From Candidatus Roizmanbacteria bacterium (lineage in GTDB: Bacteria; Patescibacteriota; Microgenomatia; UBA1406; GWC2-37-13): DNA of 64,000 bases. Positions 1-64,000 of the stretch are shown piece after piece. A model generated the notes under the pieces. That model had not been told where the DNA came from and searched no databases. It saw only the letters and a program-made list of their open reading frames with translations. The first letter of the stretch is position 1; the number at the start of each line of letters is the position of its first letter. Where the stretch lies: assembly GCA_013335175.1 (NCBI GenBank), contig JAAXWC010000005.1, positions 1 to 64,000 of the forward strand. The letters run 5' to 3'. A program made the translations under genes and the position numbers.

Positions 1-198
1 ATGTTCTGATAATGAATGTGCTACGGTGATGGATCAAAAAAAACAAAAATTATTTGATACAATTTTACTGAATCCTATTGATCTCTAAAACCCGTTTTCA
101 TGCTCATTTTTCAATGAGAAAATACTCATATTTATTTTTGTAATACATTTGTGGATAAGTATAGTTGCGTTTTCTTCATCATCATTCATTAATCACGG

Positions 199-204
199 TA
201 TAAT
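199..204 (+). promoter_or_regulatory. -10 box TATAAT of a probable leaderless promoter
   Basis: A perfect TATAAT ends six bases before the ATG at 211 and no Shine-Dalgarno is present, so transcription would begin at or next to the start codon. No good -35 is seen at the right distance. Bases 1-198 otherwise show AT-rich sequence with no gene I can support. Confidence 0.6.
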
Positions 205-210
205 GTACAC

Positions 211-930
211 ATGACTATTTCCCTGCTTACTTATAATTTGCTGTTTAACAAGGCACTTACATCTGTGCCGGAGCTTATTGAGCAATACAAACCGGACCTT
301 ATTTGTTTTCAAGAAATGAAAACAACTGAGGAAGAGTTTACTGCTTTGGAATCGTTTGGATATGAACTAGCAGATTTTTCAAATTCATTTATCAAACACG
401 GAACTGTCTATGGTATTGGAACATTTTATAATAAAAATATCTTTAAATTTAAATCTGCACGTACACTTACCCTCCCGAGAAGCTATTACGAGTGGCTTTT
501 ACTGTTTCTTCGTGGTGGCAATAATCCACGCACTGTTTTAAAAACAGAGCTCTTGGTGAGAGATACCTCCACACAAATTACGCTTTATAATCTACATCTC
601 TCTCCTTACTCCACCAATGGAATTCGGGTAAAACAGTTTATTCAGACTTTAGATGATATTTCGCATGATACAACAGACCATTTGCTCTTAGCAGGAGATT
701 TTAACTACCCTTATGGAAGAAAAAAATTTGAAGAGCTTATCCATGCCCATGATCTCCAGGAAGCCACGAGCAGTATTTTTTACACGCTTGAGCAACGGTT
801 CCTCAAGTTTTTTTCCATACGTTGGAAGCTTGATTACGTCCTCTACAAAGGATTAAAGCTTATCAAAACGGAACGTATACCGGTCCGCGCTTCAGATCAC
901 TACCCGATTCTTTCTTCGTTTGAGATATAG
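211..930 (+). CDS. Endonuclease/exonuclease/phosphatase (EEP) family protein
   Basis: This 239-residue protein has the EEP (DNase I/sphingomyelinase-like) fold signature. Seen directly: an N-terminal strand ending in TYNL, a metal-binding Glu in ICFQEMK (near residue 35), LAGDFNYP (near 160-167) and the terminal SDHYPI motif with the catalytic Asp-His. Members hydrolyse phosphodiester bonds in nucleic acids, phospholipids or small phosphorylated molecules; the sequence does not tell which. There is no signal peptide, so it is probably cytosolic. It stands alone, convergent with the following glycosyltransferase. A second EEP protein of similar size lies at 45581-46345, but they look like distant relatives rather than a recent duplication. 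Confidence 0.85.
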   Translation: MTISLLTYNLLFNKALTSVPELIEQYKPDLICFQEMKTTEEEFTALESFGYELADFSNSFIKHGTVYGIGTFYNKNIFKFKSARTLTLPRSYYEWLLLFLRGGNNPRTVLKTELLVRDTSTQITLYNLHLSPYSTNGIRVKQFIQTLDDISHDTTDHLLLAGDFNYPYGRKKFEELIHAHDLQEATSSIFYTLEQRFLKFFSIRWKLDYVLYKGLKLIKTERIPVRASDHYPILSSFEI

Positions 931-939
931 TACTTATCA

Positions 940-1824
940 TCATTCATCCGTACTTACCAATGCTTTGAATGCTTGTTGAAACTCACGCAAATTCTTTTTC
1001 CAAAAAAGAGAAGTGAATACTGGTTTATCCATTTTTTTCAAATCTTTGCCCTTTTGATATCGAGCGCCTCCCATTTCGTACTCAATAATTTGTTTTTTTA
1101 CTGGTCCTTTGAAAAGAAAATGCAATGAAACAACGACAGCCTTATACAAAATCTTTACTTTTCCTTCTTCCTTCATCCTTCGTAAGGAGATAATGAGTTT
1201 TAAAGAGGAGGATACTTTTGCTCTCACTCCCCACTGAGCAGCTCGTTGAATGATATCATGATCTTCTGCTACAAAAAGTGATTCCTGAAAACCGCCAATT
1301 ATATTAAAAAAATTACGTTCTATGATCATGTTTCCACCCGCCGAGAAAGGTCTTTTGGTATGTTGAGAGAACTCCACAAACTTATTTAATATACGAAAAT
1401 ACACAAGAGTATCAGATGTTTTTTCCGAAGGTATAAGATAGGGAAGAAATATGAGACCTTTTTTTTGTAAAATACTTTCTCTAATATTTCTTAGAAAGGT
1501 AATCCTCAAACCGCTATCTGCATCACAAAAAAAGAGATACTCTCCTTTTGCATGTTCTGCTCCTATGTTTCGCTGATGCGACACATTCTTTTTCGATACC
1601 GATATAAATGAAATAGGAAGCATTTTTTGAAAAGATAATGCTACTTTTTTTGTGGTATCTGTTGAATGAGCATCAACGATAATAACCTCCCCTGGCTTTA
1701 CTTTTTGCTTAACTAAATCAGTAAGTAATCTCGGTAAAAAGTGTTCTTCATTCAGGGTAGGAATTATTACAGAAATAGAAGGAAAAGATGTGGATTTGTG
1801 CGGTTTCAATTGTTTGTTTACCAT
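940..1824 (-). CDS. Family 2 glycosyltransferase
   Basis: GT-A fold glycosyltransferase that moves a sugar from a nucleotide- or lipid-linked donor to an acceptor, likely for cell-surface glycan. The N-terminus has the GT2 strand ISVIIPTLNEE, then VIIVDAHSTD and the DXD-type motif FFCDADS; a later AEDHD is the usual catalytic acidic motif. The ATG at 1824 is chosen because the reading frame can only be extended upstream with a TTG. It is a diverged paralog of the next gene: both carry SHQRN(I/V)GAEHAKGEYL and SRRMKxEG segments, and they are divergently placed, so a local inverted duplication is likely. Acceptor and sugar cannot be predicted. Confidence 0.9.
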   Translation of the reverse strand: MVNKQLKPHKSTSFPSISVIIPTLNEEHFLPRLLTDLVKQKVKPGEVIIVDAHSTDTTKKVALSFQKMLPISFISVSKKNVSHQRNIGAEHAKGEYLFFCDADSGLRITFLRNIRESILQKKGLIFLPYLIPSEKTSDTLVYFRILNKFVEFSQHTKRPFSAGGNMIIERNFFNIIGGFQESLFVAEDHDIIQRAAQWGVRAKVSSSLKLIISLRRMKEEGKVKILYKAVVVSLHFLFKGPVKKQIIEYEMGGARYQKGKDLKKMDKPVFTSLFWKKNLREFQQAFKALVSTDE

Positions 1825-1917
1825 AAGTGAATGGGTTCTGCTGTACAATTTTTGGACTGAGTTGCTCGTTGATATTATATACTATAGAGTTACGTCAGAT
1901 TGGTTTATTACCGTTTT

Positions 1918-2739
1918 ATGGAAAAACAGACCTATTTTTTTACTATAATCATTCCAACGTTGAACGAAGAAAAATTTCTTCCTAAGTTATTGAAGAATCT
2001 CGCACAACAAAAAATGCGGAACTTTGAGGTCATCGTAGTAGATGCCATGTCCCAGGATACTACAAAATCTATTGTTTTGTCATTTTTGGACAAGTTTCCT
2101 CTTTTGTTTATAGAAAGTAAGAAAAAAGGAGTTTCCCACCAACGAAATGTAGGAGCAGAACATGCAAAAGGTGAATATCTCATTATGTTGGATGCCGATT
2201 GTAGCATTAGTCCCTTTTTTACCAAAAAAGCATATTCTGAGATTAAGAAAAATAAAGGACTTATTTTCTTTCCCTATTTCACTCCTGATTCATCGCGAGA
2301 CTTTCCTGAAATGAAACTTATTTTCCCCCTCTGGAACACATTCGTTGAGTTATCTCAAAATACATCAAAACCGTTTTCCATTGGGGGGGCAATGATATTC
2401 GAGCATGCGACATATACCCTTATAGGAGGGTATGATGAGTCGTTAACCTATGCAGAGGACCATGCTATTATTCGAACTGCAAATAAGTGGGGAATTCGCG
2501 TAAAAGTACTAGAAAACTTAAAGGTAATTATCTCGACGAGACGCATGAAAAAAGAAGGTCGATTTAAAGCTTTTTATAAATATGTATCTTCTCATTTGTA
2601 TTTATTCTTTAATGACGAGCTTCGAAATCAATACTTTAATTATGAAATGGGAGGTCAAGGCTATGAAACTTTCATGAAGAAGAAAAAGCAACAAAAACTT
2701 AAGAAAATTGAAGAAAAATTTAAAACCTTATTTCGTTAA
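1918..2739 (+). CDS. Family 2 glycosyltransferase (paralog of the preceding gene)
   Basis: GT2 enzyme of about 273 residues. It shows FTIIIPTLNEEKFLP at the N-terminus, VIVVDAMSQDT, the DXD-like MLDADCS and the acidic YAEDHA motif. The start at ATG 1918 fits family starts; the upstream extension uses only a TTG. The upstream stretch TATACTATAG (about 1878-1887) could supply a -10 box. It is the divergent twin of the gene at 940-1824. Its last codons overlap the stop of the convergent membrane protein gene at 2736. The C-terminus is Lys-rich (KKKKQQKLKK) and probably contacts the membrane or the acidic acceptor. It likely acts with the neighbouring GT2 at 4726 in surface glycan assembly. Confidence 0.9.
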   Translation: MEKQTYFFTIIIPTLNEEKFLPKLLKNLAQQKMRNFEVIVVDAMSQDTTKSIVLSFLDKFPLLFIESKKKGVSHQRNVGAEHAKGEYLIMLDADCSISPFFTKKAYSEIKKNKGLIFFPYFTPDSSRDFPEMKLIFPLWNTFVELSQNTSKPFSIGGAMIFEHATYTLIGGYDESLTYAEDHAIIRTANKWGIRVKVLENLKVIISTRRMKKEGRFKAFYKYVSSHLYLFFNDELRNQYFNYEMGGQGYETFMKKKKQQKLKKIEEKFKTLFR

Positions 2740-4427
2740 TAAACGCGGTATACAATAAACTGAGTATTTTCGTATACCTTTTCAAAAGGAGCAGTGAAGG
2801 GTTTTTCGACTACATAGTACTGAGCCTTATATTTATACGCAATATTTTTAATTTGCTGTGTGCTGAGAGAATAATACGCTTTCTTAGTATATTTGAAATT
2901 CTCAAAGGGATCTCCCTTAAATTTTTCGACAGCTCCTGGAGCAACATCTTTAAACCTTTCTTTCCAGGTTTGTGTATATGAGGGCACAAAAGCAATTTCC
3001 AGTAACTCGGAAAAGTTTGCAACTGGAGTTCTTTCTGATACTACCCGCCATTCTAAGGCATGAAACCACCACAAATAGGGGGGAGCAATAATAACAGCAT
3101 CTTTTGACGTATGATCTCTTACCCACATCTGAGTGTCAAAATTTGGAGATTTTTGAGCATACACTGAAATTCCCGGTTGCCAAATACCTGACCCGAATGA
3201 AAAATAATAAACAGTCACGGTACTCAAAAAAGCTATTTCAAACAATATAATATATCGCGCGGATAGTCGTTTCATTCTTCCACAGAAATATAATCCAATC
3301 AAAAAAAGAGGCGACATAGAGACCATAAGCGTTATGGCAATAATCCCCTTCTGTAGTTGTGATGAAGTTTGCTTGATCAAATACTCTACCACGTAATAGG
3401 TAAAATACACATATGCGAAAAACAAAGCAAAAATACCGACTCTGATAATTTGAAATTGTACGAGAATAACAGAATGCCAAAACTCGGAAGAAATTAAATT
3501 AATGAATAATACCACAAATGTAGCTATCATAAAGTTGCTTACTTGTTTGTTGTAGGGAAGTTTAGGAAAAGCTAATCGGACGAAATAAAAAGATAAAAAA
3601 GTTGAAGCTGCTCCGAAGCTTATAAACCAGGTATACCACTGATTCGTAAAAAAATGGAAATTATTTGACAAAAGCCCATCACTAATGAGCGAAAACCATT
3701 CACTATCTTGACCCAAAACTAAATGTGAGTTGCTAAATTTCCAGTACAACACAGGAATTGCCATACTAGTACAAGCAATGATGCTTTGTACCATGTTTTT
3801 TATACCCACTTCTCGGAATCTCATTAACATATCAAACCCAATCAAGATGAGCACAAAGGTAACAGAAATTACATGAAAATTAATGAGCAATCCCAATAAA
3901 AGAAATGACCGTATATACTGTTTCTTCAGATACCAATCGATCGCAAAAAGAAGAAAAGGAAATACAAAGGTTCGATTAACCAACGTGAATTCAAAAATAG
4001 AGTACCCCGCAAAGCTTAAATGAGGGAACATAAAAACTAGAACTGAAAACAAGGAAACGATGGGATTGTTAAAAAGTGTTTTTGTCAAGCGCCAAATAGC
4101 ATAAAATGTAAGATACGTTGCGAAACAATGCACGAGGAACATTGTTACTTCGAGGTACCCCGATTTAAGAAAGGGTATAAAAAGCATCCAAAAATACGAA
4201 TAATGATAATTACGTATTTCAAGAAAATAATCATGAGGATATAATGAAGGGTCAGCCATCTTTCTTAAAAATGGGATATGACTTGCCTGATCAAAAACCC
4301 CAAAGTTATACCCTATTAATAAGATTGTAGCAATTGTAGTCGCCAATAAAAATAAATGTCTGTACCAGACATTTTCAGAGACAGCGGTAACTACCGTATG
4401 AAATGTACGTATTAGGTTATTTTTCAT
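2736..4427 (-). CDS. Polytopic membrane protein, GT-C/DUF6798-like
   Basis: A 563-residue protein with roughly 9-11 hydrophobic helices covering residues 20-410 and a soluble C-terminal domain of about 150 residues. The first loop contains FLRKMADPSLYPHDY, typical of large bacterial membrane proteins of the GT-C-like/DUF6798 group, where an acidic-aromatic first loop faces outside. The C-terminal part (DTQMWVRDHT...VIIAPP...YYVVEKPF) also resembles those proteins. The family has no settled biochemical role; polyprenol-linked sugar transfer is a reasonable guess given flanking GT2 genes. It overlaps the preceding small membrane gene by 11 bp, so the two are translationally coupled. Confidence 0.7.
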   Translation of the reverse strand: MKNNLIRTFHTVVTAVSENVWYRHLFLLATTIATILLIGYNFGVFDQASHIPFLRKMADPSLYPHDYFLEIRNYHYSYFWMLFIPFLKSGYLEVTMFLVHCFATYLTFYAIWRLTKTLFNNPIVSLFSVLVFMFPHLSFAGYSIFEFTLVNRTFVFPFLLFAIDWYLKKQYIRSFLLLGLLINFHVISVTFVLILIGFDMLMRFREVGIKNMVQSIIACTSMAIPVLYWKFSNSHLVLGQDSEWFSLISDGLLSNNFHFFTNQWYTWFISFGAASTFLSFYFVRLAFPKLPYNKQVSNFMIATFVVLFINLISSEFWHSVILVQFQIIRVGIFALFFAYVYFTYYVVEYLIKQTSSQLQKGIIAITLMVSMSPLFLIGLYFCGRMKRLSARYIILFEIAFLSTVTVYYFSFGSGIWQPGISVYAQKSPNFDTQMWVRDHTSKDAVIIAPPYLWWFHALEWRVVSERTPVANFSELLEIAFVPSYTQTWKERFKDVAPGAVEKFKGDPFENFKYTKKAYYSLSTQQIKNIAYKYKAQYYVVEKPFTAPFEKVYENTQFIVYRVY

Positions 4428-4680
4428 TATGATTTCTGGTTTTTAAAAACACAACCATAGCCACAGCAGCAATAAGAAATACCGAAATAAGCGCACTTAC
4501 CAAACCTGTTTCTATCGAAGGGAATAGAAGTTGGAGATCTAGTATATAAAATAAATTCAGAACCTCTAAATTGCCTGTCAAAATGGCATATACACCTAAA
4601 TATATGAGATGGGTAACGGCAAAAAAGACCATTACATTTTTCAAAATGTTCCACCAAAAGTAAAAAGAACTGGCTTTCAT
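4417..4680 (-). CDS. Small two- to three-helix membrane protein
   Basis: An 87-residue protein with two long hydrophobic segments (near residues 12-35 and 58-80) separated by a loop, and a charged tail TRNHNEK. I do not recognise a family by sequence; the position before a DUF6798/GT-C-like gene and the size suggest a small partner subunit. The ATG at 4680 is used since the longer form needs TTG. Its end overlaps the next gene start by 11 bp, which argues that it is a real, coupled gene. Confidence 0.6.
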   Translation of the reverse strand: MKASSFYFWWNILKNVMVFFAVTHLIYLGVYAILTGNLEVLNLFYILDLQLLFPSIETGLVSALISVFLIAAVAMVVFLKTRNHNEK

Positions 4681-4725
4681 AGCATTCAATAGGTAATAAA
4701 ATAGTATAATACGTAATTATACTCT

Positions 4726-5403
4726 ATGAAAGTATCGGTCATAATCCCAGTTTATAATGAGGAAAAATACATCGGGGCATGTTTAGATAGTCTCCGTAAT
4801 CAGAGCGAACCTCCTGATGAGATAATCATTGTGGATAATAATAGCACCGACGCATGTACTAAAATTATTCGTCTTTATAAGGAAGTTATTCTTGTAAAAG
4901 AACGAATTCAAGGGATGTCTCCTGCTCGAAATAAGGGGTTCAATACAGCAACCGGTGATATCCTCGTGCGGATCGATGCTGACACCCGCCTTTCTCCCGA
5001 TTGGATAAAGTATGTAAAGAAAGATTTTCAAAAGGCACATGTTGTTGGGGTAACTGGCCCCACTATTTTTTACGATATTAAACGAAAAGTACCCATTTCT
5101 AAACTTCATAACGCTGTTTATTTTAAAGTATTACCAAAATTTTATGGCTATATCCTATTGATGGGGGCAAATATGGCTATACGGAAAACGGTATGGGAAA
5201 AAATACGAAACGAAATCTGTAACGATGATTCAAAAATTCATGAAGATATTGAAATAACTACTCACATTGCTGAGCATGGAAAAATAGTATTTGATCCGCA
5301 CCTAAAAGCCGAGATTTCCGCCCGGAGACTCATGAAACATCCGTACTCTATTGTTGAATACCCCTTACGCTGGGCACGGTCGTTTGCAAAAGATCGCTTA
5401 TGA
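4726..5403 (+). CDS. Family 2 glycosyltransferase
   Basis: A short (225 residues) GT2 domain. Motifs in order: VSVIIPVYNEEKYIG, IIIVDNNSTD, RIDADTRL (DXD) and IHEDIE (catalytic acid region). A hydrophobic patch at 140-150 (YGYILLMGANMAI) is part of the fold rather than a membrane anchor. TATAAT at 4705-4710 and TATACT at 4718-4723 precede the ATG, so the mRNA leader is very short. It ends convergently with the ligase gene, stops overlapping by six bases. Substrate unknown; it belongs to the same glycan cluster as the two GT2 genes upstream. Confidence 0.9.
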   Translation: MKVSVIIPVYNEEKYIGACLDSLRNQSEPPDEIIIVDNNSTDACTKIIRLYKEVILVKERIQGMSPARNKGFNTATGDILVRIDADTRLSPDWIKYVKKDFQKAHVVGVTGPTIFYDIKRKVPISKLHNAVYFKVLPKFYGYILLMGANMAIRKTVWEKIRNEICNDDSKIHEDIEITTHIAEHGKIVFDPHLKAEISARRLMKHPYSIVEYPLRWARSFAKDRL

Positions 5404-7194
5404 ATGTGTGTTTACCTGATGCTCGAACATAGATTTTACTTCTGAAACAGTCGTTGCTTCTTCGGGTCTTCTATCCGTTCTAAACCGCTGCAAACGTGGA
5501 AAGCGAAGAGCAAAACCAGGTATATCAACCTGCAATGCATTCCCATTTTTTGAGGCTTTCATCACTCGTCCAGCTGTATGAACGGGAGAACGGGTAATTT
5601 CATCTGCTTTAATTTCTACCACCGCAGAAGGCTTTATCCAGATATCTACAGACATTTGTTTATCGACGAGATAGAGAGCAGGTTGCTTTTCGGTAATTTG
5701 AGCTGCACTCGTAGATTTTAAATCTTTCCATTCTTCATCGGTAAGGCCTGTTCCAATCTTTGCGACGGTAACAAACATATCCTGTTCTTCATCGTAAACC
5801 CCAACCAAAAACGCTCCTATGCCGAAATCTGCTCGCTTTCCTCTACCATAATCATAGCCCATTACGACACAATCAATCGTATCTTCTATCTTTGCAGAAT
5901 AGCTCCGTTTAAATTTAATCCAGTTCGATCCGCGAGCTCCTGGCTGATATACTCCTTCCTTTTTTTTCGCCATCACACCCTCTAAACCGCGGGTTATCGC
6001 ATCATCAAAATAGATTTCAAGCGCATGAGCATCGCTGGTAATGAGTTGAGGTGCAAGAGTAATGGTATCTTGAAAAATATCTCCGGTAATCGCTACAAAA
6101 CCTTCCAAAGCATTTCTTCTTTCCATAAATGGACTCTGAATATAACTCGTGCCATTGGCATACAAAATTTCGAAAACAAATAGTTTCAAAGGTATTTCTT
6201 TCGCTTTTTCCGCTATGTCATACTTTCGTTTTCGCTGCACAGTTTCCTGAAATGGCAAAAAATTGCCCGTATGAGGATCAAACCCAATTGCTTCTCCTTC
6301 TAATATGAGCTCGTCAGCAGTGATTTCTTTTTGAATGCCAGCGATTACATCTGGATACATAGCCGAGACATCTTCGAGATTACGCGAATAGAGACGTACC
6401 TCACCAGATTTTTTCTGATAATGTACCTGAAGTCGAAAGCCGTCATATTTTGGTTCAATTACACACTCCCCCAACTTCTCTATGATTTCTGCTGGATTAT
6501 TGGTACGCTCCGCCCGCATCATAAGGATCGGGGTAAATAGCGTTGGTTTAACCTGTTCTAGTCCATCTATCCCTTGTGCTTTTAACTGATTTCCAATATA
6601 CCCGAGATCGGGACGGACATGGTACGCTTTTTCGATTTGAGGCCGCAGCGTTTTGCCACCGGTAAGCATCCATGAAAACGCATCTAAAACAGTCATATCG
6701 GAAAATCCGAGTCGCATGGTCCCCATAGGAATTCGAGCTAAAAACCGACAGGATAGGGAATCTAGCTCACGAAATAGATGAACTAAAATATTAGTTTTCA
6801 CTTCTTGTGAGCCGGTTCCGTTTGAGCAGGCTAAAGTATGCAGGGCGTCGTATACTTCTAAAATATCCAAATCTTGTTGTTCAAAAGTGAGCAGTTCTTT
6901 TTTAAAAATTTCGATTGTCCGTCCTACGTCTCCCTGCTTTTCAAACTCATGCATAAAGGCAGACCGATCAACCTGCAAAGCTACAAGTGCACTTTTAATG
7001 ACCGATTTTTCTGCCATTCCAAACTCCACTTTTTCGAATAGCGGCACTACCCTTCCCTGCAACAAATACATTGTTTTTCCCATTTCGTAGGGAGTTAACT
7101 CTTTAAATAAAGAAGCAAGAAGCTCGGTGATCTCCAACCGAGATGCAGTGGACTCAATTTTTTCAAAATAAATAGCAAGTTCTTGAAATTTCAT
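5398..7194 (-). CDS. ATP-dependent DNA ligase, archaeal/eukaryal type
   Basis: Seals nicks in duplex DNA through a ligase-AMP intermediate. About 598 residues: an N-terminal DNA-binding domain (to about 210), an adenylation domain with motif I EPKYDGFRLQ containing the catalytic Lys, motif III-like (LILEGEAIG), motif IV (EGVMAK) and motif V (NWIKFKR), then an OB-fold domain ending with the RFPRLQRFRTDR segment typical of archaeal/LIG1 ligases. The ATG at 7194 matches the family N-terminus (FQELAIYFEKIE); the longer frame starts with TTG inside the neighbouring gene. Ligases of this type in addition to NAD-dependent LigA are common in CPR genomes, so it may serve repair rather than replication. 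It follows the Fic gene by 7 bp. Confidence 0.92.
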   Translation of the reverse strand: MKFQELAIYFEKIESTASRLEITELLASLFKELTPYEMGKTMYLLQGRVVPLFEKVEFGMAEKSVIKSALVALQVDRSAFMHEFEKQGDVGRTIEIFKKELLTFEQQDLDILEVYDALHTLACSNGTGSQEVKTNILVHLFRELDSLSCRFLARIPMGTMRLGFSDMTVLDAFSWMLTGGKTLRPQIEKAYHVRPDLGYIGNQLKAQGIDGLEQVKPTLFTPILMMRAERTNNPAEIIEKLGECVIEPKYDGFRLQVHYQKKSGEVRLYSRNLEDVSAMYPDVIAGIQKEITADELILEGEAIGFDPHTGNFLPFQETVQRKRKYDIAEKAKEIPLKLFVFEILYANGTSYIQSPFMERRNALEGFVAITGDIFQDTITLAPQLITSDAHALEIYFDDAITRGLEGVMAKKKEGVYQPGARGSNWIKFKRSYSAKIEDTIDCVVMGYDYGRGKRADFGIGAFLVGVYDEEQDMFVTVAKIGTGLTDEEWKDLKSTSAAQITEKQPALYLVDKQMSVDIWIKPSAVVEIKADEITRSPVHTAGRVMKASKNGNALQVDIPGFALRFPRLQRFRTDRRPEEATTVSEVKSMFEHQVNTHS

Positions 7195-7201
7195 ACCAAA
7201 C

Positions 7202-8245
7202 CTACCCCATTTCGTAACGAGCACCCTTTGTGCTCCCAATTTTTTTAATGACCCCTTTTTCAATGAGATCTTTTACATCGCGCAAAATTGTGTCTTCGGA
7301 GACATCGGGGAAAATGGAGGAAAATATTTGATTTTGCAGATATCCTATTTCCTGAATATATTCAATGAGCTTTATTTGTCGCTCAGTAAGGTATATTTGG
7401 TGCCCTCCCATTCGTTCTTTTAACTTCGTATCGCGCGAAAGTTTTAGTATTTTTTCCTTTATGCGATCAAACTCTACGGCGGCTCCAAAGGTAAAATATT
7501 CAAGCCATGTACTTAAATCTCCCGCAGATGCCTTTTGTAAATTTTCATAATATGAGTAGGAATCGCGATCAAAGTATTCCTCGAGTGAAAAAAACCTCCG
7601 AATATCATAGCCACCTAAAAGGAGTACCAGTGTCGCCATAACTCGAGATACACGGCCATTTCCATCGATAAAGGGATGAATACGAACTACTTCATGATGT
7701 GCAATACCGGCTTTTAGCACCGGATGGATCGAATCTTTATCTTCTTTATTGAGCCAATATAAAAATTCACGCATTAAAAATGGAACTTCCATCGCGGGTG
7801 GAGGGCGGAATGTCACTTCGTCTGTTTGCGAATTTTTGATGACAACCTGTTTGGTGCGGTACTCACCGCACTCCTCCGGAGGGAGTATTTTGTCAATTAT
7901 AATCCGATGTACTTTTTTAAGCAGAGGCTCGGTAATTTTTTCTATGTTTTTTGTAGCTTCTTCATCGATATACTCAATTACCTTTCGATAGTTGATAACT
8001 TCCTGAATATCCCGCGGACGACCAAGCACGTCTTTTCCCATAAGTACATCTTTTGCCTCGTCTTTGGCAAGCTGATTTCCTTCAATATGCGTTCCGTGGT
8101 ATGCTGCACGGATAACGGCATCTTCGCGAAATTGCTTCTCCCACAAAGGCAGAATAGGCGCATGCTTAATTACCTCTTCTGCTGCTTCAATTTTAGAGAT
8201 ATGCATCAAAATTTTATTGGTGATAGTATATGAAGGATTAAACAT
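7202..8245 (-). CDS. Fic family protein (AMPylase-type)
   Basis: Fic enzymes transfer AMP or other nucleoside-phosphate groups to protein hydroxyls. The catalytic motif HPFIDGNGRVSR is present in full with the His, acidic and Arg residues. Near the N-terminus HGTHIEGNQ matches the inhibitory (S/T)xxxE(G/N) motif, so this is a class II self-inhibited Fic protein. The C-terminal 80 residues look like a winged helix (LTERQIKLIEYIQEIG...), suggesting DNA binding and self-regulation. The start at ATG 8245 leaves a 22-bp gap to uppS. The target is unknown. A second Fic protein, with a MerR-like tail, is at 48299. Confidence 0.9.
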   Translation of the reverse strand: MFNPSYTITNKILMHISKIEAAEEVIKHAPILPLWEKQFREDAVIRAAYHGTHIEGNQLAKDEAKDVLMGKDVLGRPRDIQEVINYRKVIEYIDEEATKNIEKITEPLLKKVHRIIIDKILPPEECGEYRTKQVVIKNSQTDEVTFRPPPAMEVPFLMREFLYWLNKEDKDSIHPVLKAGIAHHEVVRIHPFIDGNGRVSRVMATLVLLLGGYDIRRFFSLEEYFDRDSYSYYENLQKASAGDLSTWLEYFTFGAAVEFDRIKEKILKLSRDTKLKERMGGHQIYLTERQIKLIEYIQEIGYLQNQIFSSIFPDVSEDTILRDVKDLIEKGVIKKIGSTKGARYEMG

Positions 8246-8267
8246 GCAAATTATTATAGCAGTTTTT

Positions 8268-8960
8268 TTACGTACCAAATCTCCTCTGTCGTTTTTTGTA
8301 CTCTTCAATACAGTTTTCGAGATCCGCAGGGCTAAAATCTGGGAAATTTTTATTCACAAAAACTAGTTCGCTGTAGGCCGACTGCCATGGTAACAACCCA
8401 GACAATCGGTATTCGTTTCCCGTACGAATGATTAAGTCTGGGTATGGATGTGGCAATTCAGAAGTATCTAAATGTGCATTTACTATCGCCGGGGTTATTT
8501 CACTGGAAGAAATTCCCGAACGTATAATGGATTGCATGGCACGGGTGAGTTCATCATGTCCGCCGTAATCAAGACCTATGCACGAGTAAAACGAAGTAAA
8601 GTGGCAGGTTTCATCTTCTGCTTGTTTTATTTTCTTTTGCAAACTCTCAGAGAATCTATCTTTTCGACCTAAATGGATGATGCGGGTTTTTTCTTTCAAG
8701 GCTTTCTTTAAATTTTGTTCAATCCCCGACTCAAAAAGCGAGAATAAGGTAGCTCGTTCCTCTTCGTCACGCGACCAATTTTCAGTCGAAAATCCCCACA
8801 ACGTAACGACCGAAACCCCGAGTTCACGAGCTTTCTCTGTAATCTGAGTACAGACATCAAATCCTTTCTTGTGGCCATATGAAACGGGAAGATGGTGCTC
8901 TCGAGCCCAACGTCTATTTCCATCGGGAATAATCGCAATATGACGAGGTATATGATCCAT
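8268..8960 (-). CDS. uppS: Isoprenyl (undecaprenyl-type) diphosphate synthase
   Basis: A cis-prenyltransferase that extends farnesyl diphosphate with isopentenyl diphosphate to the lipid carrier used for peptidoglycan and surface glycans. The N-terminus has HIAIIPDGNRRWA with the catalytic Asp; WGFSTENWSR and the C-terminal RTGNEYRLSG...AYSELVF segments are family signatures. Length (230 residues from ATG 8960) is normal. The window therefore contains an isoprenoid consumer; the polyprenyl-synthase domain at 37683 is a separate trans-type enzyme. It is divergent from the pilin-like genes and heads a run with Fic and ligase. Confidence 0.95.
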   Translation of the reverse strand: MDHIPRHIAIIPDGNRRWAREHHLPVSYGHKKGFDVCTQITEKARELGVSVVTLWGFSTENWSRDEEERATLFSLFESGIEQNLKKALKEKTRIIHLGRKDRFSESLQKKIKQAEDETCHFTSFYSCIGLDYGGHDELTRAMQSIIRSGISSSEITPAIVNAHLDTSELPHPYPDLIIRTGNEYRLSGLLPWQSAYSELVFVNKNFPDFSPADLENCIEEYKKRQRRFGT

Positions 8961-8980
8961 AGGTAGGATGTTAGTCTCCC

Positions 8981-9009
8981 TTGACACCCTGAATCATTTC
9001 ATTTAGACT
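8981..9009 (+). promoter_or_regulatory. Sigma-70-type promoter for the pilin-like pair
   Basis: TTGACA at 8981-8986 and TAGACT at 9004-9009 are separated by exactly 17 bases. The expected start point falls one or two bases before ATG 9018, giving a leaderless or nearly leaderless mRNA. It lies in the gap between divergent uppS and the pilin-like genes. Confidence 0.75.
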
Positions 9010-9017
9010 GTGAAGAT

Positions 9018-9317
9018 ATGAGTGTGTATGCTGTTGACCTAAGCAATCCAAATATCAACCCGGCCGCACAATTTAGCAGTATCGGAACCATTCTTAATAT
9101 TATTCTTCCCCTCTTCATGCTTGGTGGCTCGCTTTTATTTCTTGTGATGCTACTGTATGGAGCCTATACATATATGACAGCAGGAGGAAGCCCGGAAAAT
9201 ATAAAAAAAGCTAAACTGACAATCACTTTCTCCGTTCTTGGACTTGCACTCGTTATTTCCAGTTATGTTATAGTAAAATTAATTGGTATTATTTTTAATA
9301 TAGATATAAAATTATGA
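9018..9317 (+). CDS. TrbC/VirB2-like (pilin-type) membrane protein
   Basis: A 99-residue protein with two hydrophobic helices (about 28-52 and 72-97) joined by a short basic hairpin containing AGGSPENIKKAK. This layout, with the TAGGSPE/K-AKxxI pattern, is that of the TrbC/VirB2 family abundant in CPR genomes. The products are thought to form pilus-like or pore-like assemblies, but the function in CPR is not established. It overlaps the following paralog by 4 bp (ATGA-type), so both are co-translated. Transcription comes from the consensus promoter at 8981-9009. Confidence 0.8.
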   Translation: MSVYAVDLSNPNINPAAQFSSIGTILNIILPLFMLGGSLLFLVMLLYGAYTYMTAGGSPENIKKAKLTITFSVLGLALVISSYVIVKLIGIIFNIDIKL

Positions 9318-9673
9318 AATTATTGACTGCAAATACAACAGATTTTTGGGGTAAGATTACACCGCCTCCCGGTTCTCCATCTGGTGATGGCGCACAGGGA
9401 TTTAGCACCCTTCTTACACAAGGGATCAGTCTGTTTGTTATGGTTGCCTCTATTGGCCTCCTCGTCTATCTTCTTTGGGGAACCTGGGACTGGCTCACAT
9501 CTGGTGGAGAAAAAGAAAAACTCGAAAAAGCAAAGCAAAAAATTACCAACTCCATTATTGGATTTATGCTTATCTTTGTTGCAATGTCGGTTTTTATGCT
9601 TGTTACCCAGCAAATACTTCATATTTCCGGCACAAATGGGTTCTTCGACTTTAAAATCCCAACTATAAAGTAA
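9314..9673 (+). CDS. TrbC/VirB2-like (pilin-type) membrane protein, second copy
   Basis: A 119-residue paralog of the preceding protein. It has an N-terminal polar segment, a first helix (about 32-55), the hairpin TSGGEKEKLEKAKQKI and a second helix (about 76-98). The tandem arrangement with 4-bp overlap suggests two subunits of one assembly rather than redundancy. No pilus assembly ATPase or signal peptidase is visible nearby. Confidence 0.8.
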   Translation: MKLLTANTTDFWGKITPPPGSPSGDGAQGFSTLLTQGISLFVMVASIGLLVYLLWGTWDWLTSGGEKEKLEKAKQKITNSIIGFMLIFVAMSVFMLVTQQILHISGTNGFFDFKIPTIK

Positions 9674-9713
9674 CAAAGATCAAGACTTGAGCACGATATG
9701 ATGAATGCACACG

Positions 9714-10382
9714 TTATACAAATGGGACTCGAAAGATCTGCGCCTTATACAAAATAAACGAAATCCCTGCCATAATGGTGCTATAAAGAAGCAACACAAA
9801 CATCATGCGATAAAAGAGCAGCTTAGTCGAAAAACGAAGGGTAAGATACAAAAGCATAAACTTCCAAAAAAATAAAGAAAATGAGTAGGCAATAAATACG
9901 ATACTTAGTAGCATCCCCGGCAACGATGGCGTTCTTGGTGGCGGAATCAGGATATACAAAACCGCATTTCCGAAAAACCAGTAGAATGTTGGCAGGAGTG
10001 AATACGTATAGGTAGCAATTAAGCTCTTAATCCGTGGTCTTCCACCGAGAATCTGTGCATAGAAAAAGAAAAAAGCAATCGTTCCTCCATATAAAAGAAG
10101 AAATACCAAAAACATACGAAAACTTGCCATATTTTGATGCGGTCGGATACGTTCAGAAAGATAAAAATAGAGAAATGAACCACCCAATAGAATCAGCAGT
10201 TGTAACAGGCCTGTTTTCCCCTCCTGACTAATACGCCTCATAGTACGATAGGGAGAAAAAATAAGGAGAACCGACCGATGCAGTACAATCAGAAACGCTG
10301 CTAGCACAACCGAAAATACGTTCCTAAAATCCGTATTGTAACAGCGTAGAAAGCGACGTGATACGATATCCAAAAAAAACAT
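9714..10382 (-). CDS. Polytopic membrane protein, possibly Yip1-like
   Basis: About 220 residues with five predicted hydrophobic helices and few charged residues. The arrangement resembles Yip1-domain membrane proteins, but I see no decisive motif. The start is unsure: the frame opens with a TTG at 10409, the first ATG is at 10382, and both overlap the preceding small gene (stop at 10324), so translation may begin further in at an alternative codon. It is third in the run sigma factor - small membrane protein - this gene, so it may belong to that regulatory unit. Confidence 0.55.
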   Translation of the reverse strand: MFFLDIVSRRFLRCYNTDFRNVFSVVLAAFLIVLHRSVLLIFSPYRTMRRISQEGKTGLLQLLILLGGSFLYFYLSERIRPHQNMASFRMFLVFLLLYGGTIAFFFFYAQILGGRPRIKSLIATYTYSLLPTFYWFFGNAVLYILIPPPRTPSLPGMLLSIVFIAYSFSLFFWKFMLLYLTLRFSTKLLFYRMMFVLLLYSTIMAGISFILYKAQIFRVPFV

Positions 10383-10563
10383 ATAAAAGTAAGGTAATAA
10401 TAAAGGCAACTGGAATGAGATAAAGAAAGGGCATTGTTTTTAGCGGATCCGTACAACGTTTATATACATGAGTCAAAAAAGGAATGAAAAGATCGTTCGG
10501 AAGCACCAGGTATGATTCTCGCATATGAGTGCGCAAACGTTGTTCGAATTTATTGTTTTTCAT
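10324..10563 (-). CDS. Small membrane-anchored protein paired with the ECF sigma factor
   Basis: A 79-residue protein with a basic N-terminal half (MKNNKFEQRLRTHMR) and one hydrophobic helix near residues 46-66. Its ATG lies 14 bp inside the end of the sigma-factor gene. Position and topology (cytosolic head, single membrane helix) are those of a small anti-sigma factor, but no zinc or HHCC motif is visible, so this role is inferred from context only. Confidence 0.55.
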   Translation of the reverse strand: MKNNKFEQRLRTHMRESYLVLPNDLFIPFLTHVYKRCTDPLKTMPFLYLIPVAFIITLLLYVFFGYRITSLSTLLQYGF

Positions 10564-11101
10564 ACGACGTAATAAATGCAATACGAGCCCTATACAGCAA
10601 ACTTTCGACTGCTTTAAAATTCATTTTAAATTCTGCGGCTATTTCCTTTACGGACAGGTCTTCAATGTACTTTAGTCGTAATATAAGAGCATATTCATCT
10701 GGAAGCTTGTGTAGAACAGTATTGATCGATTCGGCTAACTCCTTTTGTTCAAGCTCGTCTTCCAAGAAAACCGCGCCCAGCTGTTCTACAAAATAAGCAG
10801 GTAAAGAGGAAAAAACTAACTGTTTAATTTTCTTTTTTCTCAGAGCATCGTAAATTTTATGCTTCGCGATAGAAAAAAGGAAGGTACGGAGAGAAGATTG
10901 AAACTGAAACGTTGGAAGCGCCTCAACAAAGTCAAAAAAAGCCATCTGCATTACCTCATCTACTATCTGAGGATCAGAAAAGGTTCGAGTAATGAATGCC
11001 TTCAGTTTTTTCTCTTCAAGCCGATAAAAGCGAATGAGAGCAGCTTCATCTCCCGAAATGATCTTATGTACTAGTTGTTTTTCTTCATCTGAGTTTCCCA
11101 T
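10550..11101 (-). CDS. ECF-type RNA polymerase sigma factor
   Basis: A 183-residue two-domain sigma-70 family protein. Region 2 covers about residues 24-90 (RFYRLEEKKLKAFITRTF...VDEVMQMAFFDFVEAL) and region 4 about 125-178 with the helix-turn-helix LSVKEIAAEFKMNFKAVESL. There is no region 1 or 3, as usual for ECF factors. It directs polymerase to alternative promoters, probably in response to an envelope signal given the membrane genes that overlap its end. The adjacent upstream gene (PP2C-like/propeller) ends only six bases before its start, so both are likely in one operon. Confidence 0.85.
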   Translation of the reverse strand: MGNSDEEKQLVHKIISGDEAALIRFYRLEEKKLKAFITRTFSDPQIVDEVMQMAFFDFVEALPTFQFQSSLRTFLFSIAKHKIYDALRKKKIKQLVFSSLPAYFVEQLGAVFLEDELEQKELAESINTVLHKLPDEYALILRLKYIEDLSVKEIAAEFKMNFKAVESLLYRARIAFITSYEKQ

Positions 11102-11107
11102 ACCTTA

Positions 11108-12889
11108 TTACTCCATACTGACTTCGTATATTTTGCCTCCGCTTAAAGCGTATGTATTTGTTTTATAAGCGACGACATCGGTAGCTTTACCGAAAATTTT
11201 TGACGTAACCTGGCGGACATATGTCCCATTCTTTTCAAGTACGTACACAACGCTATTTTGTTTATCCCACGCATATACCTGTTCGGTATCTTTTCCTGTT
11301 ATTACTTTTTCAATAGACACACTGTCCGACGGATAGGTTGTCTTGAAGTCTTCAGAGAGCCCTGAAGTATATTTTACTACTTTTTCAGGGGTGCTTACAT
11401 AGATCGAAGAATCTATCGCAAAAGATGTGGCGTTTTTCATGGGAAGAACGGTCCCCTTAAAATACGACGACTTAGCAGCGTATCCCGCATCGGTTGCAAC
11501 ATATTTGTAAATGGCTTCATTCCCTCGATCCATAAGGTACAAGTTGCCATTGAAGATTGCCATATCAGAAACATCTCCCCAATCGCTATCTCGTTCAACA
11601 GCTTTTGTCGATTTTGAGTTTTTATCAATACGCATTACTCCATCTGTACCAAGCACAAAAACATCTCCGTTGTACCAGGCCATTTTTTGAATAGTACCCG
11701 AAGGAGCGGGCCGTTTATCAAGAGATTTTTTGGTTAAAGAAAGCACATAAATAAGAGATTGCTTCTCATCTAAAATAAGCGCTGTGTCTTCCGAAACCGT
11801 CATTTTACTCCCCTGTGCTGTTTTGCTATCTACCCCTAAATCAAAGAATTCGTTGGCCTGTTTATTTTCTTTATTCGTAACCTGATCCTGTTTTGACTGA
11901 ACTAATTTTTCCATTTCAGTAACAATTGCAAACTCCTTTGAGCCTGCAGTCGCTTTCATTGTCTTCAATTCATCCTGAGCTTCAGTGATAAGAGCCGCTG
12001 AACGCGCCGGATTTAAAAATGACACATCTTCGGCCTGAGTTATCTTTTGGGTAATAAGCTCTTTGCTCGTCTCTAATTTTTTTAAAGTCTCAGCATCCAT
12101 CCTCCGTTGATAACCGAATACAACGCTCCAAATAAGAATACCAATAATTCCTACCACGAAAATAATTGTGAACGTTCTTCTCTTCGATTGCGGTTGTTGG
12201 AGCTTTATGTGTTTGAACCAAAGAGGGACAGTGGAAAAAAACGTAAATCGAGCCTTCGGTTGTTTCTGCAAAACCTCTGTAACTTCTTGCTTTTCGGGGA
12301 TAGATTCGACGGGGACATCTTCTCGTTCAACGATTTCTTCATGCTCTACCTTTACAAATAGAGTAAGAGGAAACGATGCAGGATCTTGCTTCGTGAACTT
12401 TTCTATATGTTCAGGGATAGAATGTACGTTTGCATGAATAAACGAATGTATCTCATCTTCGGTAAAATTTGCCGAAAAATCTTGGGTAGTCAGTACAAAA
12501 ATATCTTTTTCTTCAACATAGCCAGAAGCGCTCGTATCTCCCGAGGTAAGTCGAGCAAAATTGTGCCCGCGCTTTACATAAATTTCTCCCTTCCCTTTTG
12601 TCAGTAGATAACAGGTTTCTCCGAATACAACGCCACAAAATGATATCGTATCACCAGACAACCCCGCAGTTTTAAAGGCGTGTTCTATTGTCCTTTGAAA
12701 GATATCTAACGATTCAAATTCTTCCTGTTCAAATCGCTCTTTCAAAAGCACTAAACACTGACGAGTTTGTTCCTCGCCATCCTCAGATTCATTTTGAAGT
12801 AAGAAAAAAGCATTCTGCGTTTTTATATACCCGCTGAATGTCCCATTTGGGCCGTTCCCTCCATTTGAAGAAAAATCGAGAGAGACCAT
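11108..12889 (-). CDS. Membrane protein with PP2C-like N-domain, coiled coil and beta-propeller-like C-domain
   Basis: A 593-residue protein. Residues 1-170 resemble a degenerate PP2C phosphatase domain (YIKTQNAFFLLQNE...CLVLLKERF...KGEIYVKRG), without clear metal-binding Asp pairs. One membrane helix lies near 240-262 (TIIFVVGIIGILIWSVVFGY), followed by a coiled coil (265-355) and an outer region of repeated short beta blades (VYVLEKNGTYVRQV, IYVSTPEKVVKYT), likely a propeller. This sensor-like layout, next to an ECF sigma factor, suggests outside-to-inside signalling. The operon continues downstream into the sigma gene and upstream to DUF5657 and PH-domain genes with gaps of only 2-6 bases. 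Confidence 0.6.
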   Translation of the reverse strand: MVSLDFSSNGGNGPNGTFSGYIKTQNAFFLLQNESEDGEEQTRQCLVLLKERFEQEEFESLDIFQRTIEHAFKTAGLSGDTISFCGVVFGETCYLLTKGKGEIYVKRGHNFARLTSGDTSASGYVEEKDIFVLTTQDFSANFTEDEIHSFIHANVHSIPEHIEKFTKQDPASFPLTLFVKVEHEEIVEREDVPVESIPEKQEVTEVLQKQPKARFTFFSTVPLWFKHIKLQQPQSKRRTFTIIFVVGIIGILIWSVVFGYQRRMDAETLKKLETSKELITQKITQAEDVSFLNPARSAALITEAQDELKTMKATAGSKEFAIVTEMEKLVQSKQDQVTNKENKQANEFFDLGVDSKTAQGSKMTVSEDTALILDEKQSLIYVLSLTKKSLDKRPAPSGTIQKMAWYNGDVFVLGTDGVMRIDKNSKSTKAVERDSDWGDVSDMAIFNGNLYLMDRGNEAIYKYVATDAGYAAKSSYFKGTVLPMKNATSFAIDSSIYVSTPEKVVKYTSGLSEDFKTTYPSDSVSIEKVITGKDTEQVYAWDKQNSVVYVLEKNGTYVRQVTSKIFGKATDVVAYKTNTYALSGGKIYEVSME

Positions 12890-12892
12890 AGA

Positions 12893-13129
12893 TTACGTTA
12901 ATATAATTGCTAATCCTAAAAGAAGAAATCCTACAAAAGCCTGTATTAAAGATCCCAGATTGAAAAAAACGCCAATTGGTTCATTCACTGTTGCATTCAT
13001 TACCTTCGTCTGACGTGAAAGAACAACAGCATATAAGAGGTAAATAATAGCAAACACTATAAAAAACCCCTTAATAAAGAGATTTATAATATCTTTACCG
13101 TTGAATTGGGTAAACTGTGCAATATCCAT
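12893..13129 (-). CDS. DUF5657-like small membrane protein
   Basis: A 78-residue protein with two hydrophobic helices (about 20-40 and 56-77) and a polar loop SRQTKVMNATVNEP between them. The pattern matches the DUF5657 group known almost only from CPR bacteria, and supports the taxonomic guess. Function unknown. It is spaced by 2-3 bases from both neighbours in a tight operon. Confidence 0.65.
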   Translation of the reverse strand: MDIAQFTQFNGKDIINLFIKGFFIVFAIIYLLYAVVLSRQTKVMNATVNEPIGVFFNLGSLIQAFVGFLLLGLAIILT

Positions 13130-13131
13130 AT

Positions 13132-13674
13132 TTATTTTCCAAGGACCTGATTTATAATATTTACGGCTCCCGACGGATCAGGAACCTTTAAAAACTCAAT
13201 ATTTGTCTCTGCACCAGCGGTTTGAATAAACACATCACCAAAATTAAACACAGAGCCAAAATATCCTCCACTTTTTGAAGTAATATCTTCAACTTTATTC
13301 AAACGGGTTGCTGTTACTTCTTTATAAATAATCGCACTAAAATCAACATCAACAATCCGCTTATCAGTAATAATTCCCACATTGTAATACCAGTTTAAAA
13401 TGTTGAACCAAGCATAACTCAGGACAAAGACGAATCCGAAAATATCAAAAACAAAAATTTGCCGACCGGATACAAAAAGGGGCAAATAGAGTGTTGAGAC
13501 GACGATAAGAAAGACTAAAGCAATAGTGTTAAAAATCCACGGAAGCTGGGTTATGGGGTGCGCTCGGAGCACGAGAACTATCTTTTCATCGGGAGCTTGT
13601 GATTCAAAATGTGTTTTTTCAGGAAGAACAGAAAATGCGTGAAAAAATTTTTGTGCTGCATGTAATGGTTCCAT
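13132..13674 (-). CDS. Bacterial PH-domain membrane protein (YdbS/bPH2-like)
   Basis: A 180-residue protein with two adjacent membrane helices (about 45-65 and 72-95) followed by a bPH2 domain: the segment YNVGIITDKRIVDVD is the standard start of that domain, with VEDITSKSGGYFGSVFNFGDV later. Bacterial PH domains are often membrane-associated and implicated in envelope stress, but biochemistry is largely unknown. It is the first gene of the operon running to the sigma factor. Upstream (13675-13919) there is no gene; the strand there carries only A/T-rich sequence. Confidence 0.75.
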   Translation of the reverse strand: MEPLHAAQKFFHAFSVLPEKTHFESQAPDEKIVLVLRAHPITQLPWIFNTIALVFLIVVSTLYLPLFVSGRQIFVFDIFGFVFVLSYAWFNILNWYYNVGIITDKRIVDVDFSAIIYKEVTATRLNKVEDITSKSGGYFGSVFNFGDVFIQTAGAETNIEFLKVPDPSGAVNIINQVLGK

Positions 13675-13919
13675 TCCATCATTATAACATAATCATAAAA
13701 TGCAACAATTTTCTCCCCTCAAGAAGACTTTCCGTTACAATTGATATTGCTATTTTATCGCTCGTCATTTATAATAGTTCTTGCTTGGTTATTGAAGCGA
13801 CTTGGAACCACCTTTCCACATTCCGAACAAAGTAGTGAAACGAGTCAGCGCTGATGATACTCGCTCCAAAGCGGAGTTGGGGAAAGTAAGTCATAGCCGA
13901 GCATTTTTTTTGGCTTTTT

Positions 13920-14540
13920 TTATTTCTGCTGAAGTTTGCCTTCAGTAAATGAAACATTCTTCGGGATAGCAAAGGTACTGTCAGGAACCTCCGCCTTTGT
14001 ACAGGATTGGAACAACATTTTTATCTGGTCGATAGAAAGGGCCGCAGACGAAGAACTCGTAGAACTTGGAGCCATTTGAGACATGACCGACGGAAGCACA
14101 GAACTGATAAGTGATTCGTTCATATTCCCAAACATGCTTGCAAGCGAGATCATCGTGCCAATTCCGCAAAATTTAATTCCCTGTTTTGTCGTGCCATCCC
14201 ACTGATGAAAACAGTCTTTCGTAAGCACATAATAGCTTTTACTTTTTCCCTGTGTTACCAGTGCAGAAACCTGCATATCTTTTATTTTAGCACTGAGCGA
14301 TGCTCCCGATTGTTCAGTTTCACAGACCGAGGGACCTTTTAGATCAAATTTAAATTTTTCTGGAGAAGGAGTAGGTGCAGAAGTTGCGGTAGGAACAACC
14401 TTTGTAACGGTAGATGAAGCGATCTTATTCCCAGGTACAAATTTAAAAATAAGTGCGGCAACGACCACCGATATAGGAATAATAATAACAGCCTTCGAAA
14501 TAAAATAAATGAAAGGTTCAAAGGATTGATCTGGTTTCAT
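13920..14540 (-). CDS. Membrane-anchored extracytoplasmic protein of unknown function
   Basis: A 206-residue protein with one N-terminal hydrophobic helix (about 12-33, KAVIIIPISVVVAALIFKFV) acting as signal anchor, a Ser/Thr/Pro linker (SAPTPSPEK) and an outer domain with four Cys (in SVCETE, KDCFHQW, KFCGIG, FQSCTK) that could form two disulfides. The family is not recognised. Disulfides outside would need an oxidising pathway; a VKOR domain is encoded at 20723. It sits three bases downstream from the end of the DUF2130 gene's neighbour set and is probably co-transcribed with 14546. Confidence 0.65.
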   Translation of the reverse strand: MKPDQSFEPFIYFISKAVIIIPISVVVAALIFKFVPGNKIASSTVTKVVPTATSAPTPSPEKFKFDLKGPSVCETEQSGASLSAKIKDMQVSALVTQGKSKSYYVLTKDCFHQWDGTTKQGIKFCGIGTMISLASMFGNMNESLISSVLPSVMSQMAPSSTSSSSAALSIDQIKMLFQSCTKAEVPDSTFAIPKNVSFTEGKLQQK

Positions 14541-14545
14541 AGATA

Positions 14546-15742
14546 CTATGATTGTACCTCAAAAATATCAGGAGTACTAGCGTTTGTATTTGGTTCTGGA
14601 AGTAGCTCTAGGCTTGGCAATTCTCCGAGCGCTTTTCCCATAATACTTTGTAAATCTCCATGCATTCCTATGGTATTATCGAGCACCATCCGTAACATTC
14701 GCTCTTCTTTTGCCCATTTTGAATTGAACCAGCGTTTTTCTTTTTCCAAATGCTCCTGCATGGAAGAAAATGATTCAACTATTGCCTCTACACGATGGCG
14801 GAACTCTGTGCCTGTCAGATAGTTGTACAGAACCTCCATTTTTTCATTTTTTCCAACAGCCGATTGACGCACCAATGCGATTTCAGAGAGCTGAGAATGA
14901 AGTGAGATAGCGATCCCCAGAGCGGAGTCGTAATCGGCCACCCAAACTCCCTCTACAACCCCCACATGTTTTATACCATTTGGAAGAACCTCAGAAATGA
15001 GCACCGCAAGTTCTGCATGTGCATTCCGCTGATCTTCTTTAAGCTTAGAGATCCATTCGTTGCTCCATGCTTTTGTCCGTTTCGTTTCCCATATAATAGT
15101 TCCACACCTTTGACCGGAACGACTTTTGACTATCTGGAGAATATCCCCTCCTCGCACTCCTTTGGCAACAGGCTGTATTTCATCGGTAGGAAACTCACGA
15201 GACAACATTTGTTCTAATTCCAATTCCAAAACCTCGCCCTGCGTTTGTTGAGACCCTTGCTCGAGTTTACGCTTTAAATCTTGATTCATTTGCAAAGCAT
15301 CATGAAGCTTTTTTTCTTGCTCCAAAGTTTTCAAGCGATAGTTTTCCTCGAGTCGTTTTTGCTCTTCAGCGCGAATTTTATCTTGCTCTTCCGATAGTTT
15401 TTTTTCGAGTTCTAAACGACCTGTTTCGTTTTCAGTACGAAGTTGACGAATAAGTTTGTTCAGTTCCAGGAGCTGTTCTTGCAATCCTTGATTTTGTTTA
15501 CGAAGCTCTTCCGATTCGTTCTTGGTATCGGCCATTTTTAGTTCAAGTTCTTTTTGTATCTTTTCGCGTGCGGTTCTTTCCAAATGGAGTCGTTCTTCCT
15601 GTAATTTTTTTTCAAACTCTTCTTCCTTTTTTTTCATGTTTTCCTGCCAGGCTGCCCGATATTTTTCTTGAATCTGATGAGAGAGTGCCTGCGTGAGAGG
15701 AATGGACTTTTTACAGTTTGGACAGATAACCTGATCTTGCAT
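14546..15742 (-). CDS. DUF2130 domain protein (coiled coil plus nuclease-like fold)
   Basis: A 398-residue protein. The N-terminus has a short zinc-ribbon-like CPNCKKSIPL motif (residues 8-17), followed by a long Glu/Lys/Arg-rich coiled coil (30-165) and the DUF2130 domain (about 175-385) with FPTDEIQPVAKGVRGGDI and IIWETKRTKAW, where the acidic residue and ETK resemble a PD-(D/E)XK active site. DUF2130 proteins are predicted to handle DNA or RNA but are not characterised. The product is probably cytosolic. Confidence 0.85.
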   Translation of the reverse strand: MQDQVICPNCKKSIPLTQALSHQIQEKYRAAWQENMKKKEEEFEKKLQEERLHLERTAREKIQKELELKMADTKNESEELRKQNQGLQEQLLELNKLIRQLRTENETGRLELEKKLSEEQDKIRAEEQKRLEENYRLKTLEQEKKLHDALQMNQDLKRKLEQGSQQTQGEVLELELEQMLSREFPTDEIQPVAKGVRGGDILQIVKSRSGQRCGTIIWETKRTKAWSNEWISKLKEDQRNAHAELAVLISEVLPNGIKHVGVVEGVWVADYDSALGIAISLHSQLSEIALVRQSAVGKNEKMEVLYNYLTGTEFRHRVEAIVESFSSMQEHLEKEKRWFNSKWAKEERMLRMVLDNTIGMHGDLQSIMGKALGELPSLELLPEPNTNASTPDIFEVQS

Positions 15743-15759
15743 GGTTTTATTCTACACTA

Positions 15760-16104
15760 TCAGTCTGATTTTTTGGTCAATGACTGGAGAAGTGAGCTAA
15801 CAACCGAAACAAAAAGACTAAAAAGAAGCGCAGACCAAAAATTATCTATCGAAAAACCAGGGACAAGTTTTGAAACCAATAAAACGAGCGCTGCATTCAC
15901 CACAAAAATAAATAAGCCAAGCGTGAGAATGGTGATGGGTAACGTAAAGAATAGAAGGATGGGACGCAAAAATGCATTGACAAGTGCGAGTACAACGGCA
16001 CCAATGAGGGCCGTAACAAAACTATCGATATGCACACCAGGAACAATATAGGAGGCAAAAAAAATAGCGAGTGCACTGATAATCAGGGACATAACAAATG
16101 ACAT
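15760..16104 (-). CDS. Phage-holin 4 superfamily (PF04020-like) membrane protein
   Basis: A 114-residue protein of four hydrophobic helices. The signature LVNAFLRPILLFFTLPITILTLGLF is nearly the family consensus. Despite the name these proteins are chromosomal and widely conserved, with no proven holin function. The gene is alone, 18 bp after the convergent-side DUF2130 start, and divergent from the ABC exporter. Confidence 0.85.
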   Translation of the reverse strand: MSFVMSLIISALAIFFASYIVPGVHIDSFVTALIGAVVLALVNAFLRPILLFFTLPITILTLGLFIFVVNAALVLLVSKLVPGFSIDNFWSALLFSLFVSVVSSLLQSLTKKSD

Positions 16105-16146
16105 AGCTTTATTATATCACCTATTTCTAACGTTCTGTTTATTGCG

Positions 16147-16152
16147 TATAAT
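16147..16152 (+). promoter_or_regulatory. -10 box TATAAT of a probable leaderless promoter
   Basis: TATAAT ends six bases before the permease ATG at 16159. No Shine-Dalgarno is visible. No convincing -35 is present. Confidence 0.6.
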
Positions 16153-16158
16153 TAATGC

Positions 16159-16959
16159 ATGTCGCGATATTTTCATATTTTTTCTCAGCATCTCCAAACC
16201 GTTATGCAGTATCGTGCAAATATGATGGTTACCATACTCGTGGAATTTGTGATTATTTCGAGCACGCTTTTTTTATGGTTTAGTATTTTCCAAACTACCA
16301 AGACCGTAGGAGGAATGAATTTAAGCCAAACGGTATCCTACTATCTTTTTATTCCTCTCATCTTTATCCTCACTTCATCAACTATATCTGACATCATTGG
16401 TGATCAGATTAAAACCGGAGATCTCTCTAATTACCTTATGAGACCGGTTCCCCTTTGGATTTTGTATGTAACGTTTGTTCTTGCAGATAAACTTGTTTAC
16501 ACGAGTTTAGTTTTCCCGCTTTATTTTCTGATTGTTTTAGCTCTTCTTGTATATGGCGTATCCATTTCAATTTCATTGGTCGGAATTGTTGCTTGCATCG
16601 GAATTATTGTACTCACTATTCCTCTTGCTATTGTGCTTGATATGAGTATTGGGTGGCTTGCCTTTTGGATTGATGATGTATGGGCATTTACGCACATTAA
16701 GTCCATCGTATTTGGGCTACTGGGTGGCCTCACCTTCCCCTTTGAATTCGTGCCTGAAAAAGTACGTATTATCTTTGAAGCACTCCCCTTTAAGTTCTTT
16801 TTTTACACCCCTATCCACTATCTGTTCTCTCCATCTTTTTCATGGATGGAATATATCAATGATATTGGTCAGCTTATATTATGGTTGAGTTTTTTATTCA
16901 TTTTCTGTTTATTCCTCTGGAGGAAAGGAATTCAAAAATATGGTGCATTCGGTCATTAA
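16159..16959 (+). CDS. ABC-2 type transporter permease (PF06182-like)
   Basis: A 266-residue integral membrane protein with six hydrophobic helices. The N-terminal amphipathic segment with YRANMMVTIL and the loop DQIKTGDLSNYLMRPV are typical of the ABC2_membrane_6/DUF990 permeases, which pair with a DrrA-like ATPase. The substrate is unknown. It overlaps the next permease by 20 bp and the ATPase follows, so all three form one exporter operon. Confidence 0.88.
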   Translation: MSRYFHIFSQHLQTVMQYRANMMVTILVEFVIISSTLFLWFSIFQTTKTVGGMNLSQTVSYYLFIPLIFILTSSTISDIIGDQIKTGDLSNYLMRPVPLWILYVTFVLADKLVYTSLVFPLYFLIVLALLVYGVSISISLVGIVACIGIIVLTIPLAIVLDMSIGWLAFWIDDVWAFTHIKSIVFGLLGGLTFPFEFVPEKVRIIFEALPFKFFFYTPIHYLFSPSFSWMEYINDIGQLILWLSFLFIFCLFLWRKGIQKYGAFGH

Positions 16960-17743
16960 ATACGTTGAGATTTACCTGCGACTTTTTCGCTTTGGTTTCA
17001 TTCTGAGTACTGCTTACCCGCTCTCCTTTCTCATTGAGCTATTCGTAGAAGTGGGCTATCAGGGAGTGATGCTCTTATTCATTAATATACTCTACGGGAA
17101 TATTCACCTCTTAGGAGGGTGGAATTATCAGGAAATTCTATTTTTCATGGGCTTAAATATTATCACTAGCGAAATCTTTGTAGCAACAATTCTTTTGTCC
17201 CTTAGCGATTTACCAAATAAAATACGCGATGGTAACTTTGATTTTATGTTATTAAAGCCAATCAATTCATTGTTTATTGTATCGTTTTCACGGCCATATT
17301 TTACTTCTTTCGTAGCAATGATTCCTGGATTTTACTTAATGGCAAGCTCGTACATAAATCTTCATATCCCATTTGATATGTTCCGCATCGCTCTGGCAGG
17401 CGTTTTGCTCGTGTGTGGATATGCTATTGGCTATTCTATCCATGTATTTCTCATTTCATTTACCTTCGTTTTTCAGAATTCACGCGTGCTTTCCCGACTT
17501 GCTGATGAATTGGTCTGGGGATTCAAAAAAAACCCACATTCAATTTACACCGGGGCTTTTCGTCTTGTTTTTTACTATTTATTACCTGTTATTTTTCTTA
17601 CCAGTGTCCCTGCTCACATTTTGATAAAAGGAATTGAGTGGCCGCTCGTAATTTCAGGAATCTGTTGTGCTGTGGTTATCTTGACTGCTACAATTTATTT
17701 TTGGCGATATATGATTAAACGTTATGCATCGGCAAGTAGCTAA
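16940..17743 (+). CDS. ABC-2 type transporter permease, second subunit
   Basis: A 267-residue six-helix permease. The loop LPNKIRDGNFDFMLLKPIN corresponds to GDLxxxLxxPV in its partner and marks the same family (DUF990/ABC2_membrane_6). The start overlaps the previous gene and the stop lies one base before the ATPase ATG, so expression is coupled. The two permeases probably form a heterodimer. Confidence 0.88.
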   Translation: MVHSVIKYVEIYLRLFRFGFILSTAYPLSFLIELFVEVGYQGVMLLFINILYGNIHLLGGWNYQEILFFMGLNIITSEIFVATILLSLSDLPNKIRDGNFDFMLLKPINSLFIVSFSRPYFTSFVAMIPGFYLMASSYINLHIPFDMFRIALAGVLLVCGYAIGYSIHVFLISFTFVFQNSRVLSRLADELVWGFKKNPHSIYTGAFRLVFYYLLPVIFLTSVPAHILIKGIEWPLVISGICCAVVILTATIYFWRYMIKRYASASS

Positions 17744-17744
17744 T

Positions 17745-18719
17745 ATGGCAATCATTCAAGTTCAAAATCTCTCAAAAGAATTTCGCGTTCCTGTGAAAAA
17801 AGAAGGATTACAGGGAAGCATTACCTCGCTTTTTCACCGTGAGCATAAAAAAGTTGAGGCAGTGAAGGATATCTCTTTTTCGATTGATCAAGGAGAGTTA
17901 ATCGGATTTATCGGCCCAAACGGTGCCGGAAAAACAACATCCCTTAAAATGCTCAGTGGACTACTCTATCCAAGTAGCGGGACAATCTCTGTACTAGGCT
18001 TCCGACCGTACGAAAAAAAACGGGAGTTTCTCAAAAAAATAAGCCTGGTTATGGGACAAAAAAATCAGCTTTGGTGGGATTTACCGGTTATCGAGTCATT
18101 TCATCTCCAAAAAGATATGTACGAGATACCCGAACCACAATACCAAAAGCGCCTCCATTCTCTCGTAGAACTCCTCGAAGTAAAAGAAGTACTGCAAACA
18201 CCTGTTCGAAATTTGAGTCTCGGTCAACGTATGAAATGTGAACTGATATCGGCACTCATTTACCAACCAGAAGTTATTTTTTTAGATGAACCGACCATCG
18301 GACTTGATCTAATTGTGCAACAGAAAGTACGAGAATTTGTGAAGGAATACAACAGAGAACATAATGCAACCATAATTCTCACTTCTCATTACATGGAGGA
18401 CGTAAAAGAGCTCTGCAAGCGAATTATTCTCATTGATAAAGGTCTAATTATATTTGACGGTTCACTTCATGATCTGATTCAGCAGTATGCCAATTATAAG
18501 GAAATTATACTTATCGGAGAAAAAGAATACCCGAAACATGCGTTCGAAAAGTACGGAACAGACATTACAGTGGAAGAGAAACGCGTAATGATTCATATTC
18601 CCCGTGCAGAGGTTTCTCCCATTGCTTCATCGCTTCTTAAGGACTTTGAAATTGTGGATCTTGAGATAACAGAACCACAGCTTGAGGATGTTATAAAAAA
18701 AGTCTTTCAGAAATTGTAG
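17745..18719 (+). CDS. ABC transporter ATP-binding protein (DrrA/NatA-like)
   Basis: ATPase of 324 residues that powers the two permeases. Seen: Walker A GPNGAGKTT (near residue 62), Q-loop region VMGQKNQLWWDLPV, signature LSLGQRMKCE, Walker B VIFLDEPTIGLD and the switch His in TSHYMEDV. The additional 100 residues at the C-terminus are usual for this group. ATG 17745 is preferred over an in-frame ATG seven codons upstream that overlaps the permease. The paralogous Q-loop tryptophans (QLWWDLPV) are characteristic for the DUF990-linked ATPases. Confidence 0.92.
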   Translation: MAIIQVQNLSKEFRVPVKKEGLQGSITSLFHREHKKVEAVKDISFSIDQGELIGFIGPNGAGKTTSLKMLSGLLYPSSGTISVLGFRPYEKKREFLKKISLVMGQKNQLWWDLPVIESFHLQKDMYEIPEPQYQKRLHSLVELLEVKEVLQTPVRNLSLGQRMKCELISALIYQPEVIFLDEPTIGLDLIVQQKVREFVKEYNREHNATIILTSHYMEDVKELCKRIILIDKGLIIFDGSLHDLIQQYANYKEIILIGEKEYPKHAFEKYGTDITVEEKRVMIHIPRAEVSPIASSLLKDFEIVDLEITEPQLEDVIKKVFQKL

Positions 18720-18743
18720 ATTCTGAATCAAGGTAATATCAAA

Positions 18744-19037
18744 TAGATTCCGGACAAGCCGGAATGACGACCTTACCCCTTGGATCCGCTTGTTCAGGAG
18801 GATGACGGAAGTGCCGCAGCTTTTTTCGAACGATTTGGGAGGTGCGCAGGAACGAGCACGCCCACTGAGTGAGAAACAAGGTTGCAAACGAGAAAGGAAA
18901 CAAGGATACCGATCAGGGGGAAACGAATGCTCCAAGCGTAGCATGGAAAACCCATCGGGTCTCGAAAAATAAAGGAGGCACTCGACTGGTGCTATTTTGA
19001 CAATCCACCGTTCTTTTTGAAGCATTGTTACATTAAG
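18744..19037. repeat. Tandem 295-bp repeat, copy 1 (294 bp)
   Basis: Starts with TAGATTCCGG-ACAAG-CCGGAATGAC, a 7-bp palindromic stem at 18747-18765, then GGATCCGC...AGGAGGATGACGG, and ends with GAAGCATTGTTACATTAAG. It is almost identical to the next unit with scattered substitutions. Open frames in it show no coding signals. It occupies, with the following copies, the 767-bp gene-free stretch 18720-19486. Confidence 0.9.
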
Positions 19038-19333
19038 TAGATTCCGGACAAGCCGGAATGACGGCCTTACCCCTTGGATCCTCCTGTTCAGGAGGATGAC
19101 GGAAGTGCCGCAGCCTTTTTCGAACGATTTGGGAGGTGCGCAGGAACGAGCACGCCCACTGAGTGAGAAACAAGGTTGCAAACGAGAAAGGAAACAAGGA
19201 TTCCGATCAGGGGGAGTGACGAATGATTCATGCGTACCTTGGAAAACTCACCGGGTCTCGAAAAATAAAGGAGGCACGCGACTGGTGCTATTTTGACAAT
19301 CCACCGTTCTTTTTGAAGCATTGTTACATTAAG
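19038..19333. repeat. Tandem 295-bp repeat, copy 2 (296 bp)
   Basis: Same content as copy 1. It holds a second perfect palindrome, ATCCTCCTG-TT-CAGGAGGAT, at 19078-19097. The two palindromes occur back to back at the head of each unit. Confidence 0.9.
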
Positions 19334-19396
19334 TAGATTCCGGACAAGCCGGAATGACGGCCTTACCCCTTGGATCCTCCTGTTCAGGAGGATGAC
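19334..19396. repeat. Tandem repeat, truncated copy 3
   Basis: Repeats only the first about 63 bases of the unit (both palindromes), then diverges at GATGACG. The remaining 19397-19486 shows no gene or repeat that I can see. Confidence 0.85.
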
Positions 19397-19486
19397 GTTG
19401 CTATGCATGAACAACATGCCTTCATCACGATTTTGGCACCCAACACCGAAATAACGGCGCTGAGTCTGAATGGCGTAGTAGCTGTT

Positions 19487-20017
19487 TTATGAATTTCGTC
19501 CCTTTTTCACCAGGCGGATGGATTTGACGATGCTGTGCAGTTCGCCCTCTTCATCCTCTATTTCTGTTGCCCCGGATATACGTTCATATTCGGATAAATA
19601 ATCGCCAAGAGCATCTTGTGTATCTTTTAATTCCTCTTTTATCTCTTCAATCTTTTGCTTTACCATAACCACCGCCGGTTGTTTGAGAATATTTTGTTTC
19701 GCTGCGTTTTTTAAACGTGTTGCTTCTTTTGCTTTGGAGTCCTGTTCGTTGAACGTTGCATCTCCGGTTACGGCATCTTTAAACATTCCCTGTTGCGTTT
19801 TCAGCTCCTCTTTCATTTTCTTCATTGAGGAAATATAGCGTTTTATGAGGCTATCGAGTTTGAGCATGGTCATTGCCTCATTTTCTGGCTCCATATACGA
19901 GGAATCTGCAACGACAGCATCTTCCGTTGATTCAACAACTATTTCTGCTTCAGAAACTTCCTGAGAATCTGAAACGATATCTTCTGGTTTGGTTTGTGGT
20001 GTTTGTGTATCATCCAT
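19487..20017 (-). CDS. Acidic coiled-coil protein of unknown function
   Basis: A 176-residue protein with a disordered acidic N-terminal part (residues 1-50, many Glu/Asp/Thr) and a helical, coiled-coil-rich remainder (about 55-165, e.g. KQKIEEIKEELKDTQDALGDYL). There is no membrane helix or catalytic motif. I do not recognise a family. It is placed between the repeats and rdgB, with a 151-bp gap to the latter that contains nothing evident. Confidence 0.6.
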   Translation of the reverse strand: MDDTQTPQTKPEDIVSDSQEVSEAEIVVESTEDAVVADSSYMEPENEAMTMLKLDSLIKRYISSMKKMKEELKTQQGMFKDAVTGDATFNEQDSKAKEATRLKNAAKQNILKQPAVVMVKQKIEEIKEELKDTQDALGDYLSEYERISGATEIEDEEGELHSIVKSIRLVKKGRNS

Positions 20018-20168
20018 AGAGAAACACTATACAGGAAAGAGAGAGGAGGATGCAAGTCTTATTTATGGTTCTAAAAATACCATAAAAGGCAACAAAAGGA
20101 GCATAAAAAAACCAGAGAGAAAATCTGCTGTTATTTTGGAAGGGGTTTCAAATTCGGCCATGGATATA

Positions 20169-20717
20169 TTATAACGAATATTTTTGTAAATAAGTCTTGA
20201 ACTGGAGCGCCGCAATCTTCCTCATGCTGATTTCATTCTTTTCGCTTATACTCATTTCGGCAAAGGTTTTTCCCAAACCTACTGGTTGAAAAATCGCATC
20301 CCATCCAAACCCTGCTGTACCGCGCGGGGAAACAATCGATCCCTGAAGGGAACCTTCAAAATAAGAGATTTCATCTTTTGTGTGAGCGTAGCCGATTACT
20401 GTCTTTGCTACTGCCCGCGTGTTTCCCATCTTTTGAGCTAATTCGTACAGTCCATCAGGTCCAAGTGCCTGTAAAAACCATTTAATAAGCGGCCCAGGGA
20501 GGCCTTTAAGGCAGTCCAGATACAATGCAGTATCCTCGACCATACACGAGCCAGAGGTCTGTGGAATAGCTGTTTCTAACTTTGCTCGAATAACTGCTTG
20601 TGGGTCAAGCTCCTGAATTTCGGGAAGATCAATTACTGCTTGTTTGAGCTGAGGAATAAGGGTTTGCATTTCCGCAAACTTTCTTTCATTTCCGGTAAAA
20701 AAATAGATTGGTTTCAT
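20169..20717 (-). CDS. Non-canonical purine NTP pyrophosphatase (RdgB/HAM1)
   Basis: Hydrolyses ITP, dITP and XTP to the monophosphates and so cleans the nucleotide pool. 182 residues. Family motifs: FFTGNERKF (N-terminal T/SxN..K), VEDTAL with the metal-binding Asp, GPLIKWF and GFGWDAIFQP, and the C-terminal SISEKNEISMRKIA (usual S.R..A). Downstream of the VKOR-PyrD fusion by 5 bp, probably same transcript. It fits with the Nudix housecleaning genes at 42-45 kb. Confidence 0.93.
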   Translation of the reverse strand: MKPIYFFTGNERKFAEMQTLIPQLKQAVIDLPEIQELDPQAVIRAKLETAIPQTSGSCMVEDTALYLDCLKGLPGPLIKWFLQALGPDGLYELAQKMGNTRAVAKTVIGYAHTKDEISYFEGSLQGSIVSPRGTAGFGWDAIFQPVGLGKTFAEMSISEKNEISMRKIAALQFKTYLQKYSL

Positions 20718-20722
20718 AACGA

Positions 20723-22285
20723 TTATGCATCGACCCCCACCGCTTCGCTGATGTTTTTAAATCCATCTTTTTTTAAAAGATCAAGTAACTCTATATTAAT
20801 TTGAGCGGCTAACTGAGGCCCCTCAAAGATAAGCCCCGTTATCAGTTGAACCAAAGATGCTCCCAATCGAATTTTTTTATAGGCGTCTTTTCCATTAAAA
20901 ATTCCACCACAGCCCACGATGACAAGTTTTTTTCCCTGTTCACGATACGCAAGACGGATAAGTTCATTTGATCGCTTTTCCGTTGGTTTTCCACTATAGT
21001 ACCCAACTGAATACTTTGCCACCTCTTTTTTGTTGAGAGAAGCATCTTCACGGTTTTTTTGTAGATTTCCGAAAATGACACCAGCAACCGGGAACTTTAC
21101 AATAACGTCCAACATTGTACGAACTTCTTCATCTGTTTTTTCTATTGGCATTTTAATAAACAAAGGATGGGAAAGGTTTAATTTTGTTACTGCTGCAATG
21201 AGTTCGTACAAATGTTTTGGCGGGTAAAAAGAGATGTTCCCCTTTAGATTCGGGCAACTTATGTTGAGTTCGTAGTACGCAAGCTTAAGCTTTGCTTTTT
21301 CCACCGTGACGAACGCCTCAACGATATCTGAAACTGCATCTTTTTGCGTCTTCAGGTCGAGCGTATTTGTCTGACCAATGCTCATTCCAACTGGTGTGGT
21401 AATCGGCATTTTTTTCATCCGTTTTACAATCTGCTTTATACCATTATTTTTAAACCCTTTATTTACCATGAGCGACTTTGAGCGAATTAAACGCCCCAAG
21501 CGAGGTGGATAATTGCCTTCATACGCTTTGTTCGTGATGGTACCTACTGTGCTGGAGCCGAATCCGAGGACGGGCAAAAATAGGGGTAGCTCCGCATTAT
21601 AATCGAAGCCGGCAGCAAGCCCAATCGGGTTGGCGAAAGGGATATGTGCAATTGTTTGTTTCAAGGCCGGATCTTCTACCCGGTAAAAGCAACGATACAA
21701 CCCTCTCGATATCGCATGTGATCCAAGAAAATTACCTATTTTTGTCATTACCTGATGAATAGGTTCTGAAGGAGTAAGAAAAAGCAATGGTCGTACGAAA
21801 CGATACACGGAGTGGGTAATAACTGCACTCAGAGCTACCCGTTCCGCGGACAAGAACCAATAGGCAAGAATGGCAAGTGAAAAACTCGTAATGGCAGAAA
21901 GTAAACAGTACAAGCAAATCGCTTGCAATACCCCCAGCATAATAAAAACTAAATATCCTGAGAAAACAAACCCAATTGCACTTTCCAATAGAAAAAATAT
22001 TCCAAAAATCCTTCTATTAGTACTGAAAAAAAGAGTCCCCCAAGCAATAAGGAGAAAATAGTGAAAAACTCCCAATAGGGAAAGAGGGATGGAAAAAATA
22101 TGCGCGTAACTACTCGACAATACTTTCCCGCAGTCAACCATGAATCCGTGAATAGGACACGGAACTAATTTCTGAAAAAGACTTTCATAATATAAATAAG
22201 CAGAATCCAACAGACCAACAATGGGAAACAAGAGAAGCCAGAATTTTTTGTTTTTCACAAAAGTATTATACATGCCCGTCCTCAT
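20723..22285 (-). CDS. Fusion: vitamin K epoxide reductase-like (VKOR) domain + dihydroorotate dehydrogenase
   Basis: A 520-residue two-domain protein. Residues 1-145 form a VKOR domain: four to five membrane helices, loop cysteines C43 and C52, and the active-site pair C124-L-Y-C127. VKOR oxidises a thiol partner and reduces quinone. Residues about 165-520 are a dihydroorotate dehydrogenase: FANPIGLAAGFD, GFGSSTVGTIT, GNYPPRLGRL, VNKGFKNNG and the FMN-binding GCGGI. Overall it looks like class 2 (membrane, quinone-linked), but the catalytic region reads NISCPN with Cys, the residue of class 1 enzymes, instead of Ser. The start overlaps the CDF gene by 20 bp; a second ATG lies four codons in. 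Such a fusion is not one I know from characterised proteins. Confidence 0.88.
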   Translation of the reverse strand: MRTGMYNTFVKNKKFWLLLFPIVGLLDSAYLYYESLFQKLVPCPIHGFMVDCGKVLSSSYAHIFSIPLSLLGVFHYFLLIAWGTLFFSTNRRIFGIFFLLESAIGFVFSGYLVFIMLGVLQAICLYCLLSAITSFSLAILAYWFLSAERVALSAVITHSVYRFVRPLLFLTPSEPIHQVMTKIGNFLGSHAISRGLYRCFYRVEDPALKQTIAHIPFANPIGLAAGFDYNAELPLFLPVLGFGSSTVGTITNKAYEGNYPPRLGRLIRSKSLMVNKGFKNNGIKQIVKRMKKMPITTPVGMSIGQTNTLDLKTQKDAVSDIVEAFVTVEKAKLKLAYYELNISCPNLKGNISFYPPKHLYELIAAVTKLNLSHPLFIKMPIEKTDEEVRTMLDVIVKFPVAGVIFGNLQKNREDASLNKKEVAKYSVGYYSGKPTEKRSNELIRLAYREQGKKLVIVGCGGIFNGKDAYKKIRLGASLVQLITGLIFEGPQLAAQINIELLDLLKKDGFKNISEAVGVDA

Positions 22286-23660
22286 TTAAAGTAGCTTCTG
22301 GTTCTATGTGCACTACTACCCGTTCAATACTCGGCAGTTTTTCTTTCATAAGATACTCTAATTTGCTCGAAAGCGCATGAGCCTCTTCTAATGGCATGGA
22401 GCTTGGCACAAAGCCATGGAGGGTGACAAACAGCTTGCCCGAAACGGTTCGAGCCTCAATTTGATGAATATCTCGAACGTGTCCTAACTGTTTTTGCACC
22501 GCTATCGCTGCATTTTTTACCCGGTCTAACTCGTGTACTGATACGGGTGCACTCTTAAGAACGCTTGGTCGAAGTGGTTCGAGATGAGATTCTATTACCA
22601 CATCTTCCCCTAGTTCCTGCTCAATTGTATGCTCTAAATGCGTTGCTGCCTTATGCGCTTTTTCGATTGAAAGATCGCTTGGAACTTCTAAATCAAAATT
22701 TACGTATTTTTTTGTTTCGAGAGATTGTACCGAAATATCGTGTACCGAGAGATTATGCCGCTGGGCCAGGAGTTGAATACGATCAACAATGGTTTCATCC
22801 TTGGGTACAATCGGCTTGGTGTGAATTACAACATCTGCATCGGAAATACTTTTCTGGACTGTTTTTTCTACTTCGTCGGTAATACGGTGTATTGTCTCTA
22901 AAGGGAGTTTCCGGCTTACCCCGATTATCATGTCTACAAAATAAGTGTGGCCGGTAGGACGAAGACGAAGTCGCTCTACACTTAACACTCCTTCTACTTC
23001 TAAAATAACCTGCTGCACCTGCTCGGTAAGACCGCGAGGCGCAGTATCTATCAGGACATCAAAGGTACGTCTCCCCAATCGATAGCTGATAAACACGACA
23101 ATAAGTGCAACTGCAATAGCTGCAATCGCATCTGCCCCCTTAATTCCAAGCGACACAAAAAATAGCCCTACGATTACGACTCCTGAACTGAGAATATCGG
23201 ATTGAAAGTGTAGGGCATCTGCTTCCAACGCCTGGCTTTTGTTCTCTTTTGCTGCTTTAAATAGTGCCCGCGAGCGAGAAACATCAACAACAATAGAAAT
23301 GATCATAACGGCAAAGGCATACCAGGTAACTTCTATTTCAACCGATTTCACCAAAAGCCGGTGTACCGCTTCATAAATAATCCAAATGCTCGTAATAACC
23401 AACAGAACCGTTTCAGCTAAAGCAGAAATACTTTCAATTTTGCCATGTCCATAGGGATGCGTTTTATCTGCCGGTTTATCGGAGTATTTCACAGCAAAAA
23501 ACGTAATAAGTGCAGCTCCAAAATCTAGTGCACTATGAGCAGCCTCTGAGAGAATCCCTATACTCCCCGTAAGGAGCCCTACTACAAGCTTCATACCAGT
23601 AAGGAGAATACTTGCAAATACAGAGCTTCCTGCCACGATAAGTTTATTATTTTTTTTCAT
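22266..23660 (-). CDS. Cation diffusion facilitator with three C-terminal dimerisation-like domains
   Basis: CDF transporters export Zn2+, Fe2+, Mn2+ or related ions by proton exchange. The membrane part (about residues 5-210) has the site LSEAAHSALDFGAA and KYSDKPADKTHPYGHGKIE (HPYGHGK), then ALEADALHFQSDILSS with the second metal site. A typical CDF ends after one cytosolic domain of about 80 residues; here about 260 residues follow that read as three successive ferredoxin-like dimerisation domains (repeats of VxxVxxIxxxRxSGxxxxVxLxxxV). The ATG at 23660 fits the family; another ATG at 23723 overlaps the HD gene. Confidence 0.9.
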   Translation of the reverse strand: MKKNNKLIVAGSSVFASILLTGMKLVVGLLTGSIGILSEAAHSALDFGAALITFFAVKYSDKPADKTHPYGHGKIESISALAETVLLVITSIWIIYEAVHRLLVKSVEIEVTWYAFAVMIISIVVDVSRSRALFKAAKENKSQALEADALHFQSDILSSGVVIVGLFFVSLGIKGADAIAAIAVALIVVFISYRLGRRTFDVLIDTAPRGLTEQVQQVILEVEGVLSVERLRLRPTGHTYFVDMIIGVSRKLPLETIHRITDEVEKTVQKSISDADVVIHTKPIVPKDETIVDRIQLLAQRHNLSVHDISVQSLETKKYVNFDLEVPSDLSIEKAHKAATHLEHTIEQELGEDVVIESHLEPLRPSVLKSAPVSVHELDRVKNAAIAVQKQLGHVRDIHQIEARTVSGKLFVTLHGFVPSSMPLEEAHALSSKLEYLMKEKLPSIERVVVHIEPEATLNEDGHV

Positions 23661-23712
23661 ACCGTACCAAGTATTATACAGTGTTACCGACCAATTGATC
23701 GTCCCTGGAATA

Positions 23713-24243
23713 TCACTCACCATCTGAAAAAACCTGTATCAGAAACCGTATATGTTCTTCAGGGGAAAGACCTATCAGCGTAAACCCCTTCTCTATATCT
23801 TCACGGCTCACTTTTGCAGCAAATCCCTTGTCTTTTAATTTCTTTATTACTGATTTCGGTTCCATTCCATGAAAACGATTTGGCCTCATCAGAGATACGG
23901 CATGCATAAAACCCGATAATTCATCGCAGGCAAACAAATACTTCTCTAAAAGAGAAACCGCTTCTTTCCCCGTCCGCGAGGGGGCATGTGCTGCAATGGC
24001 GTCTTTGAGTTCCACAGGATAATCTGATAACAGGTCACGAATTGCTTTATTCGGATGTTCATCAGGGAACATTTCCCAATCTAAGTCGTGTAACAAACCT
24101 GTTTGATACCACAGTTCGACGTCCTCATGTAATTTCTGTGCATATGCGGCAAGTGCCTGCGCTACCATGCGACTGTGGTGCTGTAACGCCTCATTTTTAA
24201 TGTAGGTCTGAAGGAGCGTTTCTGATTGTTCTCGAGTTGGCAT
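23713..24243 (-). CDS. HD-domain hydrolase
   Basis: A 176-residue HD phosphohydrolase. The motif order HHSRMVAQA (first His), LLHDLDWEMFPDEHP (HD pair) and a later Asp in ACDELSG matches small HD proteins predicted to act on nucleotides. The substrate is unknown. ATG 24243 is chosen as the longer frame begins with TTG inside the mutS promoter region. It is divergent from mutS and overlaps the possible upstream start of the CDF gene. Confidence 0.85.
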   Translation of the reverse strand: MPTREQSETLLQTYIKNEALQHHSRMVAQALAAYAQKLHEDVELWYQTGLLHDLDWEMFPDEHPNKAIRDLLSDYPVELKDAIAAHAPSRTGKEAVSLLEKYLFACDELSGFMHAVSLMRPNRFHGMEPKSVIKKLKDKGFAAKVSREDIEKGFTLIGLSPEEHIRFLIQVFSDGE

Positions 24244-24268
24244 ATTTTTAAGAGAAATGTGTATGATA

Positions 24269-24274
24269 TATGAT
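24269..24274 (+). promoter_or_regulatory. -10-like box TATGAT before mutS
   Basis: TATGAT ends eight bases before the mutS ATG at 24283, with a second TATGAT at 24262-24267. There is no Shine-Dalgarno, so the mutS mRNA is probably leaderless. Confidence 0.5.
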
Positions 24275-24282
24275 ACAAACCT

Positions 24283-26907
24283 ATGCAACAATTCACAACT
24301 CCCATGATGAAGCAGTATCAGGCGATAAAAGATCAGTACCAGGACTGTCTCCTCTTTTTTCGTATGGGTGATTTTTACGAATTATTTATGGAAGATGCAT
24401 TCATTGGTGCAAAAGTGCTTGATATTACGCTTACCGGAAGACCGAAAGGTCGCGATGGCAGAATTCCTATGGCAGGAGTTCCCTACCATGCCGTTGACTC
24501 GTATCTGGCAAAACTGGTCAAGGCTGGATACAAAGTAGCGATTTGTGAACAGATGACCGAACCGGATAAATCCGGCATTGTAGAACGCGAGGTAATCCGC
24601 GTTGTTACGCCGGGCACCGTTCTCGATGAAAAAGCACTCATTAAAAAGGAAAATAATTTTCTCGTCAGTATCATTATTCAGAGCAGTACCGTGGCCATAG
24701 CAGCATGCGATATTTCTACCGGTCAGTTTGAACTCGGAGAATGGAAAACAGACGACTGGAAAGGGCTTATAAGCAATGAGCTGGCAAGCATTCATCCATC
24801 TGAATGTATCTTGGCCTCGGACCATTATACCGATGGTTCCCTCCTCAAACTTCTCAAAACGAATAAAGACCTCAACATTTTTTGCTTTCATGAAAGTGGG
24901 AACTATACACAAAAAGCTTCACAGGTATTCAAACGGCATTTTCATATCAGCTCGCTCTCAACCTTCGGCATTGAGGAACTTAAAACAGGCATTATGGCCG
25001 GAGCAATGCTTCTGGGGTATCTGAAAGAAACACAAAAAGATATGATCGGTCATATCACCAAAATCCAGGTTATGAACTCGAAAGATTTTGTCTCTTTAGA
25101 TCGTTCAACAATGATAAATCTTGAGCTTTTCTCAACAATTCGTGATCAGGAAACTACAGGTTCTTTGATTTCTGTACTTGACCAAACTCACACCGCGATG
25201 GGTGGCCGACTTCTGCGAGAATGGATACGGAAGCCGTTGTATCAGAAACAATCGATTCTTGCGCGGCACGAAGCAGTTGAGACACTGGTAAGAAATTATC
25301 CTTTACGTGAAAAGCTTGGTACGATATTATCAGCGATCTCCGATATTGAACGTATTCTTTCCCGCCTTTCTGTAGGAATTGGAAATGCCCGGGACATGGT
25401 TTCGTTAAAACATTCATTTGAAAAAGCTAAAGACCTTCGGAAAGCACTTGCACAATCTACTCCTCTCTTGTCTGAGGCAGCTCAGGCAATCTCTCCCGTA
25501 ATCGATTCGCTCGCAAACCAGATTGAACTAACTATTTTAGATGAACCAGCGTTCGATCCAAAAACCGGCGGAATTATCAAACCAGGTATCTCGCCTGAAC
25601 TTGATACCCTTCAGGGACTGGTAACCAACGGAAAAAACTGGGTAATTGCTTTAGAGCAACAGGAAAGGGAAAATACCGGAATCCATTCACTAAAAGTCCG
25701 ATTCAATAAAGTATTTGGATTTTATATCGAGGTCAGCAATTCAAATTTAGATGCCGTACCCGCACACTATATGCGTAAGCAAACCTTAGTAAATGGAGAA
25801 CGATTTATTACCCCGGAATTGAAAAAAAAAGAAGAAATGATCTTAACTGCCGAAGAGCGTATGCAAGAAATTGAGTACGCAATTTTTAAGGAACTGCTAA
25901 ATCAGATCCTTGCCTCAACCAAAGATATTCAAAAAACTGCTCAATCAGTTGCACAGATCGACTGTCTTTGTTCATTTGCAGAGCAGGCAACACGTTTTGG
26001 GTACACACGACCTGAGATTGTTGAAACGGGTGAAATATACATAAAAAACGGTCGACATCCGGTAGTTGAACGAGTCTTGGAAGAAGGGCAATTTGTCCCA
26101 AATTCTATCCATTTAGGTTATTCTGAAGCAACACTTCTGATGATTACCGGCCCCAATATGGCGGGGAAATCAGTACTCATGCGACAGGTTGCCCTGATTG
26201 CGCTGTTGAATCAGATCGGAAGTTTTGTCCCCGCAGAACAAGTAAAACTTTCACTCGTTGATCATATTTTTGTGCGAAGTGGGGCGTCTGATGCGATTAC
26301 GGCCGGTCTTTCAACGTTCATGGTAGAGATGACCGAAACAGCACAAATCCTTCATAATGCAACTGAAAAAAGCTTAATTGTGATGGATGAAATCGGTCGC
26401 GGGACCAGTACCTACGACGGTATCAGTATCGCTTGGGCCGTTGCCGATTATCTCGTAACTGCGCCCGGTATCAAAGCAAAAACTCTCTTTGCGACACATT
26501 ACCATGAGCTTCAGGCTCTTGCAGACGAATATCCACAGGTAAAAAATGTTCACATGGCAATTGAACAGCAAAATGGCGAATTGATTTTTCTCCACACGCT
26601 CCTTCCCGGAGGGGCATCGCATAGTTTCGGCGTTGCAGTAGCAAAACTCGCAGGGTTGCCTGCGCCTGTTCTGGAACGAGCAAATCAGCAGCTCTTAAAA
26701 CTGGAGTCTCGTAGTGCGGAACCGACGGAAACTACAACCTATATTGAACCTCGGATCAATTTTTCGCATCATTTATTACAACGCGAGCTCGACGGACTGG
26801 ATATTCACCAAATGACGCCTTTAGACGCCCTCAATAAACTGGCAGAACTAAAGGAAAAACTAAAACTTTCAAAGACGAACCAGGAGCGTGCACTCCAAGT
26901 GGATTGA
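24283..26907 (+). CDS. mutS: DNA mismatch repair protein MutS
   Basis: Binds mismatches and small loops and recruits MutL. 874 residues, the normal length for MutS1. Domain I carries the mismatch-reading motif GDFYELF near residue 30; the ATPase has Walker A GPNMAGKS (about 621-628), Walker B LIVMDEIGRGTSTYDG and the following FATHYHEL. The C-terminal tail ends in a short dimerisation helix (LDALNKLAELKEKL). The mutL start follows closely and both are one unit. A mutS-mutL pair in a putative CPR genome is worth noting because many reduced genomes lack it. Confidence 0.97.
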   Translation: MQQFTTPMMKQYQAIKDQYQDCLLFFRMGDFYELFMEDAFIGAKVLDITLTGRPKGRDGRIPMAGVPYHAVDSYLAKLVKAGYKVAICEQMTEPDKSGIVEREVIRVVTPGTVLDEKALIKKENNFLVSIIIQSSTVAIAACDISTGQFELGEWKTDDWKGLISNELASIHPSECILASDHYTDGSLLKLLKTNKDLNIFCFHESGNYTQKASQVFKRHFHISSLSTFGIEELKTGIMAGAMLLGYLKETQKDMIGHITKIQVMNSKDFVSLDRSTMINLELFSTIRDQETTGSLISVLDQTHTAMGGRLLREWIRKPLYQKQSILARHEAVETLVRNYPLREKLGTILSAISDIERILSRLSVGIGNARDMVSLKHSFEKAKDLRKALAQSTPLLSEAAQAISPVIDSLANQIELTILDEPAFDPKTGGIIKPGISPELDTLQGLVTNGKNWVIALEQQERENTGIHSLKVRFNKVFGFYIEVSNSNLDAVPAHYMRKQTLVNGERFITPELKKKEEMILTAEERMQEIEYAIFKELLNQILASTKDIQKTAQSVAQIDCLCSFAEQATRFGYTRPEIVETGEIYIKNGRHPVVERVLEEGQFVPNSIHLGYSEATLLMITGPNMAGKSVLMRQVALIALLNQIGSFVPAEQVKLSLVDHIFVRSGASDAITAGLSTFMVEMTETAQILHNATEKSLIVMDEIGRGTSTYDGISIAWAVADYLVTAPGIKAKTLFATHYHELQALADEYPQVKNVHMAIEQQNGELIFLHTLLPGGASHSFGVAVAKLAGLPAPVLERANQQLLKLESRSAEPTETTTYIEPRINFSHHLLQRELDGLDIHQMTPLDALNKLAELKEKLKLSKTNQERALQVD

Positions 26908-26983
26908 GTCATTACACCATTATTACTCTTCTCCACCGTCTTTCTTATCCTATCTTCCAAATATAGTCTACAATGAGAAGGTT

Positions 26984-28714
26984 ATGGGTATAATACACAC
27001 TCTATCTCAAGACACAATAGCTAAAATTGCTGCAGGTGAGGTGGTCGAACGTCCCGCTTTTGCTGTAAAAGAACTCATAGAAAACGCGGTAGATGCAGGT
27101 GCCACCTCTCTCCGTATTGATATTGAAAAAAGCGGACTTCAAAAAATTTCTGTCATAGATAACGGTGAAGGAATGAGCAAAGAAGATCTTCTCCTAAGTT
27201 TTCAGCCTCATACAACCAGTAAATTAAGCTCTTCTGATGAGCTCAACACTATTCGTACCCTTGGGTTTCGGGGAGAAGCATTAGCGAGCATCGCCGCCAT
27301 TTCCCACCTCGTCATTGAAAGTCGCAATCAAAAGGAGCCCATTGGGTTTCAGATTGAAATTGAAAACGGAGAACCCGTCCATTCACAATCGGTAGGAATG
27401 GCCGAAGGCACTCGAGTCGTCGCTGAAAATATATTTGAGTCTATTCCAGCAAGACGAAAGTTTTTAAAAAGTCCTACCACTGAATTTCGCCATATTTTAG
27501 AGGTAGTTACCAGAGCAGCACTTTCCTTCCCTCGGATTGCTTTTTCCCTTTCCCACAACAAAAAACTAATATTCTCCCTTCCCGAAAATCAAAGTATTGA
27601 AGAACGTCTTAAAACATTGTTTGGAACATCTATTTTTGAAAACCTCATTCCACTCAGCTACCAGGTAGCTCATATTTCTCTCACTGGCTTCATTACGAAG
27701 CCGCATATTACTGCATACCATCAGAGCAAACATTATTTGTTTGTCAACAAACGCGCCGTGAAAAATACGTTTCTTTCCCAGACCGCAAAAGATGCCTATG
27801 GTACGCTCCTCGATCCACATGCATTCCCCATTGTTATTCTCTTTATTACCCTCCCCTCGGAAATGGTTGATGTAAATATTCACCCACGAAAAGAACAGAT
27901 AGCTTTTTTTAATACCCAAACTATCGCAGATGCGATCAAAGGAGCAGTTTCTGAGTCGCTGAGAAAACACAGTCTCACCTTTCATGATTTGCGCTGGAAA
28001 GGGACATCTGTTCGTACCAAAGAGGAAATGGTCCGGGAAACAAGCGGACGCAAAGGGCTCTCTTCATCGTACGCCGCTCATATCCTGAAGGATGAGATCT
28101 TCCCTTGGGAACAAGATGAATTTGTGGAGATCAAAAAATCATCCGACGTAATTCAAATAAATAACACCTATCTGATCATTCAGACCGCAAATGGGTATCT
28201 ATTAATAGACCAACATGCGGCACATGAACGCATCCTGTACGAACAATTTTCGCATACATTCCAAAAGCAAAAAGACGCTACCGTTTCTCATGAACTTACT
28301 GAAGCTAAAATACTGCCACTTTCCTTTACCGAAGCAGAGATATTGCGATCGAATTTGTCGCTTTTTGCTCGATTGGGATTTCAAATAGAAGAATTTGGTA
28401 CTACCACTTTCAAAATTGATGCAGTTCCGCAGTTATTCAAAGACCGCGATATCGGAGCACTTATTCGAGAAATTATCGAGGATCTTATGGAAGATGTCTC
28501 ACCAAAAAAAGTAGACAATAATAGCCATCGAATGCTCGCGTATTTGGCTTGCCGCAGCGCTATAAAAGCAGGTATACCACTTACAAAAGACAAAGCACGG
28601 CAACTCGTAAAAGACTTGTTTCTATGCGACAACCCCTATACCTGCCCGCACGGCCGTCCGACACATGTAGAGATTACCTTGAAAGAACTCGATAAACTGT
28701 TTCGGAGAAAATGA
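26984..28714 (+). CDS. mutL: DNA mismatch repair protein MutL (endonuclease type)
   Basis: GHKL ATPase that couples MutS to strand excision. About 576 residues from ATG 26984, which follows GAGAAGG and matches the family N-terminus (IHTLSQDTIAKIAAGEVVERP region). N-terminal ATPase motifs: ELIENAVDAGA, DNGEGM, TLGFRGEALASI. The C-terminal domain has the metal-dependent nuclease motif DQHAAHERILYEQ and CPHGRP, so nicking activity is expected and MutH-like strand discrimination is not needed. The GTG-initiated longer frame overlapping mutS is not preferred. Confidence 0.96.
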   Translation: MGIIHTLSQDTIAKIAAGEVVERPAFAVKELIENAVDAGATSLRIDIEKSGLQKISVIDNGEGMSKEDLLLSFQPHTTSKLSSSDELNTIRTLGFRGEALASIAAISHLVIESRNQKEPIGFQIEIENGEPVHSQSVGMAEGTRVVAENIFESIPARRKFLKSPTTEFRHILEVVTRAALSFPRIAFSLSHNKKLIFSLPENQSIEERLKTLFGTSIFENLIPLSYQVAHISLTGFITKPHITAYHQSKHYLFVNKRAVKNTFLSQTAKDAYGTLLDPHAFPIVILFITLPSEMVDVNIHPRKEQIAFFNTQTIADAIKGAVSESLRKHSLTFHDLRWKGTSVRTKEEMVRETSGRKGLSSSYAAHILKDEIFPWEQDEFVEIKKSSDVIQINNTYLIIQTANGYLLIDQHAAHERILYEQFSHTFQKQKDATVSHELTEAKILPLSFTEAEILRSNLSLFARLGFQIEEFGTTTFKIDAVPQLFKDRDIGALIREIIEDLMEDVSPKKVDNNSHRMLAYLACRSAIKAGIPLTKDKARQLVKDLFLCDNPYTCPHGRPTHVEITLKELDKLFRRK

Positions 28715-28790
28715 GCACATACAAACTATCTCCGTCATTGCCGCTTAGTCGGCAATCGTTGTTCTGGGTCAATTGAACGGAACAATTAAA

Positions 28791-28865
28791 TAGATTCCGG
28801 GTCCCTGGCATGCCCTGCGATGCCGCATGGCTGTCGCCGCCATGGCGTGCAAGCCCGGAATGACA
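28791..28865. repeat. Dispersed palindromic element
   Basis: Begins TAGATTCCGGG and ends CCCGGAATGAC. The 8-bp arms ATTCCGGG (28794-28801) and CCCGGAAT (28854-28861) enclose a GC-rich interior with further self-complementarity (GCATGG and CCATGGCGTGC). The ends match the head of the tandem repeats at 18744. It fills most of the gap 28715-28923 after mutL. Confidence 0.75.
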
Positions 28866-28923
28866 CCTGCAAATCTTCTCTTTTCAGCTTTCCCTCAGTT
28901 TTTTTATGGTATAGTAAATTTAT

Positions 28924-29358
28924 ATGAAAAAAGAACTCATCTATGGAACCATGGGAATCGTGCTTGTTTTAGCACTCGTTCTCTTTTTTTCGCTGCAATA
29001 CGGCAACCAAACATCTCAGAACCAACAAGCGCAGGCAGTGCCAAATGCCGCCATAAGTACAATACCAACTGGTACGCAAACAGCAACTACATCGGGTACT
29101 GCCAGCACAACCAGCATTACTACTTCCGTCGTAGCAGAACATAATACGCAAACTGATTGTTGGTTCATTGTGAACGGCAAGGTATACAACATGACACCTT
29201 TTATAGCAAGCCACCCGGGAGGAGAACAGGCCATTATTTCCTTCTGTGGGAAAGATGCCACTCAAGCATACAATACCAAAAAAGGGGTCGGCCATTCAGC
29301 ACGTGCAACCCAAATGTTGGGTAATTTCCTTGTGGGAGAGCTAACGAAAACACAGTAA
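28924..29358 (+). CDS. Membrane-anchored cytochrome b5-like heme-binding protein
   Basis: A 144-residue protein with an N-terminal membrane anchor (about 5-25), a Thr/Ser/Ala-rich linker (30-75) and a cytochrome b5 fold at 76-140. The heme ligand motif HPGGEQA is present (first His), and the second ligand is probably the His in GVGHSARA. The domain would face outside. Two Cys (DCWFIV, SFCGKD) could be disulfide-linked. TATAGT at 28910-28915 gives a leaderless promoter. The next gene, a small membrane protein with two conserved-looking His, starts five bases later and is a likely electron partner. Confidence 0.88.
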   Translation: MKKELIYGTMGIVLVLALVLFFSLQYGNQTSQNQQAQAVPNAAISTIPTGTQTATTSGTASTTSITTSVVAEHNTQTDCWFIVNGKVYNMTPFIASHPGGEQAIISFCGKDATQAYNTKKGVGHSARATQMLGNFLVGELTKTQ

Positions 29359-29363
29359 CACAC

Positions 29364-29624
29364 ATGACAGACACTAAACTCTATTTGTTATCCAAAAAAA
29401 TTCATCGAATCTGTGTGCTAATTATTACTGCACTTACGTTTTTTATGGCAGGAACTGGTTCGTATCTCAAATTCACATTTGTCTCTACACTATTTTCGTT
29501 TATAGATTTTGGGCTTGTCAGAACAATACATTCCAATTTAAGTCCTCTTTTTAGCTTTGTCCTTGCCGTTATGGTAATAACCGGCATTTACATGTACGTC
29601 TTCCCGTATGTGAGAAGAAAATAA
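29364..29624 (+). CDS. Small two- to three-helix membrane protein, possible heme partner
   Basis: An 86-residue protein with hydrophobic helices near 17-38 and 60-82. It has His in KKIHRI before the first helix and RTIHSNLS before the second, positions reminiscent of b-type heme ligands in PepSY/cytochrome b561-like proteins. I cannot assign it to a family with certainty. It is co-transcribed with the cytochrome b5-like gene (gap 5 bp). Confidence 0.6.
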   Translation: MTDTKLYLLSKKIHRICVLIITALTFFMAGTGSYLKFTFVSTLFSFIDFGLVRTIHSNLSPLFSFVLAVMVITGIYMYVFPYVRRK

Positions 29625-29639
29625 TCTGCGTTTGCAATT

Positions 29640-30638
29640 TTACAGTGTAACTACATTGGACGGATTGGACGATAAGAAATTTTTGATATTCCCAAAAGTG
29701 GTCGTTTCTATTCTTAACAGTGCCTCTTTACTATTAAAAGCATTATGCGGCGTAATAAGTACCTTTGGATGGTTAATGAGAAAGTGATTGCAAACCAATG
29801 TTTTAAAATCTATATTTTCCTGGTAAGTTTTTGTAAGGATACTTACCTCTTCTCCCAGTTCTTTTTCTTCTTCTAGAACGTCCAACCCTACTCCATCCAG
29901 AATATCTTCCTGTAATCCAATCAAAATCGCTTCGGTATCTACCAAACCGCCTCGCGCAGTATTGATAAGATAACTTCCTTTTTTAAATTTACGAATATTT
30001 TCTTGATTGATAATATGCTTCGTCTCGGCTAAATAGGGTAAATGTAAAGAGACCACGTCTGAGTTTTGAATTAATGTATCCAGATCAACATACTGGAAAT
30101 TAAGGTCTATAGCGGTTTGAGGGTCTTGAGAGCGATTAAACGCCAGAACCTTCATCCCAAATCCATGGGCGATTCGTGCAGCGTGCTGCCCTATTTTTCC
30201 CATTCCTACAATTCCCATCGTTCTGCCTTCGAGATCAATACCACACAGCTCGGTGTGTTGAAAACTCAATCCTTTACATTGATTTACCGACTGATAGATT
30301 TTTCTGGTTAAATTGAGAAGGAGTGCAAAAGCATGTTCAGCCACGGTATTACTTCCGTATTCCGGCACATTGGAAATAACAATACTATGGGCTTTGCAAT
30401 AATCTAAATCGATATGATCAAATCCGGTAGAACGAGTAGCGATTAGTTTTAAATTTGGCAACTTTTCTAACGCTTCTCTATTCAAAGTAGAGTAAATAAA
30501 ACAGGAAATAACTTCTGCATCCTGAAATTCTTGAGCATTCTCTGGACGAATTGCTTCTCCAACCTGTTTTGCATCGGAATAATCAGTGGTAATAAGTTCC
30601 TTTTCCCAGTCTTGTACATCAAAAAAATAAATATTCAT
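29640..30638 (-). CDS. D-isomer 2-hydroxyacid dehydrogenase (D-lactate dehydrogenase-like)
   Basis: NAD-dependent enzyme of 332 residues interconverting D-2-hydroxyacids and 2-oxoacids. It shows the Rossmann motif GIVGMGKIGQHAARIAHGFGM, the catalytic Arg region NTARGGLVDT, the Glu near LDVLEEEKE and the His in ITPHNAF. Similarity to fermentative D-LDH (LDYCKAHSIVISNVPEYG) suggests pyruvate reduction, suited to a fermentative CPR bacterium. The gene is single, convergent to the cytochrome pair. Confidence 0.88.
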   Translation of the reverse strand: MNIYFFDVQDWEKELITTDYSDAKQVGEAIRPENAQEFQDAEVISCFIYSTLNREALEKLPNLKLIATRSTGFDHIDLDYCKAHSIVISNVPEYGSNTVAEHAFALLLNLTRKIYQSVNQCKGLSFQHTELCGIDLEGRTMGIVGMGKIGQHAARIAHGFGMKVLAFNRSQDPQTAIDLNFQYVDLDTLIQNSDVVSLHLPYLAETKHIINQENIRKFKKGSYLINTARGGLVDTEAILIGLQEDILDGVGLDVLEEEKELGEEVSILTKTYQENIDFKTLVCNHFLINHPKVLITPHNAFNSKEALLRIETTTFGNIKNFLSSNPSNVVTL

Positions 30639-30684
30639 ATGATGTATTTTTACTAAGAATTAGAGAAAAATGCAATGAGAAGAA

Positions 30685-31824
30685 TTAACGTTTGCGTACA
30701 GCGTACCAAATGCCACCCAGTCCCCAGAAAAAGCCAAAGATGGATAAGAGCCATCCAATAATAGGAATTGAATATATTAGTATCGTTACAATAACTCCAA
30801 TTATTACCTGCCATCTCGAGTCAAATTTCTTTTCCGTCCACAACCGATCAAGTAATTTTTGCCCTACGGTAAGCGAAGTAAATACCTGACTTAATAAAAG
30901 AGCAATGATATAGAACAAGAAAAGAATGATTGCTGGAATAATTCCAATTACGGTGAGCAGCAATAGAAAAACAACAAAGGGAGTTCCCCCAAGTAAGACT
31001 ACTCCCCACCCTAATGAACGAAATGGTTGTCTCTCCATAGCATACGTACCATTTTCTACTTGTCGAGGGAAAAAATGCGTCAACAACAATCCTATAAACA
31101 TATAAGCTAAGATAATAATGAATGCCGACATGAGCGAATTTAAAAATGCATTGTTCTCTCTTTGACTGGCATGTATTGATTTTTCTGGTATCTGATGAAC
31201 TGTTTCCCCGCTAATCGCACTTGCCGAGGAAATAACTGCGGAATTTTCACTGGTGTAGATCAGATTTTTACCAATAGCAGCACCATCTAAAACGCTTAAT
31301 TGAGATGCTCGAAGCGTAGCATTTCCCCCCACAGATGAATGGAGAACAATCGTGCTTGCTACACCGGAAAGATCTGTCCCCACCGATCCACTCAAATCTG
31401 CCTTATTGCCTGCAAAAAACAACTCCCGTCCCAAATGAAATGATGGTTTTGTAAACAAATACTGTGCAAGAACCGTCCCATTTTTTTCCGTTGCACCTGC
31501 CAATTCTACGTGATTCCCCGCCAGTCGTAGGTTCCCATTGGTCAACCCTGCAATCGTTACATTTTTGCCTGCACACAAAATATCTCCATCAATCGTACCC
31601 GTCACAACCAAGGATGAAACAGCACAGATAAGATCGCCGGTAATCTTGCCGTCGACAGTAACAGAATTACCAAATGCCACGACGTTCCCTTCAATCGTTT
31701 CATTCCGGGGAATGACGGTGTCTTCTGCCGCTTTTAAGGTGAATGCATACACCGATGGTATTACAAACGGTACGACAACGAGAAAAATGAGCACAAATAA
31801 TACTATTTTTTTCATAATCTTCAT
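30685..31824 (-). CDS. Exported bactofilin-like beta-helix protein with C-terminal membrane domain
   Basis: A 379-residue protein. Residues 1-28 are a signal peptide (hydrophobic run before SVYAF). Residues 40-205 are short beta repeats of the polymer-forming/bactofilin type (VTVDGKITGDLICAVSSLVVTG pattern, about one turn per 18-20 residues). Residues 230-375 have four membrane helices ending in a Gly/Trp-rich hairpin. This combination is common in CPR and some Firmicutes; the role is likely structural at the envelope. An alternative ATG is three codons downstream. Confidence 0.8.
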   Translation of the reverse strand: MKIMKKIVLFVLIFLVVVPFVIPSVYAFTLKAAEDTVIPRNETIEGNVVAFGNSVTVDGKITGDLICAVSSLVVTGTIDGDILCAGKNVTIAGLTNGNLRLAGNHVELAGATEKNGTVLAQYLFTKPSFHLGRELFFAGNKADLSGSVGTDLSGVASTIVLHSSVGGNATLRASQLSVLDGAAIGKNLIYTSENSAVISSASAISGETVHQIPEKSIHASQRENNAFLNSLMSAFIIILAYMFIGLLLTHFFPRQVENGTYAMERQPFRSLGWGVVLLGGTPFVVFLLLLTVIGIIPAIILFLFYIIALLLSQVFTSLTVGQKLLDRLWTEKKFDSRWQVIIGVIVTILIYSIPIIGWLLSIFGFFWGLGGIWYAVRKR

Positions 31825-31888
31825 GAACTAATATGAGGCCCGACTACGAGTATAATAAAAGATTTCTCCGTAAGAATACAATAAGAAG

Positions 31889-32758
31889 TTACAAGACGAT
31901 ACTGGTTTCTTCCTGAACTGCAACGTGCTGATTCGCAATATAGATATCCTGACGGAAGTCGTTTACCCCAACAAACTCTGCTTCGCCGCGGAGTATCGAT
32001 TCCATCGGACGACACGCATAGCAACCATCTTTATGGGGACACTTAAAAACATTGAGTTGACGTGCAGTTTTTATTTTTTTTGCTATATCTAAAATAATAG
32101 CTCGCGATTCCTCCAGAGATGGCAGAACTTTTTCGTCCAGTTCATCGCGCAAATCCACATACCAATAACTCGCCTTATCGACTTTTCTATTTTGACAATG
32201 ATGAACTAACAAATGGTAAATAGCAAGCTGCAAAGATCCAGCATCTTCTTCTTGCTTACTCGTTTTAAAATCAATAATGTGAACACTATCTGTTTCTGGG
32301 AAGTATTCCAACCAATCAATTTTTCCGCACAGAATAATATTTGATTCCTCAGATAGCCAAAAATGGGGTAAATCTTCTTTTATTTTTACCGCTAATCGCA
32401 GCAACGGCCCTGGATTCTTCATTACCCGTCGAAGCATCCCTTTTCCCCGCTCTTTATACGTGTATTCTACTTCTGGATTAGCAAATCCTCCTTTTTTGCC
32501 ACTTACTTTCTGCCATACGCGTTCAAATTTTTCGATAAGAGATTCAGAAAAACGCTGTTGGACCGGAAGAACCGACAATGATTCTATGACCTCGTGTACT
32601 GCTTGTCCAAGGGCCAATGGAGGTGCCATGAGTTGAATTTTATGACCTGTTTTTGGGTCTTTATATACGTTTTTTAAGTAGTAGGCACGGGGACACTTTA
32701 AAAAATCGCTTATTGAAGTATGCGAAACCCAAATAGCAGTAAATTTATCTCCCCCCAT
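31889..32758 (-). CDS. PD-(D/E)XK nuclease family protein (RecB/Cas4-like domain)
   Basis: A 289-residue protein with an N-terminal SxxxxFLKCPRAYYLK motif typical for RecB-type nuclease domains, GQAVHEVIE, and the active site GKIDWLE...VHIIDFKTSK containing the Asp and Lys. Near the C-terminus Cys residues (FKCPHKDGCYACRP), together with the early Cys, could hold an iron-sulfur cluster as in Cas4/AddB. No cas genes or repeats lie nearby, so a DNA-repair role is more likely. Confidence 0.87.
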   Translation of the reverse strand: MGGDKFTAIWVSHTSISDFLKCPRAYYLKNVYKDPKTGHKIQLMAPPLALGQAVHEVIESLSVLPVQQRFSESLIEKFERVWQKVSGKKGGFANPEVEYTYKERGKGMLRRVMKNPGPLLRLAVKIKEDLPHFWLSEESNIILCGKIDWLEYFPETDSVHIIDFKTSKQEEDAGSLQLAIYHLLVHHCQNRKVDKASYWYVDLRDELDEKVLPSLEESRAIILDIAKKIKTARQLNVFKCPHKDGCYACRPMESILRGEAEFVGVNDFRQDIYIANQHVAVQEETSIVL

Positions 32759-32861
32759 GTGGATTATTATATACCTTATTACCTATTTATTACGACGAAC
32801 TCACCCTTTCTATTCGAAACTATCCCTACAATCGCAGAATTAAGAAAGGAGGTGAAAATTT

Positions 32862-33041
32862 ATGTGTTACAACTGTGGATGCGGTATTCCTACTGACGAT
32901 CATGGGAAAGGACATGCGGGTGTTGATCCCGGTGGGAAAGCCATTACTGATAAAACATTTGAAGCAGCCGGAATAGCATTTGGGATGCAAACCTATACAT
33001 CCAAGATAAATACGCGCGATTTGTTAAATCGAACCGTGTAG
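32862..33041 (+). CDS. Small Cys-rich protein (59 residues)
   Basis: A 59-residue frame with a strong ribosome binding site (AAGGAGGTG, 32847-32855) seven bases before the ATG. The N-terminus is MCYNCGCGIPTDDHGKGHAG: three closely spaced Cys (CxxCxC) plus two His, which could bind a metal. The rest is Gly-rich then helical (TDKTFEAAGIAFGM). The function is unknown. Its strong translation signal, unlike the leaderless genes around, suggests high expression. It stands between a nuclease gene (minus) and serC (minus). Confidence 0.75.
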   Translation: MCYNCGCGIPTDDHGKGHAGVDPGGKAITDKTFEAAGIAFGMQTYTSKINTRDLLNRTV

Positions 33042-33048
33042 TTTTGTG

Positions 33049-34131
33049 TCATCCATTATATTCTGAAATACTGTCGAGAAGATGCTGTATATCTTTTTCT
33101 GACAACGCGGGAAAGTTGGCGATACGAATATGATACTCTTTAAATTCTTTGTATCCGCTTCCCATAACGATTCCCTTTGTTTTTAAAAAGTCGATGAGCG
33201 GCTTTGAACCTCCGTTAACCTCCACGACTACTACCGTCGGAGATCGAAATCGAGCAGTTTTTACAAAACAAGAATGTATGGTACCTGCATCAAAATAATC
33301 GTACAGTACCTGAGCTTTGTGTATCGTTTTTCGTTGGATAGCGTCAATACCTTCTTCAAGAAAATCCTTCACTACACGGTTTAGCAGGAAGAGAGACAGT
33401 ACATTTGGCGTCTCGGGGGTTTCATTCTTTTGAGCCGCTTGCTGTAGTTTTATCAAACTGTGATAGCTTCCAATTACAGATCCTCTGTTCTGAAGGGCCT
33501 GGGCTTTTTCCACTCCTCGAGGGCTCACAATCATCACCCCTAATCCGGCAGGAAGACCAAACGCCTTTTGTACCGAAAAAAAAGCATAATCAATATGCTG
33601 AAAATCAACCGGCACACACGGAGATGAAGAAACCAAATCCAATGCAATCAGTTTTTCGGGATGAGACTGCTTTATTGCATAGATATCTTCCAACGGAAAA
33701 AGCACTCCAGTACTGGTTTCATTATGGGTGAAGGCAAGTAGTTCTGCTTCTGGGGGGATAGAAATCGAAGCACAATCAAATCCCTGCCCCGGCGTGACTT
33801 CACGTATCTGAGCCTTTTTTTGATAATCGATAGCTGTTTGATAAAATAATTTCGAAAATGCTCCATTCACAAAGTGAAGGGTAGATTGCTCGACACCATT
33901 TTGAATAATTCGCTCCATTGCTTCTGTTGCAGATGAAACAAAGAAAATCTGATACTCGTCTGGAATTGACAAAAGCAAACGAAGTGAACAAACCGTTTGT
34001 TCAAATAAATCATGAAATGCAGTACTTCTGTGCGATATTGAACCAATCTGAAGCTCTAATGCATCTTTCAAAAAAACAGGCAACTTTGGATGAAGCTGAC
34101 TTGGCCCAGGAGTAAAATATGTTTTTTGCAT
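33049..34131 (-). CDS. serC: Class V aminotransferase, phosphoserine aminotransferase-like
   Basis: PLP enzyme of 360 residues. TPGPSQLHPKL at the N-terminus and SSSPCVPVDFQHIDYAFFSVQKAFGLPAGLG region with the PLP-binding Lys (SVQKAFG) match SerC/class V enzymes; the Asp in ALDLVSS positions the PLP ring. It converts 3-phosphohydroxypyruvate to phosphoserine. The identity as SerC rests strongly on the next gene upstream in the operon (SerB-SerA fusion, 19 bp away), which would supply the steps before and after. Confidence 0.85.
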   Translation of the reverse strand: MQKTYFTPGPSQLHPKLPVFLKDALELQIGSISHRSTAFHDLFEQTVCSLRLLLSIPDEYQIFFVSSATEAMERIIQNGVEQSTLHFVNGAFSKLFYQTAIDYQKKAQIREVTPGQGFDCASISIPPEAELLAFTHNETSTGVLFPLEDIYAIKQSHPEKLIALDLVSSSPCVPVDFQHIDYAFFSVQKAFGLPAGLGVMIVSPRGVEKAQALQNRGSVIGSYHSLIKLQQAAQKNETPETPNVLSLFLLNRVVKDFLEEGIDAIQRKTIHKAQVLYDYFDAGTIHSCFVKTARFRSPTVVVVEVNGGSKPLIDFLKTKGIVMGSGYKEFKEYHIRIANFPALSEKDIQHLLDSISEYNG

Positions 34132-34150
34132 AGCTGATCAAACGAGAATA

Positions 34151-36037
34151 TTAATATAATGCCCGGACCTTCAATGTCCCTGGAATTTGTTTCAATGCTG
34201 TCAAAACTTCCTGATCGTTAGCAGTATTTACATCGGTTATCACATACCCTATCTCTTCATCGGTTTTTAGATACTGTCCTTCTATATTTATATTTCTCTT
34301 TGCAAGAATCAGATTAATCTGTGCCAAAACTCCGGGGATATTTCGATGGATATGTAAAATCCGATGAAGGTTTACCAATTCTGGTAACTGAATACAGGGG
34401 AAATTAACGCTCAGAGTTGTATCTCCATTATTCATAAATGTGATGAGTTTTTGAGTAACATATTCTCCAATATTTTCCTGTGCCTCAACGGTACTCCCAC
34501 CAATATGGGGTGTCAATATGACATTTGGCAATTTTTGAAGCTCTGAAACGAATGGTTGCGTGTTACTCTCTGGTTCATGAGGGAATACATCTACCGCACA
34601 TCCCGCAATTTTTCCCTTCTTAATTGAGGCAACCAATGCATTGACATCTACAATATATCCTCTGCTATTGTTAATAAAAATAACATTATCTTTCATTTGG
34701 GTAAATTCATTTTCACCAATTAAATTACGATTTTGTTCTCTTCCATCAACATGAATGGAGATTACGTCAGAAACAGAAAGCAATTCTGATAAACTTTCCA
34801 CACACTTCGTATTTCCCAAAATAAGACGATCAATAATATCGTAACAATATACTTCCATCCCCATCATTTCTGCGAGAATAGAAAGCTGCGATCCAATATT
34901 CCCATATCCTACAATCCCAAGTTTTTTACCTCGAATTTCATAGCACCCTGCTGCCGATTTATCCCATTTTCCATTATGCAACCCCATACTCTTATCAAAA
35001 GCCTTTCGATAGAGCATAATAATTTCCCCCAGCGTGAGTTCTACTACGCTTCGCGTATTGCTATACGGAGCATTAAAAACGGCAATTCCTTTTTTTTCGC
35101 AGGCAGACAAATTAATTTGGTTTGTCCCGATACAAAAAGCTCCAATACAATGTAAGTGCTTTGCTTTTTTTACTACTTTTTCGGTTATTTCTGTTTTTGA
35201 ACGAATACACAAAATGTGAATCTCAGAAATTTTTTCCAGCAATTCTTCCTCTGTAAGCGCCTTCGCAACTGATTCCACCTCATACCCTTCCGACTCAAAC
35301 ATCTCCATCGCTTTTTTACTAATATTTTCGGTCAAAAGTACTTTTATCCGATGCTTGGGATACGAAAAGGCAGAAGGCAGTTTGAGTAAGTAGAGAAACT
35401 CATCAAAACTTGGCAGTATTGCATCGGCTTTAGGGATCAATACCTCTCGTGCCATATTCTCGGTAAATAAATAAAAAGAGTGTGCCTGACCTGCTGCTTT
35501 TATTTCATAATCAGAGTATCCATCGCCAATTACATGAATTTTCCCCGGTAACTGTAATGCTTTTATCTGTTTTATTTTCCCTTTTTCTTGTGCTAAGACA
35601 TTGGTTTCATCACATCCAGTTATCTCTCCTTTATTATTCACAACCAACGTATTGGCACATACATGATCTTCAGATATCCCAAACTCAGCAACAAGTGGGA
35701 CAATATACTCTCGAAATCCACCTGAGATGATATAAATCTGCGAAGCATAGTGCTGAAAAAATGCCTTATTGCGCAAAACAGAAGGCGTAATTTTTGATCT
35801 TAGTTCCAAATGAAGCCGTTGGAGATGCTCTTTTTTGAGTTTGAACAGAGCCAGTCGGGAATGTAATGAGGTAGAAAACGGGATCTCTCCATTCATCCCT
35901 TTCTGAGTAATTTCCTTTATTTGCTGCACCAATTGATCCTTTTTTGGATTCATTTCAAGTGCAATCTCCGCCAAACGATCGAGCGTTTCTATCTGAACGA
36001 AGGTACTGTCAAAATCTATAACAAAATGATCTTTCAT
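34151..36037 (-). CDS. Fusion: phosphoserine phosphatase-like HAD domain + 3-phosphoglycerate dehydrogenase
   Basis: A 628-residue fusion of first and last serine-biosynthesis steps. Residues 1-215 are a HAD phosphatase of SerB type: DFDSTFV with nucleophile Asp8 and Asp10, ISGGFREYI, and GDGYSDYE. Residues about 228-545 are a D-3-phosphoglycerate dehydrogenase: CIGTNQINL, Rossmann motif GIVGYGNIGSQ, NNSRGYIVD (Arg), HEPES (Glu) and TPHIGGST (His). Residues 555-628 are an ACT domain (HRNIPGVLAQINLILA), usually serine-binding for feedback control. The dehydrogenase resembles the E. coli form. SerC is the next gene, so two genes cover the pathway. HAD-at-N-terminus fusions with SerA are unusual. 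Confidence 0.9.
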   Translation of the reverse strand: MKDHFVIDFDSTFVQIETLDRLAEIALEMNPKKDQLVQQIKEITQKGMNGEIPFSTSLHSRLALFKLKKEHLQRLHLELRSKITPSVLRNKAFFQHYASQIYIISGGFREYIVPLVAEFGISEDHVCANTLVVNNKGEITGCDETNVLAQEKGKIKQIKALQLPGKIHVIGDGYSDYEIKAAGQAHSFYLFTENMAREVLIPKADAILPSFDEFLYLLKLPSAFSYPKHRIKVLLTENISKKAMEMFESEGYEVESVAKALTEEELLEKISEIHILCIRSKTEITEKVVKKAKHLHCIGAFCIGTNQINLSACEKKGIAVFNAPYSNTRSVVELTLGEIIMLYRKAFDKSMGLHNGKWDKSAAGCYEIRGKKLGIVGYGNIGSQLSILAEMMGMEVYCYDIIDRLILGNTKCVESLSELLSVSDVISIHVDGREQNRNLIGENEFTQMKDNVIFINNSRGYIVDVNALVASIKKGKIAGCAVDVFPHEPESNTQPFVSELQKLPNVILTPHIGGSTVEAQENIGEYVTQKLITFMNNGDTTLSVNFPCIQLPELVNLHRILHIHRNIPGVLAQINLILAKRNINIEGQYLKTDEEIGYVITDVNTANDQEVLTALKQIPGTLKVRALY

Positions 36038-36325
36038 ATTTTATTATGTAGATAATAATAGCACCATTTCTCCTCATTTAAAGAGATACTTGTTCTGAGG
36101 GCTGCATAGGGTAACTTCGTACAATTTGCGCCTATTTATTAGGTGGTCCAAATTCTCACAACAAACAAGGGGTATATACATAGATTGATTTTACAGCCCA
36201 AATTGAGAAACTTTCATGAGCTTACTTTTATATTACGTATTTATTACTTCATGTATATTTCTAATAGATATCTTTAAAACAGATTTCATTAATAAGTTAA
36301 AAAGGAGAGGGGGTGTACACGGATT

Positions 36326-36508
36326 ATGATACAAAAACAACTTATTGCCTATGCGATTGCATTTGTTATCTCTTTTACTATTGCAGCTGGTACAATAACA
36401 TACGCGCAGACAGCAACTCTGACGCCAACAGTAACCTCTACACCAACACCGACAGGGGGTTCTAATCCATCTTCAGCTCCACAAACTGGATTAGGAGGTT
36501 TGAAATAA
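36326..36508 (+). CDS. Short exported protein with PQTG motif, candidate sortase substrate
   Basis: A 60-residue protein: a signal peptide/anchor (about 5-27, ending TYAQT), a Thr/Pro/Ser-rich stretch (28-50) and the tail SAPQTGLGGLK. APQTG resembles the LPxTG-type sortase motif, but no hydrophobic helix follows it, only two Gly, Leu and Lys. A strong Shine-Dalgarno (AAAAGGAGAGGG, 36300-36311) precedes it. A sortase gene starts 24 bp downstream, so this is probably a mini-substrate or a linker peptide of the same system. Upstream 36038-36325 has no gene I can support. Confidence 0.6.
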   Translation: MIQKQLIAYAIAFVISFTIAAGTITYAQTATLTPTVTSTPTPTGGSNPSSAPQTGLGGLK

Positions 36509-36532
36509 TAGAACGAACTTATCGTATTGCCT

Positions 36533-37114
36533 ATGAAATTAAATATTATTTTGTTTATATTGGGAGGGATTGTTTTAGGTGTTTTTTCAGTAAACAGTCT
36601 GGCAGGATTTCCTCAAACACCAGCTTCGGAACCGGCGTCTGTCGTAAATGCTACGGCAACGCCTGAGATAAAAAGGCTACCGCCGACACGACTTATCATT
36701 ACAAGCCTTGGGATTGATACTCAGGTTGAACATGTGGGAAAAGATGCCAGAGGAGCAATGGATGTGCCAAAAAACGAATGGAATGTCGGGTGGTATAAAC
36801 TCGGCGCTATGCCGGGAGAAATGGGAAGCGCGGTGTTAGATGGCCATTTAGATACTGCTACCGGTCCGGCAATATTTGCTCATCTGGCTCGTCTCCAAAT
36901 TGGAGATGAAATTCGTGTTATAGATGGAGAAGGAGGAGAAAAAATATTTCACGTATTTCAGAAACAGACATTTTCTGATGCCACATTTCCCATAGAAGAA
37001 GTATTTGGGAAAAAAGACGGCAGATATTTAAACCTTATTACCTGTAGCGGAGTGTTTAATCATGTCACAAAAAACTACGTTGATCGCCTCGTGATTTTCT
37101 CACGGCTCGATTAG
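36533..37114 (+). CDS. Sortase family transpeptidase
   Basis: A cysteine transpeptidase of about 193 residues with an N-terminal signal anchor (residues 3-25). Catalytic residues are visible: His in VLDGHLDTA, Cys in LNLITCSGVF, Arg in YVDRLVIFSR. The core RLIITSLGIDTQVEHVG is that of the class D/E/F-like sortase fold. Start ATG 36533 is used; a TTG two codons earlier exists. It acts outside the membrane, attaching proteins to cell-surface acceptors; the preceding PQTG peptide is the only candidate substrate in the window. Confidence 0.9.
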   Translation: MKLNIILFILGGIVLGVFSVNSLAGFPQTPASEPASVVNATATPEIKRLPPTRLIITSLGIDTQVEHVGKDARGAMDVPKNEWNVGWYKLGAMPGEMGSAVLDGHLDTATGPAIFAHLARLQIGDEIRVIDGEGGEKIFHVFQKQTFSDATFPIEEVFGKKDGRYLNLITCSGVFNHVTKNYVDRLVIFSRLD

Positions 37115-37656
37115 CCAAATTTTTCCTCCATTCGTTCCGCTAACGAATAGACACACCCACAGTAATTTTGTTTATAGAAACCCTTTGTTTCGAGATCGCA
37201 GACTACCTTTTTGGGAACATAAAAGGGAATGTCAAACTGCCCTGATAGTTTGGTCGCAACCTCTCGTATTGCTTTTGTATCCTGATACGTACTGGTAAGG
37301 AGTGTTGTTGTCACCTGTGAAAATCCATGCTCTTTTGCATAAGCAAAGGTAGCATGGAGTCGCACAAACCAACAGAGGGGGCACCGTTTTGTCTTGTCAG
37401 AACGATCTGCTTTCTTTAGTTTCCCTACCGTATCGAAATACTCAACAGGACGCCAATGAGGAAAAACAATTTTGTACCCGTGTGGTTCAATCATCTTTTT
37501 TAAAGCGTCCATGCGAGCTAAATATTCTGACCGTGGATGAATATTGGGATTGTAGAAAAATAAGGTAATTTCATTATTCTGAATAGCCAACTCTTCTTTT
37601 AATGAAGCGATTAATTTAAGTACACAGTCGGTACAACAAGTATGAATCAGAAGCAT
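37111..37656 (-). CDS. queH: Epoxyqueuosine reductase QueH
   Basis: Catalyses the last step of queuosine tRNA modification. 181 residues. The conserved Cys arrangement is present: HTCCTDC at the N-terminus (CC..C), CPLCWF and YCGCVYS near the end, which bind the iron-sulfur cluster and metal; FYNPNIHP is the adjacent family motif. It is 26 bp downstream of the prenyl-enzyme gene on the same strand but functionally unrelated as far as I can see. The stop overlaps the sortase stop by 4 bp. Confidence 0.92.
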   Translation of the reverse strand: MLLIHTCCTDCVLKLIASLKEELAIQNNEITLFFYNPNIHPRSEYLARMDALKKMIEPHGYKIVFPHWRPVEYFDTVGKLKKADRSDKTKRCPLCWFVRLHATFAYAKEHGFSQVTTTLLTSTYQDTKAIREVATKLSGQFDIPFYVPKKVVCDLETKGFYKQNYCGCVYSLAERMEEKFG

Positions 37657-37682
37657 AACACCTGGATTATACCACGACTTGT

Positions 37683-39560
37683 TTACTTCGAAAACGCTTG
37701 TACAAAATCAATCGTTTTCTGACGTTCAGAAAGTGCCTTTTGAGCAGATACCTCCAAAGCGGTAAGAAGAGCCTCATATAGGTCTGTATTGAGAATCTGC
37801 GACATCTGAGTTATTGCTTGTCTTGCTTGTTTTGTGTGATGCATGATTTTGAGGACTACCTCATCTATGACTTCGGTCCAAAAGAGTTCCGATAATGGTT
37901 TTGTATCCGTGCAAGGGTGGTGAAGCAACAGTGTAACAACCGGAGTACTATGCTCCTGTTGGAGATCTGCTTCCCAATCGTGGGCATCGTCATGAAGCTG
38001 TTTAGCAATTAGATAATGACGAAAAAAAGTAGAGAACTGCTGAAAATAATCGGAGGTTTGATCATATCCTGCGGCCATGAGGATTCCCAGCGGACCCAGT
38101 GCATGGCCATAGGAACGATCAGCTAGTTTTTCATACTCTCCCCAACAGGGGTTCGCCTCTCTTCCTCGGCAATTACTCACCTCCCAGATATTTGCCGTGT
38201 CTACGATATTCATAATGGTATGAAATACCGACGCATACCCGGGGACGGTCTTTTCCATCTCAGAAGCAATAGTTGCGATTGTACGAAGCGCCATATTTGC
38301 TACAGAAAGCGTTTTAGGATCGCCTTCTTCATCCAAAAAATCATCATAAATAGTATATGCGAGCCACCCCAACACATTCGCCACACCCAGTTGAATCACA
38401 AGATCCGTATGAACCGGTTTTTTCGGATGGATCAAACTTTTTCGGACAAAATAGGGAAGCAACGCAATTATGTGACGGGAATCTTCTTTGAGAATTTTAT
38501 TGAAAAGCTGAAGAGCGTGGGTTTTCAGCGGTTCATCTAAGGATGAAAATAGTTCTTGTGTGGTACGGACAATTGTTTCATGAATGTTCTCTTTGTCCGT
38601 GTTTAAAATTATTTTTCGTTTTGTAGCTTCAAGATAGTTTCCAAGTGCTTCAATACAAAATGCGGTTGTCAACGCAGAAGAACCCGAATACAGTTTACCT
38701 TTTCCTGGTAAGACCTCTACCACAAAGGGGTAGACTCCCCAGTCGCCATTTTTATCCGTAAGCAGAAGATACTCAATATCTGATTCTAATTGAGAAGGAT
38801 CTTCTCCTGTTTTTAATAAGGCGGTAATACGCAGTGCGGTAAACAGCGGATCTCGCTGTTCCTGCTTCATATTCTTCAGGTATGTATTAAGAATATTCAT
38901 TTTTTTTCCGTTGTAACAGCGTGAAATAAAATACAAAACAGGCATTTCTCCATAGTAATAGGGAGAGTCAAACACCCCTTTCGTAATGAAAGAATCAATA
39001 AACCGTACTACGCGAGGGAGCGTAATCCCTTCACCTGCAAGAAAAAATGCTATATTTGCATTTACCGCAGTATCGATATCTTGCCATGTTTTGTCTGTAC
39101 TATGGGGAGCAACCCACGTTTTATACGGCCCACCCACTTTCACTTCTTGTTCTGTAAGCAGCTGTACTACTTTTGCAAGAACTTTTGGAGAAATAGCTTC
39201 GGGGCTATGTTTTTTTAATGCTGCAAGCGCGCAAAAGATATCATCAAGATCATCGGGAAATGGATATTTTTTCATTTCGGGAGTGTTTTTCCCCCAATAA
39301 TTAAATGTCCAAGCAGAAGTTTTTTGATGAAGAAGAAACTGAATCGATTTTTCAATCAGCTGGTGTGTATCCGTATTCTTTTCTAAACATTGCAAAATAA
39401 GATAGGTACTGAATGCTGAACGAAAGGAAACTGCATTTTGAAAGGTGGGTGATTGTGGAGTGGAAAAACTTACATAGCTGCCATCTTGTTCCTGATGTTT
39501 TTTTAGTGAGTCAATCCCCCGTTTGATCACCGTTTGTATTGCCAGCGATTTAACTGCCAT
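37683..39560 (-). CDS. Two-domain isoprenoid enzyme: squalene-cyclase-like toroid + polyprenyl synthase (ComQ-like) domain
   Basis: A 625-residue enzyme. Residues 1-315 form an alpha/alpha-toroid of the squalene cyclase/protein prenyltransferase-beta type: QW-like repeats QEQDGSY (23-29) and NGDWGVYPF (271-279), and PDDLDDIF (102-109) containing a class II cyclase DXDD (104-107). Residues 330-625 are an all-alpha polyprenyl synthase domain with both Asp-rich motifs, DDFLD (406-410) and DDAHD (524-528). The domain pair could make and cyclise a prenyl diphosphate or transfer it to a peptide. The start overlaps the kinase gene by 11 bp, and the kinase, a Trp-containing peptide and a regulator precede it. 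In Bacillus, ComQ, a polyprenyl-synthase homolog, prenylates ComX on Trp; by position this is the ComQ analogue. A stand-alone terpene synthase is the alternative. Confidence 0.8.
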   Translation of the reverse strand: MAVKSLAIQTVIKRGIDSLKKHQEQDGSYVSFSTPQSPTFQNAVSFRSAFSTYLILQCLEKNTDTHQLIEKSIQFLLHQKTSAWTFNYWGKNTPEMKKYPFPDDLDDIFCALAALKKHSPEAISPKVLAKVVQLLTEQEVKVGGPYKTWVAPHSTDKTWQDIDTAVNANIAFFLAGEGITLPRVVRFIDSFITKGVFDSPYYYGEMPVLYFISRCYNGKKMNILNTYLKNMKQEQRDPLFTALRITALLKTGEDPSQLESDIEYLLLTDKNGDWGVYPFVVEVLPGKGKLYSGSSALTTAFCIEALGNYLEATKRKIILNTDKENIHETIVRTTQELFSSLDEPLKTHALQLFNKILKEDSRHIIALLPYFVRKSLIHPKKPVHTDLVIQLGVANVLGWLAYTIYDDFLDEEGDPKTLSVANMALRTIATIASEMEKTVPGYASVFHTIMNIVDTANIWEVSNCRGREANPCWGEYEKLADRSYGHALGPLGILMAAGYDQTSDYFQQFSTFFRHYLIAKQLHDDAHDWEADLQQEHSTPVVTLLLHHPCTDTKPLSELFWTEVIDEVVLKIMHHTKQARQAITQMSQILNTDLYEALLTALEVSAQKALSERQKTIDFVQAFSK

Positions 39561-40974
39561 ATTGATCGATTGGAATAGTTATAGTAAAAATGGTTCCCTT
39601 TTCTTGTGTACTTTCCACGGTAATTGTGCCCTTGAAATCGTGTTCTATTACTTCCTTACAGATCGAAAGTCCAATACCACTTCCTTTTTCAAATCCCTTC
39701 GTTGTATAAAATGGATCGAACAATAAAGGAATCTCAGAAGTCGAGATACCTTTCCCCCAGTCTTGCACAGTACAAACTATACCGAGTTTTTTCTGAATAA
39801 CATGTATCGCAATAGTATGCTGTTCCTCCCCTGCTGAAACTCCTTCATAGGCATCGATGGCATTTGAAACCACATTCAGTATGACCTGACTAAATTTTAT
39901 TGGATTTCCCTTTACAAAAAAGGATTTTTCTGGCGTGTAGATTACTTCAATCCGTTCTTTTTTCGTTTTGTGCTCTAGTAACTTGAGGGTGTCTTCTATT
40001 TCTTGGTCGACGGAAAACACTTTTACCACGTCCTGATTCTGTAACTGGCGACGCGCGTTATAAATAAACTTTTCCAGTCGTTTTGCTCCTAAACTCGCCG
40101 TATGAATAGATTCCGTAATTTCCTCTGTTTTCTGAGTATCGATACGTTTACTTTGAACTTTTAATAACTCCAAATTCAGAGAGACTACATTCAGTGGATT
40201 CACAAGATCATGGAGTAATCCAGAAGTGATTTTGCCCATTTCAACAAAACGGTACAACTGGCTGATTTCTTCTATTTGAACACGTTTTAATTCTTGAGTC
40301 CTTTCCTCTACTTTTATCTCCAATAAATCACGTTCTTTTTTTAATTCTGCTTCCGAAGCACGCGCACGTTCCAAAGCTTTTTCACTTTCTCGATTAAATA
40401 GCCAGGAAATTAGAGCAATGATAAGAAATACAAAACTATAACTAAGAGCATCAGAAATTGTTGCTGCGTGTTGTTTCCAAGAGTAGTCTACCGGCAGTAA
40501 TTGATAATTTTGCAAATAATTAATTATCACCATTATCCCTGCTATCATAAATGAAACAAAAAAAGCAACCCGAGAGCTTAACAATATGCCAGACATAATA
40601 ATCATCAGAGAATATGTCAAAAGCGCAGAAGGGACACTAATTCCCCAATGAATAATTGTTAATGAGGAAACAAACAAACCAATAAAGATGAGGATATAAG
40701 AAACAATTTTATAACCTCCTTTTCGCGAAATATACAGAAGAATTACTAATAAAAATACAAATACTATCGCAAAAGATGGAGGAACTGCCTTTGAGCTTTC
40801 TACATTCATCAAATGAGTAACACAGTTATTCAAAACCGCTATCCCCGCTACACCAATAGAACCAACAAGGAGAATATTAAGAATAGATTCACGGCGCATG
40901 TCATCAGGATGAGAAGAGGTAGGAAGAAACAAACAACAATACAAGCGACTATATAGGGTATCGATAAACTTCAT
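39550..40974 (-). CDS. Six-helix membrane sensor histidine kinase (ComP-like position)
   Basis: Sensor kinase of 474-489 residues. Counting from the longest frame (ATG 41019), membrane helices lie near 46-66, 82-98, 104-124, 131-148, 151-168 and 191-208, with hardly any external domain, as in kinases that sense membrane-soluble peptides. A coiled coil (210-255) leads to the H-box GLLHDLVNPLNVV with phospho-acceptor His270, N-box NVVSNAIDAY, G1 DWGKG, F-box FDPFYTTK and G2 GSGIGLS. The ATG at 41019 is buried in a perfect 14-bp hairpin, so the in-frame ATG at 40974 is preferred, though neither has a good Shine-Dalgarno. The stop overlaps the prenyl-enzyme start. Confidence 0.9.
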   Translation of the reverse strand: MKFIDTLYSRLYCCLFLPTSSHPDDMRRESILNILLVGSIGVAGIAVLNNCVTHLMNVESSKAVPPSFAIVFVFLLVILLYISRKGGYKIVSYILIFIGLFVSSLTIIHWGISVPSALLTYSLMIIMSGILLSSRVAFFVSFMIAGIMVIINYLQNYQLLPVDYSWKQHAATISDALSYSFVFLIIALISWLFNRESEKALERARASEAELKKERDLLEIKVEERTQELKRVQIEEISQLYRFVEMGKITSGLLHDLVNPLNVVSLNLELLKVQSKRIDTQKTEEITESIHTASLGAKRLEKFIYNARRQLQNQDVVKVFSVDQEIEDTLKLLEHKTKKERIEVIYTPEKSFFVKGNPIKFSQVILNVVSNAIDAYEGVSAGEEQHTIAIHVIQKKLGIVCTVQDWGKGISTSEIPLLFDPFYTTKGFEKGSGIGLSICKEVIEHDFKGTITVESTQEKGTIFTITIPIDQYGS

Positions 40975-40987
40975 GAGAATAATAATA

Positions 40988-41019
40988 ATGCGAATTACGT
41001 ATAAGTACGTAATTCGCAT
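40988..41019. promoter_or_regulatory. Perfect 14-bp inverted repeat between peptide and kinase genes
   Basis: ATGCGAATTACGTA (40988-41001), a 4-base loop (41002-41005), and TACGTAATTCGCAT (41006-41019) pair completely. On the transcribed (minus) strand the hairpin starts 18 bases after the peptide stop and is followed by TATTATTATTCTC, only a weak U-run. It could be an attenuator or mRNA-processing stem that makes peptide more abundant than kinase, or a DNA operator for the response regulator. A TATAAT-like box directly before it on the minus strand (plus 41022-41027) may be an internal promoter. Confidence 0.75.
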
Positions 41020-41037
41020 TCATTATATAATATTTTA

Positions 41038-41151
41038 CTAAGCTACCGTCCACGGTTCAAAATTACCTTGATTTTTTACCGCCATTTTTTTAATTTCTTT
41101 TGCTGTTCGTGCATTTTTATCTGTCAACATTTTTTTCATTAATTCTGTCAT
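41038..41151 (-). CDS. 37-residue peptide with C-terminal ...GNFEPWTVA (candidate ComX-like pheromone precursor)
   Basis: A short gene between regulator and kinase. A strong Shine-Dalgarno AAAGGGGGTGA ends eight bases before ATG 41151; an in-frame ATG at 41172 overlaps that site and is less likely. The product starts MTELMKKML, is Lys-rich and helical through residue 26, then ends KNQGNFEPWTVA, the only Trp standing four residues from the end. There is no signal peptide, Cys or Gly-Gly leader. ComX precursors are about this size, lack signal peptides and are prenylated on a Trp near the C-terminus, then trimmed. The gap to the regulator is 37 bases. Being a short frame, coding status rests on the ribosome site, operon placement and the logic of the cluster. 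Confidence 0.75.
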   Translation of the reverse strand: MTELMKKMLTDKNARTAKEIKKMAVKNQGNFEPWTVA

Positions 41152-41188
41152 CTGCGATTCACCCCCTTTCATTGGATAATTATTAACA

Positions 41189-41857
41189 CTAAGCCTCAAT
41201 TTTATACCCCGCCCCATAGATCGTTTTTATGAGCTTCTTTTTATACTTTCGGTCTATAGAATCGCGTAAATACTTTATATGAACATCGACGGTGTTATAC
41301 GAAACATTGCTCATACTATTCCATACATGCTCCAAGAGCATGTCTCGGGTAACAACTCGCCCCGAATTTTGCATCAAATACTCTAAAATTGCAATTTCTT
41401 TCCGGCGCAGCTTAATCGGTGTTTTGCCCCGTCGCACAATACGACGATCTTTATCTAATTCTAAATTATCTAAAGACAGAGTCTCTTGAAGATACACGTC
41501 GGATTTTCGGCGAAGTAAGGCACGAATTCTTGCTTTTAATTCTGATTGATCAAACGGTTTTGTGAGATAGTCGTCTGCGCCCTTGTCGAAGGCAAGAACT
41601 TTTTTTGCCACCTCGTTTTCACCCGTTAAGATAAGAATTGGAGTAGTGATTTTTTCACTTCGTATGGCATTGCAAATAGAGAGTCCTTCTGCATCTGGCA
41701 AAATGAGATCAATAATGATTAAGTCGTAACAGTTCGTGAGTGCTAAATACTCTCCCCGCTTTCCGGTAAAAGAGAGATCTACAATATAATTATTCTTCAA
41801 CCCATTTTTAATAGTCAAACCTAAGTCTCGATCATCTTCGATGATAAGTATGCGCAT
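41189..41857 (-). CDS. OmpR-family response regulator
   Basis: A 222-residue DNA-binding response regulator. Receiver domain (1-118): acidic pair IIEDDRD, phospho-acceptor Asp50 in IIIDLILPDAEG, Lys in YLTKPFDQSE. DNA-binding winged helix (125-222): LELDKDRRIVRRGKTPIKLRRKEIAILEYL... and YNTVDVHIKYLRDSID, as in OmpR/PhoB proteins. It is the first gene of the four-gene cluster. The -10-like TAACAT (plus 41864-41869) ends six bases before its ATG, suggesting a leaderless start. ComA of Bacillus is a NarL-type regulator, so this output module is different. Confidence 0.93.
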   Translation of the reverse strand: MRILIIEDDRDLGLTIKNGLKNNYIVDLSFTGKRGEYLALTNCYDLIIIDLILPDAEGLSICNAIRSEKITTPILILTGENEVAKKVLAFDKGADDYLTKPFDQSELKARIRALLRRKSDVYLQETLSLDNLELDKDRRIVRRGKTPIKLRRKEIAILEYLMQNSGRVVTRDMLLEHVWNSMSNVSYNTVDVHIKYLRDSIDRKYKKKLIKTIYGAGYKIEA

Positions 41858-42005
41858 ATAGACATGTTAAAAATCAATTCTTAAAAAAATATTAAATTTT
41901 GATAGAACGACTCTTCAAATCTTATCTCTTTTTTGTTTCTTTTTCATCCTATTTTCACGTACCCTGTCTAAACTATACATTGTTATTACTTATTAAAATT
42001 ACGTT

Positions 42006-42503
42006 ATGAGCAATCTTGTTGTTATTGCCTTTGGAGATGAAACCGGGGCAAAAAAAATGGAAGCAAAGTTACAAGACATGCAGAAAGAGCAAATTATAGA
42101 GATCGATGATGCGGCCGTTGTAGTACGCGATCCAAATGGTAAAACCCATGTAGATCAGATGCAGAATTTAGCGGGAGCTGGCGCACTCGGAGGTGCATTT
42201 TGGGGTCTTTTAATCGGAGCGCTATTTCTGGTTCCGTGGCTTGGTGTTGCTGTAGGAGCTGTTACGGGCGCCTTTGCGGGTAAAAATGCCGATGTCGGTA
42301 TCGACAGCGAGTTTATTAAAAAGGTTAGTAACACCATTAAACCGGGCAATTCTGCACTATTTATTATGGCGAACAATGCGAAGTTCGACCGCGTTGTGGA
42401 AGAGCTGAAACCCTATGGAGGTGAGATTATTCATACTTCATTATCCAGTGAACAGGAAGCAAAAATGAAAGCGGCGTTTGGCGGGAAACATAAAACCACC
42501 TAA
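42006..42503 (+). CDS. DUF1269 membrane protein
   Basis: A 165-residue protein with the DUF1269 pattern: N-terminal VIAFGDETGAKKMEAKL, a central Gly-rich hydrophobic hairpin (GALGGAFWGLLIGALFLVP...GAVTGAFAG, about 58-98) and SALFIMANNAKFDRVVEEL near the end. It is likely an inner-membrane-associated protein of unknown function. It is divergent from the response regulator with a 148-bp shared upstream region that could hold binding sites for it; regulation by the cluster is a possibility only. Confidence 0.85.
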   Translation: MSNLVVIAFGDETGAKKMEAKLQDMQKEQIIEIDDAAVVVRDPNGKTHVDQMQNLAGAGALGGAFWGLLIGALFLVPWLGVAVGAVTGAFAGKNADVGIDSEFIKKVSNTIKPGNSALFIMANNAKFDRVVEELKPYGGEIIHTSLSSEQEAKMKAAFGGKHKTT

Positions 42504-42511
42504 ACATTTTC

Positions 42512-43360
42512 CTACTCCCACGGAAAATGTGGAACTTCGGAAACTGCGCGTAACGAATAATCTGGCTGAATTTGGGAAATAGACATGGTATAAAGACAGG
42601 CAGTTTTTACCAGCGCCCCCTTTTGCTCCAAATATTTTTTCACAACAATAAGACTTTTTCCCGTTTCGAGCATATCCTCTACCAAAAGAATAGTTTTCCC
42701 CGAGATATCTTCTGAAATTTCGGTCGTAACCTTCCGTTCATTTCCCATCTTTGTCACGGAAAGACAAAACATTTGTTTTACCTTAAGTTTTGATGCAAGC
42801 ATTCTTGCAGGAATCATTCCACCCCGAACAATACCAATGATAATGTCTGGAGTACTCTCAACACGTTTGCTGAGGATGTCAATTTCCTCGTTTAGCTTTT
42901 CCCAGGTAACAATATTTTTATTCGTGGTTCCTTTCTCCCGTATATACGCTTCGATGTCCCGTTTTATCCCCGGATGACTGGCTAAATGAAGTGCATCCTC
43001 CGGTGTGAGCCATTGGTAATCTGTATGTTCCTCCGAGAGCGTAACCGTATCTGATTCTGTTTTTGCCCAGTAGATGATGCCTATCACTTCTTGTTCCGCA
43101 GTTTTTTCGCCACGGAAAATGTGGAAGTTTGAAATCGGTTTAATAACATCTATAGATACTCCTGCCTCTTCCAGAGCTTCACGTTTCAGAGCTTCCTCTG
43201 GCTCTTCAAACTGCTTCATCCTGCCTATTACTTCTTCCCAAATACCACCCGAAAAATCTGCCTTTTCAGATCGTTTTATCAGCAATATGCGCCCGGTTTT
43301 TGCATGTTCAATAACAGCCCCAACCGCTACCATAAACCGACCCTCAGTTGATACAGACAT
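42512..43360 (-). CDS. Fusion: Nudix hydrolase + phosphoribosyltransferase
   Basis: A 282-residue fusion. Residues 1-145 are a Nudix domain with the box IGRMKQFEEPEEALKREALEEAGV (intact REALEEAG core; the first Gly region is slightly altered). Residues 155-282 are a type I phosphoribosyltransferase with GIVRGGMIPA and the PRPP loop ILLVEDMLETGKSL. Such a fusion could hydrolyse a damaged nucleotide and salvage the base, or act as a PRPP-related regulator. It starts four bases after the next Nudix gene and forms part of a run of Nudix genes. Confidence 0.88.
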   Translation of the reverse strand: MSVSTEGRFMVAVGAVIEHAKTGRILLIKRSEKADFSGGIWEEVIGRMKQFEEPEEALKREALEEAGVSIDVIKPISNFHIFRGEKTAEQEVIGIIYWAKTESDTVTLSEEHTDYQWLTPEDALHLASHPGIKRDIEAYIREKGTTNKNIVTWEKLNEEIDILSKRVESTPDIIIGIVRGGMIPARMLASKLKVKQMFCLSVTKMGNERKVTTEISEDISGKTILLVEDMLETGKSLIVVKKYLEQKGALVKTACLYTMSISQIQPDYSLRAVSEVPHFPWE

Positions 43361-43363
43361 ACC

Positions 43364-43765
43364 TTAAGCAAATAACTGAAAATAGTGTTCTAGTGCCTTA
43401 TAATAATCGGTACTATCTTTAAATTGGGTGTAATTATCTTTATTCACCCAGTGAAAATTGTCATGTTCGTCAGAAAGGCTCACTTCACCTGAAACGTAGG
43501 TACAGCGGTAACCGGTGAGAAAGCTCTGTTCTATTGTGGTTGGATGTTTAAAAATCCATGTAGTAAATGGGTTCCCAACCTGAATTTCAAGAGTTGTTTC
43601 TTCGCGCACTTCTCGCTGAAGCGCAGTGATTAAATTCGTTTCACCGACCTGGATTCTTCCTCCTGGGAAATCTAATCCTATTAACGGATCATGTAATATA
43701 AGAATTTCCCCTTTTTTTTCAATAAATGCTTTTTGTGCTGCATAAAAAAGCTGATTCTCGTTCAT
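43364..43765 (-). CDS. Nudix hydrolase
   Basis: A 133-residue single-domain Nudix protein. The box GGRIQVGETNLITALQREVREETTLEI fits GX5EX7REUXEEXGU except that the penultimate Gly is Thr. Substrate unknown; many such enzymes act on damaged dNTPs or nucleotide sugars. It is the upstream partner of the Nudix-PRTase fusion (gap 3 bp). Confidence 0.9.
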   Translation of the reverse strand: MNENQLFYAAQKAFIEKKGEILILHDPLIGLDFPGGRIQVGETNLITALQREVREETTLEIQVGNPFTTWIFKHPTTIEQSFLTGYRCTYVSGEVSLSDEHDNFHWVNKDNYTQFKDSTDYYKALEHYFQLFA

Positions 43766-43810
43766 AAAGAAATTATACCACCTTCCTATACAATCAACCT
43801 CGGGGGTTGA

Positions 43811-44077
43811 TTATGTTTTTGTGACGCTCTGATTTAAAATTAATTTTTCTTTCTTATTTTTCGAAAGTTTTTTTACTTCAATTTCGCGTTTCAAAACTCC
43901 AGAAACTGTTTCGTATTTTTCACAATATACCAGCTCAACAGGCAAACGTCCCCGTGTATACTTTGCAGATTTTTTTCCTCCCTCGTTGTGCTCTTTCACT
44001 CGACGTTCAATATCAGTAGTCTGCCCACAGTACAGAGAGTTATCAGAACAACGAAGAAGATACATATAGTAAATCAT
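43811..44077 (-). CDS. GIY-YIG domain protein
   Basis: An 88-residue UvrC-type GIY-YIG nuclease domain of the YhbQ/UPF0213 type: YYMYLLRCSDNSLYCGQT contains the two Tyr, followed by DIERRVKEHN with the Arg and KSAKYTRGRLPVELVYCEKY. Possible DNA-structure nuclease. ATG 44077 is preferred to the earlier frame overlapping the Nudix gene, which begins with TTG. Confidence 0.92.
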   Translation of the reverse strand: MIYYMYLLRCSDNSLYCGQTTDIERRVKEHNEGGKKSAKYTRGRLPVELVYCEKYETVSGVLKREIEVKKLSKNKKEKLILNQSVTKT

Positions 44078-44090
44078 GCTTTTTCTCCCT

Positions 44091-44579
44091 TTAAATTTTG
44101 TAATAGGGAACATTTCCAAACTTTTCTCGATATACCTTTATTGCTGCCTGCTGATACACGCTCAGTTGGTCTTCCTCTATTTCCGATAAAGGAAGAATAT
44201 GTATTTTATTAATTTTTTTTGGTTCCTTGATAGTTGGTATTCCTGAGTGCAGTCTGCATAGATAATCAACAACTACCCAGAAGGGGTCTTTTTCACCTGG
44301 CATAATTTTGATGGTTAATACATCGGAAATCTCTACCTCTACTCCTATCTCTTCCCTTATTTCTCTTTGCAATGCTTCATGGAGATCATACTCAGTTTTG
44401 CGTACTCCACCTCCAACTCCTTCCAACTTGCCAACCGCATCTCTCGCTCTTTCTCCTCTTTCAAGAAGAATTACCTTATCATCTGAAGTAAAAATGAGCG
44501 AACCAACCGCAAGTTTATACTCTTTTGGAGCGTCTTTTAACTTCGAAACATAATCCATCAATTCTGCAACAGTTTTCAT
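44091..44579 (-). CDS. Nudix hydrolase
   Basis: A 162-residue Nudix protein with box GGGVRKTEYDLHEALQREIREEIGVEVEI (a canonical REIREEIG core). The N-terminal 25 residues add a helix. Third Nudix domain within 2 kb. The substrate is unpredictable; the neighbours (YbaK, GIY-YIG, VOC) suggest a detox/quality-control cluster rather than a dedicated pathway. Confidence 0.9.
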   Translation of the reverse strand: MKTVAELMDYVSKLKDAPKEYKLAVGSLIFTSDDKVILLERGERARDAVGKLEGVGGGVRKTEYDLHEALQREIREEIGVEVEISDVLTIKIMPGEKDPFWVVVDYLCRLHSGIPTIKEPKKINKIHILPLSEIEEDQLSVYQQAAIKVYREKFGNVPYYKI

Positions 44580-44585
44580 AAAAAA

Positions 44586-45080
44586 TTAACCCACGACAAT
44601 ATCAACAACTTGAGGACGGACGAGCATTTCATAATCTTTTGATTTCATACCCACTGAAAAACATCGATCACCAGCATTAAAAACGATCTTTTCATTCTCG
44701 AGAACTTTTTTATCAACATACACCGGGATATCAAACAAATTCCCAAACGGAGGAACTGCTCCGCGTAATACTCCATGGGTGATTTCTGCCAACTCCTCTT
44801 CTGAAGCAAAGCGAACATTTTTAAGATTAAGCGATAGTTTTACTTTTTTTGAATCAAATCGCAGATCTCCCGGGATAACAAACAAAACAAAACTCTTTGT
44901 CTTATCGCTCCTTTCTATTTTTGCAAGGATTGCCTTTGCCCCTTGATGAATCGTGTACTCCGGACGCGTTTTAGCTGCTTCCTCGCTGGTTAAAACCGGT
45001 TCATGTTCAAACGTCTCAAACCAGCAATTATTCTCTTTTAGAAGATCAAGAATTTGTTGCACCAGAAAATGGTATGCCAT
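44586..45080 (-). CDS. YbaK/EbsC-type aminoacyl-tRNA deacylase
   Basis: A 164-residue protein of the YbaK/ProX superfamily that hydrolyses mischarged tRNA. Motifs: TSEEAAKTRP, AKAILAK, FVLFVIPGDLRFDSKK (with the key Lys region), and RGAVPPFGNLF. The ATG at 45080 follows the family start; the longer frame enters the VOC gene. It is six bases downstream of the Nudix gene stop on the other side and oriented with it. Confidence 0.9.
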   Translation of the reverse strand: MAYHFLVQQILDLLKENNCWFETFEHEPVLTSEEAAKTRPEYTIHQGAKAILAKIERSDKTKSFVLFVIPGDLRFDSKKVKLSLNLKNVRFASEEELAEITHGVLRGAVPPFGNLFDIPVYVDKKVLENEKIVFNAGDRCFSVGMKSKDYEMLVRPQVVDIVVG

Positions 45081-45100
45081 GGAGAAAGTATAGCATTTGT

Positions 45101-45508
45101 TTATGACTGATCCATGGCACTTGGTTCCATGTAAATGACTTCCCACAAGTGTCCATCCAAATCCTGAAATCCCCAACCATACATTACGTCCTGATCGTCT
45201 GGTTCTTTATAATTTACTCCACCCGCTTCTAGGGCTTTTTGGACCATAACATTCACCTGTTCCTTGCTATCCATCGAAAGGGCGACAATTACCTCTGAGG
45301 TTTTTTGTGCATCAGCTATTTGTTTATGGGTAAATGTCTTAAAAAAATTCTCAACCAGAAGCATAACAAAACTATTCTCCCCGATAATCATGCATGTCGC
45401 ATTTTCATCGGTAAACTGAGGATCAAACAAAAAACCAAGTTTCGTAAAAAATGCTATCGACTTATCTAAATCCCTTACCGGCAGATTTACAAACATTTGA
45501 GTTGTCAT
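45101..45508 (-). CDS. VOC (glyoxalase/bleomycin resistance) family protein
   Basis: A 135-residue VOC protein with two beta-alpha-beta-beta-beta modules: MFVNLPVRDLDKSIAFFTKLGF and the end WGFQDLDGHLWEVIYME, where the His and Glu are typical metal-binding positions. Members range from glyoxalases to antibiotic-binding proteins; this short form resembles YkcA-like uncharacterised enzymes. ATG 45508 or 45517 are both possible. Confidence 0.88.
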   Translation of the reverse strand: MTTQMFVNLPVRDLDKSIAFFTKLGFLFDPQFTDENATCMIIGENSFVMLLVENFFKTFTHKQIADAQKTSEVIVALSMDSKEQVNVMVQKALEAGGVNYKEPDDQDVMYGWGFQDLDGHLWEVIYMEPSAMDQS

Positions 45509-45580
45509 ACAACTCATTATTCTTAATAATAAAAAAATTCCTGTATTGGATTGGTAAGAGAAAGATATGGATTGTAGTGT

Positions 45581-46345
45581 CTAGTGTAGTTCAATCTTAA
45601 CGGGATAGTGATCTGATGCAATATGAGTCAGTTCGTCTTTAATTACGGAATAAGACGTGAGGTGTGGGGCTAGTGATGTTGATACAAAAATATAATCAAG
45701 TCGCATCTGAGCATGTGTCGTATCGATATTCGCAGGAGTCGGGACCGTGAAAATCATATTTTTATCCAGTTCTACCGCGCTATCTACATATCCAGCATTT
45801 TCTATCGTTTGTAAAACATCAAAACGCAAAGCACCATTCGTCGTAAACTTCTTGACCTGCATTTCATTAAAATGCTCGATCATTTCATCACGATAACCAT
45901 CTCTTCGTGATAGTGAATTCATATCCCCCATTAGAATTTTATGTTCATACCCGTTCTGAGCTTCAAGAATACGTTGAATCTCGGGAAGACGTTGATCTTC
46001 AGAGTAGGGAGTGAGATGAAAACTTGCAATCGAAATTGGCCCGTAAGTAGAATCTATCTCCCCGACTATACATGCTCTATCAAGTGGATGCACTTCGTAT
46101 ACTTTTTTAAAAGGATGTTTTGAAAAAGAGGCGACATGATAATCGTCTTCACCAGATAGCGCAATGCTAAAATAAGGAAAACCTGTTCGTTCTGCAAACT
46201 GTTTCAGAAGTTTTTGATCGTCTGCAGCAAAGGTATTTGCTTCGTTCAGGGAAAGGTAATCAGGAGATTCTTTCTGTACAATTTCGATGATTTGATTAAA
46301 TGTATCTACCGCTCCATCTCTGATGTTGTAAGATATGAATTTCAT
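45581..46345 (-). CDS. Endonuclease/exonuclease/phosphatase family protein
   Basis: A 254-residue EEP-fold hydrolase. Motifs: ISYNIRDG, YLSLNEANTF with the metal-binding Glu, SIASFHLTP, MGDMNSL (Asp/Asn), RLDYIFVS and SDHYPV. Slightly longer than the EEP protein at 211. Substrate unknown; small-molecule or nucleic-acid phosphodiesters. Alone, upstream is the repeat-bearing gap 46346-46788. Confidence 0.88.
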   Translation of the reverse strand: MKFISYNIRDGAVDTFNQIIEIVQKESPDYLSLNEANTFAADDQKLLKQFAERTGFPYFSIALSGEDDYHVASFSKHPFKKVYEVHPLDRACIVGEIDSTYGPISIASFHLTPYSEDQRLPEIQRILEAQNGYEHKILMGDMNSLSRRDGYRDEMIEHFNEMQVKKFTTNGALRFDVLQTIENAGYVDSAVELDKNMIFTVPTPANIDTTHAQMRLDYIFVSTSLAPHLTSYSVIKDELTHIASDHYPVKIELH

Positions 46346-46524
46346 ACTGCCATTATATCACTCGTATTTATAATCAACCTCGGGAGTTGCGGATGGCTTC
46401 ACAACGTTCCAAAAGCGGGTTGATTCACCACAACTGCACGAAAAGTACCGGACAGTGTATAAGCAGTATCTTTTTCTACATATAGCGCGGTAACAATAAA
46501 ATGACATGTTTGATATCGTTGCAA

Positions 46525-46668
46525 CGTCATCCCGGCTTGTCGGGCGACCGCAGGAAGTCTCCGTATAAAGTACAATCTTCGAGGGAGATCCAATCGACTA
46601 ATTACCTTGGGATGAGATCTCATCGAAGAAAATTGCTCCTCTGGATTCCCCTTTCCAGGGGAATGACG
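46525..46668. repeat. Dispersed palindromic element, about 144 bp, with inverted ends
   Basis: Starts CGTCATCCCGGCTTGTCGGG (stem CCCG/CGGG at 46531-46544) and ends ATTCCCCT-TTCC-AGGGGAAT-GACG (8-bp stem at 46645-46664). The outer ends CGTCAT and ATGACG are inverted copies. It shares the GATTCC...GGAATGAC(G) signature with the repeats at 18744 and 28791. The gap 46346-46788 (443 bp) contains this and nothing else I can support. Confidence 0.7.
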
Positions 46669-46788
46669 AACAAACCTGTTAGACTGTTTTGAGATTGCTA
46701 TACATCTGAGTTCCCATACTTCCATGGTTCTAAATAATCTGGCCTGTGTCAATGCAACGGTTTGTAGGAAATTATGTATTTCTATCAA

Positions 46789-47994
46789 TCAATAAACAAT
46801 TTCTTCCAACATTTTATGATATGCAAGGAACTGACTATCCGAAGTAAATTTCTCTTCGACTGTTTTTATTCCTGCTTTGATAAATTTATCTTTCAATACT
46901 TCATCCTTGAGAATACTCTCGATTCGCTGTGTCAGAATACTCGAATCATTGGGGGCAACTAAATATCCATTGTACGAATCGCTAATAATTTCTGGGATTC
47001 CTCCGGTGTTTGCGCCAATAACTGGCACACCACAGGCCATTGATTCAATAAATGTTTGCCCGAAGGTTTCGTTGTGTTCCGAAGTAAGAACAAATAGGTC
47101 TGAATCTTTGTAAACATTGGGCATTTCATCCAGCTCAAATAGCCGAACTGTTGTTCTATCCTCAATGTTGTGCATTTTAATGTACCCAAGCAGCATTTCA
47201 TATACGCTGGCAAAATGTGTTTTTAAATTTTCTGGAGCCTTGCCTACCCCAATGAGGAGATGAAGTTTCGGGTATCGAAACGCTAACTTCGAAAATGACT
47301 GAATAAGATTAATTATTCCCTTTTCGCCTAAAATATTTGTTTCTCCTCGTAGAATACGACTTGCCGTAAGTACAATTACTGCGTCTTCCGGTATATGAAG
47401 TTTTTTTCTTAACTGATAGTTTGGATCCCGCGTTGGGTTAAAATTCTCTATATTTACGCCTAAATAATCAGTTGAAAGCTTTTCAATGTCGGCCCCTTTT
47501 TCAAAACAAATACTCGCTACACTTTTACTAACACAGCTTAATCTACTCCAAAGCAATTGAGTAGTTAGCGCAATTTGGAGCTCTGTTGTTGGGAACATAT
47601 GAAGTCGAAGAACAAGAGGAATTTTATGAATATTTGCCACCATATTAAGAAGTAAACTGTAGGCAGCTGGTGTACCAAAAATGAGATTTTCAGCAGATAT
47701 AATATTGATGTCGTGTTTGGTAATAATGGTTTCTACAAGCTCAGAAAATGATCGAGCCCGTTCTACCGTTTCTTTTTGTGAGACGCGAATGCCCCGAGGG
47801 ATATACAGGCTGGTGTCGTAATATATCGTGATATTCCCTTCGGTAACACAATGGCTTTTTTCTTTTGTCGGCAAGATAATATACACTTCGTTATCAGTTT
47901 TGCACTTGTAATAATTCATGAGATTGATAATGTAACGTTCGATTCCGCCAATACTTTGAAACGGAGAGTTAGAGCTGATGAAAAGGACTTTCAT
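46789..47994 (-). CDS. Family 4 glycosyltransferase
   Basis: GT-B fold sugar transferase of 401 residues. N-terminal SNSPFQSIGGIERYI with the donor-lobe Gly motif, and the C-terminal domain with SEHNETFGQTFIESMACGVPVIGANTGGIPEII (E..E-type GT4 motif: SEHNETFG...E). There is no membrane helix. Acceptor unknown, probably envelope glycan. Single gene; the upstream gap 47995-48298 (304 bp) holds its promoter region and the Fic promoter, and no gene I can support. Confidence 0.92.
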   Translation of the reverse strand: MKVLFISSNSPFQSIGGIERYIINLMNYYKCKTDNEVYIILPTKEKSHCVTEGNITIYYDTSLYIPRGIRVSQKETVERARSFSELVETIITKHDINIISAENLIFGTPAAYSLLLNMVANIHKIPLVLRLHMFPTTELQIALTTQLLWSRLSCVSKSVASICFEKGADIEKLSTDYLGVNIENFNPTRDPNYQLRKKLHIPEDAVIVLTASRILRGETNILGEKGIINLIQSFSKLAFRYPKLHLLIGVGKAPENLKTHFASVYEMLLGYIKMHNIEDRTTVRLFELDEMPNVYKDSDLFVLTSEHNETFGQTFIESMACGVPVIGANTGGIPEIISDSYNGYLVAPNDSSILTQRIESILKDEVLKDKFIKAGIKTVEEKFTSDSQFLAYHKMLEEIVY

Positions 47995-48262
47995 AGGTGA
48001 ATAAAGTTAGAAGTTTACCCGACGGACCTATCAACAGGTGATAAAGAACGAAAGGAGAACGAATATATAATAAAGAAGAAATCCCGAGAGGTTGGTATAT
48101 ACCTGGATTGTACTATGACAGCCGGTCAAAAAATTTTCTTACTCTTAGTATAGCAGATTGGAGAGCTATTTGCTTGATGACATACCAGTAATCTAACATG
48201 GAAAAAGTATATCTTACCGCCCCTCATACTCTCATATTACTTCAGAGCGAAATTTATCTTGC

Positions 48263-48291
48263 TTGACAACTATAAAGTATTACTTTATACT
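48263..48291 (+). promoter_or_regulatory. Consensus promoter with embedded palindromic operator
   Basis: TTGACA (48263-48268) and TATACT (48286-48291) are 17 bases apart and the -10 ends seven bases before ATG 48299, so the mRNA is leaderless. A perfect 9-bp inverted repeat, TATAAAGTA-T-TACTTTATA (48271-48289), fills the spacer and overlaps the -10 box. A DNA-binding protein there would block or bend the promoter; the Fic-MerR product is the natural candidate. Confidence 0.85.
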
Positions 48292-48298
48292 TCGCTCT

Positions 48299-49282
48299 AT
48301 GATAACCATTGATCAGTTACATCAACTGAAAAATAAATTGGACGCCTATCGCCCATTTCCGCTGTCTATTGTTGAAAATATGGATGAATGGTACAAAGTA
48401 GAGCTTACCTATACCTCAAATGCCATCGAAGGAAATACACTCTCTCGGGCAGAAACCGCACGTGTTGTGGAAAAAGGTATAACTGTTGAAGGAAAGACCA
48501 TTGTTGAACATTTAGAAGCAGTAAATCACGCAAAAGCCTGGGACTATATTTGTACGCTTCGCTCAAAAACCCGAAAAGAAATTACTAAAGAGGATATTTT
48601 AGGCTTGCATACCCTTATTCTGCAAAACATAGATACAACCAATGCCGGGAGATATAGAACGGTGCCCGTTCGTATTGCAGGTTCAACCGTGGTTCTGCCC
48701 AATCCACTGAAAGTTCCAAACCTGATGAATGATTTTATAAACTGGCTCAACACCACAGATGAGAACGATGTTGATTTTGCTCTCAAAGCTCACTTCAAAT
48801 TTGTGAGTATCCATCCGTTTACCGACGGAAACGGTCGGACCGGACGACTTCTCATGAACCTCATTCTTATGCAGGGAGGATATCCTCCTGCAATTGTAAA
48901 GAAAGAAGATAGAAAAAAATATATTGATAGTATCGAAAAAGGGCAGCTAACCAATGATCTTTCTGATTATATTTCGTTTATGTATGAGAATGTTCAATCT
49001 TCACTAAAAACATATCTTCATTCCGTTGCTCCTCAAAAAGATATTGTTGCAGATAAACCCCGAAAATTGCTAAAAATTGGAGAACTGGCAAAAATTACCG
49101 AAGAGTCTGTGCCTACTGTTCGTTTCTGGACACAAAAAGGGTTACTCCAGGTAAAAGAATATAGTACTGGAGGATACCAGCTCTATCACCCTGACATGGT
49201 AAAGAAAGTACAGCTTATCCGCAAACTTCAAAAAGAAAAAAGATTAACAATTGTAGAGTTAAAAAAGGTAATAGCTACATAA
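48299..49282 (+). CDS. Fic protein fused to a MerR-type helix-turn-helix
   Basis: A 327-residue protein. Residues 20-240 are a Fic domain with inhibitory motif TYTSNAIEGNTL (SxxxEGN) near the N-terminus and catalytic motif HPFTDGNGRTGR, both intact. Residues 255-327 form a MerR-like winged HTH: LLKIGELAKITEESVPTVRFW (tolerating one mismatch) and GGYQLYHPDMVKKVQLI. Fic enzymes of this class often come with a DNA-binding tail and autorepress; the operator in the promoter supports that here. A second Fic protein is at 7202-8245. Confidence 0.9.
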   Translation: MITIDQLHQLKNKLDAYRPFPLSIVENMDEWYKVELTYTSNAIEGNTLSRAETARVVEKGITVEGKTIVEHLEAVNHAKAWDYICTLRSKTRKEITKEDILGLHTLILQNIDTTNAGRYRTVPVRIAGSTVVLPNPLKVPNLMNDFINWLNTTDENDVDFALKAHFKFVSIHPFTDGNGRTGRLLMNLILMQGGYPPAIVKKEDRKKYIDSIEKGQLTNDLSDYISFMYENVQSSLKTYLHSVAPQKDIVADKPRKLLKIGELAKITEESVPTVRFWTQKGLLQVKEYSTGGYQLYHPDMVKKVQLIRKLQKEKRLTIVELKKVIAT

Positions 49283-50039
49283 CATACATACCGTTTGATA
49301 TTACAGATAGCAATCTTGACTGAAACACAAAAAGACCAAGTTTAGTTGCTCTAAATTGAACTATTCTCTTGAAATTATACTTGTCAGCTTCTTCCTTAAA
49401 TTCTACACACCCAAAACGAACCAGATTTTTTTTGAGAAGTCCATATTCAATATCTAAGTGGTAGGAATATTCATTATCCTTGTTATAAAAGGTATCTAAA
49501 TGAAAATATGCTTTTAGAGTATGGCAAAACGTGTCAAAATCAATCCATTCTTCTCCCTTCCGCGATATCGCTTCCCATATGATATCCTGGTTTTCTTGCA
49601 ATATATTCATTACGCTTATTTTCTCTTTGTACGGACTTGGCGAAAAATAATCCCAGTTAACCCGTTTCCAATAGTGAATTACCATATTGAGGTATTGCGT
49701 AGTTGCATCGATATTGTGAAGATAACCTCTGCCGTTCTTCGAAAGTATTAATTTATCGCGCCTTTTATACGTCACATACATCGCTTCTGCTATTATCTTT
49801 ATCTGTGTCAAAAACTCGACGACCCTTTCAGAATTAATTTTCCAATTAAATTCTTTAAATTGTTCAAAAATTCTTTGTTGACGAAAACGCTTCTGTAAGG
49901 CTGCGATATCGGCTAAAGAAATATTTCCGGTAACAGTACGTTTAATAGGTTGTTCCTCAAGATATTTGAGAAATACGATAAAATCATGAAAAAAATCATT
50001 GTTATCGATTGCCTGAAGGAGCAATTTATCTGTTTCCAT
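49275..50039 (-). CDS. Protein of unknown function, 254 residues
   Basis: No family recognised. It is soluble, mostly helical, with aromatic-rich central part (IHYWKRVNWDYFSPSPYKEK) and a C-terminal segment (RFRATKLGLFVFQSRL) that could be a winged helix. ATG 50039 lies four bases after the stop of a 36-residue upstream frame (50044-50154), so both are likely one unit; the longer TTG-started version overlaps it. The stop overlaps the convergent Fic-MerR end by 8 bp. Confidence 0.65.
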   Translation of the reverse strand: METDKLLLQAIDNNDFFHDFIVFLKYLEEQPIKRTVTGNISLADIAALQKRFRQQRIFEQFKEFNWKINSERVVEFLTQIKIIAEAMYVTYKRRDKLILSKNGRGYLHNIDATTQYLNMVIHYWKRVNWDYFSPSPYKEKISVMNILQENQDIIWEAISRKGEEWIDFDTFCHTLKAYFHLDTFYNKDNEYSYHLDIEYGLLKKNLVRFGCVEFKEEADKYNFKRIVQFRATKLGLFVFQSRLLSVISNGMYVM

Positions 50040-50043
50040 GGTA

Positions 50044-50154
50044 TTATTTATTTTCTCCCGTTTCACGCGCAGCAGTTTGTGCAAGTTTTTTTATAGGATC
50101 TTTTGTTTCATAATTATCTCCAACCTGTTCGTAGGTTATTTTTTGTTTTTTCAT
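50044..50154 (-). CDS. Short peptide, 36 residues, PurM-N-terminus-like
   Basis: A 36-residue frame starting MKKQKITYEQVGDNYETK and ending AARETGENK. The spaced pattern TY..xG.NY...DPxKxxAQxxA is like the N-terminus of AIR synthase (PurM) relatives; the rest of that enzyme is absent. A second, frameshifted copy is at about 59998-60066. It has no clear Shine-Dalgarno. Repeated occurrence argues it is a real element; it may be a residual gene fragment or an independent small protein coupled to 49275-50039. Confidence 0.5.
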   Translation of the reverse strand: MKKQKITYEQVGDNYETKDPIKKLAQTAARETGENK

Positions 50155-50214
50155 AAATTAGGGCTATTATAACACCAAACTTCTCGCTAGAAATCATTCA
50201 TTACACATCTTCCC

Positions 50215-50796
50215 TTACCCTCGAAGTCCAGCGGAAATAAAACGATACAGATGTTCTACGGTGCCGGCACTCGATTCACCAGATTTTTGAAGCAAGCGGT
50301 GCAACCCAATCATCGAGACCAACCAGAATACATACTGGGAGGCCATATCGGCAGTAAAAACAGATCCTTTTGGAATTAAATCAGGTTGTCTCTCCTGAAT
50401 AACCTGCACAATCTGGCTATGATATTTTGCTTTCAGTTGCATAATATCTTTTTTCCAATACGTTTTAAGACGCCATACCTCCGAAAAAAGTACCTGACAA
50501 AATTCCTTTCTTTGTGTAAAAAAAAGCAAGTGCGCTTCAATGAGCGTATACAAAGCCGGCTGGGTTGTTTCACGATTTAAATGTCTATGAACTAATTCTG
50601 AAAGATCATCTATCCCTCGATCGATCAACTCGAAAAATAACTCGTCCTTACTTTGAAAGTGGTAATAAATGGTCCCTTTCGCAACGCCTGCTTTTTCAGC
50701 GACAGAATCGATACTTGCTTCCGTAAATCCACGTCGTGCAAATACTTGTTCCGCAGCTGCTAAAATCTTTATTCGTGTTGGATCTGATTGTTTCAT
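50215..50796 (-). CDS. TetR/AcrR family transcriptional regulator
   Basis: A 193-residue repressor. HTH: ILAAAEQVFARRGFTEASIDSVAEKAGVAKGTIYYHF (about 10-47; catalogue motif GTIYYHFQSKDELF). The ligand-binding helices follow, including VLFSEVWRL. Its start overlaps the stop of the YhgE-like gene by 4 bp, so both are one operon with the exporter first, and a palindrome in front of that operon is the probable operator. Autorepression with release by a hydrophobic ligand is the usual mode. Confidence 0.93.
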   Translation of the reverse strand: MKQSDPTRIKILAAAEQVFARRGFTEASIDSVAEKAGVAKGTIYYHFQSKDELFFELIDRGIDDLSELVHRHLNRETTQPALYTLIEAHLLFFTQRKEFCQVLFSEVWRLKTYWKKDIMQLKAKYHSQIVQVIQERQPDLIPKGSVFTADMASQYVFWLVSMIGLHRLLQKSGESSAGTVEHLYRFISAGLRG

Positions 50797-53030
50797 AGGT
50801 GTTTTTTAATTAATATAGTAAAAGGGCGAACGCCACCTGCGATTCGCTTTACGACGGGGAACGAATAACTCGCTGCCAAACAACTCCCCATAGCAAGAAC
50901 CATTCCTCCTGCTACAACTTGATATGATACTGTCATTAGCGACCAGTTTCCACCGGTTATTATCTCTCGTAAAACACGTACTGCATAGGTCATAGGCAAA
51001 TATGGTGCGATTGTTTGAAAAAAACCGTTTGATGTCTCCACCGGATAGGTCCCTGAACTACTCGTCAGTTGGAGCATGAGAAGAATAATTCCGACGAATC
51101 TTCCCGGTCGTTTCAACCGATATAGCAGCCAATATTGTATCGAAACAAATAACAATGAAAGTACGACACTAAAAACATAAATACCCGTTTGAGTAATAAC
51201 ATTTAATTTGAGTCCATGGATCATAACATACGGCAGCGCGATGGCCTGCGCGAAACCTATTCCCAGGGCAACAATGTACGTTTTCTGCGCCTTCAGCCAC
51301 GAGCGGAAACTATGGTACCGTTTTGATTTAGGAACTTCTAACACAAAGAATATTGACATTGCACCAACCCATAATGACAAAGGAATAAAGTAAGGAGCAA
51401 ATGCTGTCCCATTGTTTGGTACTGGAGCAATCTTTTCTTCTTGAACGAGAATCGGATTCGCTAATACCGGAAGCTTATCGGAAACCTTTTGCTCATTTGT
51501 TTTCGTTTGAATTTCATTTGCTCCATCCGCAAGAGAAGTATGTAATTTTGAACTACCAGTCGAAATATCTTCCAGTCCTGTATTGAGATCCGATGCTCCG
51601 GTAGATAGTTTTGTCATCCCTTCAACCAACGTATCGCTCCCCGATTTAGCAGTAGCTAAATTATCGCTCAGGGTATGCGACCCGGTATCGAGATTAGAAA
51701 GCCCATTGTCCAAGGTTTCTGATCCTTGTTTCAACTCCACAATACCGTCCTTCAACGTAAGAGCGCCACTTGCCAGATCATGCGATTTTGATGTTATCAA
51801 TTTGTTTCCCAGAACAATCTGATCTAAACTGTTTATGAATATTGCATACCGAGAGACATACTGCTGCTGTCCCTGTGCCAATTGATTGAGGAAAACAACT
51901 TCACCCGTCACCCCTCCATTTACTGCCTGTGTTTTATCCTGCAAGGTTTGAATATCGCTTTGTAGTGCGATAATTTTAGATTGCACCGATTGTAACTCAG
52001 CAGAATCTGATGCTTCCTGATTTTTGGACATATAGGCTTCGAGACCATTTTTTATGTCTTTTGCCTGAGAGTTTATTCCATCGGTCTGCGAGACAAGTTG
52101 ATTTGTAGTCGCAGATAACGTAGCAACCTGTGTATGGAGAGCGGAAAGACCTACCTGTACAGAAGTTGAGGCCGATGTTAAGCTTGTACCTCCCGATTGA
52201 AGCGCCAAAAGCCCGGACTGTATTTGATCCATCCCTCCTGCTAAAGCAGCACTTCCTGTCGCTATATTTTGTGATCCGGTATACGCATCTCCGAGACCGG
52301 ACCGTAGTTTTGTAGAACCGGTATGTGCAGCAGCTACACCATTTTTTAAAGTATTCGATCCATCAAATAGTTGTAGGATTCCGTCTTTGAGTGATACGGA
52401 GCCGGTCTTTGCACTGAGTATTCCATTGAACAGATCGGTGCTTCCGCTTTGTGCCGCTGTTAATGCATCCGATAATTTTTGTGCCCCATCTGCTCCCTCT
52501 TGCAGGCCATCGCCTACTTTCCGCATCTCTACAAATACATTATCAAAATATTCTTGCTGTATTTCTTTTTGAACAGTGTTCGCTAACTCATTCGTAACCG
52601 ATCTAATATATTTACTCGAAAAAAAACTATTCGTTTCTCGCGTCTTTATTTGAAGAAATGCTTTTTGAGGCGTATCTGAATCGACACTGATCACCCGGGT
52701 ACTAAAGTCGCTTTGGATGGTAAGGATGCCATAATATCTACGGGTACCTAATCCTTTTTCAGCATCGCCCTTGGTTGTAGAAACCCAGTGAAGATTTTGA
52801 TTTTCTGCAAGTTTGTCCTCGATTTTCTTGCCAAAAGTATACGAAGTACTGTCTTTGTACGCCCCTTTATCTTCGTTCACTACTGCAATCGAGATATTTT
52901 TCATCCCGGCGTACGGATCCCAAAATGCCCAGAGGTATAATCCACCGTAAATAAGCGGTACACATACTACACCGATAAGACTTATCAAAATTAGTTTGCG
53001 GTTTTTCAACCATGCAAAAATAGTTTGCAT
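50793..53030 (-). CDS. YhgE/Pip-like ABC-2 membrane protein
   Basis: A 745-residue membrane protein: one N-terminal helix (about 12-32), a large external domain with heptad-like Gly/Ser repeats (TGSxxLxxGLxxLxTGS at about 180-250 and 440-520, plus an intervening coiled coil) and five to six C-terminal helices (from about 555). This matches YhgE/Pip (phage infection protein-like) ABC-2 permeases, implicated in export or cell-envelope stability. The TetR gene follows. A leaderless promoter with operator precedes it. No ATPase gene is next to it. Confidence 0.9.
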   Translation of the reverse strand: MQTIFAWLKNRKLILISLIGVVCVPLIYGGLYLWAFWDPYAGMKNISIAVVNEDKGAYKDSTSYTFGKKIEDKLAENQNLHWVSTTKGDAEKGLGTRRYYGILTIQSDFSTRVISVDSDTPQKAFLQIKTRETNSFFSSKYIRSVTNELANTVQKEIQQEYFDNVFVEMRKVGDGLQEGADGAQKLSDALTAAQSGSTDLFNGILSAKTGSVSLKDGILQLFDGSNTLKNGVAAAHTGSTKLRSGLGDAYTGSQNIATGSAALAGGMDQIQSGLLALQSGGTSLTSASTSVQVGLSALHTQVATLSATTNQLVSQTDGINSQAKDIKNGLEAYMSKNQEASDSAELQSVQSKIIALQSDIQTLQDKTQAVNGGVTGEVVFLNQLAQGQQQYVSRYAIFINSLDQIVLGNKLITSKSHDLASGALTLKDGIVELKQGSETLDNGLSNLDTGSHTLSDNLATAKSGSDTLVEGMTKLSTGASDLNTGLEDISTGSSKLHTSLADGANEIQTKTNEQKVSDKLPVLANPILVQEEKIAPVPNNGTAFAPYFIPLSLWVGAMSIFFVLEVPKSKRYHSFRSWLKAQKTYIVALGIGFAQAIALPYVMIHGLKLNVITQTGIYVFSVVLSLLFVSIQYWLLYRLKRPGRFVGIILLMLQLTSSSGTYPVETSNGFFQTIAPYLPMTYAVRVLREIITGGNWSLMTVSYQVVAGGMVLAMGSCLAASYSFPVVKRIAGGVRPFTILIKKHL

Positions 53031-53036
53031 GACTAT

Positions 53037-53065
53037 ATTATACTGACTGGTCAGTATAAAATCAA
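53037..53065 (-). promoter_or_regulatory. Promoter with TetR-type operator for the YhgE-tetR operon
   Basis: Read on the minus strand, TTGATT (53065-53060) and TATAAT (53042-53037) are 17 bases apart, and ATG 53030 follows six bases after the -10, so the mRNA is leaderless. The spacer contains a perfect 22-bp palindrome, TTATACTGAC-TG-GTCAGTATAA (53038-53059), with the TGAC..GTCA core common to TetR operators. Confidence 0.85.
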
Positions 53066-53114
53066 ATAAAATTCATGTCGCGTCTCAAAGCATGCTATAC
53101 TGCATGTATACCCT

Positions 53115-55796
53115 ATGGAACTACCTGTTTACGCACAAACATCGCAGGAGGTTATTTTAGATATGAAAACCTCAGAATCGGGGCTTTCAATAGCAGAGGT
53201 AAAAAAACGATTGGCGCACTACGGAAAAAACGCGCTTCCAGAGAAAAAAACAGAAGGGATACTTTCCATTTTTCTTCACCAATTCCAAAGCCCTCTTGTA
53301 TATATCCTTCTTATTGCAAGCGGAATCATATTCTTAATGAAAGAATATGTAGACGGATCTATTATTCTGTTCGTACTTATTTTTAATGCTATAGTTGGCA
53401 CGATCCAGGAAGGGAGAGCAGAAAATACCTTGCAAGCCCTCAAAAAATATGCAGAAACTATGGCAAAAGTGCGACGCAACGGAAAAGAATATATTGTTCC
53501 AGATTATGACATAGTACCAGGCGATATCATTCTTCTTCAGGAAGGAGATAAAATTTCGGCCGATGCACGAATTCTTGTCACCAATAGTCTTCGGGTAGAC
53601 GAATCTACCCTTACGGGAGAATCACTTCCCATCCATAAATCCGACGATACCATTCTGGAACATATAGACACCATTGCCGATCAAAAAAATATGGTATTTA
53701 AAGGTACTCATGTAGTAGGCGGAAACGCACGCGCTGTGGTAATAAAAACCGGAGTACATACCGAACTTGGAAAAATCTCGCAAAAAATAAGTGATATCGA
53801 TACCGAAATTCCATTAAAAAAAAACATCCGTTCCCTTACCCAACTTATTATTATCATTGTTCTTATCATCTGTTGTGGTGTTTTTTCCCTTGGATTCATA
53901 TTGGGACATTCTGCGCGAGAAATGTTTGCGACGGTCATTTCCCTTGCGGTATCCATTATTCCCGAAGGCCTGCCGATTGTTATGACTCTTGTTCTGGCAA
54001 CTGGTGTCTGGCGGATGAGCAAGCGGAACGCACTGGTTAAAAAACTTCAGGCAGTAGAAGCCCTGGGACAAGCACAGGTAATAGCCGTCGATAAAACCGG
54101 TACCCTTACCAAAAATGAGCTTTCACTCCGTGAGGTATACGTAAATCAAAACGTGTTTCACATTACCGGTGAAGGGTACTCTCTCAAGGGCAATGTGTTG
54201 CTTCAGGGGGAAATCGTTGAACCTAGTAAGCATTTAGATCTTATTCTGGCAGGTAAAATTGCTGCATACGTAACTGAAAATAGTATTGTATTTGATACTG
54301 TGTCGAAAGAATGGAAAACTTCAGGTGATCCAACCGAATCTGCGCTGTGTGTCTTTTCCCGTAAAATCGGCTTCGCGCCAGATTCCCTCGAAAAGGAAGC
54401 TCCGAAACTTTCTGAGATCCCTTTTCAATATACAAATCGATTTCATGCTATCGTAAGAAAAACATCAAAACAGACCCTCCTTGTGGTTATTGGCGCACCG
54501 GAAGAACTCCTCGAACGATCGCTATCGCTTTGGCACAACGGAACGAGTATGCCACTTTCTGCCGCCCATACCCAAGCGTTGCATAAGCAACTTACGAGCA
54601 TGTCTCAGAAAGGACTACGGGTTATTGCGTTTGCAATGAAAGAAAATTCCGAGGAACAGATTCATCCGAACCATATTACCGATCTTACCTTTATTGGATT
54701 TTATGGTCTTCAAGATACGTTACGACCAGAGGTTCACCATGCGCTCAAACAAGCGCGAGAAGCAGGAATTCAGGTTGTTATGATTACTGGAGATCACAAA
54801 ATTACGGCGGAAGCAATTGCACGAGAAGCAGGAATTTTTCAAACGGGAGACACCATACTGGACGGAAAACAAATTGACGCACTCAACGACCAAGAACTAA
54901 CAAACCAGCTCGATACTGTTTCTGTATTTGCGCGAGTTACTCCAGAACACAAATTGAGAATTGTTGAGGCATACAAAAGGAAAGGTCGTATTGTTGCTAT
55001 GACAGGCGATGGTGTTAATGATGCCCCGCCACTGGTTGCAGCCGATTTAGGGATTGGCATGGGGAAAATTGGTACGGAAGTCGCCAAAGAAGCCTCCGAT
55101 ATTGTTCTTCTCGATGACAACTTTGCAAGCATAGTTGCAGCGGTTGAAGAAGGAAGAAGCATTTACAAAACGATAAAAAAAGTTATCCTTTACCTCTTTT
55201 CAACCAGTTTTGGGGAGGTATCCATTATTGTAGCAGCCCTTTTCCTCGGGCTTCCGCTCCCCATTCTCCCTGCACAAATCGTTTGGCTCAATTTTATAAC
55301 CGATGGATTTCTTGATGTATCTCTTACGAATGAGCCAAAAGAAGCTGGACTGTTGAAAGGGGCGTTTCATCATCCACACAAATATTTGCTCGATGGCGTA
55401 ACTGTTCAAAGGATGATACTTATGGCATTAACGATGATGGTTGGATCTATTATTTTGTTTCGGATGTACTATGAGACAGATCCGGCAAAAGCGTCTACCG
55501 TTGCCCTTACCGTTATGGCCGTATTTCAGTGGTTTAACGCATGGAACTGTCGGAATGAACGCCTTTCCCTTCTCCAGCTGAATCCCTTTTCAAATATATT
55601 TCTCGTAGGAGCAACTGGAATTGTTATTCTGTTACAACTTGCGGCGGTATATGTTCCCTTTATGCAATCATTTTTACACACCATTCCATTAGAGGGAAAC
55701 GACTGGGTTCTGATTATCTTAACTGCATCGTCCATTATCGTTGTGGAAGAAATTCGAAAACTGCTGGTACGAAAATTTACTCCAATTTCAAAATAG
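53115..55796 (+). CDS. P-type cation-transporting ATPase (type II)
   Basis: An 893-residue ATP-driven cation pump. Visible: actuator TLTGES (about residue 175), phosphorylation motif DKTGTLTKNE with Asp326, the ATP-binding region, MITGDHKITAEAIA and GDGVNDAPPL. Ten membrane helices fit the type II (Ca2+/Na+/H+-like) topology; the PEGLP motif in helix 4 (SIIPEGLPIVMT) is present, typical for Ca2+ or Na+ pumps. A -10-like TATACT lies at 53096-53101. The stop directly joins the decayed hydrolase copy at 55796. Confidence 0.93.
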   Translation: MELPVYAQTSQEVILDMKTSESGLSIAEVKKRLAHYGKNALPEKKTEGILSIFLHQFQSPLVYILLIASGIIFLMKEYVDGSIILFVLIFNAIVGTIQEGRAENTLQALKKYAETMAKVRRNGKEYIVPDYDIVPGDIILLQEGDKISADARILVTNSLRVDESTLTGESLPIHKSDDTILEHIDTIADQKNMVFKGTHVVGGNARAVVIKTGVHTELGKISQKISDIDTEIPLKKNIRSLTQLIIIIVLIICCGVFSLGFILGHSAREMFATVISLAVSIIPEGLPIVMTLVLATGVWRMSKRNALVKKLQAVEALGQAQVIAVDKTGTLTKNELSLREVYVNQNVFHITGEGYSLKGNVLLQGEIVEPSKHLDLILAGKIAAYVTENSIVFDTVSKEWKTSGDPTESALCVFSRKIGFAPDSLEKEAPKLSEIPFQYTNRFHAIVRKTSKQTLLVVIGAPEELLERSLSLWHNGTSMPLSAAHTQALHKQLTSMSQKGLRVIAFAMKENSEEQIHPNHITDLTFIGFYGLQDTLRPEVHHALKQAREAGIQVVMITGDHKITAEAIAREAGIFQTGDTILDGKQIDALNDQELTNQLDTVSVFARVTPEHKLRIVEAYKRKGRIVAMTGDGVNDAPPLVAADLGIGMGKIGTEVAKEASDIVLLDDNFASIVAAVEEGRSIYKTIKKVILYLFSTSFGEVSIIVAALFLGLPLPILPAQIVWLNFITDGFLDVSLTNEPKEAGLLKGAFHHPHKYLLDGVTVQRMILMALTMMVGSIILFRMYYETDPAKASTVALTVMAVFQWFNAWNCRNERLSLLQLNPFSNIFLVGATGIVILLQLAAVYVPFMQSFLHTIPLEGNDWVLIILTASSIIVVEEIRKLLVRKFTPISK

Positions 55797-56269
55797 TAAG
55801 CTGATAGCACTCTATGGCGACGTGAACCACTATACTATTTCAAACTACTTAGAACAAGTAAAGGAAAAGGTACGTGCCTATCGTGAAAATAAACCAGAAG
55901 AGATAATACTAATTGGTCATAGCATGGGTGGTTTTACTGCGATCATTGCAGGAAGTAGAATACCTGAAGTTACAAAAATCGTCGCGCTTTGCCCACCTCC
56001 AGATAGATTTTGATATCCCCTACGCTTTTGCAGAAGATAGCCTCCAATATTCAGCCCGCGAAGAAGTAAAAAATATCCACAAACCAATCATGATTTTCAT
56101 TGGCCTCAACGACACCGTTGTCCCTCCCGACACAACTGAAGAAATAGTGAAAAATGCACATAACCCCTATATTGTCAAACTCCCCAATGTTGGACACGAC
56201 TTTCGACATGTGCAGGGGCAGTGCGAAGACATCGGAGATGAGATAGTGAAGTTTTTATGTTCCACCTAA
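55796..56269 (+). pseudogene. Decayed copy of the alpha/beta hydrolase at 60145
   Basis: A truncated paralog. Starting at the ATPase stop, the sequence encodes GDVNHYTISNYLEQVKEKV and IILIGHSMGGFTAII, closely matching the intact gene, but lacks its first about 47 residues and jumps near 56008 from ALCPPPDR to DFDIPYAFAEDSL, deleting about 30 residues and shifting frame. The tail LPNVGHDFRH...KFL is preserved. The nucleophile Ser (GHSMGG) and final His are kept but the frame is broken, so no active product is expected. Confidence 0.85.
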
Positions 56270-56652
56270 AATAGTATCTGCTTTGAAGATTTGTGTTTAT
56301 ATTTCCAATATCCGACCGCAATCGGAAGAGCAAGTGTGAGCGCATAGTACAAAAACACATCTGGTTTATAATATGCAGTGCCTGTTTTGAGAAGAGTCAC
56401 TATAAAAATATAATCAAGTAAGATTGCCATAACGGACCATACAAAGCCTAAGCCAAAATAGCACTTTAGTTCTGGACGTTTGATCTTATCCAAGAGTACC
56501 CACATGGTAACTAGTGTTGCAAACGGCGTAATAACAATACCGATCAAGTCCTTTGGCACAATGAAAAACAAAACCATACCAGCAACATATCCGATGAACC
56601 ATAGGACTACCCCCCACAAAAGCGTGTTTTTAATTTTTTCTATTCCTGTCAT
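56266..56652 (-). CDS. Small membrane protein of unknown function
   Basis: A 128-residue protein with four hydrophobic helices (about 10-30, 34-55, 68-88, 100-118). Nothing recognisable; the short loops and few charges suggest a channel or a subunit. ATG 56652 is preferred; a TTG lies 13 codons earlier. The 3' end overlaps the pseudogene end by 4 bp. Confidence 0.6.
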   Translation of the reverse strand: MTGIEKIKNTLLWGVVLWFIGYVAGMVLFFIVPKDLIGIVITPFATLVTMWVLLDKIKRPELKCYFGLGFVWSVMAILLDYIFIVTLLKTGTAYYKPDVFLYYALTLALPIAVGYWKYKHKSSKQILF

Positions 56653-56704
56653 AACGTGATTGTAGTACGAAGCGATCGATAAAATCAACAATAAACGTAC
56701 CGAT

Positions 56705-56818
56705 ATGGTATATACGGAAACTCCGGTTTACCAGATGACCAAAGAATTTTTGGACAACCCAGATTATTCATTCGTAAACTATTGCAGAGTTGATATGTAC
56801 CAGTCGGCTGCCTTTTAA
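56705..56818 (+). other. Short open frame (37 residues), possible gene remnant
   Basis: Reads MVYTETPVYQMTKEFLDNPD and ends YQSAAF. Residue composition looks protein-like, but there is no ribosome site and no known relative. It may be the remainder of a lost gene in this fragment-rich region; low confidence. Confidence 0.25.
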
Positions 56819-56868
56819 TCAGAAAAGCACTCTACAGGGAAACTGGGCGGGTACCTATTGCAACTTTT

Positions 56869-58350
56869 TCATCTCAGTGCCATAAGCACGCCGTTGGTCC
56901 ATCCAAACCCCGTTTGCACCGAATACTCTCCCCCGTCTGCGATCTGCAACTCATCAACCACATTATATTTTTCAAAAATAGTACCAGTTTCTTTATACAG
57001 ATCAAGACATGTTTGGGTAAACCGACGTGCTATTTCATCGGCCAACTCCGCAAACCCATAGTTTTTCAATCCAATATATGCAAAATATTGCAAAGGAGCC
57101 CACCCATTTGGACTATCCCATTGCTCTTTTGTAGTATTTAATGTAGTTACAAGCCCGCCGCGTTTCAAAAAATCCTGATTTAGTTTTTCAGCTATTATTC
57201 TTGCCTGATCTGGTGTGGCAATACCAGCAAAAAGTGGGAGAGTTGCCGCAAGAGAAAAACACGGAGTATGTTTTTTCGCACTTAAATCGTAATCCATAAA
57301 GAAGTTTTGTTCTGCTGACCAAAATATCCGAAGAATAGACTCTTTCCGAGACGCAGCTTTTTTCGTATAAAATGCGGATTTCTCCGACTGTCCAACAAGA
57401 GAGAACCATCTGCCCATACGCTCTTCCATCATAGCAATAAGGCAGTTGAGGTCTACGGGAAGAATATCAGTCGCGTAAATCGTTCGAAGATCACCCGGGA
57501 TTTTGCACCACCTACTAGAAAAGTCCCATCCAGACTCGGCAGCTGAACGAATATGTCGATAAAATGCGGGCCTTTCCTCTGAAGATAACCCTTTGGCAAG
57601 CTCTACATCTTCTTTATGCGATTCTGGACGCGGGGTATCGAGTTGATCATAATAACGATTCAGCGTAGCGCCATTACCTGTAACTGCGTGTCCAAACTCC
57701 TTCGACATCCAGTATTCATATTCTTTTTCTATATAAGGAAGATACTGAGGGATAAGATCTTTGTGGCCATAATCTGCCAATAGCTGCACCATTAGCGCAA
57801 AGAACGGCGGTTGGGATCGGGACGCCAGATAAACCCTATTTCCGTTTGGGATATACCCGATTTCTTCCAGCAAATGGACAAAATTGTCGCACATCTCTAT
57901 CACAATACCTGTTAAGCCGTCACGAACCAGACCAAGCGCGGTAAAGTACGAGTCCCAGTAATAAATGCTGCGGAATCGCCCTCCAGGAACAATATATGAG
58001 TGTGGTAACGGGATGAACGTATCGTGTTTGGCAACCGGTGTTGTTTGTTTGCGATACAGATGGTGCCAAAGCTTTGAGATATATTCATACATCGATAAAG
58101 GAGTTTCTTTTGCGATAAGGATTGGCGGATAGATCTGGTTTGGGAGGGTAAATTCTTCGGTGATAAACGACAGATGGTTAAAATTCACCTGGTCTTTTTC
58201 AGCGAGATAGCGGGCGAGAATAAGCTCTGGGTCGCGATTAGGGACTGCGTCTACAAATGTAATTCCATCTCCTAAAACTTGAGCAAGTTGCGTCTCTTCA
58301 AACAGTGTTCCATGAAGTTGCGGATACGAAGATAAGTTGAGATATTTCAT
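56869..58350 (-). CDS. treA: Alpha,alpha-trehalase (GH37)
   Basis: Hydrolyses trehalose to glucose. About 493 residues. Signature motifs are present: PGGRFRSIYYWDSYF (GH37 signature 1), QWDSPNGWAPLQYF (signature 2), and the catalytic acid region ESGWDFSSRW. The N-terminus has no signal peptide, so it is cytosolic. ATG 58350 is chosen; the longer version begins with GTG. Sugar scavenging or trehalose turnover fits a fermentative organism. Confidence 0.93.
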   Translation of the reverse strand: MKYLNLSSYPQLHGTLFEETQLAQVLGDGITFVDAVPNRDPELILARYLAEKDQVNFNHLSFITEEFTLPNQIYPPILIAKETPLSMYEYISKLWHHLYRKQTTPVAKHDTFIPLPHSYIVPGGRFRSIYYWDSYFTALGLVRDGLTGIVIEMCDNFVHLLEEIGYIPNGNRVYLASRSQPPFFALMVQLLADYGHKDLIPQYLPYIEKEYEYWMSKEFGHAVTGNGATLNRYYDQLDTPRPESHKEDVELAKGLSSEERPAFYRHIRSAAESGWDFSSRWCKIPGDLRTIYATDILPVDLNCLIAMMEERMGRWFSLVGQSEKSAFYTKKAASRKESILRIFWSAEQNFFMDYDLSAKKHTPCFSLAATLPLFAGIATPDQARIIAEKLNQDFLKRGGLVTTLNTTKEQWDSPNGWAPLQYFAYIGLKNYGFAELADEIARRFTQTCLDLYKETGTIFEKYNVVDELQIADGGEYSVQTGFGWTNGVLMALR

Positions 58351-58440
58351 GGGCAAAAAGGCATATAAATAAACAGGCACGGGATCATTCCTTTAAGTAT
58401 ATGAGAATACACACTCAATGCAAACTGATTTCATACGTAT

Positions 58441-58603
58441 TCAATCCAAAAAACTCAGATTCGCCATCTCCGCGTGAAATTTTATGTTTGTTTTTGCAGA
58501 TTCCTCGATAATGCGGGCATAATTTCTTCAATTCTTAATTTTTTTGCTATATCTTTATTTTCAGCAAAGTCGTTTACTATTTTTTTCATTATAATAATTT
58601 TTC
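58441..58603 (-). pseudogene. Mosaic debris: DUF4325 N-terminal fragment joined to a kinase fragment
   Basis: A frame from ATG 58589 encodes MKKIVNDFAENKDIAKKLRI then EEIMPAL, a pattern like the beginning of the DUF4325 STAS-like domain, and stops at 58482 after 35 codons. In a shifted frame the following part reads IIEESAKTNIKF, matching RIIEESAKTDMNM of the kinase at 61360. So pieces of two genes were joined here. The GHKL gene upstream is the usual partner of DUF4325. Confidence 0.6.
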
Positions 58604-59191
58604 TCATATGAATTTTGGAGTCTTATATTTAGCTCGTTTTCTATCACGAATTGCCTTGTCATATACATCACCGATATTTGATAGTAAATAATTGAACTCT
58701 GGAGTTTCATGAAGCGAAAGGTCTACTGCCACCAATGTTCCCTGAAAATTGGGTAATGTGTCCTTTGCACTATGCCGATCTTTTTCTGGATCAGCGTATA
58801 ACTTTGGCAATCCTTTGATTCGTTTTCTATATTTTAACAACGTATATTCCGCACCACCACTGTAAATAACAAAATAGTTACGGGTAATCTTAGCAATGGA
58901 TTTAATAAAAAATAGTCCAGCCCCAGCATTTTCAGCAGTCTTAATGATTTTGATGGGTACAAATCGCCCGGATTCTTCCTTTTTATGATAAATAAATGGA
59001 GAAGGTGTTCTGGTAAGGTCGTAGAGACCCATTCTATCTAAATATCGTCCTGTTTCAGGAACTGTGCCAACAATTTCAGTATTTTCCTTCCCTGCTCGGA
59101 TTGCAAGTGCTGCTGCCACTACAAGATTAGCAGGATGAACGGTAACCCACCTCTCGTGTGTTGATATTATGAGCTTTTCAGGATTTGTCAA
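58604..59191 (-). CDS. GHKL ATPase partner of DUF4325 (compact or degenerate)
   Basis: A 195-residue product. The first part (RWVTVHPANLVVAAALAIRAGK...VPETGRYLDRMGLYDL) is STAS-like, the later NAGAGLFFIKSIAKITRNYF resembles the G2 box of GHKL ATPases, while the N-box region seems missing, so it may be a shortened version. The frame opens with TTG at 59191; upstream in frame, back to a stop near 59259, HEDILSNQGNLRNFKSF also looks coding, whereas the only ATG there is out of frame, suggesting a lost start codon or a frameshift. Probably inactive or regulated unusually. Confidence 0.5.
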   Translation of the reverse strand: MTNPEKLIISTHERWVTVHPANLVVAAALAIRAGKENTEIVGTVPETGRYLDRMGLYDLTRTPSPFIYHKKEESGRFVPIKIIKTAENAGAGLFFIKSIAKITRNYFVIYSGGAEYTLLKYRKRIKGLPKLYADPEKDRHSAKDTLPNFQGTLVAVDLSLHETPEFNYLLSNIGDVYDKAIRDRKRAKYKTPKFI

Positions 59192-59265
59192 ATCAAGCGA
59201 CTGTACAAAACTCTTGAAATTACGTAAATTTCCTTGATTTGATAAAATATCTTCATGTCGTTAGT

Positions 59266-59330
59266 TTTACCCGTAGAGGGTTTTTTTGTCAATAAGCACC
59301 CAACGGGTAAATTTCCCCCGTAGGTGGCCT
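59266..59330. terminator. Terminator-like hairpin cluster
   Basis: ACCC-GTAGA-GGGT followed by seven T (59269-59287) is a plus-strand terminator-like hairpin. TTTACCCGT (59266-59274) also pairs with ACGGGTAAA farther on, and CACCC...GGTGG forms another imperfect stem. No plus-strand gene ends nearby, so it may belong to a lost gene. Confidence 0.45.
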
Positions 59331-59371
59331 TTTAAAAAAAGTACCCGACAGGAAACAGTGTTTCAGTTAGA

Positions 59372-59890
59372 TCACCCTCGTAAACCTGCAATATCTAGCT
59401 TTTTCATATTCATCATACGCTTATAAGCTCCAGGCAGCCGTATCAATTCATTCATGTTTTCCGGTGTAATTTGCCAACTAACACCATATTTGTCTTCAAG
59501 CCAGCCGCACTGTTCAAAGTTAGGGTTTGCGGATAGTTTTTCCCAGTAATAATCAATTTCTTCTTGATCTTTGCATTTCACCATCAGTGAAATCGCTGGG
59601 GTAAATGTAAAATCTTGCATGTCATTGCCACTATCCATAATTGCTAGCCAATCATTAAAAAGCCTAAAGTCTGCAAACATAATCATTCCTTCACGATCAG
59701 GATTCATACCAGTTGGATATTTATTAATATTTTTACTTATTTCACTGTTTTGAAATACCGAAGTATAAAATTTCATCGCTTCTTCTGCCTTACCGATATT
59801 ATCTTTTGTAAAAAGAGCTGCAGATAAATCAGTTCCCATTACAACAGCAAATGAAGCTTGTGGAAAAATGTCTTTCGTGAGGTAATTCAA
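59372..59890 (-). CDS. VOC/PhnB-like protein (3-demethylubiquinone methyltransferase-like domain)
   Basis: A 172-residue protein with PhnB-type pattern AEEAMKFYTSVFQNSEI and, near the end, LMVKCKDQEEIDYYWEKLSANPNFEQCGWLEDKYGVSWQI, where the terminal GVSWQI is the family hallmark. PhnB-like proteins have no confirmed reaction. The frame starts with TTG at 59890, with an ATG 18 codons later in a region that does not look like the usual start; the N-terminus could have been altered by the rearrangement upstream. Confidence 0.8.
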   Translation of the reverse strand: MNYLTKDIFPQASFAVVMGTDLSAALFTKDNIGKAEEAMKFYTSVFQNSEISKNINKYPTGMNPDREGMIMFADFRLFNDWLAIMDSGNDMQDFTFTPAISLMVKCKDQEEIDYYWEKLSANPNFEQCGWLEDKYGVSWQITPENMNELIRLPGAYKRMMNMKKLDIAGLRG

Positions 59891-60066
59891 AGCAGATTCG
59901 TGTTCGGAAACAATCCGTTCTTTGGTTTAATAACAACTTGACATTCATCTTTTTCAATATACTTGAAATCGTATATTTTCTCCCGCTTCACGGGCTACAG
60001 TTTGTACAAGCTTCTTTATAGAATACTTGGTTTTGCCTGTTCATAGGTAATCTTTTGCTTTTTCAT
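59887..60066 (-). pseudogene. Broken copy of the 36-residue peptide gene plus C-terminal debris
   Basis: From ATG 60066 the frame reads MKKQKITYEQ then shifts; the other frame continues IKKLVQTVAREAGEN, matching the intact peptide at 50044-50154 (IKKLAQTAARETGEN). After it, another coding-like tail EKIYDFKYIEKDECQVVIKP ends at 59887, overlapping the VOC start. This indicates recombination that joined fragments of unrelated genes. Confidence 0.7.
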
Positions 60067-60144
60067 GGCACAATAATAGCGGTCATAAAATTACTGCACA
60101 AGAGTGCGCATGGATCTATCTCTCCTAGTGCTATAATTGTTTTC

Positions 60145-60843
60145 ATGAAACTTGCGTTGCTGTTACCCGGATACCTCGATTCACCTGATTATTTACACAT
60201 GAAGATCTTTGAAAAAGGGCTGAAAGAATTGGGGTACACAGTGGAAAGAATAGATCCATGTAGTCTGTGGGAAAATGGCGACGTGAACCACTATACGATT
60301 TCAAACTACATCAAACAAGTTAAAGAAAAAATTGAATCATATGAAAATAATAATTTTGAAGAAATTATATTAATAGGCCATAGTATGGGTGGTTTTACTG
60401 CAATACTTGCCGGATGCAAAATACCACAAGTCACAAAGATTATTGCCCTTTGTCCCCCATCCACTTTAGAAGATTCAGCAAAGAAATGGAACGATCAAGG
60501 AGTTCGACACTCCAAAAGAGATTTACCGGACAATCCAAACCAATTTCGCGTATTTGATATCCCCTACGCTTTTGTAGAAGATGGCCTCCACTATTCGGCT
60601 CTCGAAGCGGTGAAACACATACACAAACCTCTCATGATACTCATAGCTCTCAATGACACTGTTGTGCTCCCTGAAAAAACAGAGGTAATTGTGAAAAATG
60701 CAGATCGGCCTTACGTAGTACGACAACCAAACATGGGACACAATTTTCGACATTCAGAAGAGCAATGTTCTCTCGTAATGGATGAAATAAAGAAGTTTCT
60801 GGATGCGTATCTTCATTCCTCCACTGCTAAACGAAACTCCTGA
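60145..60843 (+). CDS. Alpha/beta hydrolase (RBBP9/YdeN-like serine hydrolase)
   Basis: A 232-residue cytosolic serine hydrolase. It begins KLALLLPGYLDSPDY, has the nucleophile elbow GHSMGG (Ser about residue 85) and a His near MGHNFRH; an acid residue is in IALNDTV. Substrate unknown (small esters or peptides). The ATG at 60145 follows TATAATTG (60132-60139) and starts the family-like strand; earlier ATGs are not preferred. A truncated copy of it is at 55796-56269. Confidence 0.9.
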   Translation: MKLALLLPGYLDSPDYLHMKIFEKGLKELGYTVERIDPCSLWENGDVNHYTISNYIKQVKEKIESYENNNFEEIILIGHSMGGFTAILAGCKIPQVTKIIALCPPSTLEDSAKKWNDQGVRHSKRDLPDNPNQFRVFDIPYAFVEDGLHYSALEAVKHIHKPLMILIALNDTVVLPEKTEVIVKNADRPYVVRQPNMGHNFRHSEEQCSLVMDEIKKFLDAYLHSSTAKRNS

Positions 60844-61358
60844 AAGATCCGGACAAAATCAGAGGGTTTGTAGTGAGCATTTAACCCGCTCGGACTCGGA
60901 AGTAGCCACACATGAGCGCCACCCAGTAGCTCGTTTTGCATACCAATTGTAGCTTTTGGCTTACTAAACGCCGCTCGATATGCCTGTATACCGACAAATG
61001 CCACCCATTTAGGATGATATTTTTCTATTTTTTCTATCAAAATTTTTCCACCAGCCTGATATCCTTCTTTTGATATTTCTGAAGCAGAAGTAGATGCTCG
61101 AGACACCACATTCGTCAGACCATATCCAAGGCGCAACATTTCACTACTTTCTGATGGCTTTAATAAACGATCCGTAAAACCTGCGCCATAGAGAGTTGGC
61201 CAAAATCTGTTCCCCGGTCTCGCATAATGAAATCCGGTGTAGGCCGTATAGAGCCCCGGATTAATGCCGACAAACAAAATAGTCAGATCGGATTTGATAA
61301 CATCCTCAACTGTCTTATTCGCACAAGCTTCAAGTTCTTTTTTTGTAGGGAGTGACAT
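60813..61358 (-). CDS. mug: Mismatch-specific uracil/thymine-DNA glycosylase (MUG/TDG type)
   Basis: A 181-residue base-excision glycosylase. The motif GINPGLYTAYTGFHYARPGNRFW holds the catalytic Asn region, and LPSPSGLNAHY is the second motif. It removes uracil opposite guanine and related lesions. Together with MutS, MutL and the ligase it suggests active repair. Ends convergently with the hydrolase gene (31-bp overlap). Confidence 0.92.
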   Translation of the reverse strand: MSLPTKKELEACANKTVEDVIKSDLTILFVGINPGLYTAYTGFHYARPGNRFWPTLYGAGFTDRLLKPSESSEMLRLGYGLTNVVSRASTSASEISKEGYQAGGKILIEKIEKYHPKWVAFVGIQAYRAAFSKPKATIGMQNELLGGAHVWLLPSPSGLNAHYKPSDFVRIFQEFRLAVEE

Positions 61359-61359
61359 T

Positions 61360-61893
61360 TTAACCTAGGTTGTAATGGCTCATAATATCCCGAACTACCT
61401 GATCCGGAGATAAATTACTTGTATCGACACTATACTGATTTGGAAAATCTAATTTTTCAAACGACTCTGGATACTGCTCATGCCATTCATTTAGCCGTTC
61501 AACGGTACTGATTTTTTTGAGATTTTTTCGTGATTCTTCACCGATACGTTTTATTAATATATCTTTTGTTGCAGTAAGATAAACAACCAAGCATTCTCCG
61601 TTATTGTCTAATACCGTTTGCCATATTTTTTTGTAAAACTCTTCGTTATCTCTCATAATTACTCCCGTTGCTATCATATTCATGTCGGTCTTTGCAGATT
61701 CTTCAATAATCCGAAGCCGAAACTCTTTTTCAAGTTTCCGCCTTATTGCATTATCATACCCATACAATTCACACAACACATTGAGAATCATATGATTATG
61801 GAAAAGTGTGTAGCCAGTTTTTTTTGACAACCGAGTAGCAACAGTCAATTTTCCTGTTCCTGGAGCTCCATACAGTAAGATAAGTTTCATCAA
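61360..61893 (-). CDS. P-loop kinase-like protein (AAA_33 type)
   Basis: A 177-residue P-loop protein with Walker A GAPGTGKLTVATR near the N-terminus and a lid-like Arg region (IKRIGEESRKNLKK). It looks like a small-molecule kinase of the shikimate/gluconate kinase type or a tRNA-splicing ligase-like kinase; substrate unknown. The glycosylase gene starts after one base, so both are co-transcribed. A fragment of a close relative lies at 58441-58520. Confidence 0.8.
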   Translation of the reverse strand: MMKLILLYGAPGTGKLTVATRLSKKTGYTLFHNHMILNVLCELYGYDNAIRRKLEKEFRLRIIEESAKTDMNMIATGVIMRDNEEFYKKIWQTVLDNNGECLVVYLTATKDILIKRIGEESRKNLKKISTVERLNEWHEQYPESFEKLDFPNQYSVDTSNLSPDQVVRDIMSHYNLG

Positions 61894-61994
61894 TATATAA
61901 TAGCATGCTTTGAACCGATTTAAAACTAAAATCTTTACGGACGCTGATTACTTTAGAAGGAACTATTACTAATCTAAACGTCTCGCGACACCAT

Positions 61995-62024
61995 AAAAAA
62001 AAACCCTTTCGGAGGTCTTTTTTT
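61995..62024. terminator. Bidirectional terminator-like sequence
   Basis: A run of nine A (61995-62003), CCCTTTCGGAGG and then seven T (62018-62024) can fold into a hairpin with A/T arms, usable in both directions. The inner stem is short and imperfect. Confidence 0.45.
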
Positions 62025-62086
62025 GTTGGCACTGGTTGACACTTTTACCAAACATCCTCACCAGTATTGGTGATAGAATAATTCAC

Positions 62087-62875
62087 ATGAAGAAGGCTAC
62101 TGAACTGTTAGAAGAGCAATATTTCTTTGTTGATGAAGCAGGCGACCCCGTCTTTTATGATAAAAAAGGTAAATATATTGTTGGAGAAGAAGGATGTTCT
62201 AAAATTCTGCTACTTGGCTTTATTCGCACTACTAACCCAATAGAATTACGTAAAGAAATAAATGCACTTCGTCACATAGTGATTAACGACCCATTTTATC
62301 AAGGTATACCTTCAATCAAAAAAACGTCAGTTGCTTTCCACGCAAAAGACGACATACCAGAAATACGTGAAAAAGTATTCAAAAAAATAGTGTCATTAGA
62401 TTTTAAAGCTGAGTTTATAGTGGGGAGGAAAATAGAAAAAACATTTGCTAATCGATATAAAGGGAAAGAACACTTATTTTATGACGATTTAATAGTCAAA
62501 TTATTTGAAAATAAATTACATCTGGCAAAGAAAACTGTCATCTATTTTTCAACGAGAGGTAGTAAAATACGCCAAAAACCGTTAGAAGATGCCATCAATA
62601 AAGCCAAAGCTATTTTTGAAAAGAAATGGAAAGTCAAAATAGATGTGGATGTGAAAATTTACGCACAAACCCCAAGTACCGAACCTTGTTTGCAAATTAT
62701 CGATTATATGAACTGGGCTGTGCAAAGAGCTTTTACTAAAAATGAAGAACGGTATTACAAATTTGTTGAAGATAAAGTAAGTTTCTTATGTGATATATAC
62801 GACACAGCTCAATATCCAAAAAACTACTATAACCAGAAGAATAAATTTGAGCTTAAAAAAATAAGTCCTTTATAG
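62087..62875 (+). CDS. DUF3800 protein
   Basis: A 262-residue protein of the DUF3800 family: N-terminal FVDEAGDPVF (the DE.G motif), AFHAKDD and C-terminal EPCLQIIDYMNWAVQRAF. The fold is RNase H-like by prediction and family members occur in mobile or defence contexts. TAGAAT (62074-62079) ends seven bases before the ATG 62087, suggesting a leaderless start. Its stop lies within the left arm of an 11-bp inverted repeat that follows. Confidence 0.9.
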   Translation: MKKATELLEEQYFFVDEAGDPVFYDKKGKYIVGEEGCSKILLLGFIRTTNPIELRKEINALRHIVINDPFYQGIPSIKKTSVAFHAKDDIPEIREKVFKKIVSLDFKAEFIVGRKIEKTFANRYKGKEHLFYDDLIVKLFENKLHLAKKTVIYFSTRGSKIRQKPLEDAINKAKAIFEKKWKVKIDVDVKIYAQTPSTEPCLQIIDYMNWAVQRAFTKNEERYYKFVEDKVSFLCDIYDTAQYPKNYYNQKNKFELKKISPL

Positions 62876-62929
62876 CTAGATTGGTTTCCCAATGCAAGGC
62901 GTGAAGCCTACTTTCGCGTATAAAGGACT
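62864..62929. repeat. 11-bp inverted repeat enclosing a structured 44-base segment
   Basis: AGTCCTTTATA (62864-62874) and TATAAAGGACT (62919-62929) are perfect inverted copies. The interval holds a small hairpin AGGC-GTGAA-GCCT (62897-62909). The left arm includes the end of the DUF3800 gene (stop at 62873-62875). Confidence 0.7.
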
Positions 62930-62942
62930 ATCTAAGGGAATA

Positions 62943-63434
62943 CTACTTTAATATTGTCAAAATTGCAACAATAATAGATAAAAAGCTTGTTTTTATAACG
63001 TATCTCTCTTTTCTTAGATCCTTGATCATTTTTCCATTTCTTGCTACATACCCTAAATAAGTATCAATAAAATTTGTCCAATTTGGTTGAAACTTTGATG
63101 AAGTAAAACATATAATCCAAGGCTTAGAGTGATCTTTGTCTACATCTTCGAATTGCTTCACTGCTTTACGTATAAACTCTCTTATTTTTGATACAGAAGT
63201 AGTCCAATGAAACATTTGAGTTTCTTCATTTACTAATAAAAGTGGGTTCTTCACTTCGCAATAAAATTGTAAATTATCGCCCTCTTCGACATAAAAATCT
63301 GGGGACTTATTTCCACTGCGTAATTGTTCCTTAGTAAACCGTTTCGGGTTATATTTATGATTTATTAAATACTGTTTCACTACTTCTTCAGCTTCTTTGT
63401 CTAATAATGATTTTGCTCCAGAACTCATTAACAT
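62943..63434 (-). CDS. PD-(D/E)XK-like restriction-endonuclease fold protein
   Basis: A 163-residue protein of unknown name. The segment SPDFYVEEGDNLQFYCEVK gives a PD...ExK active site. The C-terminus ends with a hydrophobic helix (about 148-162, TSFLSIIVAILTIL), so it may be membrane-attached. The role is unclear: nuclease in defence or repair. ATG 63434 and, two codons on, 63428 are equivalent. Confidence 0.6.
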   Translation of the reverse strand: MLMSSGAKSLLDKEAEEVVKQYLINHKYNPKRFTKEQLRSGNKSPDFYVEEGDNLQFYCEVKNPLLLVNEETQMFHWTTSVSKIREFIRKAVKQFEDVDKDHSKPWIICFTSSKFQPNWTNFIDTYLGYVARNGKMIKDLRKERYVIKTSFLSIIVAILTILK

Positions 63435-63603
63435 AATTCAATGATAATATTTATTATCAAATAACTCATTTTTTCACTCAAAAGGTGGCCACAATTGTTT
63501 GATAACAGTGCCATATACAGAATTATAAGAATATTCGACAGAAGAGCTCTATTGAAAAAGCATTTCATTTACATATGCATTTCTATAAGATATATTATAT
63601 ATA

Positions 63604-64000
63604 ATGTCATTTAAAGAAGGTTCTCCCCACCACAGTCGATATCACGAAGCCATGCTACGCAGACAAAATCCGGATCTGAGAGACTCAAATGTAAGTCCGG
63701 CTATTCATCTCCTAACAATTGACGAAAAGTTTCAACCCTTTGAGGTATGGGAAGAAGATCCTCGACCCAAGGACATATCAATCGAGGGCGCAAACCTTGC
63801 TTTGTATCTGGGAGGCATTGCGATACCTGTCAAAACATGGTTGCGGCCCATACATAATGCTCAGGAAAATAGGGTTTTATGGCCGTTTAAAGACTCGGAA
63901 TCCCAACCAATTCTTATGCAGGATGAGCATGAAAAAAACATTGTTTATGCTCCGAAAGTGCCGGGAAAAGTGGTGCAGGGAGACCTTTCCAGCCAAAAAA
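63604..64000 (+). CDS. Partial gene running off the window, unknown function
   Basis: From ATG 63604 the frame stays open to the window end (132 codons). The product begins MSFKEGSPHHSRYHEAMLRR and continues with a beta-rich, acidic and Trp-containing region (FEVWEEDPRPKD). No family recognised. TATATT (63591-63596) seven bases before the ATG suggests a leaderless promoter. Bases 63435-63603 upstream show no other gene. Confidence 0.6.
   Translation, partial: MSFKEGSPHHSRYHEAMLRRQNPDLRDSNVSPAIHLLTIDEKFQPFEVWEEDPRPKDISIEGANLALYLGGIAIPVKTWLRPIHNAQENRVLWPFKDSESQPILMQDEHEKNIVYAPKVPGKVVQGDLSSQK

Follow-up and report, generated by a model that had tools for sequence, protein, structure and literature searches.

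A gene set scattered across Patescibacteria that appears to make, lipidate and sense a short peptide

A set of four genes scattered across the Patescibacteria appears to make a short peptide, to lipidate it with a terpene-like group on a Trp residue and to sense the product. We interpret the cassette as an autoinducing lipidated-peptide system in which the Trp is prenylated and the prenyl chain is, in most lineages, probably cyclised. We assign this reading a probability of roughly 80%, and neither the chemistry nor the signalling has been shown. The cassette appears to work like the ComQXPA system of Bacillus but not to be descended as a unit from it.

Results

In the window (the whole 64-kb stretch of DNA that was analysed), the four genes are co-oriented on the minus strand in the order regulator, peptide, kinase, enzyme, and the kinase and enzyme genes overlap by 11 bp, both as initially annotated. 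The features considered here are as follows.

41881..41896, minus strand: 11-bp direct repeat TTTAA-N6-TTTAA, 39 bp 5' of the regulator start codon, likely regulator site
41189..41857, minus strand: OmpR/PhoB-type response regulator, phospho-acceptor Asp50 (Pfam Response_reg and Trans_reg_C)
41162..41170, minus strand: ribosome-binding site AAGGGGGTG of the peptide gene (from the sequence)
41038..41151, minus strand: precursor peptide of 37 aa, MTELMKKMLTDKNARTAKEIKKMAVKNQGNFEPWTVA, leader with L9 and R15, Trp34 followed by C-terminal TVA
40987..41020, minus strand: terminator-like hairpin between peptide and kinase, possible attenuator, 15-bp stem and T-rich tail
39550..40974, minus strand: membrane histidine kinase of 474 aa, six membrane helices, HisKA and HATPase_c (Pfam, hydropathy, AlphaFold2)
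37683..39560, minus strand: enzyme gene, last of the cassette, with cyclase and prenyl-synthase-fold halves
38607..39560, minus strand: enzyme N-terminal domain (approximately residues 1-318), class II terpene-cyclase beta domain, PFPDDLDD (DxDD) (profile match and Foldseek)
37683..38606, minus strand: enzyme C-terminal domain (approximately residues 319-625), trans-prenyl-synthase fold, DDFLD and QxxDDxxDW, predicted Trp prenyltransferase (Foldseek, motif columns)

This succession of regulator, short peptide, kinase and enzyme genes was found again in approximately 30 Patescibacteria from many candidate phyla. Across loci the gene order is A-X-P-Q or X-P-Q-A, and adjacent, co-oriented genes for a transferase, a precursor, a kinase and a regulator are present in the window and in most homologous loci. 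The initial annotation had called for such a neighbourhood check and would have been refuted by an enzyme that always occurs without kinase and peptide; most loci hold all three. Two relatives (L008/G046 and L009/G044) carry the enzyme with neither kinase nor peptide nearby. Enzyme and kinase divergence are correlated (r=0.72, p=0.001). The genome scan employed sequence patterns derived from Patescibacteria, and distant homologues in other groups were possibly missed. A phage origin found no support in a pattern scan of viral contigs, which gave no relatives, while plasmid matches were only of toroid type, in Nostoc and Novosphingobium, and PADLOC gave no match to a defence system. The 670-aa proteins with a weak PF00348 match in genomes G335 and G206 represent a different family.

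The 37-residue frame, with its ribosome-binding site and a single Trp followed by TVA, was verified in the window. Alignment of 34 peptide homologues revealed that M1, L9, R15 and W34 are invariant while the core is variable, so that neither of the outcomes that would have undermined the initial annotation, an unconserved frame or a freely varying Trp, was encountered. Among 46 peptide genes gathered, 44 share one leader type; Trp followed by 1–6 residues occurs in all 46, preceded by Pro in 37. Of 35 homologous upstream regions, 32 contain the leader-plus-Trp frame where Markov shuffles predict 0.2, and its presence is therefore beyond chance. A peptide profile, which matches the precursor of its own genome at E=5.6e-14, gave 14 matches in 380 genomes, all 14 adjoining the enzyme, while the 360 genomes without the enzyme yielded no match (hypergeometric p 3e-21); seven of these matches were absent from profile building and still adjoin the enzyme (p 9e-12 for these alone). 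Pfam ComX (PF05952) did not match any of the 34 peptides at E up to 10, and the Pfam families that match single peptides (e.g. Transcrip_reg, E=0.002) were dismissed as chance, being shared by no other member.

The extra toroid domain recognised by the initial annotation is indeed present, and its identity, which had not been given, can now be supplied: it is the beta domain of a terpene cyclase, in which the DxDD motif is invariant. The N-terminal domain matches drimenol synthase 9mhs by profile (E=4e-17) with the catalytic Asp aligned, Foldseek returned E=2e-10 and also a match to MstE, and none of D104, D106 and D107 varies among 36 enzymes; the beta-domain fold with a DxDD or DxDTT acid that defines class II terpene cyclases is thereby met. 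DxDD is absent altogether from the enzymes of L083-L086. In an alignment reading, the diphosphate-binding arginines of the drimenol synthase AsDMS are not conserved in the cassette enzymes, other residues occupying the aligned positions, and for this reason the cyclase domain may act only after prenyl transfer, or may be a leader-binding scaffold. The substrate of MstE is an aromatic that is already prenylated, and MstE-type cyclases require no diphosphate site.

The absence of these arginines is also compatible with a variant of our main reading in which the toroid is non-catalytic and docks the leader peptide, leaving linear prenylation only. The two cyclase-less enzymes, L089 and L090, accompany peptides without the usual leader, and the L083-L086 enzymes, which have lost DxDD and kept the GGPY part of the toroid, retain leader-bearing peptides, as docking would have it. 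However, invariance of all three Asp residues in 36 diverged enzymes goes beyond the needs of docking, and MstE-type cyclases work without the diphosphate site; we consider the variant unlikely, though not to be dismissed.

For the C-terminal domain, the polyprenyl-synthase assignment received only weak support from Pfam polyprenyl_synt (PF00348, E=0.07), while Foldseek places the domain in the prenyl-synthase fold at E<0.001. The structural comparison with farnesyl diphosphate synthases that had been proposed returned this same fold, with farnesyl and octaprenyl diphosphate synthases matched at a TM by target of approximately 0.6-0.7. Gln521 and the Asp-rich site are invariant in the enzyme alignment, the first Asp-rich motif being degraded in L043, L044 and L047. 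In known Trp transferases, the Gln beside the second Asp-rich site recognises indole (PMC10853753, PMC13290415). We predict that the domain is a Trp prenyltransferase.

The same two-domain architecture resembles that of the plant bifunctional diterpene synthases, which combine class II and class I domains and of which the abietadiene and miltiradiene synthases are weak full-length matches, and the catalytic DxDD is conserved; a free terpene could accordingly be the product sensed by the kinase, with the peptide an accessory or regulatory small protein. We give this very little credence, since several points favour a peptide substrate: the Trp close to the C-terminus of the peptide never varies, peptide and enzyme co-occur strictly, enzymes without the cyclase part that lie beside a kinase are still accompanied by a short Pro-Trp frame (ending PWRS or LPWY), and the C-terminal domain carries the QxxDDxxD motif of prenyl synthases, where class I cyclases would have an NSE motif.

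Concerning the prenyl donor, a canonical prenyl-diphosphate synthase lies inside or adjoining 8 of 46 cassettes (approximately 0.4 expected), overlapping the enzyme gene by 4 bp in L011, L032 and L042 and standing between regulator and peptide in one genome. PF00348 is enriched in enzyme-bearing genomes (11/20 versus 93/360, Fisher p=0.008, genome relatedness uncontrolled), and a separate PF00348 synthase is missing from 9 of the 20 enzyme-bearing sample genomes. As both IspH and HMG-CoA reductase are missing from most carrier genomes tested, the isoprenoid may often be taken from the host cell. GGPP is likely to be available in the present genome.

The kinase was correctly recognised as a histidine kinase (HisKA and HATPase_c) with six membrane helices, but its start, placed at 41019, is probably 40974 (MKFIDTLYSRL...), because the extra 15 codons traverse the 15-bp terminator-like hairpin at 41020-40987; hydropathy predicts the six helices after this start. 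The AlphaFold2 model (pLDDT 83.7) has a core resembling the HK853/ZraS folds, and in the fold search this core alone was matched, the sensor part receiving no identity. The kinase carries HisKA (PF00512) instead of HisKA_3 (PF07730). Similarly, Pfam Response_reg and Trans_reg_C upheld the OmpR-type regulator with Asp50, and a NarL/GerE-type domain (PF00196) is not found in it.

The direct repeat upstream of the regulator gene is the sole match to its pattern within the window. Repeats of the same spacing lie upstream of the regulator or peptide in 7 of 33 loci in the strict form (0.4 expected) and in 19 of 33 in the relaxed form YTTWA (2.3 expected), with a periodicity of strictly 11 bp across loci. 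The repeat is likely the binding site of the cassette regulator and suggests autoregulation of the cassette. A wider regulon was rejected, as sites sought genome-wide were not enriched over the reversed-pattern control, and we therefore claim no target genes. Strong hairpins occupy the peptide–kinase position in several other loci and are absent from others, so that a post-peptide terminator is not a universal feature.

Such hairpins after the precursor, together with the short leader-core layout, recall RiPP operons, and there are fused prenyltransferase-cyclases, ChrPC and NctPC, that act on the Trp of RiPP precursors (PMC13290415). The product might thus be a lipidated RiPP, antimicrobial or host-directed, that is controlled by the two-component system, or to which this system responds, without being a population signal. 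We regard this as improbable: a likely regulator site in the cassette's own promoter indicates autoinduction, and the genes conserved within the cassette include kinase and regulator but none for transport, proteolysis or immunity. That neither an exporter nor a protease is conserved beside the cassette weighs, on the other hand, against our main reading as well.

Comparison with described systems

The likeness to ComQXPA proposed in the initial annotation holds at the functional level but not as strict membership, ComX, HisKA_3 and NarL features being absent. Shared with the Bacillus system are an adjacent, co-oriented set of a prenyl-synthase-like transferase, a precursor with a near-terminal Trp, a membrane histidine kinase and a response regulator, as well as short gene overlaps and a variable peptide core. 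The differences already noted (gene order, an OmpR and not a NarL regulator, an extra N-terminal domain) stand, the order being A-X-P-Q or X-P-Q-A and the kinase HisKA, not HisKA_3. The peptides, of 33-40 aa, have a different leader and no Pfam ComX match, compared to 52-73 aa for ComX (PMC4008528), and the enzyme bears an N-terminal cyclase and is sometimes supplied with a dedicated donor synthase. In a 2014 census, ComQXPA-like loci were confined to Firmicutes (PMC4008528). A survey published in 2020 covered quorum-sensing genes of the present lineages, and its main text names neither ComX nor ComQ (PMC7567580).

Also close are ChrPC and NctPC, fused prenyltransferase-cyclases that modify the Trp of RiPP precursors (PMC13290415) and, as predicted for the cassette enzyme, join a Trp prenyltransferase to an MstE-like class II cyclase. 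As in the cassette, the transferase of ChrPC belongs to the trans-prenyl-synthase type; it accepts C10-C20 donors (PMC13290415), and the requirement of both domains in one chain with a precursor nearby is met by the cassette, as judged from the structure model and profiles. In contrast to both, the cassette has its cyclase N-terminal and partners in a two-component system. A literature search, which did not include the primary ChrPC paper (Hubrich 2024), found no report of fused transferase–cyclases in signalling or in Patescibacteria. PalQ of Paenibacillus alvei is a Trp prenyltransferase of prenyl-synthase fold whose second Asp-rich site is likewise flanked by a conserved Gln (PMC10853753), but it requires Trp at the extreme C-terminus and has no cyclase, whereas the cassette peptides extend 1-6 residues past Trp. 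The toroid resembles the class II terpene-cyclase beta domain of MstE and of the bacterial HAD-type AsDMS, the catalytic Asp of PDDLDTT aligning with DxDD; AsDMS, however, carries a fused phosphatase, and the arginines with which it binds farnesyl diphosphate are not conserved here.

Discussion

The conserved gene set, the invariant Trp, the domain identities and motifs, the donor-synthase linkage and the repeats can be read from the sequences, in part by way of predicted structures. They support the original interpretation of an isoprenylated peptide sensed by the adjoining kinase, although prenylation, cyclisation, export, sensing and positive feedback remain inferred. Several observations weigh against our reading: the unconserved arginines, the enzymes with a missing DxDD or a degraded first Asp-rich motif, the carrier genomes without a separate PF00348 synthase or without IspH and HMG-CoA reductase, the lack of a conserved exporter or protease, the two relatives without kinase and peptide, and the absence of genome-wide enrichment of regulator sites. 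In the proposed mechanism, a precursor of 33-40 residues would be made and bound by the fused enzyme, whose C-terminal domain would move a prenyl group, probably C15-C20, onto the Trp near the peptide C-terminus. The class II cyclase domain at the enzyme's N-terminus would then, in most lineages, close the prenyl chain into rings by DxDD protonation, and trimming and release would fall to functions encoded outside the cassette. The six-helix kinase may detect the modified tail within the membrane and phosphorylate the OmpR-type regulator. By binding the 11-bp direct repeats, the regulator would raise expression of the transcription unit downstream of them, which contains the peptide gene. In its fullest form, the proposal is of a lineage-spanning cell-to-cell signal of the Patescibacteria: a peptide whose Trp bears a cyclised terpenoid, produced by the fused cyclase-transferase from isoprenoid that often comes from the host, with autoinduction running through the two-component system. 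This form is tentative, and we rate it at somewhat under even odds.

The conserved set of precursor, transferase, kinase and regulator represents a concrete and testable signal candidate for uncultured epibionts, and the dozens of predicted pherotypes obtained are open to synthesis. If our reading is correct, epibiotic Patescibacteria would possess a Bacillus-like chemical language, their signalling would be tied to a supply of isoprenoid that is possibly host-derived, and cyclised-terpene peptides, until now a matter of RiPP chemistry, would enter bacterial communication.

The cassette in the window

The initial annotation had placed four cassette genes here, and sequence together with Pfam matches confirmed these at the positions claimed and with the features named, the one correction being the start of the kinase, which was moved to 40974 because the longer frame runs across a terminator-like hairpin.

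41857-41189, minus strand: OmpR-type regulator
41151-41038, minus strand: precursor peptide, MTELMKKMLTDKNARTAKEIKKMAVKNQGNFEPWTVA
40974-39550, minus strand: kinase (HisKA and HATPase_c) with six membrane helices and short loops
39560-37683, minus strand: enzyme with an N-terminal toroid (class II terpene-cyclase beta domain, DxDD) and a predicted C-terminal transferase domain

A fold search of the kinase recognised no sensor domain. The sortase gene adjoining the cassette (36527-37114) and a small proline/threonine-rich secreted frame upstream of it are not retained with the cassette at other loci. Elsewhere in the window, three neighbouring Nudix-like genes (42512-44579) were observed, in one of which a phosphoribosyltransferase-like domain seems to be fused to the Nudix part. 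Positions 34151-36037 hold an apparent phosphoserine-phosphatase-like and phosphoglycerate-dehydrogenase-like fusion followed by an aminotransferase gene, an apparent compact serine pathway.

Conservation of the precursor peptide

Scanning one genome per species yielded 39 enzyme loci, nearly all from genomes titled as Patescibacteria groups and the few others from genomes titled 'bacterium' only. Most display the order regulator, gap, kinase, enzyme, the gap containing a frame of 33-40 residues, often preceded by a GGAGG-like site. The first relative with a kinase was G013, of the same family as the window genome, whose enzyme is 42% identical and whose peptide, at the equivalent place, is MKKLMEKILTDKKARNATALMTFLMSVMVVGWPWEPSA. 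The gap-frame search was performed without a Trp criterion in its first pass and with one in a relaxed second pass, and the Trp claim was therefore tested separately. Frames combining the conserved N-terminal leader with the near-terminal Trp were found in 32 of 35 upstream regions, against 0.2 in Markov shuffles of the same regions, and no leader-bearing frame without Trp was found in these 35. When six-frame translations of 380 genomes from the phylum were searched with a peptide profile, 14 matches resulted, seven of them held out of profile building; all adjoin the enzyme and none fell in the 360 enzyme-free genomes. The peptide is also present at further held-out loci (G648, G522 and G670). 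At L013 the frame is there but has no usual start codon; L018, L024 and L025 are uninformative, being truncated upstream or too short.

Domains of the enzyme

The AlphaFold2 model of the enzyme is confident (pLDDT 92.9). A fold search places its C-terminal domain with farnesyl and octaprenyl diphosphate synthases; it has a first DDxxD motif and then a Gln-xx-Asp-Asp-xx-Asp-Trp site in which Q521, D524, D528 and W529 are invariant. In ComQ-like transferases the second Asp-rich site and its preceding Gln recognise Trp, not IPP (review PMC13290415). The N-terminal domain matches drimenol synthase (profile E=4e-17, fold E=2e-10), the toroid's PYPDDLDD (PFPDDLDD in the window) aligning to PDDLDTT. 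The drimenol synthase chain listed as the D333N mutant, in which this Asp was mutated to trap substrate (PMC12365925), reads PDDLNTT in the same alignment, and the aligned Asp is therefore the one so mutated. Across 36 enzyme sequences, D104, D106 and D107 do not vary. The fused transferase-cyclases ChrPC and NctPC, which prenylate Trp first and cyclise the chain afterwards (review PMC13290415), hold both activities in one chain, and an enzyme of this kind therefore has precedent, albeit through that review only. Cyclisation of the prenyl chain where DxDD is retained is an inference of chemistry that we consider somewhat more likely than not.

Divergence of the enzyme correlates with that of the kinase (r=0.72), as does that of the transferase half with the membrane half (r=0.68); common ancestry explains part of these correlations.

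Two ~670-aa proteins with weak polyprenyl-synthase matches (E 1e-15 to 1e-19; L143 2416-4434 in G335, L144 293-2302 in G206) were rejected as relatives, having no relation to the enzyme profile; their N-terminal stretch looks like a nucleoside deoxyribosyltransferase fold.

Variant cassettes

Enzymes at L083-L086 have lost DxDD and kept part of the toroid, while those at L089 and L090 are transferase alone (n=2). The kinase adjoins all of these except at L086, where the peptide immediately precedes the enzyme. The frames at L089 and L090 are shorter and lack the usual leader, yet they still close with Pro-Trp followed by one or two further residues. Trp thus goes with the transferase; that the leader goes with the toroid remnant is inferred from two cases only. 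The regulator gene follows the enzyme at some loci (L117, L119).

Between kinase and enzyme lie a methyltransferase-like gene at L024 (1635-2351), whose enzyme has DNIID as its first Asp-rich motif, and a RhuM-family-like gene in the G013 cassette (L007 766-1977). A toroid alone, with an N-terminal membrane segment and a PDLDD motif, occurs in G436 (L088 4154-5176), with no transferase, kinase or peptide beside it.

Putative control and prenyl donor supply

A direct repeat, YTTWA-N6-YTTWA, precedes the regulator gene or, if the peptide gene has promoter space of its own, the peptide gene. This relaxed form was seen at 19 of 33 loci, against 2.3 expected; seven of the 33 carry the strict TTTAA-N6-TTTAA (0.4 expected), which occurs once in the window (41881-41896). 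As the motif came from inspection the shuffle test is post hoc, and the better control is the spacing profile, in which the 6-base spacer alone stands out for the strict repeat. The repeat fits control by the OmpR-type regulator of its own operon; a genome-wide search with the pattern allowed no target genes elsewhere to be called.

Eight of 46 loci carry a canonical polyprenyl diphosphate synthase gene (PF00348, E 1e-36 to 1e-58) inside the cassette or adjoining it, against ~0.4 expected by a simple density estimate; in three of the eight this gene follows that of the enzyme with a 4-bp overlap. In the window genome, which encodes HMG-CoA reductase, the PF00348 synthase lies away from the cassette and is probably a GGPP synthase, since its neighbours are lycopene-cyclase-like and amine-oxidase-family (CrtI-like) genes. 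These three genes (L124, 2264-5595 of contig C36) form a probable carotenoid cluster in a Patescibacterium. IspH was found in one of 18 hosts and HMG-CoA reductase in three, which suggests that many hosts obtain isoprenoid precursors from elsewhere, although pathway entry below these enzymes is not covered.

Relation to ComQXPA

The ComQXPA likeness proposed in the initial annotation is supported for function but not for membership: the tests for ComX, HisKA_3 and NarL were not met, and the cassette is therefore not to be classed as ComQXPA. The two are alike in function, with parts probably convergent or swapped. We conclude, with a probability of roughly 80%, that the cassette makes a Trp-prenylated signalling peptide, its chemistry, export and sensing being inferred.
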